A stretch of DNA of 64,000 bases from an uncultured Actinomycetes bacterium (GTDB taxonomy: Bacteria > Actinomycetota > Actinomycetes > Nanopelagicales > Nanopelagicaceae): contig CAILXX010000001.1 of assembly GCA_903838295.1 (NCBI GenBank), forward strand, positions 186,001 through 250,000, in the 5' to 3' direction. The position numbers were made by a program, and so were the translations under genes. The notes beneath the pieces are model-generated. The model saw nothing but the letters and a program-made list of their open reading frames with translations, made no database searches and was not told the DNA's origin. Below are positions 1 to 64,000 of the stretch, piece by piece. Position 1 is the first letter of the stretch, and each line of letters starts with the position of its first letter.

Positions 1-1381
1 AGTAAATCGAAATTGCAATAATTTCGATTACTGCCACGGTGCACATCCATTTGTACTTAGAACCAAGAGTCCATTCACCAGGTGTGAATTTATCTCCAGC
101 ACGCAAGCGCAAGAAGATCGGGATCAAGAAGGCCAGATAGAGTGAAATCACGCAGACTGCGACCACTGCATAGAACGCGGTAGGTACTCCAGCAGATGAC
201 TTCCATAGAGCGGGAAGTGTCATGACAACACCAGCAATCGCAGATGCAATGATCGCATTCGCAGGCACGCCGTTCTTGTTGACCTTCTTCCATTTGTCGT
301 GTCCTGGCACAGCGCCGTCACGAGAGAACGCATACATCATGCGCGAACACGATGTTAAGCAAGCAGTAACACAGAAAAGTTGGCCAAGTGTCGTAATGAT
401 GATGACGAACTTGAATAGCGCTCCCCCGCCTAATGCATTATAAATAATTTCGATAACCGATCCGATACCGAATGGATTAACTTTCGGATCAATTGAGTTC
501 ACCATTTCTGGCTTATTTGCTGCGTACAAGAATGCGAGTAGCAAAATATAACCGCCAATGCCTGAGTACAGGATTGACTTCCAGATACCACGAGCAGAAG
601 CTAAGTGCGCCCCTTGGGTTTCCTCTGATAAGTGTGCGGATGCGTCGAATCCAGTAATCGTATATTGCGTCAATAAGAATCCCAACGGCAATACGTACAA
701 CCAGTAGCTGTGGTTAGAGAAACCAGAGTTGTTTATCCTGGTCGTAAACATCCAATTAAGTGAAGCATGGTGAGCTGGAGCAAAGATCAGAATTCCAACA
801 ATCGCTGCCGACCCAAAGACGTGCCACCAGACTGAAACATTGTTAATCATGGCGATCACATGGTGGCCATACAAGTTAATCAATGTAACCAAAACCATAA
901 TAATCAGGAAGAGAGCGAATTGCTGCTTGATGAAGTCCCCACCCATAAATCCAGCGGAATAACTCTTAAAGAAGGTGCCCAAGATAATATTTAGGTAAGC
1001 CGTTGCGCCATATCCGACCGATGCTGTTACTGAAACTAGCCCGATCAAGTTGAGCCAGCCCGTGTAATACCCGGCCTTGGCTCCGCCAAGCTTTGAAGCC
1101 CACCAATAAATTCCACCTGATGTAGGGAACGCTGAGGCGAGTTCTGACATGCAAAGACCGATGATCAAGATAAGGCCGGCAATGATTGGCCAGCCAAGGG
1201 ATATGGCTACTGGCCCGCCGTTATTCCAGGCTTGAGCAAAGGTGGTGAAGCATCCGGAGAGGATAGAAATGATTGAGAAGGAAATTGCAAAGTTGGAGAA
1301 GCCTGACCAGGTACGTTTTAGCTCTTGTTTGTAGCCAAGTGCCGCTAGTCGGCTTTCGTCATCGGTTTGCGAAGTAGACAT
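1..1381 (-). CDS. APC-family amino acid/amine permease (3' end cut by window edge)
   Basis: The reading frame is open from an ATG at 1381 to the left edge, giving about 460 residues of a very hydrophobic protein. It begins MSTSQTDDESRLAALGYKQ and continues with a first membrane helix containing a FSNFAISFSIISI motif, typical of the amino acid-polyamine-organocation superfamily (GabP/BAT1-like). Further helices follow at regular spacing. A ribosome site (GAAGGGCGGAAG) lies just upstream. It is divergent from the glutamine-synthetase-like gene at 1571, so a role in importing the amine or amino acid used by that operon is likely. The substrate cannot be told from sequence. The C terminus is outside the window. 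Confidence 0.85.
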   Translation of the reverse strand, partial: MSTSQTDDESRLAALGYKQELKRTWSGFSNFAISFSIISILSGCFTTFAQAWNNGGPVAISLGWPIIAGLILIIGLCMSELASAFPTSGGIYWWASKLGGAKAGYYTGWLNLIGLVSVTASVGYGATAYLNIILGTFFKSYSAGFMGGDFIKQQFALFLIIMVLVTLINLYGHHVIAMINNVSVWWHVFGSAAIVGILIFAPAHHASLNWMFTTRINNSGFSNHSYWLYVLPLGFLLTQYTITGFDASAHLSEETQGAHLASARGIWKSILYSGIGGYILLLAFLYAANKPEMVNSIDPKVNPFGIGSVIEIIYNALGGGALFKFVIIITTLGQLFCVTACLTSCSRMMYAFSRDGAVPGHDKWKKVNKNGVPANAIIASAIAGVVMTLPALWKSSAGVPTAFYAVVAVCVISLYLAFLIPIFLRLRAGDKFTPGEWTLGSKYKWMCTVAVIEIIAISIY

Positions 1382-1507
1382 GTACGTTCTTCCGCCCTTC
1401 TAGAAGTTAGGGAAAGTGTGCCTTGAGTCTCATCAATTTGGAAGCACAAAAGTAACTATTTTCTAAAAATTTGCCTTGAATTGATTTCAGATGGTCCCCA
1501 TTGTGGG

Positions 1508-1568
1508 TTATTGAGCGCACGGGTAGCCTCGTAGAATGTATCCGGAGCTTTTTAGATACTGGAGGATT
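1508..1568 (+). promoter_or_regulatory. Possible promoter and ribosome site of the glnA-like operon
   Basis: TAGAAT at 1532-1537 resembles a -10 box, with TTATTG (1508-1513, spacer 18) or TTGAGC (1511-1516, spacer 15) as the -35. A strong GGAGG at about 1561-1565 precedes the ATG at 1571. The rest of the 189-base gap between the divergent permease and ligase genes is AT-rich, with a short CCCA-TTG-TGGG hairpin just upstream of the -35. The promoter is inferred from pattern only. Confidence 0.35.
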
Positions 1569-1570
1569 GA

Positions 1571-2920
1571 ATGACACTTTCACTGGAGCAACTCAAGGCT
1601 GACGTTGCCAGCGGCAAGATCGACACTGTTGTGGTGGGAGCTACGGATATGCAGGGCCGCCTTCAAGGCAAACGAATTCACGCCCCCTTTTTTATCCAAG
1701 ACACAATCAAAAATGGCACCGAAGGGTGCAACTACCTTCTAGCCGTCGATATCGACATGAACACGGTGCAAGGCTATGACGTCTCTTCGTGGGAGACCGG
1801 ATACGCCGACATGGGTATGTCCCCTGACTTTGATACTTTGCGATACCTTCCATGGCACGAAGGTACAGCGATGGTTATCGCAGATTTCGTCGACCACCAC
1901 AAAGATGGGATTTCTGTTTCGCCTCGAACAATCTTAAAAAATCAACTCGCTCGACTTGATAAAGCCGGAATGATGGCTCTATCTGGCACAGAACTCGAAT
2001 TTATTGTTTTCCAAGATACCTTCGAGGAGGCATGGGCCAAAGGCTACAAAGATCTGACTCCTGCAAATCAATACAACGTCGACTACTCACTGTTGGGCAC
2101 TGGTCGCGTGGAAAAATTATTGCGCGCTATCCGCCTTAATATGGATGGGGCTGGGTTGATCATCGAATCTGCTAAAGGCGAATGTAACTTTGGCCAACAC
2201 GAGATCGCGATTCGTTATGAAGAAGCTTTAAAGACCTGCGACAACCACTCGATCTACAAGATGGGTGCAAAAGAGATTGCCGCTCAGCAGGGATGTTCTC
2301 TGACTTTCATGGCAAAGTTCAATGAACGGGAAGGAAGTTCCTGCCACATCCACCTCTCCTTCCGTGACAAAAAAGATGGTGCAGTTCTGGCCGGAGATGC
2401 CGGTGACGGCATGTCTAAACTTGGTCGCCACTATTTGGCCGGAATCCAAGCCCACATGCGCGAGCTAACACTTCTGTTTGCACCAAATATTAATTCTTAT
2501 AAGAGATACCAGGCCGGAACATTTGCACCAACTGCTCTTAAGTGGGGTCGCGATAACCGAACATGTGCCTTGCGACTCGTTGGAGAAGGTCTCTCGCTCC
2601 GCATAGAAAATCGAGTGCCAGGTGGGGATGCCAATCCATACTTGGCTGTAGCAGGAATGGTCGCTGCCGGTCTAGATGGCATCGAATCAGAATTACCATT
2701 AGAACCCGCATTTACCGGCAACGCTTATGCGCTAGAAACTGCCCGAGTTCCAACAACTCTGCATGAAGCACGTGACCTTTGGGCAAATAGTGCCTGGGTT
2801 GCAAAGACTTTTGGTGAAGATGTTCAAAAGCATTACGCCCACATGGCAGATACAGAGATTGATTCATTTGGTCGCGCAGTCACCGACTGGGAGCGATTCC
2901 GTAGCTTCGAGCGTATGTAA
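1571..2920 (+). CDS. Glutamine-synthetase-family ligase (gamma-glutamylpolyamine/ethanolamine synthetase type)
   Basis: This 449-aa protein has the glutamine synthetase catalytic domain: GTELEF at 139-144 (metal-binding Glu pair), GECNFGQHEI at 203-212, the CHIHLS histidines near 258-262, the KWGRDNR loop at 324-330 and ENRVPGGDANPY at 346-357. Classical GlnA would be expected near other nitrogen genes. Here the neighbours are a permease, an aldehyde dehydrogenase 14 bases downstream and a glutamine amidotransferase. That matches pathways in which an amine is first gamma-glutamylated (PuuA, actinobacterial GlnA3/GlnA4). Amine ligation is therefore more likely than ammonia assimilation, but the substrate is not proven. 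A GGAGG ribosome site sets the start. Confidence 0.82.
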   Translation: MTLSLEQLKADVASGKIDTVVVGATDMQGRLQGKRIHAPFFIQDTIKNGTEGCNYLLAVDIDMNTVQGYDVSSWETGYADMGMSPDFDTLRYLPWHEGTAMVIADFVDHHKDGISVSPRTILKNQLARLDKAGMMALSGTELEFIVFQDTFEEAWAKGYKDLTPANQYNVDYSLLGTGRVEKLLRAIRLNMDGAGLIIESAKGECNFGQHEIAIRYEEALKTCDNHSIYKMGAKEIAAQQGCSLTFMAKFNEREGSSCHIHLSFRDKKDGAVLAGDAGDGMSKLGRHYLAGIQAHMRELTLLFAPNINSYKRYQAGTFAPTALKWGRDNRTCALRLVGEGLSLRIENRVPGGDANPYLAVAGMVAAGLDGIESELPLEPAFTGNAYALETARVPTTLHEARDLWANSAWVAKTFGEDVQKHYAHMADTEIDSFGRAVTDWERFRSFERM

Positions 2921-2934
2921 GGAATAGTTTAATC

Positions 2935-4299
2935 ATGAGCACATATACCGTAATTAACCCTGCCACTGCGGCGCCCGTCAAAGAGATCGCAATGGCAGAC
3001 CTGGCGATGACCGATGCCACAATCGCTAAAGCACAGAAGGCCTTCGAAAGTTGGCGCTTGGTATCACCTGGTGATCGTGCCCGCTTACTTCGTAATTTTG
3101 CGAGAGTGGTGGACGAACATATCGAAGAACTAGCACAACTAGAAGTTCAGAACTCTGGACACACAATCGGTAATGCCAGGTGGGAGGCGGGCAACGTTCG
3201 CGATGTACTTAACTACTACAGCGCCGCCCCTGAAAGATTATTTGGGCGACAGATCCCAGTCCCAAATGGAATCGACATAACATTTAAGGAACCACTCGGG
3301 GTGATCGGCGTTATTGTCCCTTGGAACTTTCCTATGCCAATTGCTGGTTGGGGTTTTGCTCCAGCAATAGCAGCCGGCAATACCGTGGTTCTCAAACCAG
3401 CAGAGCTAACTCCTATGACAGCTATCCGACTCGGAGAGCTGGCGACTGAAGCGGGTATCCCTGATGGAGTCTTCAACGTCATCCCCGGCAAGGGAAGTAT
3501 CGTTGGCGAACGTTTTGTGACACACCCAACCGTTCGCAAGGTAGTTTTCACTGGCTCCACCACTGTCGGTAAAGGCATCATGCGTGGGTGTGCTGACCAA
3601 GTAAAACGCCTAACCCTAGAACTTGGTGGCAAGAGCGCAAATATCATCTTTGCTGATGCAGATATCGAAAAAGCCGCAGCAGGTGCTCCGGGGTCTGTAT
3701 TCGACAATGCCGGTCAAGATTGCTGCGCACGATCACGCATTCTTGTGCAACGTTCTGTCCTTGATTCATTCATGGAAAAATTTGAAGTCGCCGTCAAAAA
3801 GTTTCGCGTGGAATCCCCGGACCTGGACACCTCAGAGATGGGTCCGCTTATTTCTGCTGGTCAATTCGATCGCGTAATGGAATATCTTCCAGATAGCGCC
3901 AATGTGGCTTTTACCGGCACCAAACCTTCGGGACCTGGTTACTGGATGGCCCCAACCGTACTCCTGGCTACCTCTACAGCAGATCGTGCTTATCGTGAAG
4001 AGATCTTCGGTCCAGTTGTATCGGTCTTGCCATTCGAGGATGAAGCAGATGCGATTCGCCTTGCAAATGATTCTGAATATGGACTATCTGGATCAATCTG
4101 GTCGAGAGATATCGGACGAGCTGTAAGAGTTTCACGTGGCGTTGAAGCTGGCAACATTTCCGTGAATTCTCATTCATCGGTGCGGTACTGGACACCATTT
4201 GGTGGCTATAAGCAGTCTGGTCTGGGTCGTGAATTGGGCCCTGATGCTTTGGATGCATTTACCGAAACGAAGAATGTTTTCTTCGATACCAATAGTTAA
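2935..4299 (+). CDS. NAD(P)-dependent aldehyde dehydrogenase
   Basis: This is a 454-aa member of the ALDH superfamily. It shows the VPWNFP motif at about 129-134, the Rossmann FTGST segment near 205-209, catalytic Glu229 in LELGGKS and catalytic Cys263 in GQDCCA. The protein is slightly shorter than the usual 470-500 aa but has all core motifs. It lies 14 bases after the glutamine-synthetase-like gene and 40 bases before the amidotransferase, so all three are probably one transcript. In a gamma-glutamylation route it would oxidise a gamma-glutamyl-amino-aldehyde (PuuC-like step) or a related aldehyde. No amine oxidase or aminotransferase for the step before is visible in the window. Confidence 0.85.
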   Translation: MSTYTVINPATAAPVKEIAMADLAMTDATIAKAQKAFESWRLVSPGDRARLLRNFARVVDEHIEELAQLEVQNSGHTIGNARWEAGNVRDVLNYYSAAPERLFGRQIPVPNGIDITFKEPLGVIGVIVPWNFPMPIAGWGFAPAIAAGNTVVLKPAELTPMTAIRLGELATEAGIPDGVFNVIPGKGSIVGERFVTHPTVRKVVFTGSTTVGKGIMRGCADQVKRLTLELGGKSANIIFADADIEKAAAGAPGSVFDNAGQDCCARSRILVQRSVLDSFMEKFEVAVKKFRVESPDLDTSEMGPLISAGQFDRVMEYLPDSANVAFTGTKPSGPGYWMAPTVLLATSTADRAYREEIFGPVVSVLPFEDEADAIRLANDSEYGLSGSIWSRDIGRAVRVSRGVEAGNISVNSHSSVRYWTPFGGYKQSGLGRELGPDALDAFTETKNVFFDTNS

Positions 4300-4339
4300 T
4301 TCCAGGGTATAGTTAAATCCAGGGTAGAGGAATCATTGC

Positions 4340-5083
4340 ATGTGTCGCTTGATGGGTTTTGTCTCCACAGAAGAACGAACTCTGGCTGAAGTAGCGGGAA
4401 GTGGTTTTACAGAATTTGCTGCGCTATCCGCCAGACATGGCGATGGTTGGGGAATAGCTACCTGTAACTCCGATGAGCACCCTGCACTAATAGTCGAACC
4501 GACTAGAGCCAAAGAGAGCGAAGCCTTTGAACTTGCAACCCACAAGCTGAAATCCGATGGAGCGCTATTACATTTGCGCTGGGCAACGGGTGGATTGGCG
4601 ATCAACGAGGGCAATACCCACCCTTTTACCTATAATGATTTTTCATTCATTCACAACGGTGCGATTATTCCTCCGGATGCGCTCGAACCGATTATCGACC
4701 CAAAATTTTTAAATCACCGGCGCGGGCAGACAGATAGCGAAAGCTATTTTTACCTGATCCTGACCGAGGTCGAGAAATTTGGCGTGTCAGCAGGAATCCG
4801 ATCCGCAGTCGAGATCATTCGTAAAAATTTCACGTATTCAAGCATTAACGGAATGTTTTTAACCCCCACAGAATTCTTCGTCATCAACGAGCACAACGAC
4901 GAACGGATTCCGAAAGGCGAATTACCTGGATATTACGATCTTTTCTACAAAGCAGATAGCACCGAATTTTTGGTGGCATCATCTGGATGGAATCAAATTG
5001 GTTGGACCGAACTAGTCAATCACCGAATCTTGAAAGTAGAACGTGCTTCGCTGAATATAGAAATCACTGATATCAACGCGTAA
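4340..5083 (+). CDS. Class II glutamine amidotransferase (YafJ/EgtC-like)
   Basis: The 247-aa protein starts MCRLMGF, leaving Cys2 as the N-terminal nucleophile, and carries RHGDGWGIA (about 33-41), LLHLRWATGG and the NTHPF...FIHNGAI segment that form the Ntn-hydrolase glutaminase site. Family members hydrolyse gamma-glutamyl amides (YafJ, EgtC). Behind a gamma-glutamyl ligase and an aldehyde dehydrogenase it could remove the gamma-glutamyl group at the end of the route, replacing the class I hydrolase PuuD. That role is inferred. A weak ribosome site GAGG precedes the ATG. The 3' end overlaps the convergent ddl gene by 11 bases. Confidence 0.8.
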   Translation: MCRLMGFVSTEERTLAEVAGSGFTEFAALSARHGDGWGIATCNSDEHPALIVEPTRAKESEAFELATHKLKSDGALLHLRWATGGLAINEGNTHPFTYNDFSFIHNGAIIPPDALEPIIDPKFLNHRRGQTDSESYFYLILTEVEKFGVSAGIRSAVEIIRKNFTYSSINGMFLTPTEFFVINEHNDERIPKGELPGYYDLFYKADSTEFLVASSGWNQIGWTELVNHRILKVERASLNIEITDINA

Positions 5084-6122
5084 CGTGCCCCGAACGAGTT
5101 AGTGCTGCATTAATCAGAGCAGTGATGACTTCTGGATAAGCTGTCCCCGCTCGAGCCCATAACTTTGGGAACATGGAAGTTTTTGTAAATCCTGGCATCG
5201 TGTTAATTTCATTGATAATGATCTCGCCATCGCTGCTGTAGAAAAAGTCGACCCGAGCCAATCCTTCACAGCCCAAAGCTTTGAATGCAAGAACTGCGGC
5301 GTCTTGAATATTTTGCTCTAAACCGATCGGTAAATCTGTCGGAAATACTACTTCTGTTGCATCATCTAAATACTTAGCTTCAAAATCATAAAACTCATGC
5401 TTACCTAATATCTTTATCTCTCCTATCGGAGAAGGTCTTGCAGTACCTGCAAATTCCAAAACCCCGCATTCAATTTCTCGTCCAACGATTGCTTCTTCCA
5501 CCAAAACCTTCGTGTCGAATTCAAAGGCATGTTGGATCGCCCGATGGAGTTCTGGTTCGGATTTCACTTTTGTTGTACCGCGACTTGATCCACTTCTGGC
5601 AGGTTTTACGAAGAGTGGATACCGTAAATTTTCAATTTGTGATGCCGTCCACTCCCTAGCCTGCAGAACAACGCCTGGTGCAACTTTTAATCCATGAGCT
5701 TGAAAAATCGGCTTTGCAAATGATTTATCCATTGCAACTGCGCTTGCTAGGACACCGGAACCTACATATCGAATCCCGGCCATTTCGCACAAGCCTTGCA
5801 CAGTGCCATCTTCTCCATAAGGTCCATGGAGTAAAGGAAATACAACATCGATATTTAACGCGACGCCCTTGATCGAAAACCCATGGATGTCTGCGGTAAT
5901 GGCTGGCAACGTTTCGTCAATCTCAGGCATCTTTCCGGCGATGATTTCTAACTTGGTTGCCTGATCCACGAGTACCCATTTACCAGTGCGTGTAATGCCC
6001 ACGACGATCGGTTCAAATCTCTCACGATCAATGGCACTCAACACTCCCCCAGCAGAGATGCAAGAGATCTCGTGTTCGGATGATTGCCCACCACAAAGCA
6101 ATGCGACTTTAATTTTGCTCAT
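5073..6122 (-). CDS. ddl: D-alanine--D-alanine ligase
   Basis: About 349 aa of an ATP-grasp ligase that makes the D-Ala-D-Ala dipeptide for peptidoglycan. The N-terminal CGGQSSEHEIS motif, the central LFVKPARSGSSRGT segment, the RVDFFY strand and the C-terminal INEINTMPGFT metal/ATP motif are all present. The ATG at 6122 overlaps the gpsA stop by one base (TGATG), with GGAG upstream. A GTG one codon earlier is the alternative start. It follows plsC-gpsA in the common actinobacterial order. Confidence 0.95.
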   Translation of the reverse strand: MSKIKVALLCGGQSSEHEISCISAGGVLSAIDRERFEPIVVGITRTGKWVLVDQATKLEIIAGKMPEIDETLPAITADIHGFSIKGVALNIDVVFPLLHGPYGEDGTVQGLCEMAGIRYVGSGVLASAVAMDKSFAKPIFQAHGLKVAPGVVLQAREWTASQIENLRYPLFVKPARSGSSRGTTKVKSEPELHRAIQHAFEFDTKVLVEEAIVGREIECGVLEFAGTARPSPIGEIKILGKHEFYDFEAKYLDDATEVVFPTDLPIGLEQNIQDAAVLAFKALGCEGLARVDFFYSSDGEIIINEINTMPGFTKTSMFPKLWARAGTAYPEVITALINAALTRSGHVTR

Positions 6123-7120
6123 CACAACTCCGCTAATGTGCTGACGGCCATTAAACGTGCCATTGCTTGCTCTGGGGTGATTGTTCCCATAACTGCGTCG
6201 GCCATGACTTCAATAATAGGTACTTCTATGCCTACCTGGTGTGCCAACTCGCGAATTGCACTTGCAGAAGCAACCCCTTCGACAGTCGATGCAACTTCCG
6301 CTCTGGCACCGGCCATAGAACCTGTCCGACCGTATGCCTCGCCAAACTGTCGATTCCTAGATAATGAAGATCCACAGCTGGCCACGATGTCGCCCATCCC
6401 TGCAAGCCCTAGGAAAGTCAATGGATTCGCTCCATAGCTCTGACCAAACCGAGCTACTTCCGAGAGTCCTCGAGTTATAACCATCGCCTGTGTATTTTCG
6501 CCTAATCCCATTCCTATGGTCATCCCCACCGCTAAAGCCACAACACTCTTGGCGGCCCCCGCTAATTCGCAGCCCACCAAATCTTCTGATGGATATATCC
6601 GAAAATATGAGGTCGTAAATAAATCAACTATCAAATTTTGGATCCCTCGGCTCGAAGACGCCCCGACTGCGCCCGCTGGTTGTCGTAAAGAAAGCTCGGC
6701 GGCGAGATTTGGACCGGTAATTAATCCAATGAGCGATTTCTCGACTCCGAGTTCTTCCATAACGACTTCGGTCATGCGTGATGCGGTTCCAGCCTCAATT
6801 CCTTTGAGCGTAGAAATCACCGGAAGAGTCAACGGAAAAATGTTTTTCCAGGCTCGTAGATTCTCTCTTAGTGATTGGGCGGGGATAGCAAGAACTATTG
6901 ACTCACCAAATACACATGCACGTTCAATATCCGTTGTTGCTTCGAGTGAACTTGGGAGGGCAATACCCTTCAAAAATCTACTATTAGTATGGCTCGAATT
7001 AATTTCTGCAACTACATCCTGATTGCGTCCCCAGATCAATGGTTCGTGCCCTGCATCGCAGAGTACTTGCGCCAAAGTCGTGCCCCATGCTCCGGAACCT
7101 AATACGGTTACGCGTGACAT
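6122..7120 (-). CDS. gpsA: NAD(P)H-dependent glycerol-3-phosphate dehydrogenase
   Basis: This 332-aa enzyme reduces dihydroxyacetone phosphate to sn-glycerol 3-phosphate for phospholipid synthesis. The N-terminal GSGAWGTTLA is the dinucleotide-binding loop, ITGPNLAAEL and the AGAAKSVVALAVG segment carry the substrate site, and the C-terminal half is helical. It is translationally coupled on both sides, with one-base overlaps with plsC upstream and ddl downstream. The pairing with plsC makes sense because the product is the acceptor for acylation. Confidence 0.95.
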   Translation of the reverse strand: MSRVTVLGSGAWGTTLAQVLCDAGHEPLIWGRNQDVVAEINSSHTNSRFLKGIALPSSLEATTDIERACVFGESIVLAIPAQSLRENLRAWKNIFPLTLPVISTLKGIEAGTASRMTEVVMEELGVEKSLIGLITGPNLAAELSLRQPAGAVGASSSRGIQNLIVDLFTTSYFRIYPSEDLVGCELAGAAKSVVALAVGMTIGMGLGENTQAMVITRGLSEVARFGQSYGANPLTFLGLAGMGDIVASCGSSLSRNRQFGEAYGRTGSMAGARAEVASTVEGVASASAIRELAHQVGIEVPIIEVMADAVMGTITPEQAMARLMAVSTLAEL

Positions 7121-7905
7121 TACTTTGCTCGCTTCTTCTTAAAGTTACCTGTCCGAGGTAGCCCCGAACTCCGTGGATCAAAAATTGTCCCAGGCGCTGA
7201 TTCTCCTCTAATTCCCTCTAACAACGAAGTTATTGCAGCCATTGCGTAAGCGCTAGCCGCCAGCATCGCTTCAAGATCGTCCTCCTTGCCATACCACGGC
7301 GAAAAATCCAAGGCTTTACCGGCAACAACTACAACTTTGGTGCGAGGAAAGAATTTTGGCCATTTACCATAGGGTTCCAGGATTTCCTGTGCTCCCCACT
7401 GCGCGCAGGGAATGACTGGAACTTTGCTTGTCACTGCTAGACGTGCCAAGCCGGTCTTAGCTGCCATGGGCCAGATCAACGGATCACGAGTCAGCGTCCC
7501 CTCGGGATATATTCCAATGCAGTGCCCTGATTTTAGAAAAGATATCGCATGTGCAAGCGCCTCCGTACTGGCACCTTGTACTTCGCGTTCGACCGGCACT
7601 TGTTCGCCATGGCGCAATATCCATCCCAATATCGGAACCTTAAATAGGGACGCTTTTCCCAGAAATCGAACTGCGCGGCCGTTGCCATATAAGAAATGCG
7701 CAAAAACCAATGGATCCACATAAGAGATGTGATTGCAGATTGCAATCATCGGCCCCGACTGCGGAATATTCTTAACTCCTCGCCAGTCATGTTTAGAGAT
7801 TAGATTTAGTAATGGGATTACTACTGCCGATCCAATTTTCCAAGTGATATTGGTGCCAAGTGGTTTTCCACGAGGTGGCGCATAAACCGGCACTGAAGAT
7901 TCCAC
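7120..7905 (-). CDS. plsC: 1-acyl-sn-glycerol-3-phosphate acyltransferase family protein
   Basis: The 261-aa protein carries the HX4D acyltransferase motif in CNHISYVDP and the IYPEGTLTRD motif that binds the phosphate of the acceptor. It should acylate lysophosphatidic acid at the inner membrane face. The predicted start is a GTG at 7905, with only a weak CAGAG ribosome site, so a GTG four codons inside cannot be excluded. It is the first gene of the plsC-gpsA-ddl transcript and lies just past the hup terminator. Confidence 0.9.
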   Translation of the reverse strand: MESSVPVYAPPRGKPLGTNITWKIGSAVVIPLLNLISKHDWRGVKNIPQSGPMIAICNHISYVDPLVFAHFLYGNGRAVRFLGKASLFKVPILGWILRHGEQVPVEREVQGASTEALAHAISFLKSGHCIGIYPEGTLTRDPLIWPMAAKTGLARLAVTSKVPVIPCAQWGAQEILEPYGKWPKFFPRTKVVVVAGKALDFSPWYGKEDDLEAMLAASAYAMAAITSLLEGIRGESAPGTIFDPRSSGLPRTGNFKKKRAK

Positions 7906-7924
7906 ACTCTGAGTTTAGTGAAAT

Positions 7925-7958
7925 AAAAAAGCGGGGACCGTCATGGCCCCCGCTTTTT
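7925..7958. terminator. Bidirectional rho-independent terminator after hup
   Basis: A stem of GCGGGG at 7931-7936 and CCCCGC at 7948-7953, with a ten-base core between, is flanked by A6 on the left and T5 on the right. It therefore gives a U-run in either direction. It ends the hup transcript and separates hup from plsC. Confidence 0.85.
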
Positions 7959-7967
7959 CAATGTGAA

Positions 7968-8435
7968 TTAACGACGCTTTGCTGCAGCCTTCTTAGCTGT
8001 CTTCTTTGCTGGAGCTTTTTTAGCAACCTTCTTGACTGCCTTCTTGACTGCCTTCTTAGGTGCTGCCTTCTTGACTGCCTTCTTAGGTGCTGCCTTCTTA
8101 GGTGCTGCCTTAGCAGGAACAACCTTTACAGGTGGCTTAGGAGCTGGATCTTGCTTACGTGCTCCTGAAATAATCTCCTTAAGAGCCTTTGCAGGGAGGA
8201 AGCGAACCTTCTTGCTTGCCTTAATCTGAATGGTTTCGCCCGTGAATGGATTACGGCCCTTACGTGCAGGACGGTCAACCTTCTTGAACTTACCGAAATC
8301 ATTGATCATTACATCGTCGCCCTTTGAAATGTTGCGAACGATTGCGTCGAAAACGACATCCACAGCGCGAGCTGCTTCTTTCTTACTGTCTCCAAATTGT
8401 GGAGCCAAGTATGCGATGAACTGGGCCTTGTTCAT
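7968..8435 (-). CDS. hup: Histone-like DNA-binding protein HU with Lys/Ala/Pro-rich tail
   Basis: The first 90 or so residues form the HU fold, with MNKAQFIAYLA at the N terminus and the GRNPFTGETIQIKA beta-arm that inserts in the DNA minor groove. Residues from about 100 to 155 are a basic tail of KKAAPKKA-like repeats, as in mycobacterial HupB. The protein compacts the nucleoid, and the tail adds non-specific DNA binding. It is a single gene between leuD and plsC with its own terminator. A good AAGGGG ribosome site lies six bases before the ATG. The leader holds a small TAGGC-TTTT-GCCTA hairpin at 8462-8475. Confidence 0.95.
   Translation of the reverse strand: MNKAQFIAYLAPQFGDSKKEAARAVDVVFDAIVRNISKGDDVMINDFGKFKKVDRPARKGRNPFTGETIQIKASKKVRFLPAKALKEIISGARKQDPAPKPPVKVVPAKAAPKKAAPKKAVKKAAPKKAVKKAVKKVAKKAPAKKTAKKAAAKRR
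8030..8110 (-). repeat. Imperfect short tandem repeats coding for the HU tail
   Basis: Units reading ACTGCCTTCTT and GGTGCTGCCTTCTTA on the plus strand repeat with small changes across this stretch. They encode the KKAVKKAAPKKA-type tail of HU. The units keep the frame. They are a source of length change between strains but not an independent element. Confidence 0.75.
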
Positions 8436-8512
8436 TTGATCCCCTTAAATTCATGTTTTATTAGGCTTTTGCCTACAAAAAGAAATCTACGCCGATGAGT
8501 AGCAAACGATGA

Positions 8513-8539
8513 GTATTAAATTCGGTGTGTCGCACTCAA
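8513..8539 (-). promoter_or_regulatory. Possible hup promoter
   Basis: On the minus strand TTGAGT (8539-8534) and TAATAC (8518-8513) resemble -35 and -10 boxes with a 15-base spacer, which is short. If used, the transcript starts near 8505 and has a leader of about 70 bases. Pattern-based only. Confidence 0.35.
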
Positions 8540-8559
8540 AATATTCACTTTTTGCGCGT

Positions 8560-8592
8560 GAAAAACTCTAAATCTATCATCGAGAGTTTTTC
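8560..8592 (-). terminator. Inverted repeat downstream of leuCD, probable terminator
   Basis: GAAAAACTCT at 8560-8569 and AGAGTTTTTC at 8583-8592 are perfect ten-base inverted repeats with a 13-base loop, located 22 bases past the leuD stop. The T-rich arm lies in the stem rather than after it, so it is not a textbook terminator. It could instead stabilise the mRNA end. Confidence 0.5.
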
Positions 8593-8613
8593 TCACTATT
8601 GCGATCAAAGAAA

Positions 8614-9213
8614 TTAAGCGCGAATTGGCAGTGTTTTAGGCTTAAATGAAGGCGCTTTGCCCTCAAAAGCAGTTACCTCATCGATCTTTTTAAGAGTCAG
8701 GCCAATGTCGTCCAGACCCTCCATCAAGCGCCAGCGTGTGTAATCATCGATTTCAAATGCATAAGTCGCGCTTGCAACTCTTACATTCTTGGCCTCTAGG
8801 TCCACTGTTATAGCGACCGCTGGATCTACCTCTACTGCATCCCAGATCATCTCCACTTGGTCTTGTGGCAATACAACTGTTAGAAGACCTGCCTTCTGCG
8901 AATTCCCACGGAAGATGTCGGCAAATCGGCTAGAGATAACCACTTTAAAGCCATAATTCTGAAGGGCCCACACCGCGTGTTCTCGGGAAGATCCTGTGCC
9001 GAAATCGACCCCGGCAATCAACACCGTTGCATCTTTGTATTGCGGCTTGTTGAGAACAAACTCTGGATCATTACGCCACGCAGCAAATAATCCATCTTCG
9101 AAACCACTCTTTGTGACTCGCTTGAGATAAACAGCCGGGATGATCTGATCGGTATCCACATTTGATCGGCGAAGTGGCAATCCACTGCCCGTATGCGAAA
9201 TAAATTTATCCAT
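8614..9213 (-). CDS. leuD: 3-isopropylmalate dehydratase small subunit
   Basis: The 199-aa subunit pairs with LeuC to isomerise 2- to 3-isopropylmalate in leucine synthesis. It has the N-terminal [13 protein letters not shown] motif and the swivelling-domain [11 protein letters not shown] substrate loop. It starts 12 bases after the leuC stop on the same strand. It is the last gene of the unit, followed by an inverted repeat. Confidence 0.96.
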
Positions 9214-9224
9214 TGTCCGCTCCC

Positions 9225-10622
9225 TTACAAATCTGCCGGTGATGAAAGTGTTCCGCGTATTGCAGTTGCGGCAGCGACTAGTGGGCTGACCAGATGAGTT
9301 CGACCACCTTTACCTTGCCGTCCTTCAAAGTTTCGGTTCGACGTTGAAGCAGATCGTTCTCCAACCGCAAGTTGATCTGGATTCATACCGAGACACATCG
9401 AGCAGCCGGCATTTCGCCATTCGGCTCCAGCATCCAAAAATACTTTGTCTAGCCCTTCGGTCTCTGCCTGAAGGCGAACGCGCGCTGACCCAGGAACCAC
9501 CAACATCCGAACTGAATTCGAAATCTTCTTTCCCTTGAGAATTGAAGCTGCAGCTCGCAAATCTTCAATTCGCCCGTTGGTGCAAGAGCCTAGGAAAATT
9601 GTGTCGACTTTAATTGATTTTAATGGGGCTCCGGCTTCAAGACCCATGTAGGTAAGGGCTCGTTCTGCTGCGCCTCGCTCTTCTGGATCTGAGTAATCGG
9701 AAGGAACCGGGACGCTTGCATTTAGTGGTGCACCTTGTGCCGGATTCGTACCCCATGTAACGAAAGGTGCGAGTTCTTCGGCTTTCAGGAAGATCTCGGT
9801 ATCAAATTTTGCATCGTCATCTGTCCGAAGTGTCTTCCAATATGCAAGGGCAGCATCCCAATCAGCACCAATTGGTGCATGAGGCTTATTCTTAACATAT
9901 TCAAATGTGGTTTCATCCGGAGCAATAATTCCTGCACGCGCACCAGCTTCGATCGACATGTTGCAAATCGTCATGCGACCTTCCATTGAAAGTGCACGAA
10001 TTGCTGAACCGCGATATTCAAGGACATAGCCCTGTCCGCCGCCTGTTCCAATTTTTGCAATAATCGCCAAGATAACATCTTTTGCAGTAACACCAACAGG
10101 AAGAACACCATCCACGTTGATCGCCATTGTCTTAGGACGAATCAACGGCAATGTTTGAGTAGCAAGCACATGTTCGACTTCCGACGTACCAATACCAAAA
10201 GCAAGTGCACCAAAGGCACCATGGGTGGATGTGTGCGAATCGCCACAAACAATTGTCATACCAGGTTGTGTTAAACCTAACTGAGGTCCTACAACGTGCA
10301 CAATTCCCTGTTCGGCGTCACCAAGTGAGTGAATGCGAACGCCGAACTCTTTACAGTTGGCGCGCAGGGTATCGACTTGTAGGCGTGAAACTGGGTCAGC
10401 GATTGGTTGATCAATATTTTGAGTTGGTGTGTTGTGATCTTCGGTTGCGATTGTTAAGTCCGTGCGCCGAACTTTGCGACCTGCAAGACGCAATCCATCA
10501 AAGGCCTGTGCAGAAGTTACTTCATGAATAAGGTGCAAGTCGATGTAGACGAGATCGGGTTCACCAGTTGCGCTATGAACTATGTGATCGGCCCAGATCT
10601 TCTCGGCTAAGGTCTTACCCAT
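9225..10622 (-). CDS. leuC: 3-isopropylmalate dehydratase large subunit
   Basis: The 465-aa aconitase-family subunit binds a [4Fe-4S] cluster. The [11 protein letters not shown] motif and the later GCSMCLGMN pair provide the cluster cysteines, and the [12 protein letters not shown] motif is present. The start is set at the ATG at 10622 ([10 protein letters not shown]), because AAGGAG sits eight bases upstream and family members begin here. A longer in-frame start at 10682 would run through the operator. The gene is divergent from the IclR regulator, the normal actinobacterial arrangement. Confidence 0.95.
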
Positions 10623-10656
10623 AAAATTCTCCTTAAAGACACGTATCTCACCAGAC

Positions 10657-10692
10657 TTGCATCTCATAGTCTGAGATGGCATTATCAGAGTG
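10657..10692 (+). promoter_or_regulatory. ndgR promoter and shared operator with leuC
   Basis: TTGCAT (10657-10662) and CATTAT (10680-10685) form -35 and -10 boxes with a 17-base spacer, placing transcription start near 10692, the GTG of ndgR. A perfect inverted repeat CATCTCA-N5-TGAGATG fills 10660-10678, between the boxes. The same DNA read on the other strand offers ATAATG as part of a leuC -10. An IclR dimer bound here should control both genes. Binding is inferred from position and symmetry. Confidence 0.6.
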
Positions 10693-11411
10693 TGGACACT
10701 AAGAATAGCGGAGTCGGAGTATTAGACAAATCCGTGCGCATCCTTGCCTGCCTAGAGGCTGGTCCCCACTCACTTTCTGAACTTGTATCTGCCACTGGTA
10801 TTGCTCGCCCTACGGCACACAGGTTGGCTGTCGCATTGGAATTCCACCGTTTAGTAACCCGTGATTTGGTGGGTCGCTTTGTACTGGGTGCTCGGGCTGC
10901 AGAACTAGCTTCTGCAGCAGGTGAAGATCGTCTCCTATCGGTGGCATCTCCTGCCCTGTCGGCTCTGCGCGACGCGAGCGGAGAAAGTGCGCAACTTTAT
11001 CGTCGCCAAGGCGACCAACGAATATGTGTAGCCACCGCCGAACGACTCTCTGGATTACGAGATTCTGTACCTGTTGGCACGGTTCTAACCATGCAGGCTG
11101 GATCTGCCGCACAGGTGCTCCTCGCCTGGGAAGAGCCCGACAAATTGCACCGAGGATTAGCAAACGCAAAATTTACCGCAGCCTCTCTATCTGCTGTGCG
11201 TCGTCGCGGGTGGGCACAATCGGTAGGAGAAAGAGAAGCTGGCGTAGCCTCAGTTTCGGCGCCGGTTCGAGGCCCAAATAACAAAGTTATCGCAGCCGTC
11301 AGCATCAGTGGCCCAATGGAACGCCTTGGTCGTCAACCTGGTCGAGCGCACGCGGCTCAAGTTATGGCAACGGCCGCTCGGTTAAGTGAATATCTGATCC
11401 AGAGTAAATGA
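10692..11411 (+). CDS. ndgR: IclR-family regulator, NdgR/LtbR type
   Basis: The 239-aa protein has an N-terminal winged helix-turn-helix (about 10-60, with [18 protein letters not shown] as recognition part) and an IclR effector domain behind it. Orthologues next to leuCD in actinobacteria (NdgR in Streptomyces, LtbR in Corynebacterium) regulate leucine synthesis. The GTG start lies about seven bases after the putative -10, so translation may be leaderless. Its stop overlaps the next ATG (ATGA), coupling it to the wall hydrolase at 11408. Confidence 0.88.
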
Positions 11412-12340
11412 AGGTACGTTCCGTACTGGTTGCAAGCTTGCTCTTTCCGCTACTTATTTTAATTACACCCCTGAGTAGAGCGGAGAGTCTTGCTGACCTG
11501 ACTCCACAGGGTCCCGGAAATCACATTTTGGGGCTTGATATAAGTCGATATCAGCACAGCAAGAGTAAGCCGATTAATTTTGCTGCGATGTACGAATCTG
11601 GCGTACGGTTTTTATGGATCAACGGCGGAAACACTTTAGCCGCACCAGATGAATTGGCCTTTAAATATTACAGATCTGACCGAATCGGTGCACAACAGAA
11701 TAATATTTTTACCGGTTTTTACTACTACGTTCATCTACCCAATACCGTGAAGAAATCTGTCATAGTTGCCAATGCTCGAAATCAAGCAAATAAAGTGCTG
11801 GCTCGCATCAATTCACAAGGTGGGCTAAATCAGCTGGATCTGCCTGTAGCTATTGATCTCGAACGGACTTGTACCCAAGAAGGAAAACACCATTTTTGCA
11901 CTCACCATATGTCAAAGAAAAATATTTCCATATGGTTGCAAACATGGCTCAAGACGGTTGAGGGTGGAACAGGACGAGCACCAATTATCTATTCGTATTT
12001 ATCATTTCTTGGCGCGAGCATCGGTAATTTTCCTGGACTGGCCGACTATCCTGCTTGGGTTGCAACGGCGCGCATAAATCCTAAGACATCGCAACCAACA
12101 CTCCCCCACGGAAAATGCAGTTCTAATGTGTGGACTACTGCAGGCTGTCACCTTCACTGGACCTTTTGGCAATATTCATCTGGCGGTATTGGTGCGAGGT
12201 ATGGACTTCAATCAGGCCCCGTTGACATGGATATCTTCAATGGCGATTCCGCTCAATTTTTATCACTCACCACATATCCACAGACTCCAACGGCCCCAGA
12301 AGGCCCAATACCGGCCGCAACTCCAGTTCCAACGAGTTAG
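11408..12340 (+). CDS. Secreted GH25-type lysozyme-like protein
   Basis: The 310-aa protein has a signal peptide (charged MKVR, then a hydrophobic stretch to about residue 25) and a glycoside hydrolase family 25 barrel. DISRYQH at 44-50 supplies the first catalytic-site Asp and AIDLE at 148-152 supplies Asp150 and Glu152. Such enzymes cut the N-acetylmuramic acid beta-1,4 bonds of peptidoglycan. The C terminus is Pro/Thr/Ala-rich. A second copy lies at 49378. Its overlap with ndgR is probably incidental to function. Confidence 0.82.
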   Translation: MKVRSVLVASLLFPLLILITPLSRAESLADLTPQGPGNHILGLDISRYQHSKSKPINFAAMYESGVRFLWINGGNTLAAPDELAFKYYRSDRIGAQQNNIFTGFYYYVHLPNTVKKSVIVANARNQANKVLARINSQGGLNQLDLPVAIDLERTCTQEGKHHFCTHHMSKKNISIWLQTWLKTVEGGTGRAPIIYSYLSFLGASIGNFPGLADYPAWVATARINPKTSQPTLPHGKCSSNVWTTAGCHLHWTFWQYSSGGIGARYGLQSGPVDMDIFNGDSAQFLSLTTYPQTPTAPEGPIPAATPVPTS

Positions 12341-12381
12341 CCCATTTGAGCCCTCAAGTTACGACACGGTAACCTTAGAAA

Positions 12382-13413
12382 ATGAAGCACAGCGTGCGTG
12401 TACGTCAAATATTAGGAAGGACTCTAATACTTGTCGCCATCACCGCTCTGGCCGGCGCACAGATGCCCGCGGCAAGAGCTGCTCAATCGATTGCTGCTGT
12501 ACAAGCGCAGGTCATTTCTTTACAAATTCAAGCGTCTGCAATTGCTGAAGCTGCTCAGCAGTCCCAGGTCGACCTAATCAATTTAACTCGCTCGTTAAAT
12601 TCCGTCCAGCAACAAGATGGCGTGCAAACTGCAAGCCTCAACGCACTTAAGAAATCGATCGGATCCATCGCTGCCGAGCAATATAAAAATGGATTCATGG
12701 GTCAAGGGATGACCTTGATGTTCTCCTCTAACCCCACTCAATATCTCAATAGCGCACAGTCGTTAAGCGTTGTCGAAACGCAGAATGCGATAAAGATGCG
12801 AAAATTTGCGGCCGCCGATATTCGACTGAAGAGCACTGCTATCACGTTGAATCAGAAGGTGGCCTTAGTGGCGGCAGCAAAAGCAAAATATGTTGCTCAA
12901 GAGATCGCTGCACAAACAAAATTGAAAGAGACTCAAAAAATTCTTTCTAATTTAACAGCTGCCGAACGCGCCAGACTCGCCGCGCTCCAAGCCTCTTCAG
13001 ATAGCGCCTATCAAAAGAAATCCTTGGCTTTGGCTAAAAATGGAGTTGCAGTCACCGGCGCAGAAGGCATTGCGCTTAAGTACGCACTCCGACAAATGGG
13101 TTCTCGATATATGTTTGGTGCTGCAGGCATGGTCTTCTGGGATTGTTCTGGACTCACAATGCGGGCACTTGCGGCAGCCGGAATTTCTGTGCCTCATTCT
13201 GCTTCGGCACAATCTCAATACGGAAAATATGTTCCCTTAAACAAGGTTAAGCCTGGGGACCTTGTCTTTTTCGGCCGTCCAATTTCCCACGTCGGAATTT
13301 ATTTTGGAAGTGGAAAGATGATTGATGCCCCACATTCTGGTGCTCGAGTTCGTATCGAAGATTTTGGCTCTTGGTTTGGTGGCGAGAAGTTTGTGGCGGT
13401 ACGCCGTTTCTAA
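12382..13413 (+). CDS. Secreted NlpC/P60 peptidoglycan endopeptidase with coiled coil
   Basis: The 343-aa protein has a signal peptide (hydrophobic 13-33), a long helical coiled-coil region at about 35-210, and a C-terminal NlpC/P60 domain with Cys255 in WDCSGL and His303 in SHVGIY. The layout is that of RipA/CwlO-type hydrolases that cut stem peptides during division or growth and are held inactive by the coiled coil. It follows the GH25 gene by 41 bases, so the two may act together. Confidence 0.88.
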   Translation: MKHSVRVRQILGRTLILVAITALAGAQMPAARAAQSIAAVQAQVISLQIQASAIAEAAQQSQVDLINLTRSLNSVQQQDGVQTASLNALKKSIGSIAAEQYKNGFMGQGMTLMFSSNPTQYLNSAQSLSVVETQNAIKMRKFAAADIRLKSTAITLNQKVALVAAAKAKYVAQEIAAQTKLKETQKILSNLTAAERARLAALQASSDSAYQKKSLALAKNGVAVTGAEGIALKYALRQMGSRYMFGAAGMVFWDCSGLTMRALAAAGISVPHSASAQSQYGKYVPLNKVKPGDLVFFGRPISHVGIYFGSGKMIDAPHSGARVRIEDFGSWFGGEKFVAVRRF

Positions 13414-13456
13414 TTGGATATTCCATGTTGAATATTTCATGGGTTTTGCGCGGAAG

Positions 13457-13532
13457 TGGTAGCCCCGAAGGGATTCGAACCCTCGTAGCTGACTTGAGAA
13501 GCCAGAGTCCTAGGCCACTAGACGACGGGGCC
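13457..13532 (-). tRNA. tRNA-Glu (CTC)
   Basis: Read on the minus strand, the cloverleaf runs from GGCCCCG at 13532 to a genome-encoded CCA ending at 13457. The anticodon arm is CTGGC-TTCTCAA-GTCAG, giving anticodon CTC. The T arm has GGTTCGAATCC. The 76-base length is normal. It lies beside tRNA-Gln and gltX. Confidence 0.93.
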
Positions 13533-13597
13533 GCGCTTTTTCATCTCGAACTATGTACTTGTGCGGTTGCTTGCACAACCGTTACTACGTTACTGCG

Positions 13598-13669
13598 CTG
13601 GGGTACCAGGACTCGAACCTAGACTCGCTGAACCAGAATCAGAAGGGCTGCCAATTACCCCATACCCCA
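13598..13669 (-). tRNA. tRNA-Gln (CTG)
   Basis: The acceptor arms TGGGGTA and TACCCCA pair fully. The anticodon loop TTCTGGT gives CTG, and the T arm GGTTCGAGTCC is standard. CCA is not encoded, unlike in the neighbouring tRNA-Glu. It starts 34 bases downstream of gltX. Actinobacteria commonly charge this tRNA with Glu by GluRS before amidation. Confidence 0.92.
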
Positions 13670-13703
13670 AGGCCTTGCGGGCCAGAGGATAAGGATACCG
13701 TGT

Positions 13704-15167
13704 TCAGAGGGCTGCTTTAATCCGTTCGAGCGAACGCTCTCTACCCAGTAATTCCATTGATTCGAAGAGCGGTGGAGAGATATGACTTCCTGTCACTGCT
13801 ATCCGAACCGCACCAAAAGCTATGCGGGGCTTGAGCCCCAGCCCTTCAATAAGTGCGACCCTTAAAACACTTTCGATCGATTCGTGTGACCAATCAGAGA
13901 CTCCACTCAAAGCATCCAAGGCTGACTGCAAAACCTTTTTACTCTGCTCATCTTGAATCTTCGTTTGTGAATCTGGCTCAACCGAAAAATTAGTAACAAA
14001 GAGGAATTTAAGCATTAAAGGAATTTCGGAGAGCGTCGCAATGCGCTCTTGAATGATCGGTAAAGCACGCTTCACTAAATCGGCTTCGGCAACGGTACCC
14101 GTTATTACCTCGGCGCGCTGCAGGAAGGGCAGAGCCCGGCTATAAAATTCATCAAGTGTCAGGGAACGAATCTTGTCACCGTTAATAGCCTCTAGTTTTT
14201 TCATATCAAATCGTGCCGGACTTGAATGAACTCTCTCCACGGTGAAAAGTTCAGTCAATTCCTTCATTGAGACATCTTCGCGATCCTCACCAGGAGACCA
14301 GCCAAGCAGGGCCAAGTAATTACAGATTGCTTCTGGTAAATATCCAGCATCTCGGTACCAAGCTATGGAGACTTCGCCGTTGCGCTTTGAAAGTTTTGTA
14401 TTGTCCTGACCCATCACGAATGGTAAGTGAGCAAAGAGCGGATACTCATCGGGTGTAACACCCATGGCTTGATACACCCTGATTTGGCGTGGAGTGGACG
14501 AGAGTAAATCTTCGCCGCGCAACACGTGAGTGACCTTCATCATCACATCATCAACCGCCACAGCCAAGGTATATAACGGCGAACCATCGGCACGAACCAA
14601 GACAAAATCAGGCACGAAGTCGTGCTCAAAACTCACATCTCCACGAATCAAGTCGGTAAATGTGGTCGATCCTTCAGGCATCCGCATCCGAACTACCGGT
14701 TTGCGGCCTTCTGCTTCATAAACGGCAATAGCTTCTGCCGATAAATTGCGACATTTACCGTCATAGCCTGGAGCGACATTTGCAGAGCGTTGAGCTTCTC
14801 GAACCGCTTCTAGTTCGGCTGCGGAGCAATAGCAATGGTATGCATCTCCTTGAGCTAAAAACTTCGTAGCCCACTCTGCATAAATTTCTAACCTTTGCGA
14901 TTGTAAATAAGGACCATAGGGGCCACCAACTTCTGGACCTTCATCCCACTGCAAACCTAGCCAGCGCAACGTGTCTATTGCCGCCGCAATATATTCATCC
15001 GTAACCCGTTCGCGATCGGTATCTTCGATACGAAAGATAAATTTTCCGCCGGTATGTCGCGCATAAGCCCAATCGAACAAAGCAGTCCGGATATTTCCCA
15101 CATGAAGATCACCCGTCGGAGAAGGTGCAAAACGAACCCGAACTTCTCGCTGAGAACTATTTGGCAC
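13704..15167 (-). CDS. gltX: Glutamyl-tRNA synthetase
   Basis: The 487-aa class I synthetase shows the HIGH-type PSPTGDLHVGN motif near the N terminus and the KMSKS-type TKLSKRNG motif in the middle. It attaches Glu to tRNA-Glu and, in organisms without GlnRS, also to tRNA-Gln. Both substrate tRNAs are encoded directly downstream. The start is a GTG that overlaps the end of the FAH-family gene by 11 bases. Confidence 0.96.
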   Translation of the reverse strand: MPNSSQREVRVRFAPSPTGDLHVGNIRTALFDWAYARHTGGKFIFRIEDTDRERVTDEYIAAAIDTLRWLGLQWDEGPEVGGPYGPYLQSQRLEIYAEWATKFLAQGDAYHCYCSAAELEAVREAQRSANVAPGYDGKCRNLSAEAIAVYEAEGRKPVVRMRMPEGSTTFTDLIRGDVSFEHDFVPDFVLVRADGSPLYTLAVAVDDVMMKVTHVLRGEDLLSSTPRQIRVYQAMGVTPDEYPLFAHLPFVMGQDNTKLSKRNGEVSIAWYRDAGYLPEAICNYLALLGWSPGEDREDVSMKELTELFTVERVHSSPARFDMKKLEAINGDKIRSLTLDEFYSRALPFLQRAEVITGTVAEADLVKRALPIIQERIATLSEIPLMLKFLFVTNFSVEPDSQTKIQDEQSKKVLQSALDALSGVSDWSHESIESVLRVALIEGLGLKPRIAFGAVRIAVTGSHISPPLFESMELLGRERSLERIKAAL

Positions 15168-15948
15168 GAGCGCTCACTCGGTTCTTTAAAGTTCCTATAC
15201 CTTCTATGGTGATAGCGCATTCGGCGCCAGCAGCCATCGGGCCAATTCCTGCTGGCGTGCCAGTCAAAATGACATCACCAGGTAGAAGTGTCATGACCTG
15301 CGTAACAAATGAGATTATTTCTGGGATCTTAAATATCATAGATGAGATGGGTTCATTCTGTTTCGTTTCACCATCAACAGTTGTTGATAAATTCTGAGCA
15401 CCAGGAATAAAATCGGTTTCGATCCAAGGACCAATTGGGCAAAAAGTATCAAACCCCTTGGCGCGGGTCCATTGACCATCTTTTTTCTGCACATCACGGG
15501 CTGTTACATCATTAGCGATGGTGTATCCAAAAATAACATCAGCATATTTTTCTGCCGGAACATCTTTGCAAATTCTTCCAATTACTATGGCAAGCTCTCC
15601 TTCAAAGTCCACTCGCTCTGACATCCGAGGCCACTGAATGATGTCGTTGGGACCAATTACAGAAGTATTTGGTTTAAGAAAAATAACTGGTTCTTCGGGG
15701 ACTTCCGAGTTCATTTCTGCGGCATGATCCGCGTAATTTTTGCCAATACAGACAACCTTGCTCCGCGGAAGTACGGGAGCCAATACCTTCACATCTTTTA
15801 GCGGCACCACCGTCTCGGTTGGGATATATCCCGAATAAAGAGGATCGCCCTTAAGCACGAGAAGCTCATCTTTATCGTTGAGCACTCCAAAATGAGGATC
15901 TGTGCCTATGCCGACTGATTCATTCGGCGTAAATCGAACAATACGCAT
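15157..15948 (-). CDS. Fumarylacetoacetate hydrolase family protein
   Basis: The 263-aa protein has a short N-terminal domain and the FAH catalytic fold, with CIGKNYADHAAEM, the metal-binding VDFEGELAIVIG segment and the C-terminal GDVILTGTPAGIG loop. Family members hydrolyse or decarboxylate 2-oxo acids such as acylpyruvates. The place just before gltX is conserved in actinobacteria (for example in Mycobacterium). The substrate is unknown. Confidence 0.85.
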   Translation of the reverse strand: MRIVRFTPNESVGIGTDPHFGVLNDKDELLVLKGDPLYSGYIPTETVVPLKDVKVLAPVLPRSKVVCIGKNYADHAAEMNSEVPEEPVIFLKPNTSVIGPNDIIQWPRMSERVDFEGELAIVIGRICKDVPAEKYADVIFGYTIANDVTARDVQKKDGQWTRAKGFDTFCPIGPWIETDFIPGAQNLSTTVDGETKQNEPISSMIFKIPEIISFVTQVMTLLPGDVILTGTPAGIGPMAAGAECAITIEGIGTLKNRVSARAK

Positions 15949-15965
15949 CCGTGAAGTCTATCTTG

Positions 15966-16832
15966 TTATTCGACTGCGCCTTCATCAACCGTTGGGGCGA
16001 ACCTTGTTGCAAGAACTGTTGCAATTCTATGACGCCGCCCAACGGGACGCTCAGCCACCAAATGCCATCCAGCCAGGGTTATCTCACTACCTGGAATTGG
16101 AACACGTCCCAATTCTTTTGCCAATAAGCCGCCAACGCTATCGACGTCTTCGCGCATTTCTGGATCGAGCGTGATCTTAAAAGCATCCTCAAAATCATCA
16201 ATATTCAATCGAGCTAATACGCGTGCTTTATCCTCACTTAGCCATTCCACTTCTTCGGCTTCATCGTCGTATTCATCAGCTATCTCACCAACGATCTCTT
16301 CCAAAATATCTTCAATAGTGATCAGCCCTGCAGTCCCACCGTACTCATCAATTACTACCGCCATATGAATTTGGTCGCGTTGCATCTCCTTCAGCAAATC
16401 TGCTGCGGTCTTGTTCTCTGGAACAAATGTTGCCGGGCGCAAGTGTTCTCGGACGGTCTCACTATGCTCTGATTCGTGATGTTCGTGAACCCGACGAGCT
16501 AAATCTTTAACGTATGCGATACCCAGGACATCATCGAGATTCTCCGAAATAACCGGGATGCGCGTATATCCCGAACGAAGTGCAAGTGAAAGTGCTTGCC
16601 GAAGCGTTCTACTCCCTTCGATCCACACGATATCTGTCCGCGGAACCATTAGCTCGCGAACTAATGTTTCACCTAAATCCAGAACTGACTGCATCATCTC
16701 TCGTTGTGATTCAGCGATAATCCGTCGTTCACTTGCCTGATCGACCAACTTACGAAGATCAGACTCGTCGGAGAAAATTGTCGGCAAAACAATCCCATAT
16801 TTCTTCAATCGTCTCAGTAGCTTGTCAAGCAT
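15966..16832 (-). CDS. CorC/HlyC-family CBS-domain protein
   Basis: The 288-aa protein carries the MVPRTDIVWI entry to a pair of CBS domains (about 65-195) and a C-terminal transporter-associated domain. It lacks the N-terminal DUF21 membrane part found in many actinobacterial relatives and so resembles the short CorC form linked to Mg/Co homeostasis. The ATG at 16832 overlaps the ybeY stop by one base (TAATG). A GTG five codons upstream is less likely. Confidence 0.82.
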   Translation of the reverse strand: MLDKLLRRLKKYGIVLPTIFSDESDLRKLVDQASERRIIAESQREMMQSVLDLGETLVRELMVPRTDIVWIEGSRTLRQALSLALRSGYTRIPVISENLDDVLGIAYVKDLARRVHEHHESEHSETVREHLRPATFVPENKTAADLLKEMQRDQIHMAVVIDEYGGTAGLITIEDILEEIVGEIADEYDDEAEEVEWLSEDKARVLARLNIDDFEDAFKITLDPEMREDVDSVGGLLAKELGRVPIPGSEITLAGWHLVAERPVGRRHRIATVLATRFAPTVDEGAVE

Positions 16833-17260
16833 TAAGAGGCCTGCCACTCATGCAAAATTGCTTCCTGAAGATCAAACATGATTCGTTCTTCCTGAGCTTC
16901 GGCATGGTCATAACCCAAGCAGTGCAAGACGCCATGAACTGTAAGCAGATGAAGTTCGGCCGCTAGAGTGAGCTTGGCCTGCTTCTCTGCAAATTGTGGG
17001 CACAAAACTATATCGCCGACGATTCCAGGATCCGGGCTATGCGGTCTCATTTCATCCATCGGAAAAGAGAGCACGTCAGTAGGACCTTTCAACTCCATCC
17101 ACTCTTCGTGCAATTCTGACATTCGGTCTTCATCGACAATAGATATAGCTAGATCACAATCAGGATGGAGTCCCATTTTTCTCATCGTGAATTGTGCGAC
17201 GCTAATGATTTCTTCTTCATCAACAACATAACCAGACTCATTAGAGAGTTCTATATTCAT
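16832..17260 (-). CDS. ybeY: rRNA maturation endoribonuclease YbeY
   Basis: The 142-aa metalloprotein has the signature zinc site HGVLHCLGYDH (His109, His113, His119). It takes part in 16S rRNA 3' maturation and ribosome quality control. It overlaps phoH upstream by four bases and the CorC gene downstream by one base, the conserved phoH-ybeY-corC order. Confidence 0.94.
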   Translation of the reverse strand: MNIELSNESGYVVDEEEIISVAQFTMRKMGLHPDCDLAISIVDEDRMSELHEEWMELKGPTDVLSFPMDEMRPHSPDPGIVGDIVLCPQFAEKQAKLTLAAELHLLTVHGVLHCLGYDHAEAQEERIMFDLQEAILHEWQAS

Positions 17261-18255
17261 GATTGAGAGCGCAGTGGCCTAAATGCCGTTGGTCGTTCTG
17301 CATCCCAACGTCCATAAGCACTAACTATGTCTCCTACGAGTCGGTTTCTCACGACATCTTCTGCGGTTAATTGCATGAAGCAAATATCATCTACTCCATC
17401 CAAAATTTCACCGACAATTCGTAGGCCAGACTGAGTCCCACTTGGTAAATCAACTTGAGTGACGTCACCAGTGATCACCATTTTTGAACCAAAACCTAAT
17501 CGAGTCAGAAACATCTTCATCTGTTCTGCTGAGGTATTTTGCGCTTCATCCAAGATAATAAATGAGTCATTGAGTGTTCGTCCGCGCATATAAGCCAATG
17601 GCGCAATTTCGATGATGCCTGACTGCATCAATCGTGGAATCGATTCTTGATCAATCATGTCATGTAAGGCATCAAATAATGGTCGTAGATAAGGATCAAT
17701 CTTCTCCTGCAGAGTCCCCGGTAAGAAACCTAATCGCTCCCCTGCTTCTACGGCGGGGCGAGTCAAAATAATTCGATTAACTTCTTTAGCCTGAAGTGAT
17801 TGAATCGCCTTTGCCATAGCAAGGTATGTTTTTCCGGTACCAGCTGGTCCTACTCCAAAGGTAATCGTGTTCTCGTCTATAGCCTCTACATAACGCTTCT
17901 GATTAGCGGTCTTAGGACGAATTGTCTTGCCACGGTTACTCAAAATATTTAAAGATAAAACTTCTGCAGGGTGATCTACCGGCACATGCTTCACCATGCT
18001 AATTGCGTGATGAATGGAATCAGTATTTAGCGATTGACCAGCACGGATCAAGACGAGGAGTTCTTTAATCAGGAGTTCGCATTGAGATGCTTGCTCAGGG
18101 TCACCCTTAACAAAGATTTCATTTCCCCGAAAGGTAATTCTTAGATCTGGAAAGGTGCTTTCGAACAAACTCAAATAAGCGTCATGTGGTCCAGTCAGCG
18201 CAACCATCGGTATGGCGGCCGGGACGGTAATTAAAGGAATCTCCATTAAGCCCAA
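17257..18255 (-). CDS. phoH: PhoH-like ATPase
   Basis: The 332-aa protein has a Walker A GPAGTGKT at 136-143 and a Walker B FIILDEAQN near 222-230, with an N-terminal KH-like segment (about 30-80). PhoH-like proteins are RNA-associated P-loop ATPases of uncertain precise role. The tight coupling to ybeY supports a role in RNA handling. Confidence 0.9.
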   Translation of the reverse strand: MGLMEIPLITVPAAIPMVALTGPHDAYLSLFESTFPDLRITFRGNEIFVKGDPEQASQCELLIKELLVLIRAGQSLNTDSIHHAISMVKHVPVDHPAEVLSLNILSNRGKTIRPKTANQKRYVEAIDENTITFGVGPAGTGKTYLAMAKAIQSLQAKEVNRIILTRPAVEAGERLGFLPGTLQEKIDPYLRPLFDALHDMIDQESIPRLMQSGIIEIAPLAYMRGRTLNDSFIILDEAQNTSAEQMKMFLTRLGFGSKMVITGDVTQVDLPSGTQSGLRIVGEILDGVDDICFMQLTAEDVVRNRLVGDIVSAYGRWDAERPTAFRPLRSQS

Positions 18256-18264
18256 ATCTTACGG

Positions 18265-18597
18265 TTAACCGGGTGGCCAGGCGAATGCTCGCCCGCCCAA
18301 GAGATGAAGATGCGCGTGAAAGACGCTCTGACCAGCGCTTGCGCCGGTGTTGAATGTCATCCGATAGCCATCCAAACCCCGCTCTGCCGCAATTTTCTTG
18401 GCAACCGTAAAGAGCTCTGCAAAAGTCGTTGAGTCGGCACTGGCAGCTTCGGCGGCATTTTCGTAATGTGCCTTTGGAATTATTAGGACATGAGTTGGAG
18501 CTTGTGGCTCTAAATCATTGAAAGCGACCACAGTCGGGGACTCATAGAGTAATTCTGCCGAGATCTGGCCGGAGGCAATCTTGCAAAATATGCACAT
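18265..18597 (-). CDS. HIT-family nucleotide-binding protein
   Basis: The 110-aa protein starts MCIFCKI and carries the histidine triad H94-x-H96-x-H98 in FHAHLHLLGG. HIT proteins hydrolyse nucleoside phosphoramidates or dinucleotides. It lies between rsmE and phoH, the usual actinobacterial order, nine bases before phoH. Confidence 0.9.
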   Translation of the reverse strand: MCIFCKIASGQISAELLYESPTVVAFNDLEPQAPTHVLIIPKAHYENAAEAASADSTTFAELFTVAKKIAAERGLDGYRMTFNTGASAGQSVFHAHLHLLGGRAFAWPPG

Positions 18598-18612
18598 GAT
18601 GAGAGCCTATTC

Positions 18613-19329
18613 CTACCAGCGACCAAGTAGCGCTGAAATCGCTGAAAGTGCCGCAAACCCAGCATGAGCCGATCGAAAAACTTGTTCGCCTAATAAAACA
18701 ATTTTCCCACCCGACGCACCCAGAGTTGCAAGCTCCGCAGCAGTCAAACCACCTTCGGGGCCAACAACAAGCACAATTGGCCCAACTCCAATATCTTTTA
18801 CCGCTTGCGAAATCTTGAGTGTTGCAGCCTCATGCAAGATAAAGAGATTAGATGGGGACCCATAACGTTGAGCGATCTGTGATGTTGAGATCGGCGGCTC
18901 AATCTGTGGCAAGGTAAAACGTCGTGACTGCTTTGCTGCAGCCATAGAAGTACTCCGCCATTTTTCGGATAAGTCATCCTGCCACTTTGCGATACTCCGT
19001 TCGGACTGCCATGGAATTATGCGACTAACTCCAGCAACCGTTAAAAGTTCTATGGCCTCTTTAGCACGCTCAGATTTCATGAGCGCTTGCACGACAATCA
19101 GTTCCACTCCGGCTTCTGATGCCGGACCTCGTTCCAGAACTTTAACCGTAAAAGTAGATTTCCCAGTTGATTCCACCGCGCCACGTGCCCATGCGCCAGT
19201 TCCGTCAGCAAGTAATAGCTCTTCACCGATCTGGATTCTCACAACTTTTACAGCATGGTGAGCCTCATCGCCAACAACCGTTATGGACTCTAAATCACCC
19301 AGTGAAGGGAGAAAGAACAGGCTCTGCAT
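18613..19329 (-). CDS. rsmE: 16S rRNA (uracil-1498-N3) methyltransferase
   Basis: The 238-aa SPOUT enzyme has an N-terminal PUA-like part (DEAHHAVKVVRIQ) and the C-terminal knot with VLVVGPEGGLTAAEL and LGEQVFRSAHAGFAAL. It methylates U1498 in the small-subunit decoding region. It follows dnaJ by four bases. Confidence 0.93.
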   Translation of the reverse strand: MQSLFFLPSLGDLESITVVGDEAHHAVKVVRIQIGEELLLADGTGAWARGAVESTGKSTFTVKVLERGPASEAGVELIVVQALMKSERAKEAIELLTVAGVSRIIPWQSERSIAKWQDDLSEKWRSTSMAAAKQSRRFTLPQIEPPISTSQIAQRYGSPSNLFILHEAATLKISQAVKDIGVGPIVLVVGPEGGLTAAELATLGASGGKIVLLGEQVFRSAHAGFAALSAISALLGRW

Positions 19330-19333
19330 CTAA

Positions 19334-20458
19334 TTATCTGTTGAAAGCATCACGAAAACGCGAGAAGAAGCCAGAATCCTGATCGCTCTTTCCACGGTTA
19401 TGGATAATTACGTGATCGCGCTTTTCGCCGCGCAAATCCGCAAATTTATGGAGTAGCTCTTGCTCGTCTTTACTCATCTTTTGTGGCGTTGCCACTTCTA
19501 CATGCACGATCAAATCTCCACGGCCACCGCTACGCAATCTAGACATACCTAGTCCTTTTAAGATCACAGTATCTGCTGATTGAAAACCCGCCTTGATCTC
19601 AACTTTTTGGGCTCCGTCTAAAGAATCAATAGTGATCGTTGTTCCAAGAGCTGCCGAGATCATTGGAATCGAAACAGAGACATGGAGATTGTTGCCTTCT
19701 CGAATCAGGAATTCATGAGGTCTTTCAACAATTTCTACATACAAATCTCCAGCGGGACCGCCACCTGGCCCAACTTCTCCCTGACCACTCAGCTGTATCC
19801 GATTGCCTGTTTCTACGCCAGCAGGGATTTTTACATTTATAGTTCTTCTAGATCGAACGCGACCATCTCCGGCGCACTCACCACATGGATTCGCTATAAC
19901 AGAGCCATACCCACCGCAATTATTACAAGGTCGGCTGGTCATAACATTTCCAATAAACGAACGCGTTACTTGCTGGATTTCGCCGCGACCTTTACAGATT
20001 CCACATGTTTGCGGCTTTGAGCTATCAGCACATCCACTACCGTTACATTTTTCGCATCGCACTGCGGTTTCTACATTCAACTCTTGATCGCAACCAAAAC
20101 AGGCTTCTGACAAATCAACCTCGACGCTTATCAAAGCATCTTGGCCAGCCCGAGCACGTGGTCGTGGACCACGACTTCCGCCACCGCCACCAAAGAATGC
20201 ATCCATGATGTCACCAAAACCAAAATTCTGCGATCCTCCAAATTGCGAGAATGGATCCCCACCCAGATCATATTTTTGACGCTTTGCGGGGTCACTTAAC
20301 ACTTCGTATGCGGCGGTAATCTCTTTAAATTTATCCTTAACGTGCGGATCGGGATTTACATCCGGGTGAAATTCACGCGCTAATTTGCGATAAGACTTTT
20401 TGATCTCATCTGAAGAGGCATCCCGATTCACGCCTAGAGTTTCGTACAGGTCAGCCAT
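19334..20458 (-). CDS. dnaJ: Chaperone protein DnaJ
   Basis: The 374-aa co-chaperone has an N-terminal J domain with the HPD triad in REFHPDVNP, a glycine-rich linker, four CxxCxGxG-type zinc repeats ([32 protein letters not shown]) and the C-terminal substrate domains. It stimulates DnaK. Its start overlaps hrcA by eight bases, so both are translated together. Confidence 0.95.
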
Positions 20459-21176
20459 TGGCCGGGTCTCCTAAAAACTCTCCGATGTAACGTGCAACCG
20501 CATTCACCGTAGCGATAGTGCCTGCATAATTCATGCGGGTCGGTCCTATAACGCCTAGAGCACCAGTTGTATGGCCATCTACGCCATAACCAACGCTAAC
20601 CAAAGATGTTGTCTTGAGGCTTGATTCTGTTTGCTCCTCACCAATGAGCACGCGAACTTGAGTATTAGCGTTGGCCAAGAGACGCAACAGAACAACTTGC
20701 TCTTCCAAAGCTTCCAGAACTGGAAAAATAGTTCCCGCTAGTTCATGTGAACTGCCTTTGGCCAAATTAGCGGTTCCGGCCAACACAACTTTGTTCTCAT
20801 CTGGATATTGAAATACTGCGACCTGCTGAGTCAGTTGGGCCAAAATTTTTGCGGTACGAATAAAAAGTTCATCTCGGTTGTTAGAACTTGCTAAGAAAGT
20901 TTCGATCGCCCGACGTTCGGCTGTAGAAAGTGGTTTTACCGCTGCCAATTTATCAACAAAAACTCTGTAACCGGTATGGGTTGGTATACGCCCAGCGCTC
21001 GTGTGCGGCTGTGTAATCAAGCCAGCATCTTCAAGTAGCGCCATATCGTTTCGAATTGTGGCTGGTGATACCCCCAGAGAGTGTCTCTCTGCAATCGCTT
21101 TAGAGCCGACAGGCTCTTGCGTTGCGACATATTCGTCCACAATCGCACGTAGGATCTCTAATTGGCGTTCTTGCAT
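20451..21176 (-). CDS. hrcA: Heat-inducible repressor HrcA, internally shortened
   Basis: The N-terminal winged helix (about 1-75, with [18 protein letters not shown]) and the final domain ([21 protein letters not shown]) match HrcA, which represses chaperone genes at CIRCE operators. The protein is only 241 aa, against about 340 usually. The missing part is central: the [12 protein letters not shown] segment near 120 runs almost directly to VVLAGTANL, so most of the inserted GAF-like domain is gone. The frame is intact. No CIRCE sequence was seen in the window. Confidence 0.88.
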
Positions 21177-21191
21177 GATTTCCTAAATCTA

Positions 21192-22337
21192 CTACAACAA
21201 GATTTCGCGGACGATTCGATCTGCAATAAGGCGCCCGCTTCGAGTCAAAACGGCTCTTTTTTCAGACCAGGACTGCTCGATCAGGTGACCCTGGCTCTTA
21301 AAGCCTTCTAGCGCATCGATCTGGACAGGAGTTAAGGAATCAAATGCCAGTCCATCCGCCAACCGGATCTTAAGCATAATTTCTTCACTGGCCTTCTGCG
21401 AATCCGTCAGGAACTCTTCTTCATGCTTGGGGTCTCCACCGTTAGCCATTTTCTGAGCATATGCAGTTGGATGCTTTACATTCCAAAACCGCCTGCCATC
21501 GATATGCGAATGCGCGCCGGGACCAGCTCCCCACCAATTATCCCCGTTCCAGTACGCCAGGTTATGGCGCGATTCTGATCCAGGCTTAGACCAGTTACTC
21601 AGTTCGTACCACCGAAAACCCGCCGCCTCAAATTTTTCATCCGCTAGTAAATACTTATCAGCCGTCTCGTCATCGTCTGGCATAACGATATCTCCGCGTT
21701 TAACCTGTGCTCCAAGTTTGGTACCGGACTCAACGATCAGCGCATAAGCAGAAATATGCGTGATTGGTAACGAGAGCGCTGTATCTATACTCCGTTGCCA
21801 ATCGGAGATGGATTCACCAGGAGTTCCATAAATTAAATCAACGCTAATCTCGTCAAACCCAGCTTCCCTAGCCCACTGGGTAGCTTTTAGAACATTCTCT
21901 GGATTGTGTGTCCGGTCCAAGGTATCTAGGACATGCGGTGTGGCCGATTGCATCCCAAAAGAGATTCGATTTATTCCAGCGGTTCGTAATGCCGCTAGCT
22001 TCTCTTGCGTGACTGTATCTGGGTTGGCTTCGGTCGTAACCTCTGCATTAGGCAGCAGATCAAATTTCTCGCCGATTGCACTAACCACACGTCCAAGGTC
22101 GACCGGCTCCATCAGTGTTGGAGTACCTCCACCAAAGAAAATAGTTGGAACTTTCTCGGCCGTGCTTATTTGCCGGGCAAAATTAATCTCTTGCAGTAGT
22201 AAATCTATGTAGGAACGAGATACATCCCTGAAATTGAGGTCAATGGATAGTTCCCCCGGGGTATACGTATTGAAATCACAGTAGCCACAACGGCGAACAC
22301 AATATGGAATATGTACGTAGAACGCCAGGCTACTCAT
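21192..22337 (-). CDS. hemW: HemW-type radical SAM protein
   Basis: The 381-aa protein has the radical SAM cluster motif in [12 protein letters not shown] and the [10 protein letters not shown] strand that follows. HemW proteins are heme chaperones related to coproporphyrinogen III dehydrogenase HemN. The extra N-terminal cysteine of true HemN is absent. It overlaps lepA by four bases and is followed by hrcA after 15 bases. Confidence 0.9.
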
Positions 22338-24214
22338 TCACGCTCTTTAGCTTTTGCCTTCGCCTTATCGATGTCGGCGTCAGTTGTTAAGGCAGCAACG
22401 AAGGCCTCTTGTGGGACCTCAACCCGGCCCACCATCTTCATCCGCTTCTTACCTTCCTTCTGCTTCTCCAGAAGTTTGCGCTTACGCGATATATCGCCAC
22501 CGTAACACTTTGCTAATACATCCTTACGGATTGCTCGAATACTTTCGCGGGCGATGATTCGACCACCAATTGCCGCCTGGATCGGAATTTCGAATTGCTG
22601 TCTAGGGATCAGTTCGCGCAATTTACCGGTCATCATCGTGCCGTATGCATATGCCTTATCTTTATGAACAATGGCGCTGAAAGCATCGACCTTCTCCCCT
22701 TGGAGCAAGATATCTACCTTTACAAGGTCGCCTTCTGCTTCTCCGATTGGTTCATAATCCAAAGATGCATAACCACGAGTACGACTCTTCAACTGATCAA
22801 AGAAGTCAAAAACAATCTCTGCCAATGGCAATGTATAACGGATTTCTACTCGATCTTCCGAAAGGTAATCCATCCCCATGAGAATTCCACGACGTTCCTG
22901 GCACAACTCCATGATGGTTCCGATGAATTCTGATGGCGCCAATACAGTCGCGCGAACAATTGGCTCTTCAACTTTTTCAATCTTGCCATCTGGATATTCT
23001 GAAGGATTTGTGACCGTTAACAGTTTTCCATCTCCTGTAGTCACTGAATAAACCACGTTTGGCGCGGTAGAGATAAGGGAGAGGTTTGATTCACGTTCCA
23101 GTCGTTCACGAACAATTTCCATATGTAAAAGCCCCAAGAAGCCACACCGAAATCCGAATCCAAGTGCTGCAGAACTCTCTGGTTCGTAAACTAAAGCGGC
23201 ATCATTGAGTTGCAACTTATCAAGCGCTTCGCGGAGCAATGGGAAGTCCGCGCCATCTAGCGGGAAGAGTCCGGAGAAAACCATCGGGCGAGGATCTTTA
23301 TAGCCACTTAATGCAACTTTAGTAGGGTTGTTGTACGTAGTAATAGTGTCACCAACACGAGATTGACGAACATCTTTTACGCCGGTAATAACATAACCAA
23401 CTTCCCCGACGCCAAGTCCTTTAGAAACCATGGGTTCGGGTGAAATAACGCCAACTTCCAGCATCTCATGACGTACACCAGTTGAGAACATCTGAATCTG
23501 ATCACGTGTAGAAAGGTGTCCATCCTTTACGCGCACATATGTAACAACGCCACGATAGGTGTCGTAGACCGAGTCAAAAATAAGGGCGCGGGTGGGGGCA
23601 AGTGGATCTCCGACTGGCGCAGGGATCTGTTTAACAATCTGATCCAAAAGCTCGGTTACTCCCGCCCCGGTCTTACCTGATACACGTAAGCAATCTTCGG
23701 GTTGGCAGCCGATTAATTTCGCAAGTTCTTCCGCAAATTTTTCTGGTTGAGCTGCTGGTAGATCAATCTTGTTCAAAACTGGAATGATCGTAAGATTGTT
23801 CTCCATGGCTAGATAGAGATTGGCAAGGGTCTGCGCTTCGATTCCTTGAGCACAGTCAACAAGTAGTACGGCACCTTCACAAGCGGCGAGCGAGCGCGAA
23901 ACTTCGTAGGTGAAATCGACGTGCCCTGGTGTGTCGATCATATTCAAGATGTATTCCTGACCATCGATACCGCTGCGCCATGGCAGACGAACCGCTTGGG
24001 ATTTGATGGTGATTCCGCGTTCACGTTCAATATCCATCCGATCAAGATATTGAGCCCGCATATTACGAAGTTCGACGACTTCGGTGATGCCTAACATACG
24101 ATCGGCTAACGTAGATTTGCCGTGATCGATATGCGCAATGATGCAGAAGTTACGAATCTGCTCGGGTTTAGTCTGCGAGGGTTGTGGCGCTTTAGTAAGT
24201 GGTATCGCTGGCAT
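22334..24214 (-). CDS. lepA: Elongation factor 4 (LepA)
   Basis: The 626-aa translational GTPase has the G1 loop [14 protein letters not shown], the G3 motif DTPGHVDF, the G4 motif NKIDLP and the LepA-specific C-terminal domain. It back-translocates stalled ribosomes. It starts 23 bases after the rpsT stop and is coupled to hemW. Confidence 0.97.
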
Positions 24215-24237
24215 GGCTTAGCGCCGAGTGCGAAAAG

Positions 24238-24507
24238 TTAGCGAGCTGAAGTCTTGTTGGCAGCCTTCGCCATTGCAGACTTCTTATTTGCTGCTGCGTT
24301 AGCGTGAAGAACACCCTTTGAAACAGCAATGTCGAGTGCCTTAGAAGCACTACGAAGTTCTTCGGCGCTCTTCGCGGCATCTCCACTAGCGGCAGCATCC
24401 TTGAAACGGCGGATTGCAGTCTTGAGCGATGAGCGAACAGATTTGTTACGAATCTGAGCCTTCTCATTGGTCTTGATGCGCTTGATCTGAGACTTGATGT
24501 TTGCCAC
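24238..24507 (-). CDS. rpsT: 30S ribosomal protein S20
   Basis: The 89-aa basic helical protein starts [18 protein letters not shown] and binds 16S rRNA early in 30S assembly. In many actinobacteria rpsT faces the other way from holA and lepA. Here it lies on the same strand as both. Confidence 0.96.
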
Positions 24508-24574
24508 TTATATGACTGCTTTCTTCTGAATTCTACGGTCCGAGCTAGCCACGGTGGTGACGAGCAGAGGTGAA

Positions 24575-24603
24575 GGGTAACAGTCCGCGACCGTTAGGCT
24601 CAA
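24575..24603 (-). promoter_or_regulatory. Possible rpsT promoter
   Basis: On the minus strand TTGAGC (24603-24598) and TTACCC (24580-24575) or TGTTAC (24582-24577) could be -35 and -10 boxes, with spacers of 17 or 15. The -35 overlaps the end of holA. The leader would be about 65 bases. Weak evidence. Confidence 0.3.
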
Positions 24604-25553
24604 ACTGGGTTTTTACTCCGAGAAATGGCAATTACGGTCCGTTCGAGCGCATAAATCGGATCTGCCGCAGCGCCCTTGATATCCGCATCCGCCTGAGCCA
24701 GAGCGACAACTGCCCCTGCCAGAGTCGATGGCGTCCATCCGCTCAATTGTCTACGGGCCTTATCTATCTGCCACGGAGGCAATCCAAGTGAAGAGGCGAG
24801 ATCAAATGATTTAGCCCCTCTGCTGGCCCCAGATACCTTGGCCAAAGTCCGCAAAGAGCCGGCAAGCGCAGTAATGATCAGTACTGGATCGACACCAGTT
24901 TCTAGCGCTTGTCGCAAGGTAATTAAAGCTAAATCTGTTTTGCCATCTAATACTGCGTCAGCCACGTCATATCCGGTGGTTTCGATTCGACCTTGCTGGA
25001 ATTTCTCAACATCTTCGATCGTGATCGCTTTCCCAGCAATAACATCCGCAGCCAATTGTGAACATGTACCAGAAAGTTCTCGCATATCCGAACCCAGTGC
25101 ATCAACAATCGCTTGCACTGCATCGGCCGAAATCTTTCTTCCCAAGCGCGAGAATTCCGACTTAACAAAATCAGTCTTATCGCTCTCTTTTTTTATTACA
25201 TCAGCTTCAACAATCGTGGGTTTGGCCTTTTTAATTTTATCGAGTAGCGCTTTCCCTTTGACTCCGCCTTTATGCCACAGAACTAGATGAACGCCATCAT
25301 CTGGGTTTTCTAAGTATTCCGAGATTTCTTCTGCCAAATCTGAAGCAAGATCCTGGATCTCTTTGATGACGACTACTCGCGCATCCCCGAAAAGTGATGG
25401 TGCTAGCGCATCAGTTATTCCGCCAAGTTCTAAGGTTTCTGAATGCAAAGAGGTGACTGTTGCTCCATTGCCCTCACTAATAGCGGCTGCAATTGCACGA
25501 TCGGCAAGTAACTCTTCACCGCCTTGAATTAATGTGAGCCCCACGAGCGCCAT
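24600..25553 (-). CDS. holA: DNA polymerase III subunit delta
   Basis: The 317-aa clamp-loader subunit has the AAA-like fold with an EEISEYLENPDDGVHLVLWH region and a helical C-terminal collar. The ATG at 25553 (MALVGLTLIQGG) is the likely start. An upstream in-frame start at 25574 adds seven residues that fit poorly. The gene overlaps the end of comEC by 25 bases, a common actinobacterial pairing. Confidence 0.9.
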   Translation of the reverse strand: MALVGLTLIQGGEELLADRAIAAAISEGNGATVTSLHSETLELGGITDALAPSLFGDARVVVIKEIQDLASDLAEEISEYLENPDDGVHLVLWHKGGVKGKALLDKIKKAKPTIVEADVIKKESDKTDFVKSEFSRLGRKISADAVQAIVDALGSDMRELSGTCSQLAADVIAGKAITIEDVEKFQQGRIETTGYDVADAVLDGKTDLALITLRQALETGVDPVLIITALAGSLRTLAKVSGASRGAKSFDLASSLGLPPWQIDKARRQLSGWTPSTLAGAVVALAQADADIKGAAADPIYALERTVIAISRSKNPV

Positions 25554-26878
25554 CTTATGGCGATCCACCCACACATAGTGACAAGCAATCCAATTCCTGC
25601 CCCCAAAAACCCCTTACTAAGGTGTATCACTGGAACTTTGGCACACGTGTGCGCTACCCAAACTATTTCTGCAGCGAATGGCTTCTGGGTCAGGGCCACC
25701 AGGTACGCGACCCCTGGCCAGACTGGACTCAGCAGGGCCGCCACAAAACCCACAATCGTGATTGGCCCCACCGCAGGCTCGACAAGCAGATTACTTGGCA
25801 GCGACATAAAACTAAATTGACCAGAAATCGCGATTGCCAGTGGCGTGCACAACACATTTGCAGAGATGGGGATCGCAAGCAGTTGTGCCAGTTTTTCACG
25901 ATGGAGATACCCAAAGATCCAGCGAGCAATAGGCTGCGATAACAGCAAAATTCCTGCTGTCGCAGCAATCGATAGCGCAAAGCCCGGATCGATCGCTTCA
26001 AATGGATCGATCAAGATCAATACCGCGATCGCTAACCCCAGTGCAGGAACCGCCGAACTTTTAACTCCGCGTGCCTTTGCGATCATGAGTACGCTCACCA
26101 TCACGGTTGCTCTCAGGACCGATGGTGATGGCCTCACCAGAAATATGAAAGCGATTAATACCAGCGCACTGATCAATAGTCGTATTCGAAATGACTTCAC
26201 AAACCACTGCAGAAACCAGAACATGAATGCGGCAAGAATCGCGAAATTCTCACCACTTACCGCGGTTAAGTGGGTAAGGCCCGCAGACAACATATTATTT
26301 ACGAAGTCATGACTTTCTAACGAGGTATCCCCGAGCACTAACCCCGGAATCAAAGCACCACTTTCTCCCCCAACACTTCTGGCAACTTGCCTAAAATCTG
26401 AACGTATCTGGCCTGTCGATCGGCCAACTGCGCCCGCGCCATGAATAACGGTGATGACGCCTCGTTGCGCAAATAGAGCGGCAACTCGTTTTTCAGATGT
26501 TGAGTACAAAATCCCACGGGCTGAAATAACTGTTCCTGGTAAAAAAGAAATTCTGGAAGCCGTGGTCAATCGAAATGGCAGATGCGCTTTGTATACCTTT
26601 CCACCAACTTCAATGGAGATCGCGGATACCAGTGCCGTAGTAGATGCAGGTTTTAGATAACCAATCATCTGCTTTGGTTGCCCTAGTTTTGGATCTGTTC
26701 GTACCGAAGCGACTAAAAGCAGACTTATTTTCTTATCTAGGTACGGGGCGATAAAACTATGCGAGAGCGCTCTCTCCCTGATAGCCATGAGACCACCACC
26801 AGTAATGACTGAAGCAATGAGCAGGACCGAGACCGCCCGATGCCAACCAATCAGCCAGACACCTAATGGCACAACCAT
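25529..26878 (-). CDS. comEC: ComEC/Rec2-family DNA uptake channel, start uncertain
   Basis: The 449 residues from the ATG at 26878 include an OB-like soluble part (about 50-150), the signature LTHLTAVSGENFAI (about 208-221) and many membrane helices. The protein ends without the metallo-beta-lactamase domain of longer ComEC proteins. The frame stays open upstream to 27010 and encodes SDLHLLIVGLSIWLGAA, which resembles the first helix of actinobacterial ComEC, but no ATG, GTG or TTG is found there. The true start may be non-canonical. ComEC moves single-stranded DNA across the membrane. Confidence 0.85.
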   Translation of the reverse strand: MVVPLGVWLIGWHRAVSVLLIASVITGGGLMAIRERALSHSFIAPYLDKKISLLLVASVRTDPKLGQPKQMIGYLKPASTTALVSAISIEVGGKVYKAHLPFRLTTASRISFLPGTVISARGILYSTSEKRVAALFAQRGVITVIHGAGAVGRSTGQIRSDFRQVARSVGGESGALIPGLVLGDTSLESHDFVNNMLSAGLTHLTAVSGENFAILAAFMFWFLQWFVKSFRIRLLISALVLIAFIFLVRPSPSVLRATVMVSVLMIAKARGVKSSAVPALGLAIAVLILIDPFEAIDPGFALSIAATAGILLLSQPIARWIFGYLHREKLAQLLAIPISANVLCTPLAIAISGQFSFMSLPSNLLVEPAVGPITIVGFVAALLSPVWPGVAYLVALTQKPFAAEIVWVAHTCAKVPVIHLSKGFLGAGIGLLVTMCGWIAIRWRSWGSH

Positions 26879-26970
26879 GATTAACCAGATGCGATCAACT
26901 AACCCAACACTTGCCGCACCCAGCCAGATCGATAAGCCAACGATCAGAAGATGAAGATCGGATCTCCCTT

Positions 26971-27573
26971 TTACACGCGGATGAAACTCTTCAGATTCGC
27001 GAATTTGCTCTTACCCATTCCACTCACCTTGCTCAAATCTTGGATCGTCGTAAATGCCCCATGTGCTTTTCTGTAGGCAAAGATGCGACCAGCCATGACG
27101 GCACCAACACCGGGCAATTCTTCGTATTGCGCAACGGTTGCGGTGTTGATGTTGATCGTTCCCGATGTAATTTTTCCTTTGCTCCCACCTGATTTCTTCG
27201 ACTTTGAAGAGCTGGTAGATGACATCACGGGTGCCCCCACAATTATCTGCTGTCCATCAGTCAAGACTTCTGCCAGATTAATATCTGTCAGGGCAACACC
27301 TTTGAGTTGATTACCAGCCGCCTTAATCGCATCTGCTGCTCGCGAACCTTGGGGTAACGTGTAGACGCCGGGATGCGCCACTTTGCCGGCAACATCCACC
27401 ACAATTGTTGCGGCAATTGTTGGCGGCGGAGTAAATGGAATTACAACTGATGGCTTTGGCGTTGGAGCGGCATTGCCTTGCGAGAGTGAGAAGAAGATAG
27501 CGCCTACAGCAATTGCTGTGGCAAGAGCAAAATAAATAGCACGTTTTTGAATATCACTGAAATTAGGGAACAT
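26971..27573 (-). CDS. comEA: ComEA-like DNA-binding protein
   Basis: The 200-aa protein has one N-terminal membrane helix (about 12-32), an SLBB domain (VDVAGKVAHPGVYTLPQG, about 58-75 onward) and a C-terminal helix-hairpin-helix pair (ININTATVAQYEELPGVG). It binds incoming double-stranded DNA outside the membrane and hands it to ComEC, encoded next. Confidence 0.93.
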   Translation of the reverse strand: MFPNFSDIQKRAIYFALATAIAVGAIFFSLSQGNAAPTPKPSVVIPFTPPPTIAATIVVDVAGKVAHPGVYTLPQGSRAADAIKAAGNQLKGVALTDINLAEVLTDGQQIIVGAPVMSSTSSSKSKKSGGSKGKITSGTININTATVAQYEELPGVGAVMAGRIFAYRKAHGAFTTIQDLSKVSGMGKSKFANLKSFIRV

Positions 27574-27630
27574 GAATGGAATATAAAGAGTTGCATGTTC
27601 TATTGCCGAGACAATTCTAACGGGTGTGTA

Positions 27631-30087
27631 TTAAATAACGATGTTGACAAGTTTTGGGGCCCGGACGATCAATTTCTTGATCTCTGCTCCACCAAGTTCT
27701 GCCTTGATCGCCTCATTTGCCAATCCCAATTTCTCTAAATCTGCATCAGATATATTTGGAGAAACTTCGATGCGATCCTTAATTTTTCCGTTAATCTGCA
27801 ATACCGCAGTTACCGAATCCGCTTCGAGTAAGGCGCTATCTATTGCGGGCCAACCCGCTAACGCAATCGCAGGTTTATGTCCCAAGCGTTCCCACATATC
27901 TTCGGCCGTGTATGGAGCTACCAAAGATAAAGAAATCGCTATTGCTTCCGCCGCTTCGCGTACAGCGGGATCGGCTCCCCCACACCCAGAATCAATTGCC
28001 TTACGCGTGGCATTCACTAATTCCATAATGCGGGCTACGGCCACATTGAACCTAAAGGATTCAACAGCAAAAGAGATATCAAAGAGACTTTTCGCGGTTA
28101 TTTTGCGAAGCGCCAGATCGCCGGTAGAGAAATCGACACCAGGATTACTGGTCACATCACCTGATACACGCCAAGCTCTATTTAAGAATTTAAAGGAACC
28201 GCTTGGAGATACATCCGCCCAATCAATGTCATCTTCAGGTGGGCCCGCAAATACCAATGACAACCGGATTGCATCCACACCGTGTGTATTTAATTCATCA
28301 GATAACCGAACTAAATTTCCACGGGACTTTGACATAGCAGAGCCGTCCATTTGGACCATTCCTTGATTGAGAAGGCGTGTAAAGGGTTCTTCAAAATCTA
28401 GATAACCCAGGTCATGTAACACCTTGGTGAAAAATCGTGAATACAAAAGATGCAATATTGCGTGCGTGACTCCACCAACATATTGATCAACGGGCAACCA
28501 TGACTTAACTTCGTCTTGATCAAAGGCGCGGTCATCAAATTGCACACTTGTGTAACGAAGGAAGTACCAACTTGAATCGAAGAATGTATCCATCGTGTCG
28601 GCATCGCGCTTTGCATCCGCGCCACATTGTGGGCACTTTACATTTACCCAGGCATCTGCTGCTCCCAGGGGAGAAGATCCCTTTGGCTTGAGATCCATTC
28701 CAGTGGCATCTGGAAGTTGAACCGGGAGCTGCGCTTCTGGGACCGCAACTTCTCCACATTTTTCACAATGAATAATCGGGATCGGGGTTCCCCAGAATCT
28801 TTGACGAGAGATTAACCAATCGCGTAACCGATAATTCTTCGCACCTTTACCCAACCCTTTGGCAGATAACTCCTCAATAATCTTGTTAATCGCCTTCTCT
28901 TTGCTGAGCCCGTTGAGTGAACCAGAATTAACAATGATTCCATCACCTATGGTGGCAATTCCGCTAATGCTTGGATCATCTTCGCCAGTTTCTACCACTG
29001 TGCGAACATTCAAATGCATTGCTCGTGCAAAGTCCAAGTCACGCTGATCATGCGCAGGTACAGCCATAATTGCACCGGTACCATAATCAGCCAAGACATA
29101 ATCTGAGGCCCAGATAGGCAATTTTTCACCGTTAACGGGGTTTATAGCGTAACGCTCCAGAAACACACCACTCTTGGGACGATCAGTAGCCAATCGATCA
29201 ATGTCACTTGCCGCCTTAGTTTTCTCCAAATATTCGGTGAAGTTTCCTTGAATGCTTGAACCAGCCGCAAGTTCTGCAGCAAGTGCACTATCAACTGCAA
29301 CAACTATAAATGTGGCGCCGTGCAAGGTATCTGGGCGGGTTGTGTAAACGGTTAGCGGCTCTGCTCGACCTTCAATTTCGAAGGTGACTTCTGCGCCAGT
29401 GGATCGACCGATCCAGTTGCGCTGCATCATTAAAACTTTTTCCGGCCACTTACCTTCAAGATCCGCCATGTCATCTAGCAGTCGATCTGCATAGTCAGTG
29501 ATCTTGAGATACCACTGATTTAATTTCTTCTTGGTCACTGCGGTATCGCATCGCTCGCATAACCCGGCAACAACCTGCTCGTTAGCTAAAACAGTCTGAC
29601 AGCTCGGACACCAGTTGACGGCAGAATCTTTACGATAGGCAAGGCCCTTTTTATAGAGTTCGAGGAAGAGCCATTGATTCCATTTGTAATATTCAGGATC
29701 AGATGTGTGAAGAGTTCGATCCCAATCAAAAGAACATGCATATCGTCGCATCGAAGATTTTTGCATCTCAATATTTTCATAGGTCCAGGCCTTGGGATCA
29801 GTGCCTCGTTTGATTGCAGCATTCTCTGCCGGCAATCCAAAAGAATCCCAGCCGATTGGATGCATGACATTGAAGCCCTTTTGAACCCAGTAACGGGCAA
29901 TAACATCTCCGAGCGCATACGCCTCTGCGTGTCCCATATGAAGATCACCCGATGGATAGGGAAACATATCCAAGACATATTTCTTCGGTCTGACATCGCT
30001 GGAACGGCCAGATTTAAATGGTTCTATCTGATCCCAAATTGGAAGCCACTTCTCTTGGATCGCTTCAAAATCATAGGCCTCATGCAT
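27631..30087 (-). CDS. leuS: Leucyl-tRNA synthetase
   Basis: The 818-aa class I synthetase has the HIGH-type [14 protein letters not shown] motif, a zinc-type Cys cluster (CPSCQ...CERC near 168-193), the CP1 editing domain ([12 protein letters not shown]) and the KMSKS-type AMSKSRGN. It starts just inside the end of the SDR gene, an eight-base overlap. Confidence 0.97.
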
Positions 30088-31024
30088 GAGCAGAATTCTC
30101 CCATGTAACTCCAGTGAGTTCTTCCGATACCTGCCACAAATCTGAAGCGAGTTCTTGATCGTAAGCCAGGGCCTTTCCGTGAGTAAATTTAGGTGAGCCC
30201 TTCATACCAAACGCGCTATCAGGTCCAATAAATCCAGTGTGGTTAATTCCAGGCAGAGTCGCTGCACAAAGAAGTGGCAAAGCGCCATTGGCGGCGCTCT
30301 GAGCCAATGCACCACTAACCAGATCCATAGCGATCGCGACTGGTTGCGATTTCCTGGAATGAGAGAAGAGATTTGTACGGGCCCAACCAGGATGGGCCAC
30401 CATCGGAATGAAGCCATCGCCACGCGTAATGCGTCGACGCTCTAGTTCGTGGACAAATAAAAGATTGGCTAACTTAGAATCCCCGTACGCGATCCACGGG
30501 GAATAACTTCCGATTCCTAAACACCGGTTTTTAATCTCTAATCGAGTCTGATCCCCAAAATTTCCTAGGTATGAGGCAAGGCTGCTTGTGAGTACCAAGC
30601 GCTGACCAATATATTTTTGGATGAGTCCTGCAAAAGCGAAATGTCCAAGGTGATTTGTTCCTAACTGCATTTCAAATCCATCTTTGGTTTTCCCATACGG
30701 AACAGCCATTATCCCCGCATTCAGAAAAACTACGTCATAAATAGATGTAACAAGTTTTGCGGCAGCGTGCACAGAAGAAAGATCTGCCAGGTCTAGTGCG
30801 ATGCAATCTTGTGCCCCACTAAACTTCATCGCCGAAATTGCTTTGGACTCAGAGCGAGCAGTGATAGTGACATGGGCGCCACGACTCACCAATGCCTTCG
30901 CGCTCTCAAGACCTAAACCGCTCGTCCCGCCTGTGATCAAATATCTTTTCCCAGTTTGATCAGGAATGTCCGCTACAGACCAGCCAGATGCCAATGAGGG
31001 CTGAGATTCATTATCAGTATTCAT
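30080..31024 (-). CDS. Short-chain dehydrogenase/reductase
   Basis: The 314-aa protein has the Rossmann [14 protein letters not shown] motif, the NAG strand ([12 protein letters not shown]) and the catalytic YGDSKLANL (YxxxK). It is of the retinol dehydrogenase-like type, and its substrate is unknown. The ATG at 31024 is chosen because a longer frame to 31069 would translate the tRNA-Ala gene. Only three bases separate the start from the tRNA 3' end, so the mRNA is probably made by processing of a common transcript. Confidence 0.85.
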
Positions 31025-31027
31025 AAG

Positions 31028-31100
31028 TGGAGCTGAGGGGATTTGAACCCCTGACCCCTTGCATGCCATGCAAGTGCGCTACCAGCTGCGCCACAGCCCC
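31028..31100 (-). tRNA. tRNA-Ala (GGC)
   Basis: On the minus strand GGGGCTG and CAGCTCC form the acceptor stem. The anticodon arm is CTTGC-ATGGCAT-GCAAG, giving GGC, and the T arm is GGGGTTCAAATCCCC. It is 73 bases without an encoded CCA. Confidence 0.94.
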
Positions 31101-31134
31101 AATTTTCCCGATTATCGGTGAGACACCGAGATGC

Positions 31135-31497
31135 TTATCTTAATTCAACAATAGACAAAGGCAAACGCGGACAATCGTTCCAGAGTCGATCAAGCATGTA
31201 ATAGCCGCGAAGCTCCTGAGTCTGAATATGTACTACGAGATCAGAATAATCGAGCAAAATCCATGCGCCCTTGCCCTCTTTTCGGATTGGTTTTTCGCCG
31301 ATCTCTGCTAACTTCCTAAAAACTTCATCAGCAATACCGTCAGCCTGACGCTCATTTGCTGCAGTAGCCAAGAGAAAGACTTCAGAGAGAACCATCTGTT
31401 CGGTCATATCAATTGCCACAATATCGACGCCTAGCTTTTCATTAATTGCTTCTGCTGCTAACTGTGCTAAAGCTGTTACTTTTTCACTTGCTGCCAT
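31135..31497 (-). CDS. rsfS: Ribosomal silencing factor RsfS
   Basis: About 120 aa of the RsfS/Iojap family, which binds L14 and blocks subunit joining when nutrients are low. The DIVAIDMTEQMVLSEVFLLA and WILLDYSDLVVHI segments are typical. The ATG at 31497 (MAASEKV) is preferred over a start three codons upstream. It overlaps the end of nadD by 14 bases, the conserved nadD-rsfS order. Confidence 0.92.
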   Translation of the reverse strand: MAASEKVTALAQLAAEAINEKLGVDIVAIDMTEQMVLSEVFLLATAANERQADGIADEVFRKLAEIGEKPIRKEGKGAWILLDYSDLVVHIQTQELRGYYMLDRLWNDCPRLPLSIVELR

Positions 31498-32056
31498 AGA
31501 GACCACGCTCCTTGATATAAGTTAAAACCGAATCTGACACGAGCTGTGATACATCTCCACCAGATTCAATGACCTCGCGAATTTTCGTTGCCGAAATATC
31601 AAGGGCATCTATCTCTACTTCAGGAAATTCTGACTTATCTTCTCCCGGTCTGCGAACAACCAAGATCTCTACCTCTTTGCGTAATGAGTCGGCGCGATGC
31701 CAATTTTTAAAACCTGCCGCCGCGTCGCTACCCAGAATCAGCGTGAAGGAATCCTTAGGGAAAAAAGGCTTTAGTTGTGAAATCGTGTCGATGGTATAGG
31801 TCGGACCTTGCCGTCTCACTTCTAGATCTGTAAGCACCACTTTTTCTTGCAATGCATCAGGTAAATCATCGAGCGCCAATGTGCACATCTCGACTCGATC
31901 AAATCCTGTTGCTTCGGGTTTCACTTCGCGCAGATATGGATCCCCCGCCGGGACAACCATGATTGAATCAAAACGGCTAGCCAAAGATTCGATGATGTGA
32001 AGATGACCTCGATGGATGGGGTCAAAACTCCCACCCAGAATGCCTACTTTTGCGAT
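31484..32056 (-). CDS. nadD: Nicotinate-nucleotide adenylyltransferase with non-canonical start
   Basis: The frame encodes the complete NadD nucleotide-binding motif GGSFDPIHRGH at 32035-32003, followed by the rest of the enzyme, about 190 aa in all. It makes nicotinate adenine dinucleotide for NAD synthesis. There is no ATG, GTG or TTG before this motif: the frame runs from a TAG at 32074 through ATC GGG ACT AAG CAG ATC GCA AAA GTA GGC ATT. The first standard codon, a TTG at 31984, would remove the motif. ATC at 32056 would give a normal N terminus (xAKVGILGG). A sequence error is the alternative. Confidence 0.85.
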   Translation of the reverse strand: MAKVGILGGSFDPIHRGHLHIIESLASRFDSIMVVPAGDPYLREVKPEATGFDRVEMCTLALDDLPDALQEKVVLTDLEVRRQGPTYTIDTISQLKPFFPKDSFTLILGSDAAAGFKNWHRADSLRKEVEILVVRRPGEDKSEFPEVEIDALDISATKIREVIESGGDVSQLVSDSVLTYIKERGLYGSK

Positions 32057-32060
32057 CTGC

Positions 32061-32198
32061 TTAGTCCCGATCTAAACGGAGAACTAGAAACAAGAGCACT
32101 CCAAGGATGACGAAGGCGGTAACTCCAAAAAAGACCGGTGAGGCAGGTAACGGGCGAACGATTGCGTGAGATTCCCGGGCAAGTATGTGCTTGAGCAT
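32061..32198 (-). CDS. 45-aa single-pass membrane protein
   Basis: An ATG at 32198 opens a short frame beginning MLKHILARESHAIVRPLP, followed by a hydrophobic helix (about 20-41, FFGVTAFVILGVLLFLVLR) and a charged end LDRD. It begins four bases after the ligA stop and ends four bases before the proposed nadD start, so it fits tightly in the operon. The function is unknown. It may serve translation coupling to nadD as well as making a peptide. Confidence 0.7.
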   Translation of the reverse strand: MLKHILARESHAIVRPLPASPVFFGVTAFVILGVLLFLVLRLDRD

Positions 32199-32202
32199 GG
32201 CG

Positions 32203-34248
<2,046 letters not shown>

Positions 34249-35325
34249 CTACTCAGTCGCGCTGACGGTGGCCGATCCAACTACCCGGTCGCCATCATAA
34301 ATTACTAATCCCTGGCCAGTAGCCAAGCCCAATAGAGGTTCATCCAGCTTTGCAGTTATTGAAGAATCAGTCGCGATATACATGCATGGCAGCGCAGCGC
34401 CGTGTGCTCGAATCTGGGCAAAACCACGATGCTCGGTATTTTTAACAGGTGCGTGGCCACACCAGATGGGATCCTCGCCGGTAATCGTGCTAATCGCTAA
34501 AGCTTCTTTACTGCCGACCACCACGGTATTTGATTTCGGTTCGATCTTTAAAACATAGCGCGGTGTTCCACCTTCTGTCGGAACGCTCAAACCAAGACCG
34601 CGACGTTGACCAATCGTGTATGTATACGCACCTTGGTGCTCTCCTACTTTATTTCCTGCTTCGTCCACAATTGGGCCAACTTCGCTACCCAAGCGATCTC
34701 GCAACCATCCCGCATTATTTCCTGATGGAATAAAGCAGATATCGTGGCTATCGGGTTTATTTGCTACATAAAGTCCACGAGCCTTCGCTTCTATCCGAAC
34801 ATCCTCTTTGTGCGTATCCCCTAGTGGAAACATCGCTCCAGCAATTTGCTTGGAATTCAATACTGCTAAAACGTATGACTGATCCTTCAGAGGATCTACC
34901 GCGCGATGCATCGTGCGCCCAATTGCCGATTCGTTCAACTGAGCGTAGTGACCTGTTGCGACCGCGTCGTATCCCAACGCACTGGCGCGGTCCAAAACCG
35001 CTGCAAATTTAATCTTCTCATTACATCGTAAGCACGGATTAGGGGTGCGGCCATTGGAATATTCCTCGATGAAATTCTCTACAACTCCGTCGTGGAACTC
35101 TTCTGCCATATCCCAGATATAGAACGGAATTCCGATCACATCTGCAGCCCGGCGAGCATCATGGGAATCTTCGATGGTGCAGCAACCGCGGGCACCAGAG
35201 CGATACTTTTGAGGATTATTAGATAGTGCTAAGTGCACGCCAATGACCTCGTGCCCGGCTTCAACAGCACGCGCGGCAGCAACCGCCGAATCTACTCCGC
35301 CACTCATCGCTGCAATAACTTTCAT
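34249..35325 (-). CDS. mnmA: tRNA-specific 2-thiouridylase MnmA
   Basis: The 358-aa enzyme thiolates U34 of tRNA-Lys, -Glu and -Gln. It has the PP-loop SGGVDS at 8-13, a first catalytic Cys in PNPCLRCNE and a second in DICFIP. It overlaps the cysteine desulfurase by four bases, which supplies the sulfur, so the pair works as a unit. Confidence 0.96.
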   Translation of the reverse strand: MKVIAAMSGGVDSAVAAARAVEAGHEVIGVHLALSNNPQKYRSGARGCCTIEDSHDARRAADVIGIPFYIWDMAEEFHDGVVENFIEEYSNGRTPNPCLRCNEKIKFAAVLDRASALGYDAVATGHYAQLNESAIGRTMHRAVDPLKDQSYVLAVLNSKQIAGAMFPLGDTHKEDVRIEAKARGLYVANKPDSHDICFIPSGNNAGWLRDRLGSEVGPIVDEAGNKVGEHQGAYTYTIGQRRGLGLSVPTEGGTPRYVLKIEPKSNTVVVGSKEALAISTITGEDPIWCGHAPVKNTEHRGFAQIRAHGAALPCMYIATDSSITAKLDEPLLGLATGQGLVIYDGDRVVGSATVSATE

Positions 35326-36491
35326 TTGGTTGCCCCCAGATACGCAGATCTAACTTTCGCAACCACGTCTGCTATAACTTCACCGACGCTATTAATTTCT
35401 TCTTCCGAAGTGGTGATTCCAAGGGAGAATCGGAGTGACCCCCGTACATCTTTTTCGCTCATGCCCAGAGCCAGTAGGACGTGACTAGGGCGTTGAACGC
35501 CGGCGCTGCACGCAGATCCGGTTGAAGTAGAAATCCCAGCGTTGTCCAACATCAGTAGGAGTGAATCACTTTCTGTACCCGGAAAAGTCATGTTGAGAAT
35601 TCCTGGCAACATTTCTAGATTACTGCCGTTGATCCGAGCATCCGGGACAGCATCGATAATTTTCTTTGCTAACAGGGATCTCATGCCAGAAATTCTCGAA
35701 TAATTGAGTTCTCGATTAGCAACCGCGCGCTGCGCCGCCACGGCAAAAGCGACAATCGATGGTGCATTGATTGTGCCACTACGAATATCCCGCTCTTGTC
35801 CGCCACCATGTAGGACTGGCGTGATATCTACGCCTCGCTTCAATACCAACGCTGCTACACCTAAGGGACCACCAATTTTGTGTGCGCTGATCGTTGCAGA
35901 GGTAACTCCTAGTGCGGCGAAATTGATTGGAACCTTGCCAAAACTTTGTACAGCATCGGTATGCACCGGGATATCTCCAGCTAATTTAACGACTTCAGCC
36001 ACCGGTTGAACTGTGCCAATTTCGTTATTCGAATGCATCACGCAAATCAACGCGATGTAATCTCTTTCGGTTTTAATTATTTCAGCGAGCGCATCTAGTT
36101 CGATAATTCCGTGTGCCGCAACCGGAATATAAATGACCGTTGCGCCTTCGTGTTCTTCGAGCCATTCAATGGGTTCGAGAATGGCGTGATGCTCAAATGC
36201 CGCGACAACAATCACATTACGTTGCAGATCCTCTTCAACGGCTTTCCAGTAAAAACCCTTGATTGCCAGATTATTTGCCTCGGTTCCAGACCCCGTGAAA
36301 ATTACTTCGCTGGCATCTGAACCTATGCATGTGGCAATACTCTCTCTGGCCTCTTCAACCTTTTTGCGGACCGCTCGCCCCGTGGCGTGAAGGCTAGAAG
36401 CATTTCCGTATTGAGAGATCTGCTCTGACAGGGCGGCTATGGCCTCTGGGATCATTGGCGTTGTAGCCGCATGGTCCAAGTAGATGTTCAT
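35322..36491 (-). CDS. Cysteine desulfurase (IscS/NifS type)
   Basis: The 389-aa PLP enzyme has the cofactor Lys205 in SAHKIGGP, the N-terminal YLDHAATTP motif and the sulfur-carrying Cys328 in STGSACSAG. It takes sulfur from cysteine and passes it to MnmA and probably other acceptors, including Fe-S assembly. The gene is divergent from the glycosyltransferase at 36595. Confidence 0.94.
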   Translation of the reverse strand: MNIYLDHAATTPMIPEAIAALSEQISQYGNASSLHATGRAVRKKVEEARESIATCIGSDASEVIFTGSGTEANNLAIKGFYWKAVEEDLQRNVIVVAAFEHHAILEPIEWLEEHEGATVIYIPVAAHGIIELDALAEIIKTERDYIALICVMHSNNEIGTVQPVAEVVKLAGDIPVHTDAVQSFGKVPINFAALGVTSATISAHKIGGPLGVAALVLKRGVDITPVLHGGGQERDIRSGTINAPSIVAFAVAAQRAVANRELNYSRISGMRSLLAKKIIDAVPDARINGSNLEMLPGILNMTFPGTESDSLLLMLDNAGISTSTGSACSAGVQRPSHVLLALGMSEKDVRGSLRFSLGITTSEEEINSVGEVIADVVAKVRSAYLGATK

Positions 36492-36594
36492 GGTCTAAGT
36501 CTAGGTAACGAGCGTGGCGTGAGTTCACCTGACCTTCATCAACACATAACCTCAACCACTACTTTAGGCTTCTTTTCCGAGCGACCCTAAGGTC

Positions 36595-37761
36595 ATGAGA
36601 ATAGCGATCGTGACAGAGAGCTTCTTGCCCCAGGTCAATGGGGTTACTAATTCTGTCCTTCGAATCCTTGAGTTCCTAGAAACCCGGGGCCATCAAGCTC
36701 TGGTGATCGCCCCGGAGTCGACTGGCGGACCATCGGAATACCACGGGCACCGGATCAAGCGTGTGCCGGCTCTTCCCTTGCATGCCGTCTTGCCTATCGG
36801 GATGCCCGTGGGAGTTCCCAACAAGAAACTCGAATACATCATTGATGGATTCCATCCAGATGTGATGCACCTTGCGTCTCCATTTGCGCTCGGAGCCTAT
36901 GCCTCACGAATCTCGAAAAGATTGGGGCTTCCATCGCTCTCGGTCTATCAAACAGACCTTGCGGGTTTTGCTAGTCATTATGGTTTTAATCTTGCGCATA
37001 ATTCACTTCGTAAGATCGTTGGCAAGATTCATTCCAATACTTCACGCACCCTTGCGCCATCTACTGCCGCCTGCAAGGACTTACGTGATCTGGGTGTTAC
37101 TAATGTTCATTTATGGCGGCGTGGCGTAAACGCTACATTGTTTGATCCATCAAAGCGCGATCTCTACCTGAGAAATTCTTGGGGCGCTCCAAAGAAAATG
37201 ATCGTAGGGTATGTAGGGCGCCTTGCAAACGAGAAGCGTGTATCCGACCTTGCAGTGCTTGATCGGGATCCAAGAATTCAGCTAGTTATTGTTGGCGAAG
37301 GTCCGGCAAGAGAAAAATTACAACGCGAACTTCCGGATGCAATATTTACCGGCTTTAAATCTGGTGAAGATTTAGCAGCTGCTTATGCAAGTTTCGATCT
37401 ATTTGTACATCCTGGGCCTAACGAGACATTTTGCCAGACGGTTCAGGAATCTTTGGCATCTGGCACTCCATGCATCGTACCTACTACGGGCGGCCCCGCC
37501 GATTTAGTTACTACAGAAGCCACTGGTTACATATTGCATACCGAACGACCTGACTCATTGAAGTCTGCAGTCGATCATTTCATAAACCGAGCCGATCGGG
37601 AAGAAATGCGAGTCATGGCCAGGAATTCTGTCGCAACTCGCTCTTGGCAATCAATCAATGAGCAATTACTTGAGCATTACACGTGCATTATCTCTGAACT
37701 AGCTAAAAAACCGGAAAATCCCCACAATCAATATCTTGAAAATGAAGGAGCAGTCGCTTGA
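36595..37761 (+). CDS. GT4 glycosyltransferase, MgtA/PimB-like
   Basis: The 388-aa GT-B enzyme starts with RIAIVTESFLPQVNGVTNSV, a segment close to that of actinobacterial alpha-mannosyltransferases such as MgtA. It has the C-terminal nucleotide-sugar site GPNETFCQTVQESLASGTP with the EX7E-type pattern. It probably adds mannose to a membrane lipid at the cytoplasmic face. The ATG follows a short divergent gap and leads a three-gene unit. Confidence 0.85.
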   Translation: MRIAIVTESFLPQVNGVTNSVLRILEFLETRGHQALVIAPESTGGPSEYHGHRIKRVPALPLHAVLPIGMPVGVPNKKLEYIIDGFHPDVMHLASPFALGAYASRISKRLGLPSLSVYQTDLAGFASHYGFNLAHNSLRKIVGKIHSNTSRTLAPSTAACKDLRDLGVTNVHLWRRGVNATLFDPSKRDLYLRNSWGAPKKMIVGYVGRLANEKRVSDLAVLDRDPRIQLVIVGEGPAREKLQRELPDAIFTGFKSGEDLAAAYASFDLFVHPGPNETFCQTVQESLASGTPCIVPTTGGPADLVTTEATGYILHTERPDSLKSAVDHFINRADREEMRVMARNSVATRSWQSINEQLLEHYTCIISELAKKPENPHNQYLENEGAVA

Positions 37762-38927
37762 AAATTGTCCACGTCGCAAATTTCTACGGTCCTAATTCTG
37801 GTGGCATCAAAACGACCCTGCACGAACTTGGCAAGGGGTACCAACGCTACGGACACGAATTCATTTACATTGTTCCTGGTACGCAATTTCTCCGGGAACA
37901 AACACCGTACGGGTTAAAGATTTCTCTACCTAGCCATATCTTGCCTGGCAGTGGTTCTTACCGAATCATCAAATCCCGCAAGGCCCTCAAGAATCTACTG
38001 GAGAATCTAAAGCCAGATCGGCTAGAGATTTCTGATCGATTTACCCTGACTTTTTTAGGCAAATTTGCTCGTGCGCGAAATATTCCCGTTGTTGTCTTTA
38101 GCCATGAGACCTTGCGTGGCCTCGCACATCGATTTTTACCTCGTTGGACTCCCAGAAATTCGATGGTTAACTGGCACAACAAAAGATTGGCGAGCAAGTT
38201 TGATCATGTGATCGCCACCACCGAATTCGCTGCTAAAGAATTTCGAGACATAGGTACACAAAATCTTGTCAAAATTCCATTAGGCGTTGACTTAGAAAAT
38301 TTTGCACCTGCAAATCGCTCCTTGCGGTTGCGCCGGGACTTACTCAAGGGATCTCAAGTCTTGCTGGTGCATTGCGGCCGACTCTCTCCAGAAAAAGAAC
38401 CGCAGCGTTCGATTGAAACGCTGATCGAGCTTCGCCATCGCGGAATCGATGCAAGACTTGTAATAATTGGCAATGGACCCTTATGGAAAAAATTGCGCCA
38501 AAAGGCGAAGGGACTTCCCGTTGATACCTTGGGGTACATCGCAGATCGCAAGAAGGTTGCGGCAATATTGTCTAGCGCGGATGTCTCTCTTGCACCAGGG
38601 CCGTTAGAAACTTTTTGCTTATCTGCATTGGAATCTATTTCAAGCGGAACCCCAGTAGTAGCTTCTGCGAGCAGCGCGGTTGGAGAGTTCTTGAGACTTG
38701 ATCGGAAAAATCCAGCTGGGGCTGTTGCTTATGACACAGGTAGACATTTTGCTAAAGCAGTAATGAGTCTGCTTGACCGACCTAAATTGCGTCAAACTTC
38801 TCGCGAAGCGGCGGAATCCCTTCCCTGGGATAAGACGATTCATCTCATGATGTTGCTCCATGGCATTGAAGGAATTGGCAATAAGGCACCGTCGGCAGTA
38901 ACCAAGCGGAGACTTAAAGTTGCCTAG
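37758..38927 (+). CDS. GT4 glycosyltransferase
   Basis: The 389-aa GT-B enzyme has a glycine-rich N-terminal loop (FYGPNSGGIKTTL), a VHCGRLSPEKEPQRS donor-domain start near 207 and GPLETFCLSALESISSGTP near 282. The TTG start overlaps the previous stop, with AAGGAG seven bases upstream. It differs clearly from its neighbour and probably adds the next sugar of the same glycolipid. Confidence 0.83.
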   Translation: MKIVHVANFYGPNSGGIKTTLHELGKGYQRYGHEFIYIVPGTQFLREQTPYGLKISLPSHILPGSGSYRIIKSRKALKNLLENLKPDRLEISDRFTLTFLGKFARARNIPVVVFSHETLRGLAHRFLPRWTPRNSMVNWHNKRLASKFDHVIATTEFAAKEFRDIGTQNLVKIPLGVDLENFAPANRSLRLRRDLLKGSQVLLVHCGRLSPEKEPQRSIETLIELRHRGIDARLVIIGNGPLWKKLRQKAKGLPVDTLGYIADRKKVAAILSSADVSLAPGPLETFCLSALESISSGTPVVASASSAVGEFLRLDRKNPAGAVAYDTGRHFAKAVMSLLDRPKLRQTSREAAESLPWDKTIHLMMLLHGIEGIGNKAPSAVTKRRLKVA

Positions 38928-39714
38928 CATTGCTATAACTTTCACTGTTATTGGGGATTCGGCTGCTTTCGGCACCGGTGATTTTGACGCCGAAGGAAAC
39001 CCACGAGGTTGGGCGCATTATTTATCCCAAGCTTTTGAGGCACCTTGTCACTATTTTAATTTCTCGCGACCAGGCGCCAAATCCGCAGATGTAAAGGAAA
39101 TACAGTTACCACGTGCAATCGAAACTAATCCAGATATCTGCGCCGTAATTGTTGGTGGTAACGATATGTTGCGCAATGGTTTTGATCCACTGGCACTCTA
39201 CGAAAACATAAAGAACACGACGCTAGAACTTATGTCCCGTGGAACCGAAATTATTATGATCGAGTTACATGACCCTGGCCAGATTCTTCGTGTACCTCGA
39301 TTACTCAAACGTGTGATAAGAAGACGAGTAAATGCAGTCAATAATGTTTACTATAAAATTGCCGACGAGTTGGATATTGTCTTAATTCATACCCGAAAGA
39401 TCCCGGATGTTCATAGTCTTCGAAACTGGCATATCGACCGCATGCATCCTGGACCTTACGGCCATCAAATTTTGGCTCGTGAAATGGCAAATGAATTGCA
39501 GTTACGAGGCTGGGAACTAGATCTACCCGAAATTACTCATAATGACATCGAAAGCAAAGCAGAGAAAATAATCTGGCTGATTCGACGAGGTGCGCCTTGG
39601 TTCTTAAAGCGCTCAGTAGATCTCCTGCCGGTAGCCCTCATTCTGATGGCCTTGGAGTCGATTCGTGTCGTAATTGAAATATTCGCAAGCCTAATTCGAG
39701 GGGGTACTCGGTAG
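38920..39714 (+). CDS. SGNH/GDSL hydrolase with C-terminal membrane segment
   Basis: The 264-aa protein has the nucleophile Ser14 in VIGDSAAFG, GGND near 78 and the catalytic DRMHPGPYGH near 170. A hydrophobic stretch at about 232-258 could anchor it to the membrane. No signal peptide is visible. It starts with TTG inside the end of the previous glycosyltransferase gene. It may remove or exchange acyl groups on the lipid made by the two GT4 enzymes, which is an inference from operon position. Confidence 0.8.
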   Translation: MPSIAITFTVIGDSAAFGTGDFDAEGNPRGWAHYLSQAFEAPCHYFNFSRPGAKSADVKEIQLPRAIETNPDICAVIVGGNDMLRNGFDPLALYENIKNTTLELMSRGTEIIMIELHDPGQILRVPRLLKRVIRRRVNAVNNVYYKIADELDIVLIHTRKIPDVHSLRNWHIDRMHPGPYGHQILAREMANELQLRGWELDLPEITHNDIESKAEKIIWLIRRGAPWFLKRSVDLLPVALILMALESIRVVIEIFASLIRGGTR

Positions 39715-39743
39715 TAACCGATCTGCGCGCATAAACTTTTTAA

Positions 39744-40667
39744 ATGCTCGCAGTCCTCGCGCCCGGTCAAGGCGCTCAAACCCCCGGATTTTTAAGCCCG
39801 TGGGTAGAGGATGCCATCTCACTCTCTCTTATCCAGACCTGGTCTGAGCAGATTGATCTGGATCTGTTGCGCCTTGGTACTACTGCAGATGCGCAGGAGA
39901 TCCGAGAAACTTCTAATGCCCAGCCGTTACTAGTCGCTGCTGGCCTCCTCTCTTATATGCAGCTCTTTGCCGGTCACGATCTATCAGTCGACTATTTTGC
40001 TGGCCATTCCGTCGGTGAGATCACCGCAGCTTCTTTGGCCCAAACTTTTGATGGCGATGCTGCAATGAGCCTTGTCAGCGTGCGTGCTCGCGCAATGTCT
40101 CTTGCGGCAACTGGTAGTAACTCGGGTATGTCAGCTGTTCTTGGTGGCGAGCGCGACCTCGTTGTTGCTGCACTTACCTCACTTGGGTTGACTCCTGCAA
40201 ACGAGAATGGTGGCGGGCAGATTGTGGCCGCTGGATCATTAGATGCATTGGCTACATTGGCAGAAAACCCACCTGCAGGATCCAGAGTCCGTCCCTTGCA
40301 AGTTTCAGGCGCTTTTCATACCAGCGTGATGCTGCCCGCAGTAACCAAGCTGGCTGATGCTGCTCGCGAGATTGCGGTTAATAATCCGGATGTCCCGGTG
40401 CTTTCTAATCGAGATGGTGAAATCATTACCAATGGCGACGAGCTCGTTGCTCGAATCGTCGGCCAAGTTGCTGGCCCAGTCCGTTGGGATCTATGTATGG
40501 ATACGCTCGCTAAGAACGGTGTCACTGGTGTTATCGAAGTTGCGCCTGGCGGGACTCTGACCGGTTTAATCAAGCGTGCCCAACCATTGATCGAACTCTT
40601 TGCAATTAAGTCCCCGGATGATCTAATCGATGCGCGCGAGTTCGCCCGCATCCATGGGGGCAAGTAA
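39744..40667 (+). CDS. fabD: Malonyl-CoA:ACP transacylase
   Basis: The 307-aa enzyme has the APGQGAQ motif, nucleophile Ser89 in GHSVGE and His192 in GAFHTSVM. It loads malonate on ACP for fatty acid chain growth. It is the first gene of fabD-fabH-acpP-fabF and overlaps fabH by one base. Confidence 0.95.
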   Translation: MLAVLAPGQGAQTPGFLSPWVEDAISLSLIQTWSEQIDLDLLRLGTTADAQEIRETSNAQPLLVAAGLLSYMQLFAGHDLSVDYFAGHSVGEITAASLAQTFDGDAAMSLVSVRARAMSLAATGSNSGMSAVLGGERDLVVAALTSLGLTPANENGGGQIVAAGSLDALATLAENPPAGSRVRPLQVSGAFHTSVMLPAVTKLADAAREIAVNNPDVPVLSNRDGEIITNGDELVARIVGQVAGPVRWDLCMDTLAKNGVTGVIEVAPGGTLTGLIKRAQPLIELFAIKSPDDLIDAREFARIHGGK

Positions 40668-41689
40668 TGGCGATCATCAATAACATTCCTGCCCGAGATT
40701 CCCGAATTCTTTCTGTTGGCGCCCATCGCCCAGCACGCGTTGTCCCTAATTCAGAACTTATAGATCGCATTGACTCATCTGATGAATGGATTCGTCAACG
40801 CACGGGAATTGAAACCCGCCACTGGGCGGGCCCTGAAGAAACAGTTGTTGATATGGCTGTAGCGGCATCCAAAATTGCTATCAAGCGAGCTGGCTTAGTT
40901 CCGCAAGATATAGACACAGTCATCTTTGCGACTATTACCTATCCATACCAAACGCCAAGTGCATCTACCGAAGTCGCTGCGCGTTTAGAAATAAAGAATG
41001 CAGCAGCCTTCGATATCGGAGCAGCGTGTGCTGGATTTTCTTACAGCGTTGGACTTGCAAGCGACATGGTCCGCTCTGGATCTGCAACAAATGTATTGGT
41101 TATTGGAGGCGAGAAGATCTCTGACTTCCTTGACTTAGACGATCGTGGAACCTCTTTTATCTTCGGTGATGGAGCTGGCGCTGTGGTTGTTGGACCATCA
41201 GATCACGTCGCAATAGGACCTACCGTCATGGGCTCAGATGTCCAAAACCGTGAAGCGATCGCCATGCTTCCATCGTGGATTGATTTTAAGCCTGGCGTTA
41301 ATTCAGCAGAAACAATGTGGCCAGTCCTTCATCAAGAAGGTCAAAAAGTTTTTCGATGGGCTGTGTACGAGATTGCAAAGGTCGGTAAGGAGATCATTGC
41401 AAAATCTGGGCTTACCCCAATGGACATTGATGCCTTCATCCCTCATCAAGCAAATGAGCGAATCATCGAATCTTTAACTAAATCTATGGAATTGCCAGAT
41501 TCTGTGATCGTGGCCAGAGATATCCGCACAACCGGAAATACTTCGGCAGCATCAATACCGCTCGCAATGGATGCACTGCTAGCCGAACACCCAGAATTAC
41601 ATGGCAAGAATGCACTACTCATAGGATTCGGGGCTGGACTGGTTTACGCCGGTCAAGTCGTCGAGTTGCCACCTGTACCAAAAAACTAG
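40667..41689 (+). CDS. fabH: 3-oxoacyl-ACP synthase III
   Basis: The 340-aa condensing enzyme has Cys121 in GAACAGFSYS, His260 in FIPHQANERI and Asn291 in TTGNTSAASIP. It starts fatty acid synthesis from an acyl-CoA primer. The ATG overlaps the fabD stop (TAATG). Confidence 0.96.
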   Translation: MAIINNIPARDSRILSVGAHRPARVVPNSELIDRIDSSDEWIRQRTGIETRHWAGPEETVVDMAVAASKIAIKRAGLVPQDIDTVIFATITYPYQTPSASTEVAARLEIKNAAAFDIGAACAGFSYSVGLASDMVRSGSATNVLVIGGEKISDFLDLDDRGTSFIFGDGAGAVVVGPSDHVAIGPTVMGSDVQNREAIAMLPSWIDFKPGVNSAETMWPVLHQEGQKVFRWAVYEIAKVGKEIIAKSGLTPMDIDAFIPHQANERIIESLTKSMELPDSVIVARDIRTTGNTSAASIPLAMDALLAEHPELHGKNALLIGFGAGLVYAGQVVELPPVPKN

Positions 41690-41706
41690 GAAAGAGAGAA
41701 TAAGAC

Positions 41707-41955
41707 ATGGCACTAACTCAAGAAGCAGTACTAGCAGGAATCAAGGAAATCGTTGTTGAAGTTGCAGGCATTGACGCATCTAAGGTCGAAATGTCCAAAA
41801 GCTTCAGTGATGACCTAGAAGTTGACTCACTCAGCATGGTTGAAGTTGTCGTAGCCGCAGAAGAGAAGTTCAACGTAAAGATTCCTGATGAGGAAGTAAC
41901 GAAGATGGCAACAGTCGGCGACGCCGTTAATTTCATCGTTTCAGCTTCTAAGTAA
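41707..41955 (+). CDS. acpP: Acyl carrier protein
   Basis: The 82-aa acidic helical protein carries Ser41 in the VDSLSMVE motif, where 4'-phosphopantetheine attaches. It sits between fabH and fabF and carries the growing chain. Confidence 0.96.
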   Translation: MALTQEAVLAGIKEIVVEVAGIDASKVEMSKSFSDDLEVDSLSMVEVVVAAEEKFNVKIPDEEVTKMATVGDAVNFIVSASK

Positions 41956-41959
41956 GATC

Positions 41960-43204
41960 ATGTCCAGCAGGCCCCGCGTTGTAGTTACAGGTCTTGGCGC
42001 AACAACTCCGCTCGGCGGAGATGTGCCATCGACGTGGGCTGCATTACTTGCCGGCAAAAGTGGAGTCCGCACATTAGATGAACCGTGGACCGAAGCTTCA
42101 ACCGTAAAGTTTGCTGCGCGGGTAGCAGTCGAACCAAGTGAAGTCATGGAGCGCGTTGAAATGCGGCGCCTTGATCGATCCGAACAATTTGCATTGATTG
42201 CCGCGCGTGAAGCATGGAAAGACGCTGGCTCCCCTGAGATCCAGAAGGAACGCCTCGGAGTCGTCGTCGCTTCTGGAATCGGTGGCGTTATTACGATGTT
42301 GGATCAATACGACATCTTGCGCGAAAAAGGGCCTCGTTCTGTCAGCCCACATACAGTTCCAATGTTGATGCCTAATGGTCCTGCTGCAAACGTTGGATTG
42401 GAATTGCAAGCCAAAGCCGGAGTTCATACTCCGGTTAGTGCCTGCGCATCTGGCGCAGAAGCAATCGGATATGCGATGGAGATGATCCGTACAGGTCGAG
42501 CCGATGTAGTTGTTACGGGCGGAGTAGAAGCTGCGATTCATCCGCTTCCTATTGCAGGTTTTGCATCCATGAAAGCGCTATCGACTCGCAACGATGCGCC
42601 AGAAAAAGCATCACGCCCATATGACCTTGACCGTGATGGTTTTGTCTTGGGTGAGGGTGGTGGAGTAATAGTTCTAGAAACTTTAGAGAATGCGCTCAAG
42701 CGTGGTGCAAAGATTTATGCAGAGATTGTTGGACAGGGCCTCACATCCGATGGCTATCACATCGCGGCGCCAGATCCAGATGGTGCGGGAGTTAGTCGTG
42801 CGGTTAAATTTGCATTAGAAGATAGTGGGGTTAAATTGTCAGAGGTTGTGCACCTCAACGCTCATGCGACATCCACACCCGCGGGCGACATTGCCGAAGC
42901 GAATGCACTTGCAGCAGCCCTAGGCGCTGATATCGATCATGTTGCTGTATCTGCCACTAAATCTATGACTGGCCATCTACTTGGTGGAGCGGGAGCTATC
43001 GAAACTATTTTCTGTGTACTTGCCCTTCATCATCGTATGGCGCCACCAACTATTAACATTGACAATCTGGATCCGCAGGTAAAGATCGATGTGGTTCGTG
43101 ATAAGCCGCGGCCATTGCCCGCTGGTCCGATCGTTGCCCTGAATGACTCTTTTGGCTTCGGTGGCCACAACGTTGTGCTTGTTTTCCGCTCGTACGAGGC
43201 TTAA
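41960..43204 (+). CDS. fabF: 3-oxoacyl-ACP synthase II
   Basis: The 414-aa condensing enzyme has Cys162 in VSACASGAEAI, a histidine in LNAHATSTPAGD and another in MTGHLLGGAGA. It elongates acyl-ACP with malonyl-ACP. It is the last gene of the fab operon, with a weak GGGT-TTCA-ACCC hairpin about 20 bases after the stop. Confidence 0.96.
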   Translation: MSSRPRVVVTGLGATTPLGGDVPSTWAALLAGKSGVRTLDEPWTEASTVKFAARVAVEPSEVMERVEMRRLDRSEQFALIAAREAWKDAGSPEIQKERLGVVVASGIGGVITMLDQYDILREKGPRSVSPHTVPMLMPNGPAANVGLELQAKAGVHTPVSACASGAEAIGYAMEMIRTGRADVVVTGGVEAAIHPLPIAGFASMKALSTRNDAPEKASRPYDLDRDGFVLGEGGGVIVLETLENALKRGAKIYAEIVGQGLTSDGYHIAAPDPDGAGVSRAVKFALEDSGVKLSEVVHLNAHATSTPAGDIAEANALAAALGADIDHVAVSATKSMTGHLLGGAGAIETIFCVLALHHRMAPPTINIDNLDPQVKIDVVRDKPRPLPAGPIVALNDSFGFGGHNVVLVFRSYEA

Positions 43205-43244
43205 ATAAGTGCTTTCAGGGGGTTTCAACCCTCAAGTTTTCGGT

Positions 43245-43358
43245 TACACTTGTGAACAGTCGGACGCTTGGCAGTACCCGTTTCATGGATTCGGTATCGC
43301 TGTAAAAGAGGAAGACCGATACTGAGGAAATCTTCAGTGTCACTCACATACCGAAGGA
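43245..43358 (+). promoter_or_regulatory. Cold-shock gene promoter and bistable leader RNA
   Basis: TACACT at 43245-43250 looks like a -10 box, so the leader is about 110 bases. TTCGGTAT (43290-43297) pairs perfectly with ATACCGAA (43348-43355), enclosing a hairpin of GATACTGA (43318-43325) with TCAGTGTC (43334-43341). This covers the first two bases of the ribosome site AAGGA (43354-43358). The alternative stem pairs TCGGTATCG (43291-43299) with CGATACTGA (43317-43325), nine pairs with one G-U, and excludes both of the other stems. This looks like a temperature-dependent switch, as in other csp leaders. Confidence 0.6.
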
Positions 43359-43367
43359 AATATCTAC

Positions 43368-43571
43368 ATGGCAACAGGCACAGTTAAGTGGTTCAACTCT
43401 GAAAAGGGTTTTGGTTTCATTGCAGTTGATGGTGGCGGACAAGATGTATTCGTTCACTACTCAGCAATCCAAGGCAATGGTTACAAGTCTCTAGAAGAGG
43501 GTCAAGCCGTTACTTTTGAAGTAGTACAGGGTCCAAAGGGTCCTCAGGCTGATGCAGTTAACCCTGCATAA
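43368..43571 (+). CDS. Cold-shock protein (CspA family)
   Basis: The 67-aa protein is a single cold-shock domain with RNP1 KGFGFIAV and RNP2 VFVHYSAI. It binds single-stranded RNA and DNA and melts mRNA structure in the cold. AAGGA lies nine bases before the ATG. The long structured leader and the strong terminator make it a single-gene unit. Confidence 0.96.
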
Positions 43572-43589
43572 ATAAAACCACTAGCAGTC

Positions 43590-43622
43590 AAAACGCCCCG
43601 CTCCTTGAGCGGGGCGTTTTTT
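43590..43622 (+). terminator. Rho-independent terminator after the cold-shock gene
   Basis: AAAACGCCCCGCTC and GAGCGGGGCGTTTT form a long GC-rich stem with a CTT loop, followed by a T-run. The A-run on the left allows it to work also for the convergent M23 peptidase gene. Confidence 0.93.
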
Positions 43623-43643
43623 AATGTCAATTCCAATTAACTC

Positions 43644-44249
43644 CTAATATCCCGTATGTACCGGAACTTCTCCCACCTTTTTTTCTAGCGCTGCAACCGA
43701 AGAGGTTGGCGATAAATTCTTCCCAACTTTCCAGGCATCTAAAAACTTCCATGGATAAAGTTCGCCACGCCTAACCCACCAGATTCCTGCAGGTGTGGGC
43801 CAAGAAATTCCAAAATGTAAATGTGGTGCGGTGCCTCTTGCATCACCGCTATCCCCCGTGCGACCAATAACTTCGCCAGATGCAACCCTAAGGCCAGGGA
43901 CTACTTTGGCAGAGATATAAGAAAGATGTGATCCGTAATACCTAACGCCATCATCGCCCACGATCGAAACAGAAAGTCCGCCCCGATCCGCGCCAAGGTC
44001 AGTCTTCCAGGTAAATCTATCTATCCGATTCACCTCATCTATCACGCCAGATACTGGCGATACAAAGAGGCAACCGACTTTCGTCAAGATATCGGTAGCT
44101 GGATAATCATGATGATATCTGCCATACGAATAACTGCACCCTTGGACCGGAAATTTATATGTGGATGCTGCATGCACGACTTGGGTGCTCGCCGTCAACA
44201 TAAGGCAGATAAAAATATAGAGCGCCCTCTTGGTCACTTGCATGCTCAA
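43644..44249 (-). CDS. Secreted M23 (LytM) family peptidase
   Basis: The 201-aa protein has a signal peptide (about 1-28) and a LytM domain with the zinc motifs HHDYPATD and HLHFGIS. Such enzymes cut peptidoglycan cross-bridges, or act as regulators when degenerate. Here the metal residues appear complete. It is a single gene, convergent with the cold-shock gene. Confidence 0.87.
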   Translation of the reverse strand: MSMQVTKRALYIFICLMLTASTQVVHAASTYKFPVQGCSYSYGRYHHDYPATDILTKVGCLFVSPVSGVIDEVNRIDRFTWKTDLGADRGGLSVSIVGDDGVRYYGSHLSYISAKVVPGLRVASGEVIGRTGDSGDARGTAPHLHFGISWPTPAGIWWVRRGELYPWKFLDAWKVGKNLSPTSSVAALEKKVGEVPVHTGY

Positions 44250-44330
44250 ACGATACGCATTTGTCCGGAGTAATATTAGATTTTTAGGGAAATTCTGGTT
44301 ACTTGTGGATATATTCGAATAGGATTTCTT

Positions 44331-46424
44331 ATGCCCATCCGAATGAACCAGGTGTTCTCGGAATCAGAATTACAGACACTGGTCGCGGCATTTAACACAG
44401 TTATCCCTGAGGATGAAGATCCTGGCGCTTGGGAAGGAGGGGTTTGCTCCTTACTGGAGGAGCACATCAACGATTTCATGAAGTGGTCCGTCGACCCTCT
44501 AAAGCGAGCAGTCTCTACTCTTGACGCCACTTCATCCCAGAAGTTTGGGAAGAGCTTCCTAGCCCTTAACCCCACGGAGCGAGAAGTTCTCTTTGGCGAA
44601 GCGCTTGAACTCGAAGTTCCAGAAATTTCGCCCACATCAATGGCGCAGATTTCTCTGGCGCCAATCAATACCATCGTCAGAGTCGCTTACGAAGGTTTTT
44701 ACGGCGGCACCAGCGAACCTGCAGGATGGAAAGTGGCCGGATTCAAACTATTAAATGGCGATGTGCAATTAGTCGAACCTGCGCCCATCCCAAGCACACC
44801 GACCGACCAGCTATTAAATAGTTATTATGCCGTTATCGTTGGATCCGGCGCAGGCGGTGGCGTCGTGGCGGCAGAGCTGGCAAAAGCGGGAAAGAAAGTT
44901 TTGTTAGTTGAGCAATCCAGACCACATCACCCATCGGAGCTTCGTGGGAATCTTTTGCAAGGTAAGCGCGAGCAGATGTACAACGTCACTGCAAATCTTG
45001 GTGCTGGCCACCCGCGCGTCCTTGAGAATGACGATGGAAGCACGCAAATCCTCAATGCGCAGGATAGCGCCGCAGATTATGCAGCTACCGCAGTCACACT
45101 TGGTGGAGGTACCCGGTTATGGCAAGGAATGTCATGGCGCTTCTTTCCAGAAGATTTCACCATGGCAACTACTTACGGAATTCCAGAGAACAGCACTCTG
45201 GCAGATTGGCCATTCACGTATGAAGAACTAGCACCATATTACGATCGGATTGAATGGGAACTGGGAGTTGCCGGCGATTCGCAAAGCGCCGTTGCAAAAG
45301 CACACCCGGGTAGAAAACCATTTCCGATGCCCGCCTTTCCTGATGATAAATCCCGAATAATTCTGAAAGGTGCGATCGAAAAATTAGGTGGCCAAGTCTC
45401 CCCGGTCCCACTGGCCTTAAATTCGGTTCCGAGGGACGGTCGACCCGCTTGCGTAATGTGTAACCAATGCGTCGGGCACTCGTGTCCGGTTAATGCCAAG
45501 AACGGTACTCACAACACATTTATCCCACGAGCACTGGCGACGGGCAACTGCGATCTCATCCAATCAGCTCAAGTTACTTCGATTGAGCACGATGCTAACG
45601 GCCAGGCAACAGGAATCCATATCTACCTCAGTGATAGTGACGAGCCGCGCAGAATTTTTATTCGAGCTGAGAAGATTGTTGTAACAGCGGGCGCTATCGA
45701 GACCCCTCGACTGCTTTTGGCTTCGGGTATCGGCAACTCGTGGGTAGGTCGCAACCATCAGACCCATGGTGTCGTATCGTCGATTCCAACCAAAAATGCC
45801 CCTCAGCAAGATATGACCGGGCCCGGACATTCTGTAGCGAGCATCGACTATGTCCATCGAAATGGTGAGGCCTATGGCGGCGGCGTCATATTTGATATGC
45901 CTTTGCATAATCCACTTATTTTGGCTGAACGAAATCGTACCGTTGCCCAATTTGGGCATCGCCACAAACAACTCATGCGAACTGGCAACAAATCAATTGG
46001 TTTAGTCTCCATGGTGCAAGAGATTCCTGATGCAAGAAGTCGAATCACACTAGATCCGGTAGTAAAAGATGTTGCAGGGATGCCTGCTGCGAGAATTTAT
46101 GCAGTCGCAAATCCGGCAACAGCAATCGCCACGCAATACATCGCTGATGCTTGTGAGAAATGGTTAGAAGCAGCAGGTGGTGAAAAAATTCTGTCAACCG
46201 TGATGTCTGGTGGTAGTCGAGGCCACGAACATTCTGCAGGAACCTGCAGATTTGGGCGCACTCCAGAGGAAGGTGCGGTTGACCCTAATGGACTTGTTTT
46301 TGGAACTCAGAACGTTTATGTAGCAGATGCTTCTGTCCATGTCACAAATGGCGGATTTAATCCAGCGCTAACCGTCATGGCCAATGCTTTGCGCATTGCC
46401 GAAAAGATTTTACAAGCGCATTAA
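44331..46424 (+). CDS. GMC-family FAD-dependent oxidoreductase with N-terminal extension
   Basis: The 697-aa protein has about 150 extra N-terminal residues resembling gluconate 2-dehydrogenase subunit 3, then the FAD loop VGSGAGGGVVAAELA, a GGGTRLWQGMSWR segment and the C-terminal NGGFNPALTVMANALRIAE with the active-site region GHEHSAGTCRFG. Family members oxidise alcohols or sugars. The cysteine-rich CVMCNQCVGHSCPVNAK part is common in bacterial members. No partner cytochrome is nearby, so the electron acceptor is unknown. A second part of the fusion replaces a separate small subunit. Confidence 0.85.
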   Translation: MPIRMNQVFSESELQTLVAAFNTVIPEDEDPGAWEGGVCSLLEEHINDFMKWSVDPLKRAVSTLDATSSQKFGKSFLALNPTEREVLFGEALELEVPEISPTSMAQISLAPINTIVRVAYEGFYGGTSEPAGWKVAGFKLLNGDVQLVEPAPIPSTPTDQLLNSYYAVIVGSGAGGGVVAAELAKAGKKVLLVEQSRPHHPSELRGNLLQGKREQMYNVTANLGAGHPRVLENDDGSTQILNAQDSAADYAATAVTLGGGTRLWQGMSWRFFPEDFTMATTYGIPENSTLADWPFTYEELAPYYDRIEWELGVAGDSQSAVAKAHPGRKPFPMPAFPDDKSRIILKGAIEKLGGQVSPVPLALNSVPRDGRPACVMCNQCVGHSCPVNAKNGTHNTFIPRALATGNCDLIQSAQVTSIEHDANGQATGIHIYLSDSDEPRRIFIRAEKIVVTAGAIETPRLLLASGIGNSWVGRNHQTHGVVSSIPTKNAPQQDMTGPGHSVASIDYVHRNGEAYGGGVIFDMPLHNPLILAERNRTVAQFGHRHKQLMRTGNKSIGLVSMVQEIPDARSRITLDPVVKDVAGMPAARIYAVANPATAIATQYIADACEKWLEAAGGEKILSTVMSGGSRGHEHSAGTCRFGRTPEEGAVDPNGLVFGTQNVYVADASVHVTNGGFNPALTVMANALRIAEKILQAH

Positions 46425-46460
46425 CTCAGATTTACGCAATATTAAGGAATATATGGCTGT

Positions 46461-46489
46461 TTGCTCGGGGTCAATGACTCTTATAAAGT
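46461..46489 (+). promoter_or_regulatory. Probable promoter of the CAU tRNA gene
   Basis: TTGCTC (46461-46466) and TAAAGT (46484-46489, spacer 17) or TATAAA (46482-46487, spacer 15) lie 12-15 bases before the mature tRNA 5' end at 46502, the usual place for a tRNA promoter. Confidence 0.45.
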
Positions 46490-46501
46490 ACCCACTTGTA
46501 A

Positions 46502-46575
46502 GAGGCAATAGCTCAGTTGGTTAGAGCCCCGAACTCATAATTCGGTCGTCGTAGGTTCGAGTCCTACTTGCCTCA
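46502..46575 (+). tRNA. tRNA with anticodon CAT (elongator Met, or Ile2)
   Basis: GAGGCAA and TTGCCTC form the acceptor stem with discriminator A. The anticodon arm CCGAA-CTCATAA-TTCGG gives CAT and the T arm is AGGTTCGAGTCCT. The normally paired first base excludes initiator tRNA. Whether it is elongator Met or lysidine-modified Ile2 cannot be settled by eye. CCA is not encoded. Confidence 0.88.
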
Positions 46576-46604
46576 CTCAAAAATTTAGGGATAGGCTTCA
46601 AAAC

Positions 46605-47372
46605 ATGAAGGTATCACGGCTTTCCACCACCCCAATTAAGGGGCTCAAGCTTCACCATCCTCAATCTGTCCACATAACCGATCGTGGAGTAGTCGGTGAT
46701 CGTGAATTCTTTCTCACGGACGAGTCTGGCGATATGTTTTCTCCTGCAAAGACCGGCGAACTTTCAGGATTCTCGGCCGTATACGAGGAACCTCAGTCAA
46801 CACTCACGATTTTTGAAAATGGAGTCGTCATTGCACAAGCTGATGTGAAATTAGGCGAGCCAACTTGCGGCAAATTTTTCTCAACTTGGGATATTCCCGG
46901 TCACTTCATACTAGGACCGTGGGAAGAGATCTTTTCGGAACGACTTGGACGTCCGGTAAAAATGATTAAAGCTGGCCCAGAACGTTCGGGGACAGACGTT
47001 GGTCGTCTCACTTTAGTCAGCGATGCTTCATTTGCAGCACTGCAATCCTCGGCCAAACTATCTGAATTAGATGGCAGACGTTTCCGAATGAATATCGAAG
47101 TAGAGGGCGCCGATGCCCATGATGAAGACACATGGCTAAATCGCGAATTTACAATTGGCACGGCTGTCATCAAAGCCGGTGGGCCAGTTCAAAGGTGTGT
47201 AGCCACTACTCGTAATCCAGAAACTGGAATCGTTGACCTTAAGACACTTAAATTGATCGGTGATTATCGCGGCCGCCAAGAATCAGAATTTGGCCTTGGT
47301 TTCAATTTTGGTATCTATGCCTATTGCATCAAGCCTGGCGTCATAAGTGTGGGCGATAAAATCACCTCATAA
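46605..47372 (+). CDS. MOSC domain protein
   Basis: The 255-aa protein has an N-terminal beta-barrel (SRLSTTPIKGLKLHHP) and a MOSC domain with the conserved cysteine in GGPVQRCVATTRNPETG. MOSC proteins (MOCS3 C-terminal relatives, mARC, YiiM) bind the molybdenum cofactor or carry sulfur to it. At the left end of a molybdenum gene region it may be a small molybdoenzyme or a cofactor sulfuration protein. Confidence 0.85.
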   Translation: MKVSRLSTTPIKGLKLHHPQSVHITDRGVVGDREFFLTDESGDMFSPAKTGELSGFSAVYEEPQSTLTIFENGVVIAQADVKLGEPTCGKFFSTWDIPGHFILGPWEEIFSERLGRPVKMIKAGPERSGTDVGRLTLVSDASFAALQSSAKLSELDGRRFRMNIEVEGADAHDEDTWLNREFTIGTAVIKAGGPVQRCVATTRNPETGIVDLKTLKLIGDYRGRQESEFGLGFNFGIYAYCIKPGVISVGDKITS

Positions 47373-47396
47373 CTCAGTTTCATTTGATAGCCTGCA

Positions 47397-49088
47397 ATGG
47401 TGACCCAAAGCAATTTTCAAAGAGTTTCTCCCAGATACAAATGGATCGCTCTTACGAATACGACTCTTGGCATCTTCATGGCGACGATCAATTCATCGAT
47501 CATTCTTATCTCACTCCCCGCTATTTTCCGTGGTATCGGTATCAACCCACTCTCCCCTGGAAATGTCGGTTATCTTCTCTGGTTATTGCAGGGCTATATG
47601 TTGGTGACTGCGGTACTCGTTATTAGTTTGGGACGCATCGGCGATATCTTCGGGCGAGTTCGAATTTATAATCTTGGGTTCTTGGTCTTCTCAGTAGCAT
47701 CCATAATTTTGGCGTTAGACCCCTATCAGGGTGGCAAGGGTGCATTGTGGCTTGTGATATTCCGACTTGTTCAAGGAGTTGGTGGCGCAATGTTATTCGC
47801 GAATTCTTCCGCCATCATTGCCGATGCCTTCCCCGTAGCTCAGCGAGGTCTTGCGATCGGCATCAATCAAGTAGCAGCAATCGGAGGATCTTTCATTGGC
47901 CTCATCGCTGGCGGATTATTATCAATCGGAGATTGGCGACTAGTTTTTTGGGTCTCTGTCCCATTTGGTTTCTTTGGCACCGTCTGGGGCTACATCAGCC
48001 TCAAAGATAACGGCAAACGTGCACATGCGACCATTGATTGGTGGGGGAACCTTACCTTTGCAATCGGTCTTACCGCTTTACTCATCGGAATGGTCTTTGG
48101 CATTCAGCCGTACGGTACGTCCTCGATGGGTTGGATGGCTCCCAAAGTTCTCTTCTCGTTTGCCCTTGCCATTATTTTCTTAGCACTCTTTTTTTACATA
48201 GAGCTTCACACTCAGCATCCGATGTTTAATCTCCACTTATTCAAGATTCGAGCCTTCGCAATGGGTAGTTATGCCGGGTTTTTGGCAGCAACAGCGCGTG
48301 GTGGATTGCAATTCATGTTGATAATTTGGCTTCAAGGAATCTGGTTGCCAATTCATGGATATGCATACACATCCACCCCATTATGGGCTGGTATTTACTT
48401 ACTACCACTCACTGTTGGTTTCTTAGTCGCAGGGCCAATTTCTGGCTGGATCTCTGACAAACATGGTGCACGACTGCTTTCGACATCGGGATTGCTTATC
48501 TTCGGTGGTAGTTTTATTGGCCTCTTAATCGTTCCCACTAATTTTCATTATCTCTGGTTTGCCATTCTGGTATTACTCAACGGAATCGGTGGTGGAATGT
48601 TCTCTGCCCCAAATGCCACTGCGGTGATGAATAGCGTGCCTGCCGAAAATCGTGGTGCCGCCGCAGGGATTCAATCCGCCTTCATGAACTCTGGCATGGT
48701 CTTATCAATTGGTCTCTTCTTCTCTTTGATGATCATCGGCCTCAGCAATTCGCTTCCAACCTCTTTATTCAATGGATTAACTGCCAATGGCGTTTCGGCC
48801 GCGCAGGCTCATGGAATTGCCAATTTACCGGTCGTGGGAAGCCTCTTCGCATCATTTCTTGGATACAACCCCTTGCAAAGCCTATTGGGATCGCAATCTG
48901 CAGCGCATGTTTCTGATTCGCAATGGCGGACTCTCACAGGAAAACACTTCTTCCCAAATCTGATTTCGCAGCCATTCCACCATGGTCTTGTGATCGTCTT
49001 CTCAATGGCACTCGTCATGGCTTTGGTTGGCGCAGTATTTAGTGCGCTTCGTGGAGAGCGTTATCTTCACGATCTGCACGCCAAATAA
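47397..49088 (+). CDS. MFS transporter, DHA2 (EmrB/QacA) type
   Basis: The 563-aa protein has about 14 hydrophobic helices, the motif A-like segment [14 protein letters not shown] between helices 2 and 3, and the motif C region [19 protein letters not shown] near 170. Such carriers export drugs or small organic compounds using the proton gradient. It sits between the MOSC gene and a short DnaX-like gene, with no clear link to molybdenum. Confidence 0.87.
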
Positions 49089-49111
49089 TTATATTTCGCT
49101 AGTCTTGCCAC

Positions 49112-49381
49112 ATGGCGACCCTGACGATTGATGCCCTAAAAACTCGATGGAACGAGGTCCTGGACCAACTGCTAGCACAGGACAGGATCGTCTGGCTGGC
49201 CTTCTTCGACGCCCGTCTGGTCTCACTCAATCAGAATATTTTGACGATCAATTTTTCAGATTCACAAAAATTTGGTGGCGACCATGATTTTTCTATTACT
49301 CGCAACCCTCGTCACATCGGAATGCTTCAAGAAGTAATAGAAAGAATCTTCGGTGAAAAGCTCGTAATCCAGGAAAAATGA
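49112..49381 (+). CDS. Small protein resembling the C-terminal domain of DnaX (tau/gamma)
   Basis: The 89-aa protein reads as one compact domain: a helix with a TRWNEVLDQLL segment, an RIVWLAFFDARLVSL strand, a LTINF strand and a final LQEVIERIFGEKLVI helix-strand. This pattern recalls the W...VL...R..W..L......L.+.F.......+...+FG motif at the C terminus of actinobacterial DNA polymerase III tau. No ATPase part is present. It overlaps the following lysozyme gene (ATGA). The assignment is by eye. Confidence 0.6.
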   Translation: MATLTIDALKTRWNEVLDQLLAQDRIVWLAFFDARLVSLNQNILTINFSDSQKFGGDHDFSITRNPRHIGMLQEVIERIFGEKLVIQEK

Positions 49382-50673
49382 AAAAAATTTTTGCAGTCCT
49401 GGCACTTTCATTGAGTCTTACTGCCAATAGCGCCTCTGCTACCACTTTCTCGAAGATCGATGCATTGGGTCCAGGAGATAAAATCGCAGGAATGGATATC
49501 AGTGTTTATCAACATCCCGGAGGGGCCCCCATTGATTTTAATAAGATGTATGACGCAGGTATTAGATTTATAATTATCAAGGGTGGCGACTCCATTGATA
49601 AATACGATGCGCAGTCACTCAGATACATGACCGTTGATCGAAAGGCTGCCCAGGCAGCGCATATGTACACCTCATTTTATTATTACGCCCGCTTACCCAA
49701 TGCGACAGATTCCACGACCATTATCGCTGATGCCAAAGCCCAAGCACAGAAGGTGATTTGGCGGATTGCTTCCTTGGGTGGCTATAACCGACGAGACCTT
49801 CCAGTTGCTCTTGATCTTGAAAATAATTGCACCGCCATTAATACCAATGGGGCTTGCTTTAGGTCAGCCAGCCCGGCAAATGCTTCCTTGTGGGCTCAAA
49901 CTTGGCTAGATACCCTTGCTGCCACAACTGGCAAGAAACCTTTTATGTACAGCTATCCACAATTTCTAGAGAGTGCGATGTCGCGTTCGAGTGCGTTACG
50001 ACAATACCCGCTGTGGCTAGCCAGATATTCTTTAGATCCTGCTTTGACGACTTCACAGCCAAATGCAAAGGGTGTCGGTTGTTATGCAGATTCCTGGTCC
50101 AATGCAGATTGCACGACCCAGTGGCAGATCTGGCAGTACACATCGTGTGGAATCGCAGGTAAATATGGCGTACCTGGCAGCCGCGTGGATCTCAATGTTT
50201 TCTACGGAAACAACAATCAATTCCTAAAATTGGTTCATGGGCAATGGCAACCCGATCCCACAGATATGCTGCCGCTTAATGAAGCAACGACTATGAACAT
50301 TATGAGTCAGACTTCAAAGACTACAAATGATCCGGTCGTGATCAAGGTGAATGTATATCGCCCAGATATCTCTCCGGTTGTAACAGGGACCATAAATTTC
50401 ACTTCTGCTTCTAGTGTGGTTTCCAGTGGGACCCAGGCTCTCACTCGGGACTCATCTGGCTCATGGACACTTAAAATTACTGGTCTAGCCGCTGGTGACT
50501 ATGTCGGGACAATCAACTACGTCGATCAAAGTGGAACCGAAGCGCCATCGCAATACCCCATCATCTTTACGGTCCTGCAGGGTGCTACTCCGACTCCTTC
50601 TCCCTCGAAAAGTATCAGCCCAAAACCAAAACCTGCACCCGTTGATAGCTGTGCCGGACAGATCCGCAACTGA
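49378..50673 (+). CDS. Secreted GH25-type lysozyme with C-terminal Ig-like domain
   Basis: The 431-aa protein has a signal peptide (about 1-22, ending SASA) and a GH25 barrel with Asp40 in GMDISVYQH and Asp146/Glu148 in ALDLENN. A beta-rich domain follows at about 300-400 (VYRPDISPVVTGTINF), then a Pro/Ser/Lys-rich end. It is a paralogue of the protein at 11408 but is longer and lies in another context, so its wall target may differ. Confidence 0.85.
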   Translation: MKKIFAVLALSLSLTANSASATTFSKIDALGPGDKIAGMDISVYQHPGGAPIDFNKMYDAGIRFIIIKGGDSIDKYDAQSLRYMTVDRKAAQAAHMYTSFYYYARLPNATDSTTIIADAKAQAQKVIWRIASLGGYNRRDLPVALDLENNCTAINTNGACFRSASPANASLWAQTWLDTLAATTGKKPFMYSYPQFLESAMSRSSALRQYPLWLARYSLDPALTTSQPNAKGVGCYADSWSNADCTTQWQIWQYTSCGIAGKYGVPGSRVDLNVFYGNNNQFLKLVHGQWQPDPTDMLPLNEATTMNIMSQTSKTTNDPVVIKVNVYRPDISPVVTGTINFTSASSVVSSGTQALTRDSSGSWTLKITGLAAGDYVGTINYVDQSGTEAPSQYPIIFTVLQGATPTPSPSKSISPKPKPAPVDSCAGQIRN

Positions 50674-50686
50674 GTACTCTTAACCC

Positions 50687-50923
50687 ATGCCAAAAGTTCT
50701 GTTCTATGCCGCCGCTCGCGCAGCTGCTGGTGTCACGCAAGCAGAAATAAGTGCGCAGACCTTAGGAGAGTTAGTCACAAATCTTGGCAAGAGCCTCCCC
50801 GCGCTGGGCAAGGTCTTACCTGGATGCTCTTATTTGCTTAACGGAACGGCTTGTAAAGATAGTTCGACATTACTTTCTGATAGCGATCAGATTGATGTGC
50901 TCCCCCGATTTGCTGGAGGCTAA
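50687..50923 (+). CDS. moaD: MoaD/ThiS-family sulfur carrier
   Basis: The 78-aa ubiquitin-like protein ends in LPRFAGG; the terminal Gly-Gly is the site of thiocarboxylation. As the small subunit of molybdopterin synthase it passes sulfur to precursor Z with MoaE, encoded nearby. It is convergent with moaA, four bases apart. Confidence 0.88.
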   Translation: MPKVLFYAAARAAAGVTQAEISAQTLGELVTNLGKSLPALGKVLPGCSYLLNGTACKDSSTLLSDSDQIDVLPRFAGG

Positions 50924-50927
50924 TAAA

Positions 50928-51944
50928 CTATCCGCCGATAGCGGACATCGGACGCAATGGCTGAATAAAGTTTGGTTCGTTGATGCCATGTCCAGGCAAC
51001 TTGGCCATAACTGTTTCGTGGAAAGCTGCAGTGATCGCTTCATATTTCTGATCGTGAGAGATATCAGGATTACGTAGAATTGACCGTAAATCGGTCTCTG
51101 ACATTGAGAACAAGCAGTTACGGATCTGTCCATCAGATGTCAACCGCACTCGATCACATGCTCCACAGAACGGCCGGGTCACGCTGCCGATAATTCCAAC
51201 AATTTCCGGTCCGCCGTTAATATAAAACTCTTCGGCAGGCGAGGAGCCTCGATTATCAACCGGACTCAATGTGAACTCTTGCTGCAAGTCTGCATAAATC
51301 TCATCAGCAGTAATCAAGTCCGTACGACTCCAGATTCCACCTGCATCTAGCGGCATCTGCTCAATAAATCGCAAATTTAAACCTTCCGAGAGCGCCCACT
51401 TAAGTAGCGCCGCCGATTCATCATCATTAATGCCGCGGAGCAAAACTGAATTAATTTTTAGCGGCTTAAGACCGGCCGCTCTGGCCGCAGCAATTCCTGC
51501 GAATACATCGTCGATCCGGTCGCGGAAAGTCATCTCTTTAAAACGTTCTCTGCTAAGCGTATCCAAGCTGATATTGATCCGCTCAAGTCCGGCATCTACC
51601 AAAGGTTTGGCAAGTTTTGCCAGGGCAAGTCCGTTGGTTGTCATCGACAACTTAGGAGCATTCTTGATCCCATTAATGCGAGCCACGATTTCGACAATAT
51701 CGGGGCGAAGCAACGGTTCGCCACCAGTCAGACGAATCTCCTCTATCCCCTGCGAGACAGCAGCCTCGATAACAGTAATTAACTCATCAGTCGTCAAAAG
51801 GCTTTCGTTAGGTAACCAAGCCGCAAAATCGTGGGGCATGCAATAGGTGCAGCGAAGAGAACAGCGATCTGTCAATGAAACGCGCAAGTCACGATGGACA
51901 CGACCGTACGTATCTACTAGTTGCGTCATGCGTTGTTTACCCAT
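50928..51944 (-). CDS. moaA: GTP 3',8-cyclase MoaA
   Basis: The 338-aa radical SAM enzyme makes the first molybdopterin intermediate from GTP. The SAM cluster is in DRCSLRCTYCMP, the second cluster cysteines are in FCGACDRVRL and RNCLF, and the C terminus ends in SAIGG, the Gly-Gly tail needed for activity. It overlaps the end of moaE by 19 bases. Confidence 0.96.
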   Translation of the reverse strand: MGKQRMTQLVDTYGRVHRDLRVSLTDRCSLRCTYCMPHDFAAWLPNESLLTTDELITVIEAAVSQGIEEIRLTGGEPLLRPDIVEIVARINGIKNAPKLSMTTNGLALAKLAKPLVDAGLERINISLDTLSRERFKEMTFRDRIDDVFAGIAAARAAGLKPLKINSVLLRGINDDESAALLKWALSEGLNLRFIEQMPLDAGGIWSRTDLITADEIYADLQQEFTLSPVDNRGSSPAEEFYINGGPEIVGIIGSVTRPFCGACDRVRLTSDGQIRNCLFSMSETDLRSILRNPDISHDQKYEAITAAFHETVMAKLPGHGINEPNFIQPLRPMSAIGG

Positions 51945-52339
51945 TCATCCGTGCCATCTGCAAACACTTGGTGCTTCCAGATAGGGAGTTCGGCCTTGAC
52001 CACTTCAACAATCTCTTGGCTAGCGGCAAAGGCTGGCCCTCGATGTTTCGCAGACACTACCACTACAAATGCGCTCTCGCCGATTGGGATCAATCCGTAG
52101 CGGTGCGCTACGGCCACTCCCAAGACTTCGTGCTTTGCGGCCAATCGAGTAACAATCTCTTCGATCACTGCTGGAGCGGAAGGATGGATTTCATAGGTTA
52201 ATGAGAGCACCTTCCTCTCGCCATCATTATCTCTGACATCCCCAGAAAAACTAGCGATGGCGCCAGCTGCAGGATTCGTTACCAAAGCGGTCAGCCGAGA
52301 TACCGAAATCGGCTGGTCAGTTACTTGGGCTGTGATCAT
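51926..52339 (-). CDS. moaE: Molybdopterin synthase large subunit MoaE
   Basis: About 137 aa with the PAAGAIASFSGDVRDN segment, the AVAHRYGLIPIGESAFVVVV core and the C-terminal PIWKHQVFADG. It converts precursor Z to molybdopterin with MoaD. The ATG at 52339 (MITAQVTDQP) is preferred to an in-frame start at 52387, since it gives the usual family length. Confidence 0.93.
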   Translation of the reverse strand: MITAQVTDQPISVSRLTALVTNPAAGAIASFSGDVRDNDGERKVLSLTYEIHPSAPAVIEEIVTRLAAKHEVLGVAVAHRYGLIPIGESAFVVVVSAKHRGPAFAASQEIVEVVKAELPIWKHQVFADGTDEWVNNA

Positions 52340-52802
52340 GGCCCTCAACCTGGTCATGTATGTGGCTTGCCAATTGCCCGATAACAATCAACCCATCTTT
52401 AACTCCACCTGGCGATCCAGGAAGATTGATTATCAACGTCTTTCCATTCAGACCAACCAAGCCACGCGATAAATCAGATGTTACAACTTTTAAACGACCA
52501 TAGGCTCGAAGCGCTTCAGCAAAACCCGGAATTACTTTCTTGATCAACGGCGCTGTTGCTTCTGGAGTCACGTCCATCGGGGAAACACCAGTACCACCTG
52601 TTGTAACTATCAGATCTACACCAGAAGAAATTCCTTGTGAAATTGCATGAGAGATCTGTTCAATATCATCTGGCAATATCGTTGATGGCCCAACTTCGTA
52701 ACCCAATTTTGCTAAACCTTCAACCAAAAGTGCTCCCGAACTATCTTCGTAAACTCCGGTCGCAGCACGATTGCTGGCAGTAATGACAACAGCGCGCTTC
52801 AT
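52317..52802 (-). CDS. MogA/MoaB-family molybdopterin adenylyltransferase
   Basis: About 161 aa with the TTGGTGVSPMDVTPEA motif that binds molybdopterin. It adenylates molybdopterin before molybdate insertion. The ATG at 52802 overlaps the moaC stop (ATGA). The MoeA partner that inserts the metal is not in this window. Confidence 0.92.
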   Translation of the reverse strand: MKRAVVITASNRAATGVYEDSSGALLVEGLAKLGYEVGPSTILPDDIEQISHAISQGISSGVDLIVTTGGTGVSPMDVTPEATAPLIKKVIPGFAEALRAYGRLKVVTSDLSRGLVGLNGKTLIINLPGSPGGVKDGLIVIGQLASHIHDQVEGHDHSPSN

Positions 52803-53272
52803 TGACGCTGCCAAAGACCGTTTCGGCCACCATCTTTTTCATCCACTCTTACATCGATGATTGTGGCTGCGGGATCAAGCGCCTTGACCATATCGATGAT
52901 AGTGAGTGAAGCAATAGAAACAGCGGTTAGGGCTTCCATTTCGACGCCAGTCCGATCCGCTGTCTTAACTTTTGCAACTATTCGAACGCCGTCAGCAACA
53001 ACCTCGAGGTCAACTGATACGTTCGACAAGGCAATGGGATGACACAATGGAATCAACTCTGGCGTCTTTTTCGCCCCCATGATGCCAGCAATTCTTGCTG
53101 TAGCAAGAACATCTCCTTTAGGAGCAGTCCCATTAGCAATCAGGGCCAAAACTTCTTTACTCAAGATAACTTTGCCAGAAGCCGTTGCGGTGCGAACCGT
53201 TGTTGCGCGATCCGAAACATCCACCATGTGGGCTTCGCCCTTGTCATTGATATGCGTCAATCCGTCGCTCAT
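52799..53272 (-). CDS. moaC: Cyclic pyranopterin monophosphate synthase MoaC
   Basis: The 157-aa enzyme has the LTHINDKGEAHMVDVSDRA opening, the PLCHPIALS motif and the TGVEMEALTAVSIASLTI helix. It acts with MoaA to form precursor Z. It follows the modB gene by 17 bases on the same strand, so uptake and synthesis genes form one unit. Confidence 0.95.
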   Translation of the reverse strand: MSDGLTHINDKGEAHMVDVSDRATTVRTATASGKVILSKEVLALIANGTAPKGDVLATARIAGIMGAKKTPELIPLCHPIALSNVSVDLEVVADGVRIVAKVKTADRTGVEMEALTAVSIASLTIIDMVKALDPAATIIDVRVDEKDGGRNGLWQRQ

Positions 53273-53289
53273 TGGGCAATCTTATGCGA

Positions 53290-54081
53290 TTAAGACTTAA
53301 ATGACTCCCGCAGTGGTCTGCGTAGGAAGAAGATGACGCTCACCGCAATGAGAACCATTAACAGGCTTAAGGCGTAGGCCGTCTGCGGGCTGATATCTAG
53401 CTCTTGGTATATCTGCATGGTCCAAGTCTGCGTTGTGCCAGGTAGTGACCCCGCAAACATCATGGTCGCACCAAACTCTCCAAGAATTCTCGCCCAAGCT
53501 AAGACCAACCCGGTGACGATTCCGCTTTGCGATTGCGGAATGGCGATCAGGCGGAAGAGTTGTCCGTCAGATGCTCGGTCAATTACCGCGGCATCTTCAA
53601 TATCTTTTGGCAGTTGTCTAAAGTTTGATTCGGTTACCAACACTAAAAAAGGTAGGCCCACAAATACTCCAGCAAAAATCACCGCATAAACCGTAAATGG
53701 CATCTGCCAATTAAAGGCTTTGTAAATTGGCTGCCCCAATAACCCTTTGCGGTCCAGTAATCCCAGTAAGGCTAAGCCCGCGACGGTAGGTGGCAGAGCA
53801 ATTGGTGCTAGAACAATTGGTCTCACGATATTGCTAATCCGGTTAGAGCTGCGAGTCAGCCACCAAGCAAGTGGAACACCGAGAACCAAACAAATTATTG
53901 CAGCCAACACAGAAGTCCACAGCGAAAGTTTTACGGCAGTGAGCGAACCATCGCCCTTAATACTCACAAAAAATGTTGACCAAGGAACCTTTACAATCAA
54001 AGCAATAATCGGCAGACCAATGACGGCAATTGCCATCCATGAAAGAACGCGACTTATGGGGTCAGTACCGCGCCGTCTCAT
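53290..54081 (-). CDS. modB: Molybdate ABC transporter permease
   Basis: The 263-aa protein has about six membrane helices and the permease EAA-like loop EDAAVIDRASDGQLFRLIAIP (its centre near 190) that contacts the ATPase. It is overlapped by modA upstream by four bases. No ATPase gene (modC) follows: the next gene is moaC. Confidence 0.9.
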   Translation of the reverse strand: MRRRGTDPISRVLSWMAIAVIGLPIIALIVKVPWSTFFVSIKGDGSLTAVKLSLWTSVLAAIICLVLGVPLAWWLTRSSNRISNIVRPIVLAPIALPPTVAGLALLGLLDRKGLLGQPIYKAFNWQMPFTVYAVIFAGVFVGLPFLVLVTESNFRQLPKDIEDAAVIDRASDGQLFRLIAIPQSQSGIVTGLVLAWARILGEFGATMMFAGSLPGTTQTWTMQIYQELDISPQTAYALSLLMVLIAVSVIFFLRRPLRESFKS

Positions 54082-54848
54082 TGTGAAATCATAAACCCAC
54101 TGGCCGCCAAGAACTTCTTCGCATTGTGCCCATTTAGGTAGTCATAGACCGTCTTGGCCCAGTGGTTCTTCGCGGTTGCGCTCGAATGGGATATCCCCAA
54201 TTGGTACTGAGTCGATGCTGCCACCGGATCACTGAAAGAGATTGCCTTCAATTTTGTCGAATTGGCAATGACATCTGTCTTATAAACGATAGCGGCATCG
54301 ACAGAACCTGCCAACAATTTTGCTAGTGCATTTGCATCAGAGCTTTCAAGTGAGACTGGATTAGTTACTACTGTTCCTTGCGCCTTCAACGCAGCGTCAG
54401 CGGCGATTCCACAAGGCACGGTATGACCACACTGCAACCATTTAGTTGAACCATTCAAGCCCACCACGGTGGAGATACTCGACGACTTGGATAACGCAAC
54501 AACTACTTGATTTGAAACATAGTTAAAAGGAGCTGGGATCTGCGCAGAGACAGATGTCATCGCTAAAACATCTGCTGACGCGAAGATATCTGCAGGTGCA
54601 CCAGAATTAATCTGGGTTGCCAAGGTGGTTGATGAACCAAAAGAAAATTTGATAGTGACACCTGGATGGGCTGCTTGAAACGCAGCGCCGAGGGCCGTGT
54701 ACGCCTTGGTAAGGCTTGATGCCGCAAACACGGTCACGGTCTTGGACCCACCATCGGCAAAGGTGATTGCTGGGGTCGTTATGAGGCCGATTCCAAGGAA
54801 AGCCGAGGCGAATACTCGAAAACGTCCGGTCTGCTTTCCCATATACAT
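54078..54848 (-). CDS. modA: Molybdate-binding periplasmic-type lipoprotein or secreted protein
   Basis: The 256-aa solute-binding protein has a signal sequence (about 10-33, ending TFADGG), the VTVFAASSLTKAYTALG start of domain I and the ADIFASADVLAM segment that binds the anion. No lipobox cysteine is visible. The start could be the ATG at 54842 instead. It is divergent from the 86-aa gene at 54912. Confidence 0.9.
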   Translation of the reverse strand: MYMGKQTGRFRVFASAFLGIGLITTPAITFADGGSKTVTVFAASSLTKAYTALGAAFQAAHPGVTIKFSFGSSTTLATQINSGAPADIFASADVLAMTSVSAQIPAPFNYVSNQVVVALSKSSSISTVVGLNGSTKWLQCGHTVPCGIAADAALKAQGTVVTNPVSLESSDANALAKLLAGSVDAAIVYKTDVIANSTKLKAISFSDPVAASTQYQLGISHSSATAKNHWAKTVYDYLNGHNAKKFLAASGFMISQ

Positions 54849-54911
54849 AGAGTGCCAGAAATTAGCACCGCTGGTATGCTTTAGATCAGACTTTTACGCG
54901 GAAGGCGATTC

Positions 54912-55172
54912 ATGACTATTGAAAGTGATCAGGCCAAGCAAGTGCTCCGCTCTGTCTGGGAATCCCAGGGGGATCCGGTCGCAGAACTTGACGAAGAGTG
55001 CAATCCAAACCGAGTCTGCAGAAACATGAAGGAAGTAACCTTTGATGGTTTCGCACCAGAAGGTTCGGACCTTAAGAGCGCCTGGCGCCAAAAGCTAGAG
55101 CGCGAAGGCAAGCTCAGCACATCTGGTGGATCGATCCGCGATTTAGTTCTTGGAACCACCCAAAACAATTAA
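54912..55172 (+). CDS. Unknown 86-aa protein upstream of coxD
   Basis: An acidic and basic soluble protein with two cysteines in EECNPNRVCRNM, a FDGFAPEGSDLKSAW segment and a glycine-serine end. It has no signal peptide or membrane helix. It lies 26 bases before coxD on the same strand and divergent from modA, so it probably leads the coxD-coxE transcript. I recognise no family. Confidence 0.65.
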   Translation: MTIESDQAKQVLRSVWESQGDPVAELDEECNPNRVCRNMKEVTFDGFAPEGSDLKSAWRQKLEREGKLSTSGGSIRDLVLGTTQNN

Positions 55173-55198
55173 TCAAAGGTAAGGGTTGGTAATTTTCT

Positions 55199-56086
55199 TT
55201 GAGCAATAACTCTGACTTCACTTCGCTTACCGTCGAAAAACTTAGCGCCGATCTGCGCGGCCACGGTTATATCTCTGATCGTGGATTAACCACCTCTTTA
55301 CTCATTGCCATGAAATTAGGCCGCCCAATCTTGCTAGAAGGTGAGGTAGGCGTGGGCAAGACCGAACTCGCCAAGACCGTAGCCCAGATGTATGGCCGCA
55401 CTTTGATCCGATTGCAGTGTTATGAAGGTATCGATACAAATCAAGCTTTATACGAATGGGATTATGCCCGACAGATGCTTCAGATCCGGACCATGAGCGG
55501 GGATCAACTAACAGAAACATCAGTTGATGACTTATTTGGCCCTAAATTCTTGATCGAGCGTCCGCTTCTACAGGCGATTCGTGCTGGTGATCAATGCGTT
55601 CTACTTATCGATGAAGTGGATCGAGCCGATGACGAATTCGAAGCATTCCTACTCGAACTCCTCTCTGATTTTCAGATCACAATTCCAGAAATTGGAACAG
55701 TCAAAGCAGCATCAAGGCCAATCGTTATTTTGACCTCAAATCGCACCAGAGAACTCCACGACGCTTTGAAGCGCCGCTGCTTGTACAACTGGATTGGATT
55801 CCCTGACGCGGCCCAAGAGATAGAAATTGTTCAATCACGGGTTCCTGGAATTGGCGAAAAACTTGCCGCAAAGGTTGTTGGGGCTGTCAATAAATTGCGT
55901 GCCATGGACTTAGAGAAATCCCCCGGGGTTGCAGAGACAATCGACTGGGTTCAATCACTAGATGCAATTGGTGCAAGTGATCTAAGTGAAGATAACGCCG
56001 CACAAACATTAGGCGCAGTCATCAAAGGTCGTGACGATTTAGATTACGTCAATAACAATATTACGGAGATTGTCTCCGGTGTCTGA
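55199..56086 (+). CDS. coxD: MoxR-family AAA+ ATPase, CoxD-like
   Basis: The 295-aa ATPase has Walker A GEVGVGKT at 48-55, a Walker B LLIDEVDRADDEF near 135-147 and the sensor region VILTSNRTREL. CoxD in Oligotropha matures the copper-sulfur-molybdenum site of CO dehydrogenase. The VWA partner follows directly, a standard MoxR-VWA pair. The start is a TTG; TAAGGG lies about 12 bases upstream. Confidence 0.88.
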   Translation: MSNNSDFTSLTVEKLSADLRGHGYISDRGLTTSLLIAMKLGRPILLEGEVGVGKTELAKTVAQMYGRTLIRLQCYEGIDTNQALYEWDYARQMLQIRTMSGDQLTETSVDDLFGPKFLIERPLLQAIRAGDQCVLLIDEVDRADDEFEAFLLELLSDFQITIPEIGTVKAASRPIVILTSNRTRELHDALKRRCLYNWIGFPDAAQEIEIVQSRVPGIGEKLAAKVVGAVNKLRAMDLEKSPGVAETIDWVQSLDAIGASDLSEDNAAQTLGAVIKGRDDLDYVNNNITEIVSGV

Positions 56087-57203
56087 TGGCTTCGACGAAC
56101 TCTTTGTCGAATTTAGCCAAGAATTACGTAGCGTCGGTCTGGTTATCGGCTCTGATGATGTAATCTCATTTTGTCAGGCTGCCGCCGAATTAGATCCGAC
56201 CGATGTCATGGACATTTACTGGAGTGGGCGAACCACTCTGATCCGTCGGCGCGATAATATCCCAACATATAATGCAAAGTTCCAGGAATTCTTTCTTGAT
56301 ATAAGTGAAACAGAAACCGATCAACGCAAGGTCAAAATTAAAGCTTCTGTCAGTACTACCGCAACACTAGAAGTCCCCAACGTCGAAGAAGGCCAACCGG
56401 GCGACAGCGAAGAAGAATCCAAAATGGGTTTTATGGCGGCCACAAATGACTTGTGGCGCAGCAAAGCATTTGCAGAATGTACACCGCAAGAGCTTGCATC
56501 GCTCCGTAAAATGATTTCTACCCTTCGACTCTCTCCCCCAATTCGTAAGACTCGCAGATTGCAATCTGTCTCAAAGGGCACGCGATTAGATATGCGCAAA
56601 ATGGTCCGAGAAACAATGCGGGCGCATGGCGAACCCCGAGAACTTTTCTACAACAAACGGAAAGAAAAACTACGCACCATTATTTTTATTCTCGATGTCT
56701 CTGGTTCAATGGCTGATTACTCACGTAATCTCTTGCAAATGGCTTATTCTGCGCGGCGAGCCAATGCCAAGGTAGAAGTTTTCTGCTTTGGAACCCGACT
56801 TACTCGAATCACCAAATTACTGAGCAAGCGCAGCCCTGATGAGGCAATGGAGCAAGCTGGCGCTTCGGTATTGGATTGGGATGGGGGAACACGAATAGGC
56901 GACTCGGTAAGGACTTTTATTAAGGATTGGGGTCGGACGCGGGTCGGACGCGGGTCGATCGTGATCATTTGTTCTGACGGGTTAGATAGAGGAGATCCCG
57001 CTGTCCTGGCAAAGGCGATGGAAGAGCTGGCTCGGATCGCTTACCGAGTCCTATGGATGAACCCACACAAAGGAGATGCTCTACAGTTCGTACCCAACAC
57101 GATGGGAATGATGATCGCGGATCCATTCATTGACGAGGTTGTATCAGGACATAATTTGAAGAGTCTGGAAGAATTCAGTCGGAAGCTCACGGCAATTCGT
57201 TAG
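56079..57203 (+). CDS. coxE: VWA-domain protein, CoxE-like
   Basis: About 374 aa with a helical N-terminal half and a von Willebrand A domain carrying the MIDAS DVSGSMADYS near residue 206. CoxE acts with CoxD to finish the active site of CO dehydrogenase. The GTG at 56079 has GGAG ten bases upstream; the TTG at 56070 is too close to it. An 11-base repeat GGGTCGGACGC occurs twice at 56930-56951 within the gene. Confidence 0.87.
   Translation: MSDGFDELFVEFSQELRSVGLVIGSDDVISFCQAAAELDPTDVMDIYWSGRTTLIRRRDNIPTYNAKFQEFFLDISETETDQRKVKIKASVSTTATLEVPNVEEGQPGDSEEESKMGFMAATNDLWRSKAFAECTPQELASLRKMISTLRLSPPIRKTRRLQSVSKGTRLDMRKMVRETMRAHGEPRELFYNKRKEKLRTIIFILDVSGSMADYSRNLLQMAYSARRANAKVEVFCFGTRLTRITKLLSKRSPDEAMEQAGASVLDWDGGTRIGDSVRTFIKDWGRTRVGRGSIVIICSDGLDRGDPAVLAKAMEELARIAYRVLWMNPHKGDALQFVPNTMGMMIADPFIDEVVSGHNLKSLEEFSRKLTAIR
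56930..56957 (+). repeat. 11-base tandem repeat in coxE
   Basis: GGGTCGGACGC at 56930-56940 is repeated exactly at 56941-56951 and followed by GGGTCG. The unit is not a multiple of three, so loss or gain of a copy would shift the frame of coxE just after its middle. The present copy number keeps the family-typical WGRTRVGRGSIVIICSDG reading. Confidence 0.8.
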
Positions 57204-57211
57204 GAGTAATC

Positions 57212-57499
57212 ATGAAATTCAGTGTCTCGTTATATGCAGAAGGTGATCGCGAAATCGAGCTCGCCGAAGTCGTGGAATTTGCGGATGCAGTCGCGATGTA
57301 TAGCGGCATAGCAACAGGCGCCGGAACAATGACATACGGAGCCCAACTCGTGATCGAGGCACCTAACTCTGATATCGCCGTCGATAAGGCGATTGAGATC
57401 TTTGCCAATGCGGCTGTCATCGCGAAGATGCCAGATTGGCCGGTCTCCAAGGCAGAGACAATGACTGAGGATCAGGATTGGGAAGACGCCTTCGAATGA
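57212..57499 (+). CDS. Unknown 95-aa protein after coxE
   Basis: A small acidic soluble protein with predicted strand-helix-strand-helix order: KFSVSLYAEGD, ELAEVVEFADAVAMY, GAQLVIEAP and DKAIEIFANAAVIAKMPDWP. A GGAG lies about seven bases before its ATG. It follows coxE by eight bases and overlaps the next gene (ATGA). I recognise no named family. Its position suggests use in cofactor maturation or regulation of CO dehydrogenase, which is inference only. Confidence 0.7.
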   Translation: MKFSVSLYAEGDREIELAEVVEFADAVAMYSGIATGAGTMTYGAQLVIEAPNSDIAVDKAIEIFANAAVIAKMPDWPVSKAETMTEDQDWEDAFE

Positions 57500-57936
57500 T
57501 CCGTTTAGGTTCCCTTGCAGGTTATCCATTTGAAGGCCCTCGCGCATTAGCTGGCTGGACGCCAGTCAAAGTTGCGGCCGTTTATACGATCATGTCATTA
57601 AACGATGCAGTAAATAAACCACAAGAATTTTCCACTATTTATGTCGGTCACAGTGCGGACCTGACGACCGAAGGATTCCCTTTTAAGCATCCTCGCTCCC
57701 CTGCATGGGTTGCACGCGCCGGAAACAAGTTCAATTTATATATCTGCTGGTACGAAATTCCTGGTGGATCCGAACGTCATCGCGAACAAATTGCACGCGA
57801 GCTAATGGCGGTCTATCAACCAAGCTGTAATGTCGAACAATACGATCAAGCGTGGAAAGACGAATGGATCGGTGAATACTCAAATGCATTCACCGATCCA
57901 TTGACAACTACTCGCGATCCGAATAATCGCACATAG
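57496..57936 (+). CDS. Small protein with GIY-YIG-like pattern
   Basis: About 146 aa. The segment VAAVYTIMS followed by FSTIYVGHSADL resembles the GIY...YIG core of GIY-YIG nucleases, with AVY for GIY and YVG for YIG. Later HREQIARELMAVYQPSCN resembles the part carrying the metal-binding Glu. The usual catalytic Arg is not clear, so activity is doubtful. The start ATG overlaps the previous stop. It ends eight bases from the convergent minus-strand array. Confidence 0.65.
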   Translation: MIRLGSLAGYPFEGPRALAGWTPVKVAAVYTIMSLNDAVNKPQEFSTIYVGHSADLTTEGFPFKHPRSPAWVARAGNKFNLYICWYEIPGGSERHREQIARELMAVYQPSCNVEQYDQAWKDEWIGEYSNAFTDPLTTTRDPNNRT

Positions 57937-57943
57937 TTTTAAA

Positions 57944-58306
57944 CTACTTTCCGATAAAGCCGACTCCGTCTAATTGACGTGAGCGACGGGTACCCATCGC
58001 CGGGAAATTTGGCGGACGATCGTCAGGATTTTCCGTAGGCTTATATGTAGCACCGGTAACAATGGCCTCTGCAAATGTATAGAGAAGAGGCAACGCGCCA
58101 GCAACTATGCCGCCAGTTGTATTAATACGCTCAAGTCCTGGTTCGATGATGTCGGCATCTTTTTTGATCTCCCAGACCAAATCAGCAGCTTCTTCAAGCT
58201 TGCCGGCAACTGTCTTGAGTTGGCGACCAACGATAAAGAGATAGATGGCAAGACCAGCGATCAGAGCCACGACGTCGATAACGCTGAATATTTGTAGACC
58301 CTTCAT
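57944..58306 (-). CDS. Small membrane protein, array member 5
   Basis: The 120-aa protein has one N-terminal membrane helix (about 8-27, VIDVVALIAGLAIYLFIVG), then a basic GRQLKTVAGKL turn and an amphipathic helix rich in Glu/Lys/Asp (LEEAADLVWEIKKDADIIEPG). A second, weaker hydrophobic stretch is at about 68-88. The tail is polar with PTENPDDRPPNF. It is the longest and last of five similar genes and overlaps the previous one by four bases. Basic residues after the helix predict a cytoplasmic tail. No known family recognised. Confidence 0.78.
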   Translation of the reverse strand: MKGLQIFSVIDVVALIAGLAIYLFIVGRQLKTVAGKLEEAADLVWEIKKDADIIEPGLERINTTGGIVAGALPLLYTFAEAIVTGATYKPTENPDDRPPNFPAMGTRRSRQLDGVGFIGK

Positions 58307-58578
58307 GAGCGCACCTTATCTAGTACACGGCCCAAGAACAGGTGATGTTCTAGACCTTCGGCAAGAACAGCATCGACCCCACCAGCTGTGATATCAATAA
58401 GAGCAGTATCGGCCGTGTTTGCTTTCGCAGCCGTCAAGGTTGCCTTTATTTTGGTGACACGAATATCAATGGTTCGAACCAGCACCACTAGGATCGTAAG
58501 TAGCGCTGCAACTGCAACGACTACAACTGCTCCAAGGATATCTGCGACGAGCCAGAGTGTATGAACTTGTGATGACAT
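58303..58578 (-). CDS. Small membrane protein, array member 4
   Basis: The 91-aa protein has a membrane helix at about 9-34 (LWLVADILGAVVVVAVAAL and more), followed by RTIDIRVTKIKATL and a helical tail with an Ala/Thr-rich centre and a GLEHHLFLGRVLDKVRS end. Its first half resembles that of member 3, with W-L-V near residue 10 in both, which suggests they are duplicates. It overlaps member 5 by four bases. Confidence 0.78.
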   Translation of the reverse strand: MSSQVHTLWLVADILGAVVVVAVAALLTILVVLVRTIDIRVTKIKATLTAAKANTADTALIDITAGGVDAVLAEGLEHHLFLGRVLDKVRS

Positions 58579-58583
58579 CTTCT

Positions 58584-58838
58584 TCAGCCTCCCAGTCTCT
58601 TACGGCCACGCGTTAAGCCCGCGATAACCGCTAACGCATATTCGATAGTTTTATTGAGTCCTTTGAGGCCAGAAGTTGTAACGACCGCCTCTTCAAGACC
58701 TGCATTAATTCGCTTTGCTTGGCCACCAATTTTGTGAGCCAAGAGGAGGATTGGAACCACGAGTGCTACAACTACAAGCACGACCACAGTCGCGATGATG
58801 TAACCCACGAGCCATCCGCTATGTCCAGTAAAGTTCAT
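58584..58838 (-). CDS. Small membrane protein, array member 3
   Basis: The 84-aa protein has a long hydrophobic helix at about 9-34 (GWLVGYIIATVVVLVVVAL then VVPILLLAH), a basic turn KIGGQAKRI and a helical tail ending RGRKRLGG. It resembles member 4 in the first half. It lies 12 bases after member 2 and five bases before member 4. Confidence 0.78.
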   Translation of the reverse strand: MNFTGHSGWLVGYIIATVVVLVVVALVVPILLLAHKIGGQAKRINAGLEEAVVTTSGLKGLNKTIEYALAVIAGLTRGRKRLGG

Positions 58839-58850
58839 TTCATATCCCCC

Positions 58851-59078
58851 TTAGATCGATTCCGCGAAGTCGCGAACCGGCTTGAGGCTGGCATTGACCG
58901 AATCGACAACTGGTTTTACCGTTGAAGTCTTCGCCACAATAACTTGAACTCCACCGTCAAGGGCATCGAGTGCTTTAACTACTGCACGCAGGTGCAAGAT
59001 GACTCGAATCAATCCGAGTGCTGCAGCGGCGATGATCAGCGTAGCTAAGTACAAAGTATAAACTGCTTCTGTTGGCAT
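58851..59078 (-). CDS. Small membrane protein, array member 2
   Basis: The 75-aa protein has a membrane helix at about 7-28 (YTLYLATLIIAAAALGLI), a basic RVILHLRAVVKAL turn and an amphipathic helix VKPVVDSVNASLKPVRDF. It is the shortest of the five. It starts 12 bases after member 1, each time with a GGGGAA-type ribosome site in the gap. Confidence 0.78.
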   Translation of the reverse strand: MPTEAVYTLYLATLIIAAAALGLIRVILHLRAVVKALDALDGGVQVIVAKTSTVKPVVDSVNASLKPVRDFAESI

Positions 59079-59090
59079 TTATGGTTCCCC

Positions 59091-59345
59091 TTATCCAAGC
59101 AACTTAGAAACTGGTCCGGCGTAACGGACAGCACCGTTAGCAACTTCGGCTATCACATTGTCGGTCTTAGCCAACAATTCTGGAGTTGTGTTGAGTTCGC
59201 CGATCAGTGCGACTCCTCCGGCAAGTGCATCGTCAGCCGCGCCACGAATTCGCTCTAGTGGTCCAAGGACCAGATTGAGCAATGTAACGAGAACTGGAAC
59301 GATAACAATAAGTAGAACTAAGTTACCGATTCCCCAAAGGCTCAT
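59091..59345 (-). CDS. Small membrane protein, array member 1
   Basis: The 84-aa protein has a membrane helix at about 6-27 (IGNLVLLIVIVPVLVTLLN), then PLERIRGAADDALAGG and a helical tail ending GAVRYAGPVSKLLG. It follows coxG by 24 bases with an AGAGAGGAAA ribosome site. It is the first of the five-gene array, so the whole set is probably the 3' part of the cox operon. Confidence 0.78.
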   Translation of the reverse strand: MSLWGIGNLVLLIVIVPVLVTLLNLVLGPLERIRGAADDALAGGVALIGELNTTPELLAKTDNVIAEVANGAVRYAGPVSKLLG

Positions 59346-59369
59346 GATTTTTCCTCTCTATCTCTCAGG

Positions 59370-59957
59370 CTATCGACGTGCAACGGGTTGATAAGGCAAC
59401 ATGAAGCGAGACCAGATACGGAAAGCTGCTCGCTGAACAACGGTTATTCCGATAGAAATTCCGCTGGCCGCCTTCGGTCCACCTACTGAATTTGGATCTA
59501 GACCCATTGAAATCGCCTTCATGCGACTCTTCATGCTGCCGGCAGTTTGATTTACCAAGACTGCGGTTACGTCGGCTACCAATCCGCGACCGAACTGTGC
59601 TGCAGCACCAGAAATAACGAGATCTAACGAGATATTGACTCGAGTACCTGTCGCAATCGGGACAAGTGCGGCGGTGAGCATCGCTTGCGCTTCACCACGA
59701 CCTTTGCGGTCGGCACCTGATGCGTCGATATGAATAATTTTCTTAGCATTGTCTCGGCTAGTGACCTTTGCAGCACCTGCAAATTCGAGCTTAACTGGAC
59801 CAGCAGAGATGATCACATTGCCTTCGTAATGGTCTTCGCCAACCTTGTTGGTCAGGTCTGCGCCAGGTATACAGGCAGCAACTTGTGGGACGTCGTCGAA
59901 GAATTTCCAGACTGCGTCTATCGGTTGATCAACATCGATCGCTTGCGAGATTAGCAT
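59370..59957 (-). CDS. coxG: CO dehydrogenase accessory protein CoxG (SRPBCC fold)
   Basis: The 195-aa protein has a START/SRPBCC domain (VDQPIDAVWKFFDDVPQVA at the start, CIPGADL near 33-39, YEGNV near 48) and a C-terminal hydrophobic and basic helix (SIGITVVQRAAFRIWSRFM, about 165-185). Recent work on CoxG describes membrane binding and quinone delivery to CO dehydrogenase. The C-terminal helix here fits a membrane anchor. Its start overlaps the XdhC-YHS gene by seven bases. Confidence 0.9.
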   Translation of the reverse strand: MLISQAIDVDQPIDAVWKFFDDVPQVAACIPGADLTNKVGEDHYEGNVIISAGPVKLEFAGAAKVTSRDNAKKIIHIDASGADRKGRGEAQAMLTAALVPIATGTRVNISLDLVISGAAAQFGRGLVADVTAVLVNQTAGSMKSRMKAISMGLDPNSVGGPKAASGISIGITVVQRAAFRIWSRFMLPYQPVARR

Positions 59958-60904
59958 TTTGCCTCCTGATTGATAAACGAGGTTGGATCTTTTTCAAATG
60001 ATGCACGACATCCTGGAGCACAGAAGTAATACGTCGTACCTTCAAAAACAAATGGTCGATTCGACTTATCAGCTGCGACAGTCATGCCGCAAACGAGATC
60101 AATCGCTTCTTCCACTTGAAGAGTCTGAACTGCTGGAACAGATGCGGAGAAAACGCCGGCCGCACGGAGCTGGACAAGTTCTGCCAAAATCGAAACTGCC
60201 ATCTCTCGATGAGTCGTGTGTCCTAAATCCAAGCCAGCGGGCACTTTGATCTGATCAATCTGACTCTGAGTGAAACGGCGATCTTTAAGGTAAGAAAGGA
60301 CTGCCTGGCCACGTTTATGTGAGGCAACCACACCAAGGTAAGCAGGGTTGTAGGGCAGCGCGATTTCTGCGGCTTCTTCATCTCCATGTCCTTGAGTTGC
60401 AATGACTACAACACTCGAAACATTTATCGAGGAACCGTCAAAATCATTAAGGTCGAGTAGCTCTACGCGCCAATCCAAGGCCTCTGCCAAGTGGCTCAAA
60501 GTAATTGCCATTGGCGAACGCCCAACAACAGTGAGTCGTGGAGCGGAATGCATGGGTTCGACATAGATCTGAAGTGCACCTTCACTTTGACAGGCCATAG
60601 GAATGCTCATCACTCCATCAGGAACATGCATCCCTTGAAAATCACTCTCTTGCCCCAGCCAAATAAGTTGCGCTTTACCGGACTCCATAACCTTCTTCGC
60701 TTCGCGAATGAGTACAGGTTCGGCACATGCACCACCTATCCAGCCAAACAAGGTTCCATCGGCGGTAATAATCGCACGTGACCCACTCTGGCCAGATGAA
60801 GGACCTTGGCGCCAGACGACAGTAGCCATCACAAAGGATTCACCCTTTTGTGTCAGCTCTACTGCGCGTTCCATGACGCCTATACCTTCAACAGCCCGAT
60901 TCAT
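59951..60904 (-). CDS. XdhC/CoxI-family maturation factor fused to a YHS domain
   Basis: The 317-aa protein has the XdhC N-terminal part (GQSGSRAIITADGTLFGWIGG, about 38-58), a Rossmann-like C-terminal part (RLTVVGRSPMAITLSHL, about 123-240) and a YHS domain at about 268-312 with Cys272, Cys295 and Cys299. XdhC/CoxF/CoxI proteins insert or sulfurate the molybdenum cofactor. The YHS part may bind metal, possibly copper for the Cu-S-Mo site, which is inference. It follows coxL by eight bases. Confidence 0.87.
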   Translation of the reverse strand: MNRAVEGIGVMERAVELTQKGESFVMATVVWRQGPSSGQSGSRAIITADGTLFGWIGGACAEPVLIREAKKVMESGKAQLIWLGQESDFQGMHVPDGVMSIPMACQSEGALQIYVEPMHSAPRLTVVGRSPMAITLSHLAEALDWRVELLDLNDFDGSSINVSSVVVIATQGHGDEEAAEIALPYNPAYLGVVASHKRGQAVLSYLKDRRFTQSQIDQIKVPAGLDLGHTTHREMAVSILAELVQLRAAGVFSASVPAVQTLQVEEAIDLVCGMTVAADKSNRPFVFEGTTYYFCAPGCRASFEKDPTSFINQEAKC

Positions 60905-60912
60905 GGTCTCTA

Positions 60913-63294
60913 TTATTCGCCGTTCCGTACTGGAGGCATCCCATAAACATCTTTACCTGTTGTGAGTGCTTCATAGACACGGTTTGGCATTAGCGGCATA
61001 TCAACGTTGCGAACACCTTTCTCTTTCAGGGCGTTCATAACAGCGTTAACGAATGCTGCGGGACCACCTACGGTCGCACACTCACCAATTCCCTTTGCAC
61101 CAATTGGATGGTGTGGGCAAGGAGTTACAACTTCGTAAAGCTCGAATCCTGGAGTCTCCCAAGCTGTTGGCAGCAAGAAGTCCATGTAGTTGGCACCGAT
61201 GCAGTTACCATCTTCATCGTAGGTTTGATACTGCATATTAGCCATTGCATACGCTTCTGTAAGTCCACCCATGATCTGTCCTTCGACGATCATTGGATTA
61301 ATACGAACACCACAGTCATCCACTGCAACGAATTGCAATACATCCCAGACGCCGGTCTCTGGATCGATTTCGACCTTTGCGATGTAGCATGCAAACGGCC
61401 ATGTCAGATTTGGTGGATCGTAGTACGCATTGTTTTCCAGACCTGGCTCCATGCCATCTGGCATATTGCTGTAAGCAGCCATCGCACACTCTTGGATGGT
61501 TACGCCACGGTCCTTGTTACTGCGGACATAGAATCTACCTAGCTCCCACTCGATATCTTCTTCAGATACTTCAAGTAGGTGTGCCGCGATCTTGCGAGCC
61601 TTCGCTCGAATTTTGCGAGCAACCATTGCAACAGCCGCGCCAGCTACTGGCGTGCTTCGAGATGCGTAAGTACCCATTCCGAATGGCGCAGTATCTGTAT
61701 CGCCCTCTTCAACCAAAATATCTTCTGCAGGTATACCGAGCTCGTGAGCAACAATCTGTGCCCATGTGGTCTCGTGTCCCTGACCCTGAGTCTTTGCACC
61801 GGTGCGCAAAATTGCTTTGCCAGTCATATGAACTCGAAGTTCTGCAGAATCAAACATCTTGATTCCTAGAATGTCATATTCTCGGCTGTTACCAGCACCT
61901 AACGGTTCGGTCATTGTCGAAATTCCGATACCCAAAAGGCGTCCACGCTTCGCAGCTTCTGCCTTCTCTGCTTCGAAATTCTTATATCCGATTGCTTCTA
62001 GTCCAATATCGAGACATTTTCCGTATTGGCCAGAGTCGGTTAAGAAACCGAATGGTGTGCGGTGTGGGAAATCGTCATCTTTCACGAAGTTGATGCGACG
62101 GAATTCCGCCTGATCCATTCCTAGATCATCAGCCGCAGCCTGCACCATACGCTCTTGGAAGAACATAGCTTCTGTTACGCGGAAGGAACAGCGGTATGCA
62201 ACTCCACCTGGCGCTTTATTTGTGTAATAACCAGTCGAGAACATATATGCAGTTGGAATGTCATAGCACGCAAAGGCAGAGTGCATCAGACCAATTTTGA
62301 ACTTACTTGGCTGGGCATCTGCAAAGAAGGCACCATGATCAGAGACTGTGTTCATACGAACGCCAAGAATCTTTCCATCTTTACGGAGCGCCAATTCGCC
62401 CTTGAGGTAAACATCGCGACCAAAGCCGGTCGAGATCAAGTTACCAGTCTTATCTTCGATCCACTTGACTGGCTTCTCGGTCAAAATAGAAGCAAGAATC
62501 GAGATTACATATCCAGGGTAAACAGGTACTTTGTTACCAAAGCCGCCGCCAATATCTGGTGAAACGATACGGATGTTCTGCTCTGGCAGTTCTGCCACAA
62601 GAGCAACAGCTGCGCGCACAATATGTGGTGCTTGCGAAGTCATGTACACAGTCAGCTTGCCGGTAGCGCGATCGTAATCAGCCAACGAACCACAGCACTC
62701 AATTGGTGATGGGTGCGTGCGTGGATAATGAAGTTCGATCTTGGAGACCACATCAGCATCATCAAATGCCTTATCTGTCCGAGACTTATCTCCAATTTCC
62801 CAGTCAAATACCTTGTTGCCGACTTGGCCTTCCTTGTCATCACGAATCTGCACTGCATCTGGCGCAGCAGCCTGCACTGGATTAACAATCACAGGCAGAA
62901 TTTCGTAATCAACAACGATCGCAGCACAAGCATCCTTGGCAATATATGGATCATCTGCAATAACGGCACAGACTTCTTGTCCCTGGAAGCGGACTTTATC
63001 CGTTGCCAAAACAGCAGCCGTGTCATAAGAAAGCGTTGGCATCCATGCCAGGTTACGAGCAGCCATCATCTCGCCGGTCAAGACCAAGCGAACTCCTGGC
63101 ATATCCCATGCCTTGCTTGTATCAATCGACTTAATGCGAGCATGCGCTACTGGGCTACGCAGGATCTCCATATGCAACATACCTGGAAGCACGATGTCAT
63201 CCACATAGTTACCTTTTCCGCGAATAAAGCGGTTATCTTCAACACGACGGCGACTTGCGCCCATTCCGCCGATCTTGATTTCGTCTAATGACAT
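60913..63294 (-). CDS. coxL: Aerobic CO dehydrogenase large subunit, form I
   Basis: The 793-aa molybdopterin subunit carries AYRCSFR at 366-372, the active-site loop that defines form I CoxL; Cys369 would bind copper. Glu738 in GAKGIGE corresponds to the base near molybdenum. The GGGFGNK (248-254) and GQGHETTWAQI (504-514) segments contact the cofactor. The enzyme oxidises CO to CO2 in the cytoplasm and passes electrons through CoxS and CoxM to quinone. It lies 13 bases after coxS. Confidence 0.95.
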   Translation of the reverse strand: MSLDEIKIGGMGASRRRVEDNRFIRGKGNYVDDIVLPGMLHMEILRSPVAHARIKSIDTSKAWDMPGVRLVLTGEMMAARNLAWMPTLSYDTAAVLATDKVRFQGQEVCAVIADDPYIAKDACAAIVVDYEILPVIVNPVQAAAPDAVQIRDDKEGQVGNKVFDWEIGDKSRTDKAFDDADVVSKIELHYPRTHPSPIECCGSLADYDRATGKLTVYMTSQAPHIVRAAVALVAELPEQNIRIVSPDIGGGFGNKVPVYPGYVISILASILTEKPVKWIEDKTGNLISTGFGRDVYLKGELALRKDGKILGVRMNTVSDHGAFFADAQPSKFKIGLMHSAFACYDIPTAYMFSTGYYTNKAPGGVAYRCSFRVTEAMFFQERMVQAAADDLGMDQAEFRRINFVKDDDFPHRTPFGFLTDSGQYGKCLDIGLEAIGYKNFEAEKAEAAKRGRLLGIGISTMTEPLGAGNSREYDILGIKMFDSAELRVHMTGKAILRTGAKTQGQGHETTWAQIVAHELGIPAEDILVEEGDTDTAPFGMGTYASRSTPVAGAAVAMVARKIRAKARKIAAHLLEVSEEDIEWELGRFYVRSNKDRGVTIQECAMAAYSNMPDGMEPGLENNAYYDPPNLTWPFACYIAKVEIDPETGVWDVLQFVAVDDCGVRINPMIVEGQIMGGLTEAYAMANMQYQTYDEDGNCIGANYMDFLLPTAWETPGFELYEVVTPCPHHPIGAKGIGECATVGGPAAFVNAVMNALKEKGVRNVDMPLMPNRVYEALTTGKDVYGMPPVRNGE

Positions 63295-63307
63295 ATCAGT
63301 CCCCCGC

Positions 63308-63835
63308 CTAGTTAGATTCCGCGCGCATTTTTTCAGCAGCCCAAAGAACTGCCTTCACAATATTTTGATATCCGGTACAACGACATAAGTTGCCCGATAG
63401 TGCCCATCGAACTTCATCTTCGGTTGGGTTCAGATTTTTTTCGAGAAGTGCGGTAGCTGCCAACATCATTCCCGGTGTGCAGAAACCACATTGCAATCCA
63501 TGCTTCTCTTTGAAGCCTTCTTGAATTGGATGAAGTTCGCTAGCAGAAGCTAAGCCTTCGACCGTCTTTACGCTATGTCCATCAGCTTGCACTGCAAGCA
63601 TCGTGCAACTCTTGATTGGACGACCGTCAAACAAGACAGTGCATGCACCGCAGTTGGTGGTATCACAACCCTTGTGAGTGCCGGTCAACTTCAATCCTTG
63701 ACGCAGTAGGTCAGCTAGAAGTAAGCGAGGCTCGATATCGGCCGTACGTGGCTCTCCATTTACAGTGATCGTGACGCGACGAATCGGAATGTCGCTGGAA
63801 GGAGGGGTTGCTATTTCTTCAAAGAGGCTCGACAT
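63308..63835 (-). CDS. coxS: Aerobic CO dehydrogenase small subunit
   Basis: The 175-aa iron-sulfur subunit has the plant-type [2Fe-2S] ligands Cys57, Cys62, Cys65 and Cys77 and the second cluster ligands Cys116, Cys119, Cys151 and Cys153. It carries electrons from the Mo site to FAD. It starts one base after the coxM stop (TGATATG), in the standard M-S-L order. Confidence 0.96.
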
Positions 63836-63836
63836 A

Positions 63837-64000
63837 TCAGGCTACTTTCTGTGCGGAGTTTGCTGTCAGGATACGTTTTACAAAAGTTCGAACAATCTGG
63901 CGCTTGTAGTCAGATGAGCCACGATGGTCGGTACGAGGCTCAGACTTCGCAGCCACCAACTCCGCAACCTTGTTGATATTTGCTTCAGTGAGAGTCTGAC
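63837..64000 (-). CDS. coxM: Aerobic CO dehydrogenase medium (FAD) subunit, C-terminal end only
   Basis: About 53 residues are visible, cut by the right edge. The segment [20 protein letters not shown] is typical of the C-terminal domain of FAD-binding CO dehydrogenase and xanthine dehydrogenase subunits. It ends with TGA at 63839-63837, one base before coxS. The FAD-binding domain lies outside the window. Confidence 0.9.

Follow-up and report, generated by a model that had tools for sequence, protein, structure and literature searches.

The window analysed here is a 64,000-nucleotide stretch of the genome of an uncultured Actinomycetes bacterium of the family Nanopelagicaceae (assembly GCA_903838295.1, contig CAILXX010000001.1, positions 186,001 to 250,000). 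On its minus strand lie, in this order, ligA, a 45-codon open reading frame (ORF), nadD and rsfS. The first of these encodes an NAD-dependent DNA ligase (32203..34239; NF005932, 846.5 bits), and the ATG of rsfS (31135..31497; TIGR00090) overlaps the end of nadD. The 45-codon ORF directly upstream of nadD (32061..32198) reads by sequence as a one-helix membrane protein, ends in LRLDRD-stop, and has no match in Pfam or NCBIfam. A short one-helix membrane protein is conserved in this position across the family, with a consensus near LPAPPVFFGLFAFGxLSLLLYLxLRLDRD, and 102 of 103 loci from eight genera share the LRxDxD-stop ending. Two observations elsewhere in the window concern other genes. A tRNA gene (31028-31100, minus strand) overlaps the mechanical start of ORF 30080-31069, so the true start of that ORF must be further in. 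A cold-shock protein frame at 43326-43568 (plus strand) is preceded by about 14 codons of in-frame sequence upstream of its ATG that are conserved in three congeners and are perhaps a conserved leader.

NadD is an essential NAD-making enzyme. Read from an ATC codon, its gene occupies 31484..32056 on the minus strand (190 codons plus stop), is intact in 27/27 congeners read, and is the single nadD match in the window's genome. The product matches TIGR00482 at 132.7 bits (cut-off 112.45), with residues 6-187 on positions 1-194, and also matches Pfam CTP_transf_like. The nucleotide-binding motif GG[ST]FDPxHxGH is present at the N terminus as GGSFDPIHRGH, in alignment with relatives and with solved NadDs.

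The frame is bounded upstream by an in-frame TAG (32072..32074, minus strand), after which the minus strand reads ATC GGG ACT AAG CAG ATC GCA AAA GTA GGC ATT CTG GGT GGG AGT TTT GAC. The first-pass annotation had claimed that no ATG, GTG or TTG precedes the NadD motif in this frame, and the minus-strand reading, with the frame's stop at 31484, bears this out; the earliest standard codon is TTG 31984, as had been stated. Its candidate codons, ATC 32071, ATC 32056 and ATT 32041, are likewise where it placed them, but its list of near-cognates omitted CTG 32038, a further weak candidate. It had also put ATC 32056 five bases after the upstream stop; the spacer between that stop (TAA, 32063-32061) and the ATC (32054..32056) is four bases long (32057..32060). 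When NadD read from ATC 32056 is aligned with the solved NadDs 2qtm, 2qtr and 3dv2, its residue 2 matches chain residue 2 in each, which places the ATC on Met1. A search of Rfam at the nadD start gave no known RNA family and only the tRNA at 31028-31100, and predicted RNA structure there was nothing special (z -0.71); a role for RNA structure or for a catalogued RNA family was rejected on these grounds.

A start codon is expected to hold its third base constant where codons for the same amino acid elsewhere in the gene do not. In g1, the genus of the window, 32 genomes were available, of which 28 have a nadD match, full-length in 27; the four genomes without a match, together with G014, which has a weak match only, are 62-87% complete. 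Alignment of the start region in close relatives, the check that had been proposed for the original claim, showed ATC at the codon of 32056 in all 27 full-length loci, each from a different species genome. In the codon alignment of these genes, column 1 is ATC in every row, whereas the other seven all-isoleucine columns are mixed (the closest being 26 ATC to 1 ATT), and the isoleucine codons elsewhere are 187 ATC, 175 ATT and 45 ATA. An invariant amino acid with degenerate codons stands at 64 columns, and the codon itself is invariant at four: the ATC and columns 193, 194 and 196, the latter three because they overlap the rsfS start. Since the ATC is invariant while the other isoleucine columns vary, its third base is constrained for a reason beyond the amino acid, and its constancy matches what would be expected of a start codon.

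These alignments also bear on three other explanations of the missing standard start. The window's genome is a 23-contig assembly, which leaves room for a sequencing or assembly error, but the chance of this is negligible, given that 27 loci from different species genomes agree and that the complete genome of Actinobacteria bacterium IMCC26077 (CP015606.1, locus L131) is likewise without a standard nadD start. Error and chance are excluded as the source of the ATC, as judged from the aligned sequences. Initiation five codons upstream, at ATC 32071, would be in frame and open; yet this position falls within the upstream gene, and a count by eye gave ATC there in only 13 of the 27 g1 loci, which leaves it hardly credible. 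Alternatively, translation could start internally, at CTG 32038 (codon 7) or TTG 31984, with the loss of the N terminus tolerated. Both CTG and TTG can serve as starts, and codon 7 is one or the other in 16/27 g1 loci (again counted by eye), but it is CTA, CTT, CTC or TTC in the remaining 11, and a start there would cost the first beta strand. No standard codon is reached in G010, G016 and G028 until 54 or more residues into the protein, so that a later start loses the nucleotide-binding motif. We therefore regard an internal start as very improbable.

Comparison across the Nanopelagicaceae shows how far the missing standard start extends. From 16 genera, 139 nadD loci were read and 138 parsed; each parsed locus was checked for an ATG, GTG or TTG at codon -5 relative to the motif or further upstream. 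Such a codon is absent from 72 of the 138, namely from 27/27 loci in g1, 3/3 in g7, 17/18 in g15, 15/18 in g2, 6/6 in g9 (a count that includes one locus, L259, whose frame is cut by the contig end) and 4/4 in g12. The other 66 loci have one; these are all loci of g3, g4, g5, g6, g8, g10, g11, g13, g16 and g17 and the rest of g2 and g15. For g10 and most of g17 this codon is a TTG inside the upstream gene, which may or may not be the start. Among the g15 loci that differ from the rest of their genus are L041, with a TTG, and L038, with only an ATT near the stop. Excluded from the counts were two short weak matches (L028, L029), two loci without the motif (L274, L461) and weak matches of about 170 amino acids to a putative paralogue, coaD; distant homologues were all that a scan of viral contigs returned, and it was left out of the analysis. 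Outside the family, a standard codon between -40 and -5 is present in 47/47 general genome-contig loci (49 before the removal of L131 and L114, whose start regions mark them as belonging to the family), in 29/30 loci of the class (the exception being L449) and in 19/19 parsed loci with short frames.

Where a standard start occurs in relatives, its position is informative. Codon -7, the place of the ATC, is a standard start in 7/11 g16 loci (ATG or TTG) and in the single g3 locus; for example, L057 (g16) reads ATG GCA AAG ATT where the window reads ATC GCA AAA GTA. Relatives with a standard start at this very codon had been named beforehand as evidence that would count against the claim. They were seen only outside g1, while g1 itself is ATC throughout, and the fact that the same codon is standard in other genera indicates that this is the usual start position and not a misreading of the window. 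Initiation at ATC 32056, as first proposed, thus draws support both from its invariance in 27/27 loci and from ATG or TTG at the same codon elsewhere. Since the conserved N terminus lacks a standard codon and a single near-AUG codon persists there across species, this is, by comparative evidence, a conserved non-standard start.

A quick-method tree of nadD, built from 141 rows with the sequence from the motif onward (L273 and L275 were too short to include), joins g1, g7, g15 and g11 (support 99), g9 and g12 apart from L259 (95), and g2 (98). It needs seven changes between standard and non-standard starts and does not tell gain from loss. The nadD contig of L259 (genome G083, assigned to g9) groups inside g17 and is probably a stray contig in that assembly.

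Coupled gene pairs are recognized by a downstream start that overlaps the upstream stop or lies within a few nucleotides of it, in an arrangement kept across species, and this was found for nadD. Relative to the upstream stop codon, the ATC is at +4 in 22/27 loci of g1, 2/3 of g7 and 13/18 of g15 (37/48 together); g7 and g15 are sister genera that share the ATC near the upstream stop. In g7 it keeps this place although the NadD N terminus is longer, and the third locus there has it at +3. The remaining five of the 27 g1 loci have spacers of 12 or 15 nucleotides, so the tight geometry is not universal. Another arrangement is seen in g2 (16/18), g9 (5/6, the sixth being unreadable) and g12 (4/4), where an AUU overlaps the upstream stop as UAAUU (25/28 together). 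These predicted start positions are typical of translational coupling. Reinitiation after the upstream stop had been suggested for the window, and recurrence of the +4 spacing in most loci of three genera agrees with it, with reinitiation itself inferred from the geometry.

No standard start separates nadD from the upstream ORF that adjoins it. A frameshift, or readthrough of the stop, could fuse NadD to the small upstream protein, and no start codon would then be needed. The relative frames speak against this. Within g1, 22 loci have the +4 spacer (frame +1) and five are in frame, additional stops occur in the in-frame loci L024 and L027, and the frame differs again in g2, g9 and g12. As the relative frame changes both within g1 and between genera, a frameshift fusion is ruled out as a general route, and we consider any fusion highly improbable.

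To place the nadD start beside other starts in these genomes, infC, the gene for initiation factor IF3 and the best-known case of an AUU or AUC start, provides a control. In g1, all 28 infC loci read open with ATC AGC where the N terminus is conserved. Across the family, where 87 genomes have a match, the start is ATC in 29 of the 30 loci read; the sole exception is L377 (g16), with GTC. Crude computation of Shine-Dalgarno pairing gave medians of -4.0 kcal/mol for nadD (27 loci), -6.0 for infC (27 found of 28) and -2.2 for random 19-mers, so the Shine-Dalgarno is weaker at nadD than at infC.

How rare such starts are was estimated by a survey of about 574 kb of a 1.46 Mb genome. The first part took 221 conserved, non-overlapping ORFs from 250 kb of the window's contig and set them against as many as four congeners; of the seven flags raised, inspection left only nadD without a standard start. 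A further 324 kb contributed 110 orthologue-like ORFs with six flags, none judged real. Under a second criterion, applied to 205 and 108 ORFs (313 in all), there were seven and eight flags, of which only infC was real. By eye, the flagged ORFs at 22005, 57175, 127236, 6782, 229325, 103603 and 110393 were judged to be standard-start genes, as were the longer flagged ORFs of the second stretch, infC excepted; four short flagged ORFs (63-88 amino acids) are putative shadow frames. Among the 313 conserved ORFs tested, nadD and infC alone lacked a standard start. Neither criterion found both genes, and since each misses the other's, more such genes may exist.

Decoding of the codon would call for no special tRNA. 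A tRNA-Met gene found in congener G028 has a CAU anticodon and a GGG/CCC stem and looks like an ordinary initiator, and from this one gene the window's initiator tRNA is presumably ordinary too. An altered initiator tRNA was rejected on the strength of this one ordinary tRNA-Met, seen in stretches of G028.

Taken together, we propose, with a probability of roughly 0.85, that nadD is translated from the AUC at 32056-32054 by reinitiation after the upstream stop, weakly and in a manner open to discrimination by IF3. On reaching the UAA (32063-32061) that closes the small upstream ORF, ribosomes would stay on the message and reinitiate four nucleotides downstream, which would make up for the weak Shine-Dalgarno of nadD. 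The ordinary initiator tRNA would read AUC with a third-position mismatch, and the protein would begin fMet-Ala-Lys-Val-Gly-Ile. Initiation at AUC would be slow and open to IF3 discrimination, as for infC, and NadD would be kept low; low output and IF3 discrimination would be expected from existing knowledge of such near-AUG codons. The codon assignment draws on comparative sequence evidence, and the coupling, the rate and the IF3 control are what we infer.

Whether the AUC carries regulatory meaning is a separate matter. If reinitiation makes codon identity unimportant, a standard start could simply have drifted to AUC or AUU and been kept at most for low expression, and we rate the odds of this slightly under even. 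The variety of nadD starts in the family (ATG, GTG, TTG, ATC and ATT), the seven changes on the tree and the weak Shine-Dalgarno are all in keeping with drift. However, drift among near-cognates would allow ATT or ATA, neither of which occurs in the 27 g1 loci, and among the genes tested only infC shares the trait. That the codon is always ATC, never ATT or ATA, tips the balance slightly toward function rather than tolerated drift. A stronger form of the proposal, that IF3 gates NAD synthesis, seems to us rather unlikely: through the shared AUC the level of IF3 would set NadD and IF3 together, and nadD would have joined the genes under IF3 control on at least two occasions, by way of AUC at +4 or of AUU overlapping the stop.

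On the sequences compared, an AUC or AUU start of nadD is kept across many species in this family of freshwater bacteria. Gene finders limited to ATG, GTG and TTG would call NadD without its active-site motif. Conserved non-standard starts known from nature are few (infC, and sigR of Streptomyces with GTC), and a metabolic gene would now join them; the relatives with ATG or TTG at the same codon offer a natural comparison for the effect of a weak start and for the reach of IF3 beyond its own gene. In searches of one open-licence library we found no published report of such a start for nadD. Starts of this kind are already known (infC, sigR); going by those searches, what had not been described is their occurrence in nadD, the apparent reinitiation there, and recurrent switching between standard codons and AUC or AUU within one family.

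Three known systems are closest. According to PMC5472188, infC starts with ATT in E. coli and with ATC in Streptomyces, and IF3 thereby autoregulates. As at nadD, a conserved near-AUG non-standard start stands at the protein's first residue, but infC has the better Shine-Dalgarno and AUC in nearly all family loci read, whereas nadD encodes a metabolic enzyme, has a stop-coupled start, and carries AUC or AUU in some genera only. The same source describes Streptomyces sigR, which has a GTC start and was shown by experiment to be repressed by IF3 (PMC5472188). Both nadD and sigR are cases of a conserved non-standard start in actinobacteria outside infC; sigR differs in being a regulator with GTC or GTT and a strong RBS (AGGAGGTG) (PMC5472188); nadD has AUC or AUU and a weak Shine-Dalgarno, and its IF3 control is putative, only the codon class agreeing. 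For Listeria rsbW, PMC13068326 reports that variants changing ATG to ATA or ATT, near-cognate starts, support reduced translation; these are laboratory-selected variants of one isolate, in contrast to the state conserved across species at nadD.

Follow-up and report, generated by a model that had tools for sequence, protein, structure and literature searches.

The closest described counterparts of the gene set analysed here are HylTM1-5, five short transmembrane (TM) proteins of the group 1l [NiFe]-hydrogenase that are published and, as far as the account of that enzyme goes, uncharacterised (PMC9561532). For the group 1m hydrogenase, two small proteins of 82–92 aa with a single TM and no identifiable domains are described (PMC9561532); compared by description only, they resemble our proteins in size and in the single TM, but are two instead of five. 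By function alone, the parallel is HucM of the group 2a hydrogenase Huc, a 188-aa protein that forms a homotetramer peripheral to the membrane and whose C-terminal coiled-coil tube with a hydrophobic lumen links the soluble hydrogenase to the membrane and carries menaquinone (PMC10017518). Huc apart, little is established about how soluble dehydrogenases of trace gases gain access to the quinones of the membrane. CoxG has been tied to the anchoring of CO dehydrogenase (CODH) and, in mycobacteria, to menaquinone delivery. Our literature search found no paper linking a set of the present type to CODH.

The set lies in a stretch of 64,000 nucleotides from an uncultured actinobacterium (hereafter the window). 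Five consecutive same-strand genes for proteins of 75–120 aa follow coxG, and the open reading frames reported in a preliminary description of this DNA were confirmed at 59345-57944 on the minus strand; we name them A–E in order of transcription downstream of coxG (Table 1). The spacing within the set is 12, 12, 5, and −4 bases, in keeping with the gaps of at most 13 bases or overlaps given earlier, which do not extend to the 24 bases between coxG and A. The set occurs once in the source genome. With dN/dS of 0.05–0.21 against four Nanopelagicales relatives, where dS could be estimated, A–E are real coding genes, and chance and mis-annotation are excluded. Searches against Pfam and NCBIfam returned only sub-threshold matches, none over the cut-off, a PDB sequence search with the D and E profiles gave nothing meaningful (the weak E matches being designed coiled coils), and tblastn of E against plasmids gave no match.

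Table 1. Features of the cox locus in the window, with positions counted from the first base of the window
Feature	Position	Strand	Description
moaD, moaA, moaE, mog, moaC, modB, modA (apparent)	50687..54848		Read by eye from translations; adjoining the cox locus
Convergent maturation operon moxR(coxD)-coxE-orf95-orf152	55199..57936	plus	Kept beside the A–E module in related loci
orf95, 95 aa	57212..57499	plus	Unannotated, downstream of coxE
orf152, 152 aa	57478..57936	plus	Unannotated, downstream of coxE
Gene E, 120 aa	57944..58306	minus	CODH-type C-terminal extension with PAxGxRRSR; B/E subfamily
Gene D, 91 aa	58303..58578	minus	C-terminal motif EGLxHHLFLxRV of CODH type; a single unbroken helix in the AF2 model
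Gene C, 84 aa	58584..58838	minus	Single TM and predicted cytoplasmic tail; A/C/D subfamily
Gene B, 75 aa	58851..59078	minus	Single TM and near-ideal heptad tail; B/E subfamily
Gene A, 84 aa	59091..59345	minus	Single TM and predicted cytoplasmic helical tail; A/C/D subfamily
coxG, 195 aa, SRPBCC-like	59370..59957	minus	PF06240 E=4.7e-17, 62.5 bits vs cut-off 22.2
XdhC/CoxI-type maturation protein with C-terminal YHS (metal-binding-type) domain	59951..60904	minus	Domain search
coxL, form I	60913..63294	minus	Motif AYRCSFR; TIGR02416 1093.6 bits vs cut-off 991
coxS	63308..63835	minus	

The CoxL motif and its TIGR02416 score bear out the assignment to a form I CODH operon, and a 289-aa gene occupies the coxM position just outside the window (L179). 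Since no MHYT-domain protein was found in the whole source genome, coxC-, coxH-, and coxK-type proteins, reported earlier as missing from the visible part, are absent genome-wide; the source genome also has no [NiFe]-hydrogenase (PF00374). A–E share their operon with CoxG (PF06240) but differ from it in fold. Molybdenum cofactor and molybdate transport genes near the cox locus are expected with a Mo enzyme.

All five proteins are paralogous, with profile cross-hits defining A/C/D and B/E as two related subfamilies, so that the third and fourth members, previously taken for duplicates, are indeed paralogues but not special in this respect. Each has one TM stretch, as described, and in 205 of 212 homologues the stretch just behind the TM is richer in K+R than the one preceding it, a positive-inside pattern that agrees with the earlier placement of the tails in the cytoplasm. 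Over the first 50 tail residues, the averaged profiles of all five families have a hydrophobic periodicity of 3.40–3.51 residues (permutation p 0.0005–0.036 per family), and B and E show near-ideal heptad a/d positions, with a/d hydrophobicity up to 3.3/4.0. AF2 models D as a single helix over residues 3-90 (pLDDT 81.7) and E, weakly, as a helix over residues 2-86 (pLDDT 67). Together, topology, periodicity, and AF2 models are consistent with a TM-anchored heteromeric coiled-coil stalk.

We searched one-per-species genomes for coxG and obtained 27 loci. The order coxG-A-B-C-D-E was found in three Pseudonocardia genomes and in Nanopelagicales-type contigs of sufficient length (a few end too early to show it whole), and thus recurs at cox loci elsewhere, where the preliminary description had proposed to look for it; four Acidimicrobiia-like loci (L024-L027) have no A–E set downstream of coxG. 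Three records of metagenome-assembled genomes titled Streptomyces griseus, Bacteroidales, and Bifidobacterium breve (L005, L012, and L028, respectively) contain Nanopelagicales-like cox contigs and are probably mislabelled or mixed bins.

In an order-level count of 201 genomes (coxL at E ≤ 1e-200, gene D at E ≤ 1e-4), gene D was present in 13/13 genomes with form I coxL and in 1/188 others. In 12 of these 13 genomes, a few kilobases of one contig separate the two genes, and the thirteenth (G569) has a partial coxL at a contig end. In the single D-bearing genome with no detected coxL (G488), D lies ∼2 kb from the contig start, and coxL may have been lost beyond the contig end. At phylum level, 40 of 396 genomes matched the D profile at E ≤ 0.01, and the 37 stronger matches were used: coxL exceeded its cut-off in 21/37 module genomes vs 35/359 others (Fisher p = 9e-11, kinship uncorrected), and 35 of the 37 also had gene A. 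The form I motif was present in every CODH partner checked. Conversely, 35 of the 56 coxL genomes of the phylum set have no gene D; many form I CODH loci thus do without the set, which is not obligatory for CODH.

We then used clean A–E alignments as profiles on the 40 regions around the D matches, with genes called by a coding-score script. CODH or [NiFe]-hydrogenase genes lie near the set in 35 of these regions. Like HylTM1-5 as published, homologues of A–E are interposed between the hydrogenase small and large subunit genes on one strand, as hydS-C-D-E-A-B-hydL, in L063 (cut before hydS), L065-L068, L097, and L070 (also cut). Elsewhere, C-D-E adjoins hydS-hydL with A-B a few kilobases off (L094 and L096), all five stand together near hydrogenase genes (L059, L061, L072, and L095), or only part of the set is recognisable beside hydS-hydL (L076-L078). 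The hydrogenase-linked and cox-linked proteins align over their full length, and the profiles assign the former one-to-one, though B and E of the interposed clade are less clearly separated; in L061, for example, C, D, E, A, and B score 48, 47, 44, 70, and 51 bits, each well over the other four profiles. Judged by this homology, the set is not CODH-specific; it is one membrane module common to two unrelated trace-gas dehydrogenases. The preliminary description had named wide occurrence of the genes without cox genes as evidence against its idea, and at hydrogenase loci they do, literally, so occur; because this second partner is also a trace-gas dehydrogenase feeding the respiratory chain, the idea is widened and not refuted.

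Five regions have no adjoining enzyme (L064, L086-L088, and L098). The genome with L064 also has a hydrogenase-linked copy, which makes L064 its second, and L098, from a 78% complete genome (G393), has no partner enzyme in view. L086-L088 hold C-D-E with DUF255-like and penicillin-acylase-like genes alongside; L086 and L088 have the CODH-type D end HHLFLTRV and are grouped with cox-linked sets in a tree, and in the genome of one of the three (G167) A-B lie on another contig, ∼5 and 17 kb from coxL. The set can therefore be split between loci. In a tree of the concatenated set, built by a quick method with long branches flagged, so that the root and long-branch joins are uncertain, window-type cox sets and the L086-L090 lineage form one clade, while L071, L073, and L074 (C-D-E-A-B near coxMSL) group with L064 in a second clade, and the remaining sets are linked to hydrogenases. 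This topology suggests that the set was coupled to CODH at least twice.

The module-linked large subunits group apart from four 1h references, except for a distant pair (L059_14035 and L095_3849). In a small control set of four 1h-type loci (C. necator, Streptomyces, Methylocystis, and M. intracellulare), no module was found, the best of the five profiles reaching E = 0.013; the 1h label is ours, based on adjacent small and large subunit genes and on the C. necator hydrogenase being cited as 1h (PMC9561532). Plasmid records contained no module-bearing locus of a named organism. The interposed hydrogenase loci fit the group 1l description as published, an assignment made from gene order and separation from 1h and not from a 1l reference sequence. 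The preliminary description knew of no described family; counterparts of all five proteins nevertheless occur beside [NiFe]-hydrogenases and match HylTM1-5 to the extent that these are described (PMC9561532).

Like HylTM1-5, A–E are a set of five short TM proteins; unlike them, on the published description, the window set follows coxG, has CODH as its partner, and runs A-B-C-D-E instead of C-D-E-A-B. Window-type CODH sets moreover bear conserved C-terminal ends in D and E (motifs in Table 1), which are absent from the hydrogenase-linked sets. Because the window genome has no [NiFe]-hydrogenase and its set stands after coxG, it represents a module homologous to HylTM, as the latter is described, and not the HylTM of a hydrogenase. 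With the link to CODH, the HylTM proteins of the group 1l hydrogenase, unexplained in their published description (PMC9561532), become part of a broader family.

CoxG differs between loci with and without the module. The window CoxG has no C-terminal TM anchor and terminates in a short basic amphipathic stretch, and in 10/10 module loci CoxG has no C-terminal TM (maximum 19-residue hydropathy 0.7–1.43), compared with a C-terminal TM in 5/8 copies sampled from module-free loci (1.84–3.14), a comparison uncorrected for kinship that leaves out the distant CoxG match of L071. An exploratory Fisher test included the Pseudonocardia loci (0/13 on the module side). L171 and L174 have a CoxG without a TM and no module. 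The tail pattern, kinship uncorrected, is compatible with the module replacing CoxG's own anchoring.

We propose, with a probability of roughly 60%, that A–E form a hetero-oligomeric adaptor through which CODH and CoxG dock at the membrane, allowing menaquinone to be reduced; we infer the docking, and quinone transfer is speculative. Each subunit would consist of one TM helix (N-out/C-in) extended into the cytoplasm by ∼50 helical residues of heptad-like periodicity, and the five tails, presumably assembled into one complex, would pair into a coiled-coil stalk. With cytoplasmic CoxMSL and CoxG kept at the membrane by this stalk, menaquinone would receive the electrons from CO. The CODH-type C-terminal ends of D and E, candidates for docking, probably confer specificity for CODH, and the same adaptor would have been coupled separately to a [NiFe]-hydrogenase clade (HylTM1-5 of group 1l, as described). 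A hetero-oligomeric platform for docking or quinone exchange had been suggested from the outset; five related single-TM proteins linked to form I CODH make a role at the enzyme–membrane interface likely, with docking the more conjectural and quinone exchange the speculative part. In function only, and with no homology claimed, an adaptor of this kind, with coiled-coil helices between a soluble trace-gas dehydrogenase on one side and the membrane and menaquinone on the other, would resemble HucM, with whose coiled-coil tube the heptad periodicity of the A–E tails is compatible; unlike the HucM homotetramer, five different single-TM proteins are involved.

That the bundle itself conducts quinone is a speculative and rather doubtful extension. 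We hold equally tentatively the broader picture of a hetero-pentameric TM coiled-coil barrel with menaquinone in its lumen, a plug-in quinone-coupling adaptor for soluble dehydrogenases, unrelated to cytochrome b-type membrane subunits and recruited on more than one occasion, perhaps by hydrogenases and twice by clades of CODH. That enzymes as unrelated as Mo-Cu CODH and [NiFe]-hydrogenase are accompanied by one five-protein module points towards a coupling device common to both: a single, unstudied adaptor seems to connect these two trace-gas enzymes to the bacterial membrane. It further suggests that in Nanopelagicales, with their small freshwater genomes, the full unit from CODH to the membrane is present.

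The set might instead be a membrane-bound assembly or maturation factor, aiding cofactor insertion or assembly outside the working complex. It adjoins xdhC/coxI, moxR, and coxE in cox loci, and a co-transcribed maturation factor would be expected to show the same genomic pattern; yet hydrogenase and Mo-Cu CODH use the same five proteins although, to our knowledge, they have no active-site maturation chemistry in common, no metal-handling domain is recognised in A–E by Pfam or NCBIfam, and structural subunit genes, not maturation genes, flank the set in L065-L068 and L097, all of which makes this explanation improbable. Less probable again is a membrane scaffold or localisation device (clustering or domain targeting) that takes no part in electron transfer. 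Long single-helix coiled-coil proteins would suit it, as would a related larger trio with long coils and C-terminal Cys pairs (see below), but a scaffold alone does not account for the fact that both partners are dehydrogenases of trace gases and depend on the quinone pool. A CODH-specific invention without known relatives, in line with the missing Pfam, NCBIfam, and PDB matches, is refuted by one-to-one, full-length homologues of all five proteins at [NiFe]-hydrogenase loci. Chance or non-functional small hydrophobic ORFs, easily over-called as such ORFs are, are ruled out by the dN/dS values, the gene order kept in separate actinobacterial lineages, and the 13/13 co-occurrence with coxL.

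Two further groups of genes accompany the adaptor candidate. orf95 and orf152 gave no match against Pfam, the 152-aa protein is GIY-YIG-like by eye, and both genes are kept next to the module in L079-L084 and partly in L090, L178, and L189. Absent from the window locus, the trio T1-T3 of 180–270-aa paralogues stands next to all or some of the five genes, at cox loci as well as at hydrogenase loci (L059, L061, L072, L074, L089, L090, L095, and L177). All three proteins combine a single N-terminal TM with a long INxTA-type coil and a conserved Cys pair near the C-terminus (four Cys in one case). N-terminal charge suggests that T2 and T3 have a topology opposite to A–E, with the tail outside, and T1-T3 are possibly an outer-side counterpart of A–E.
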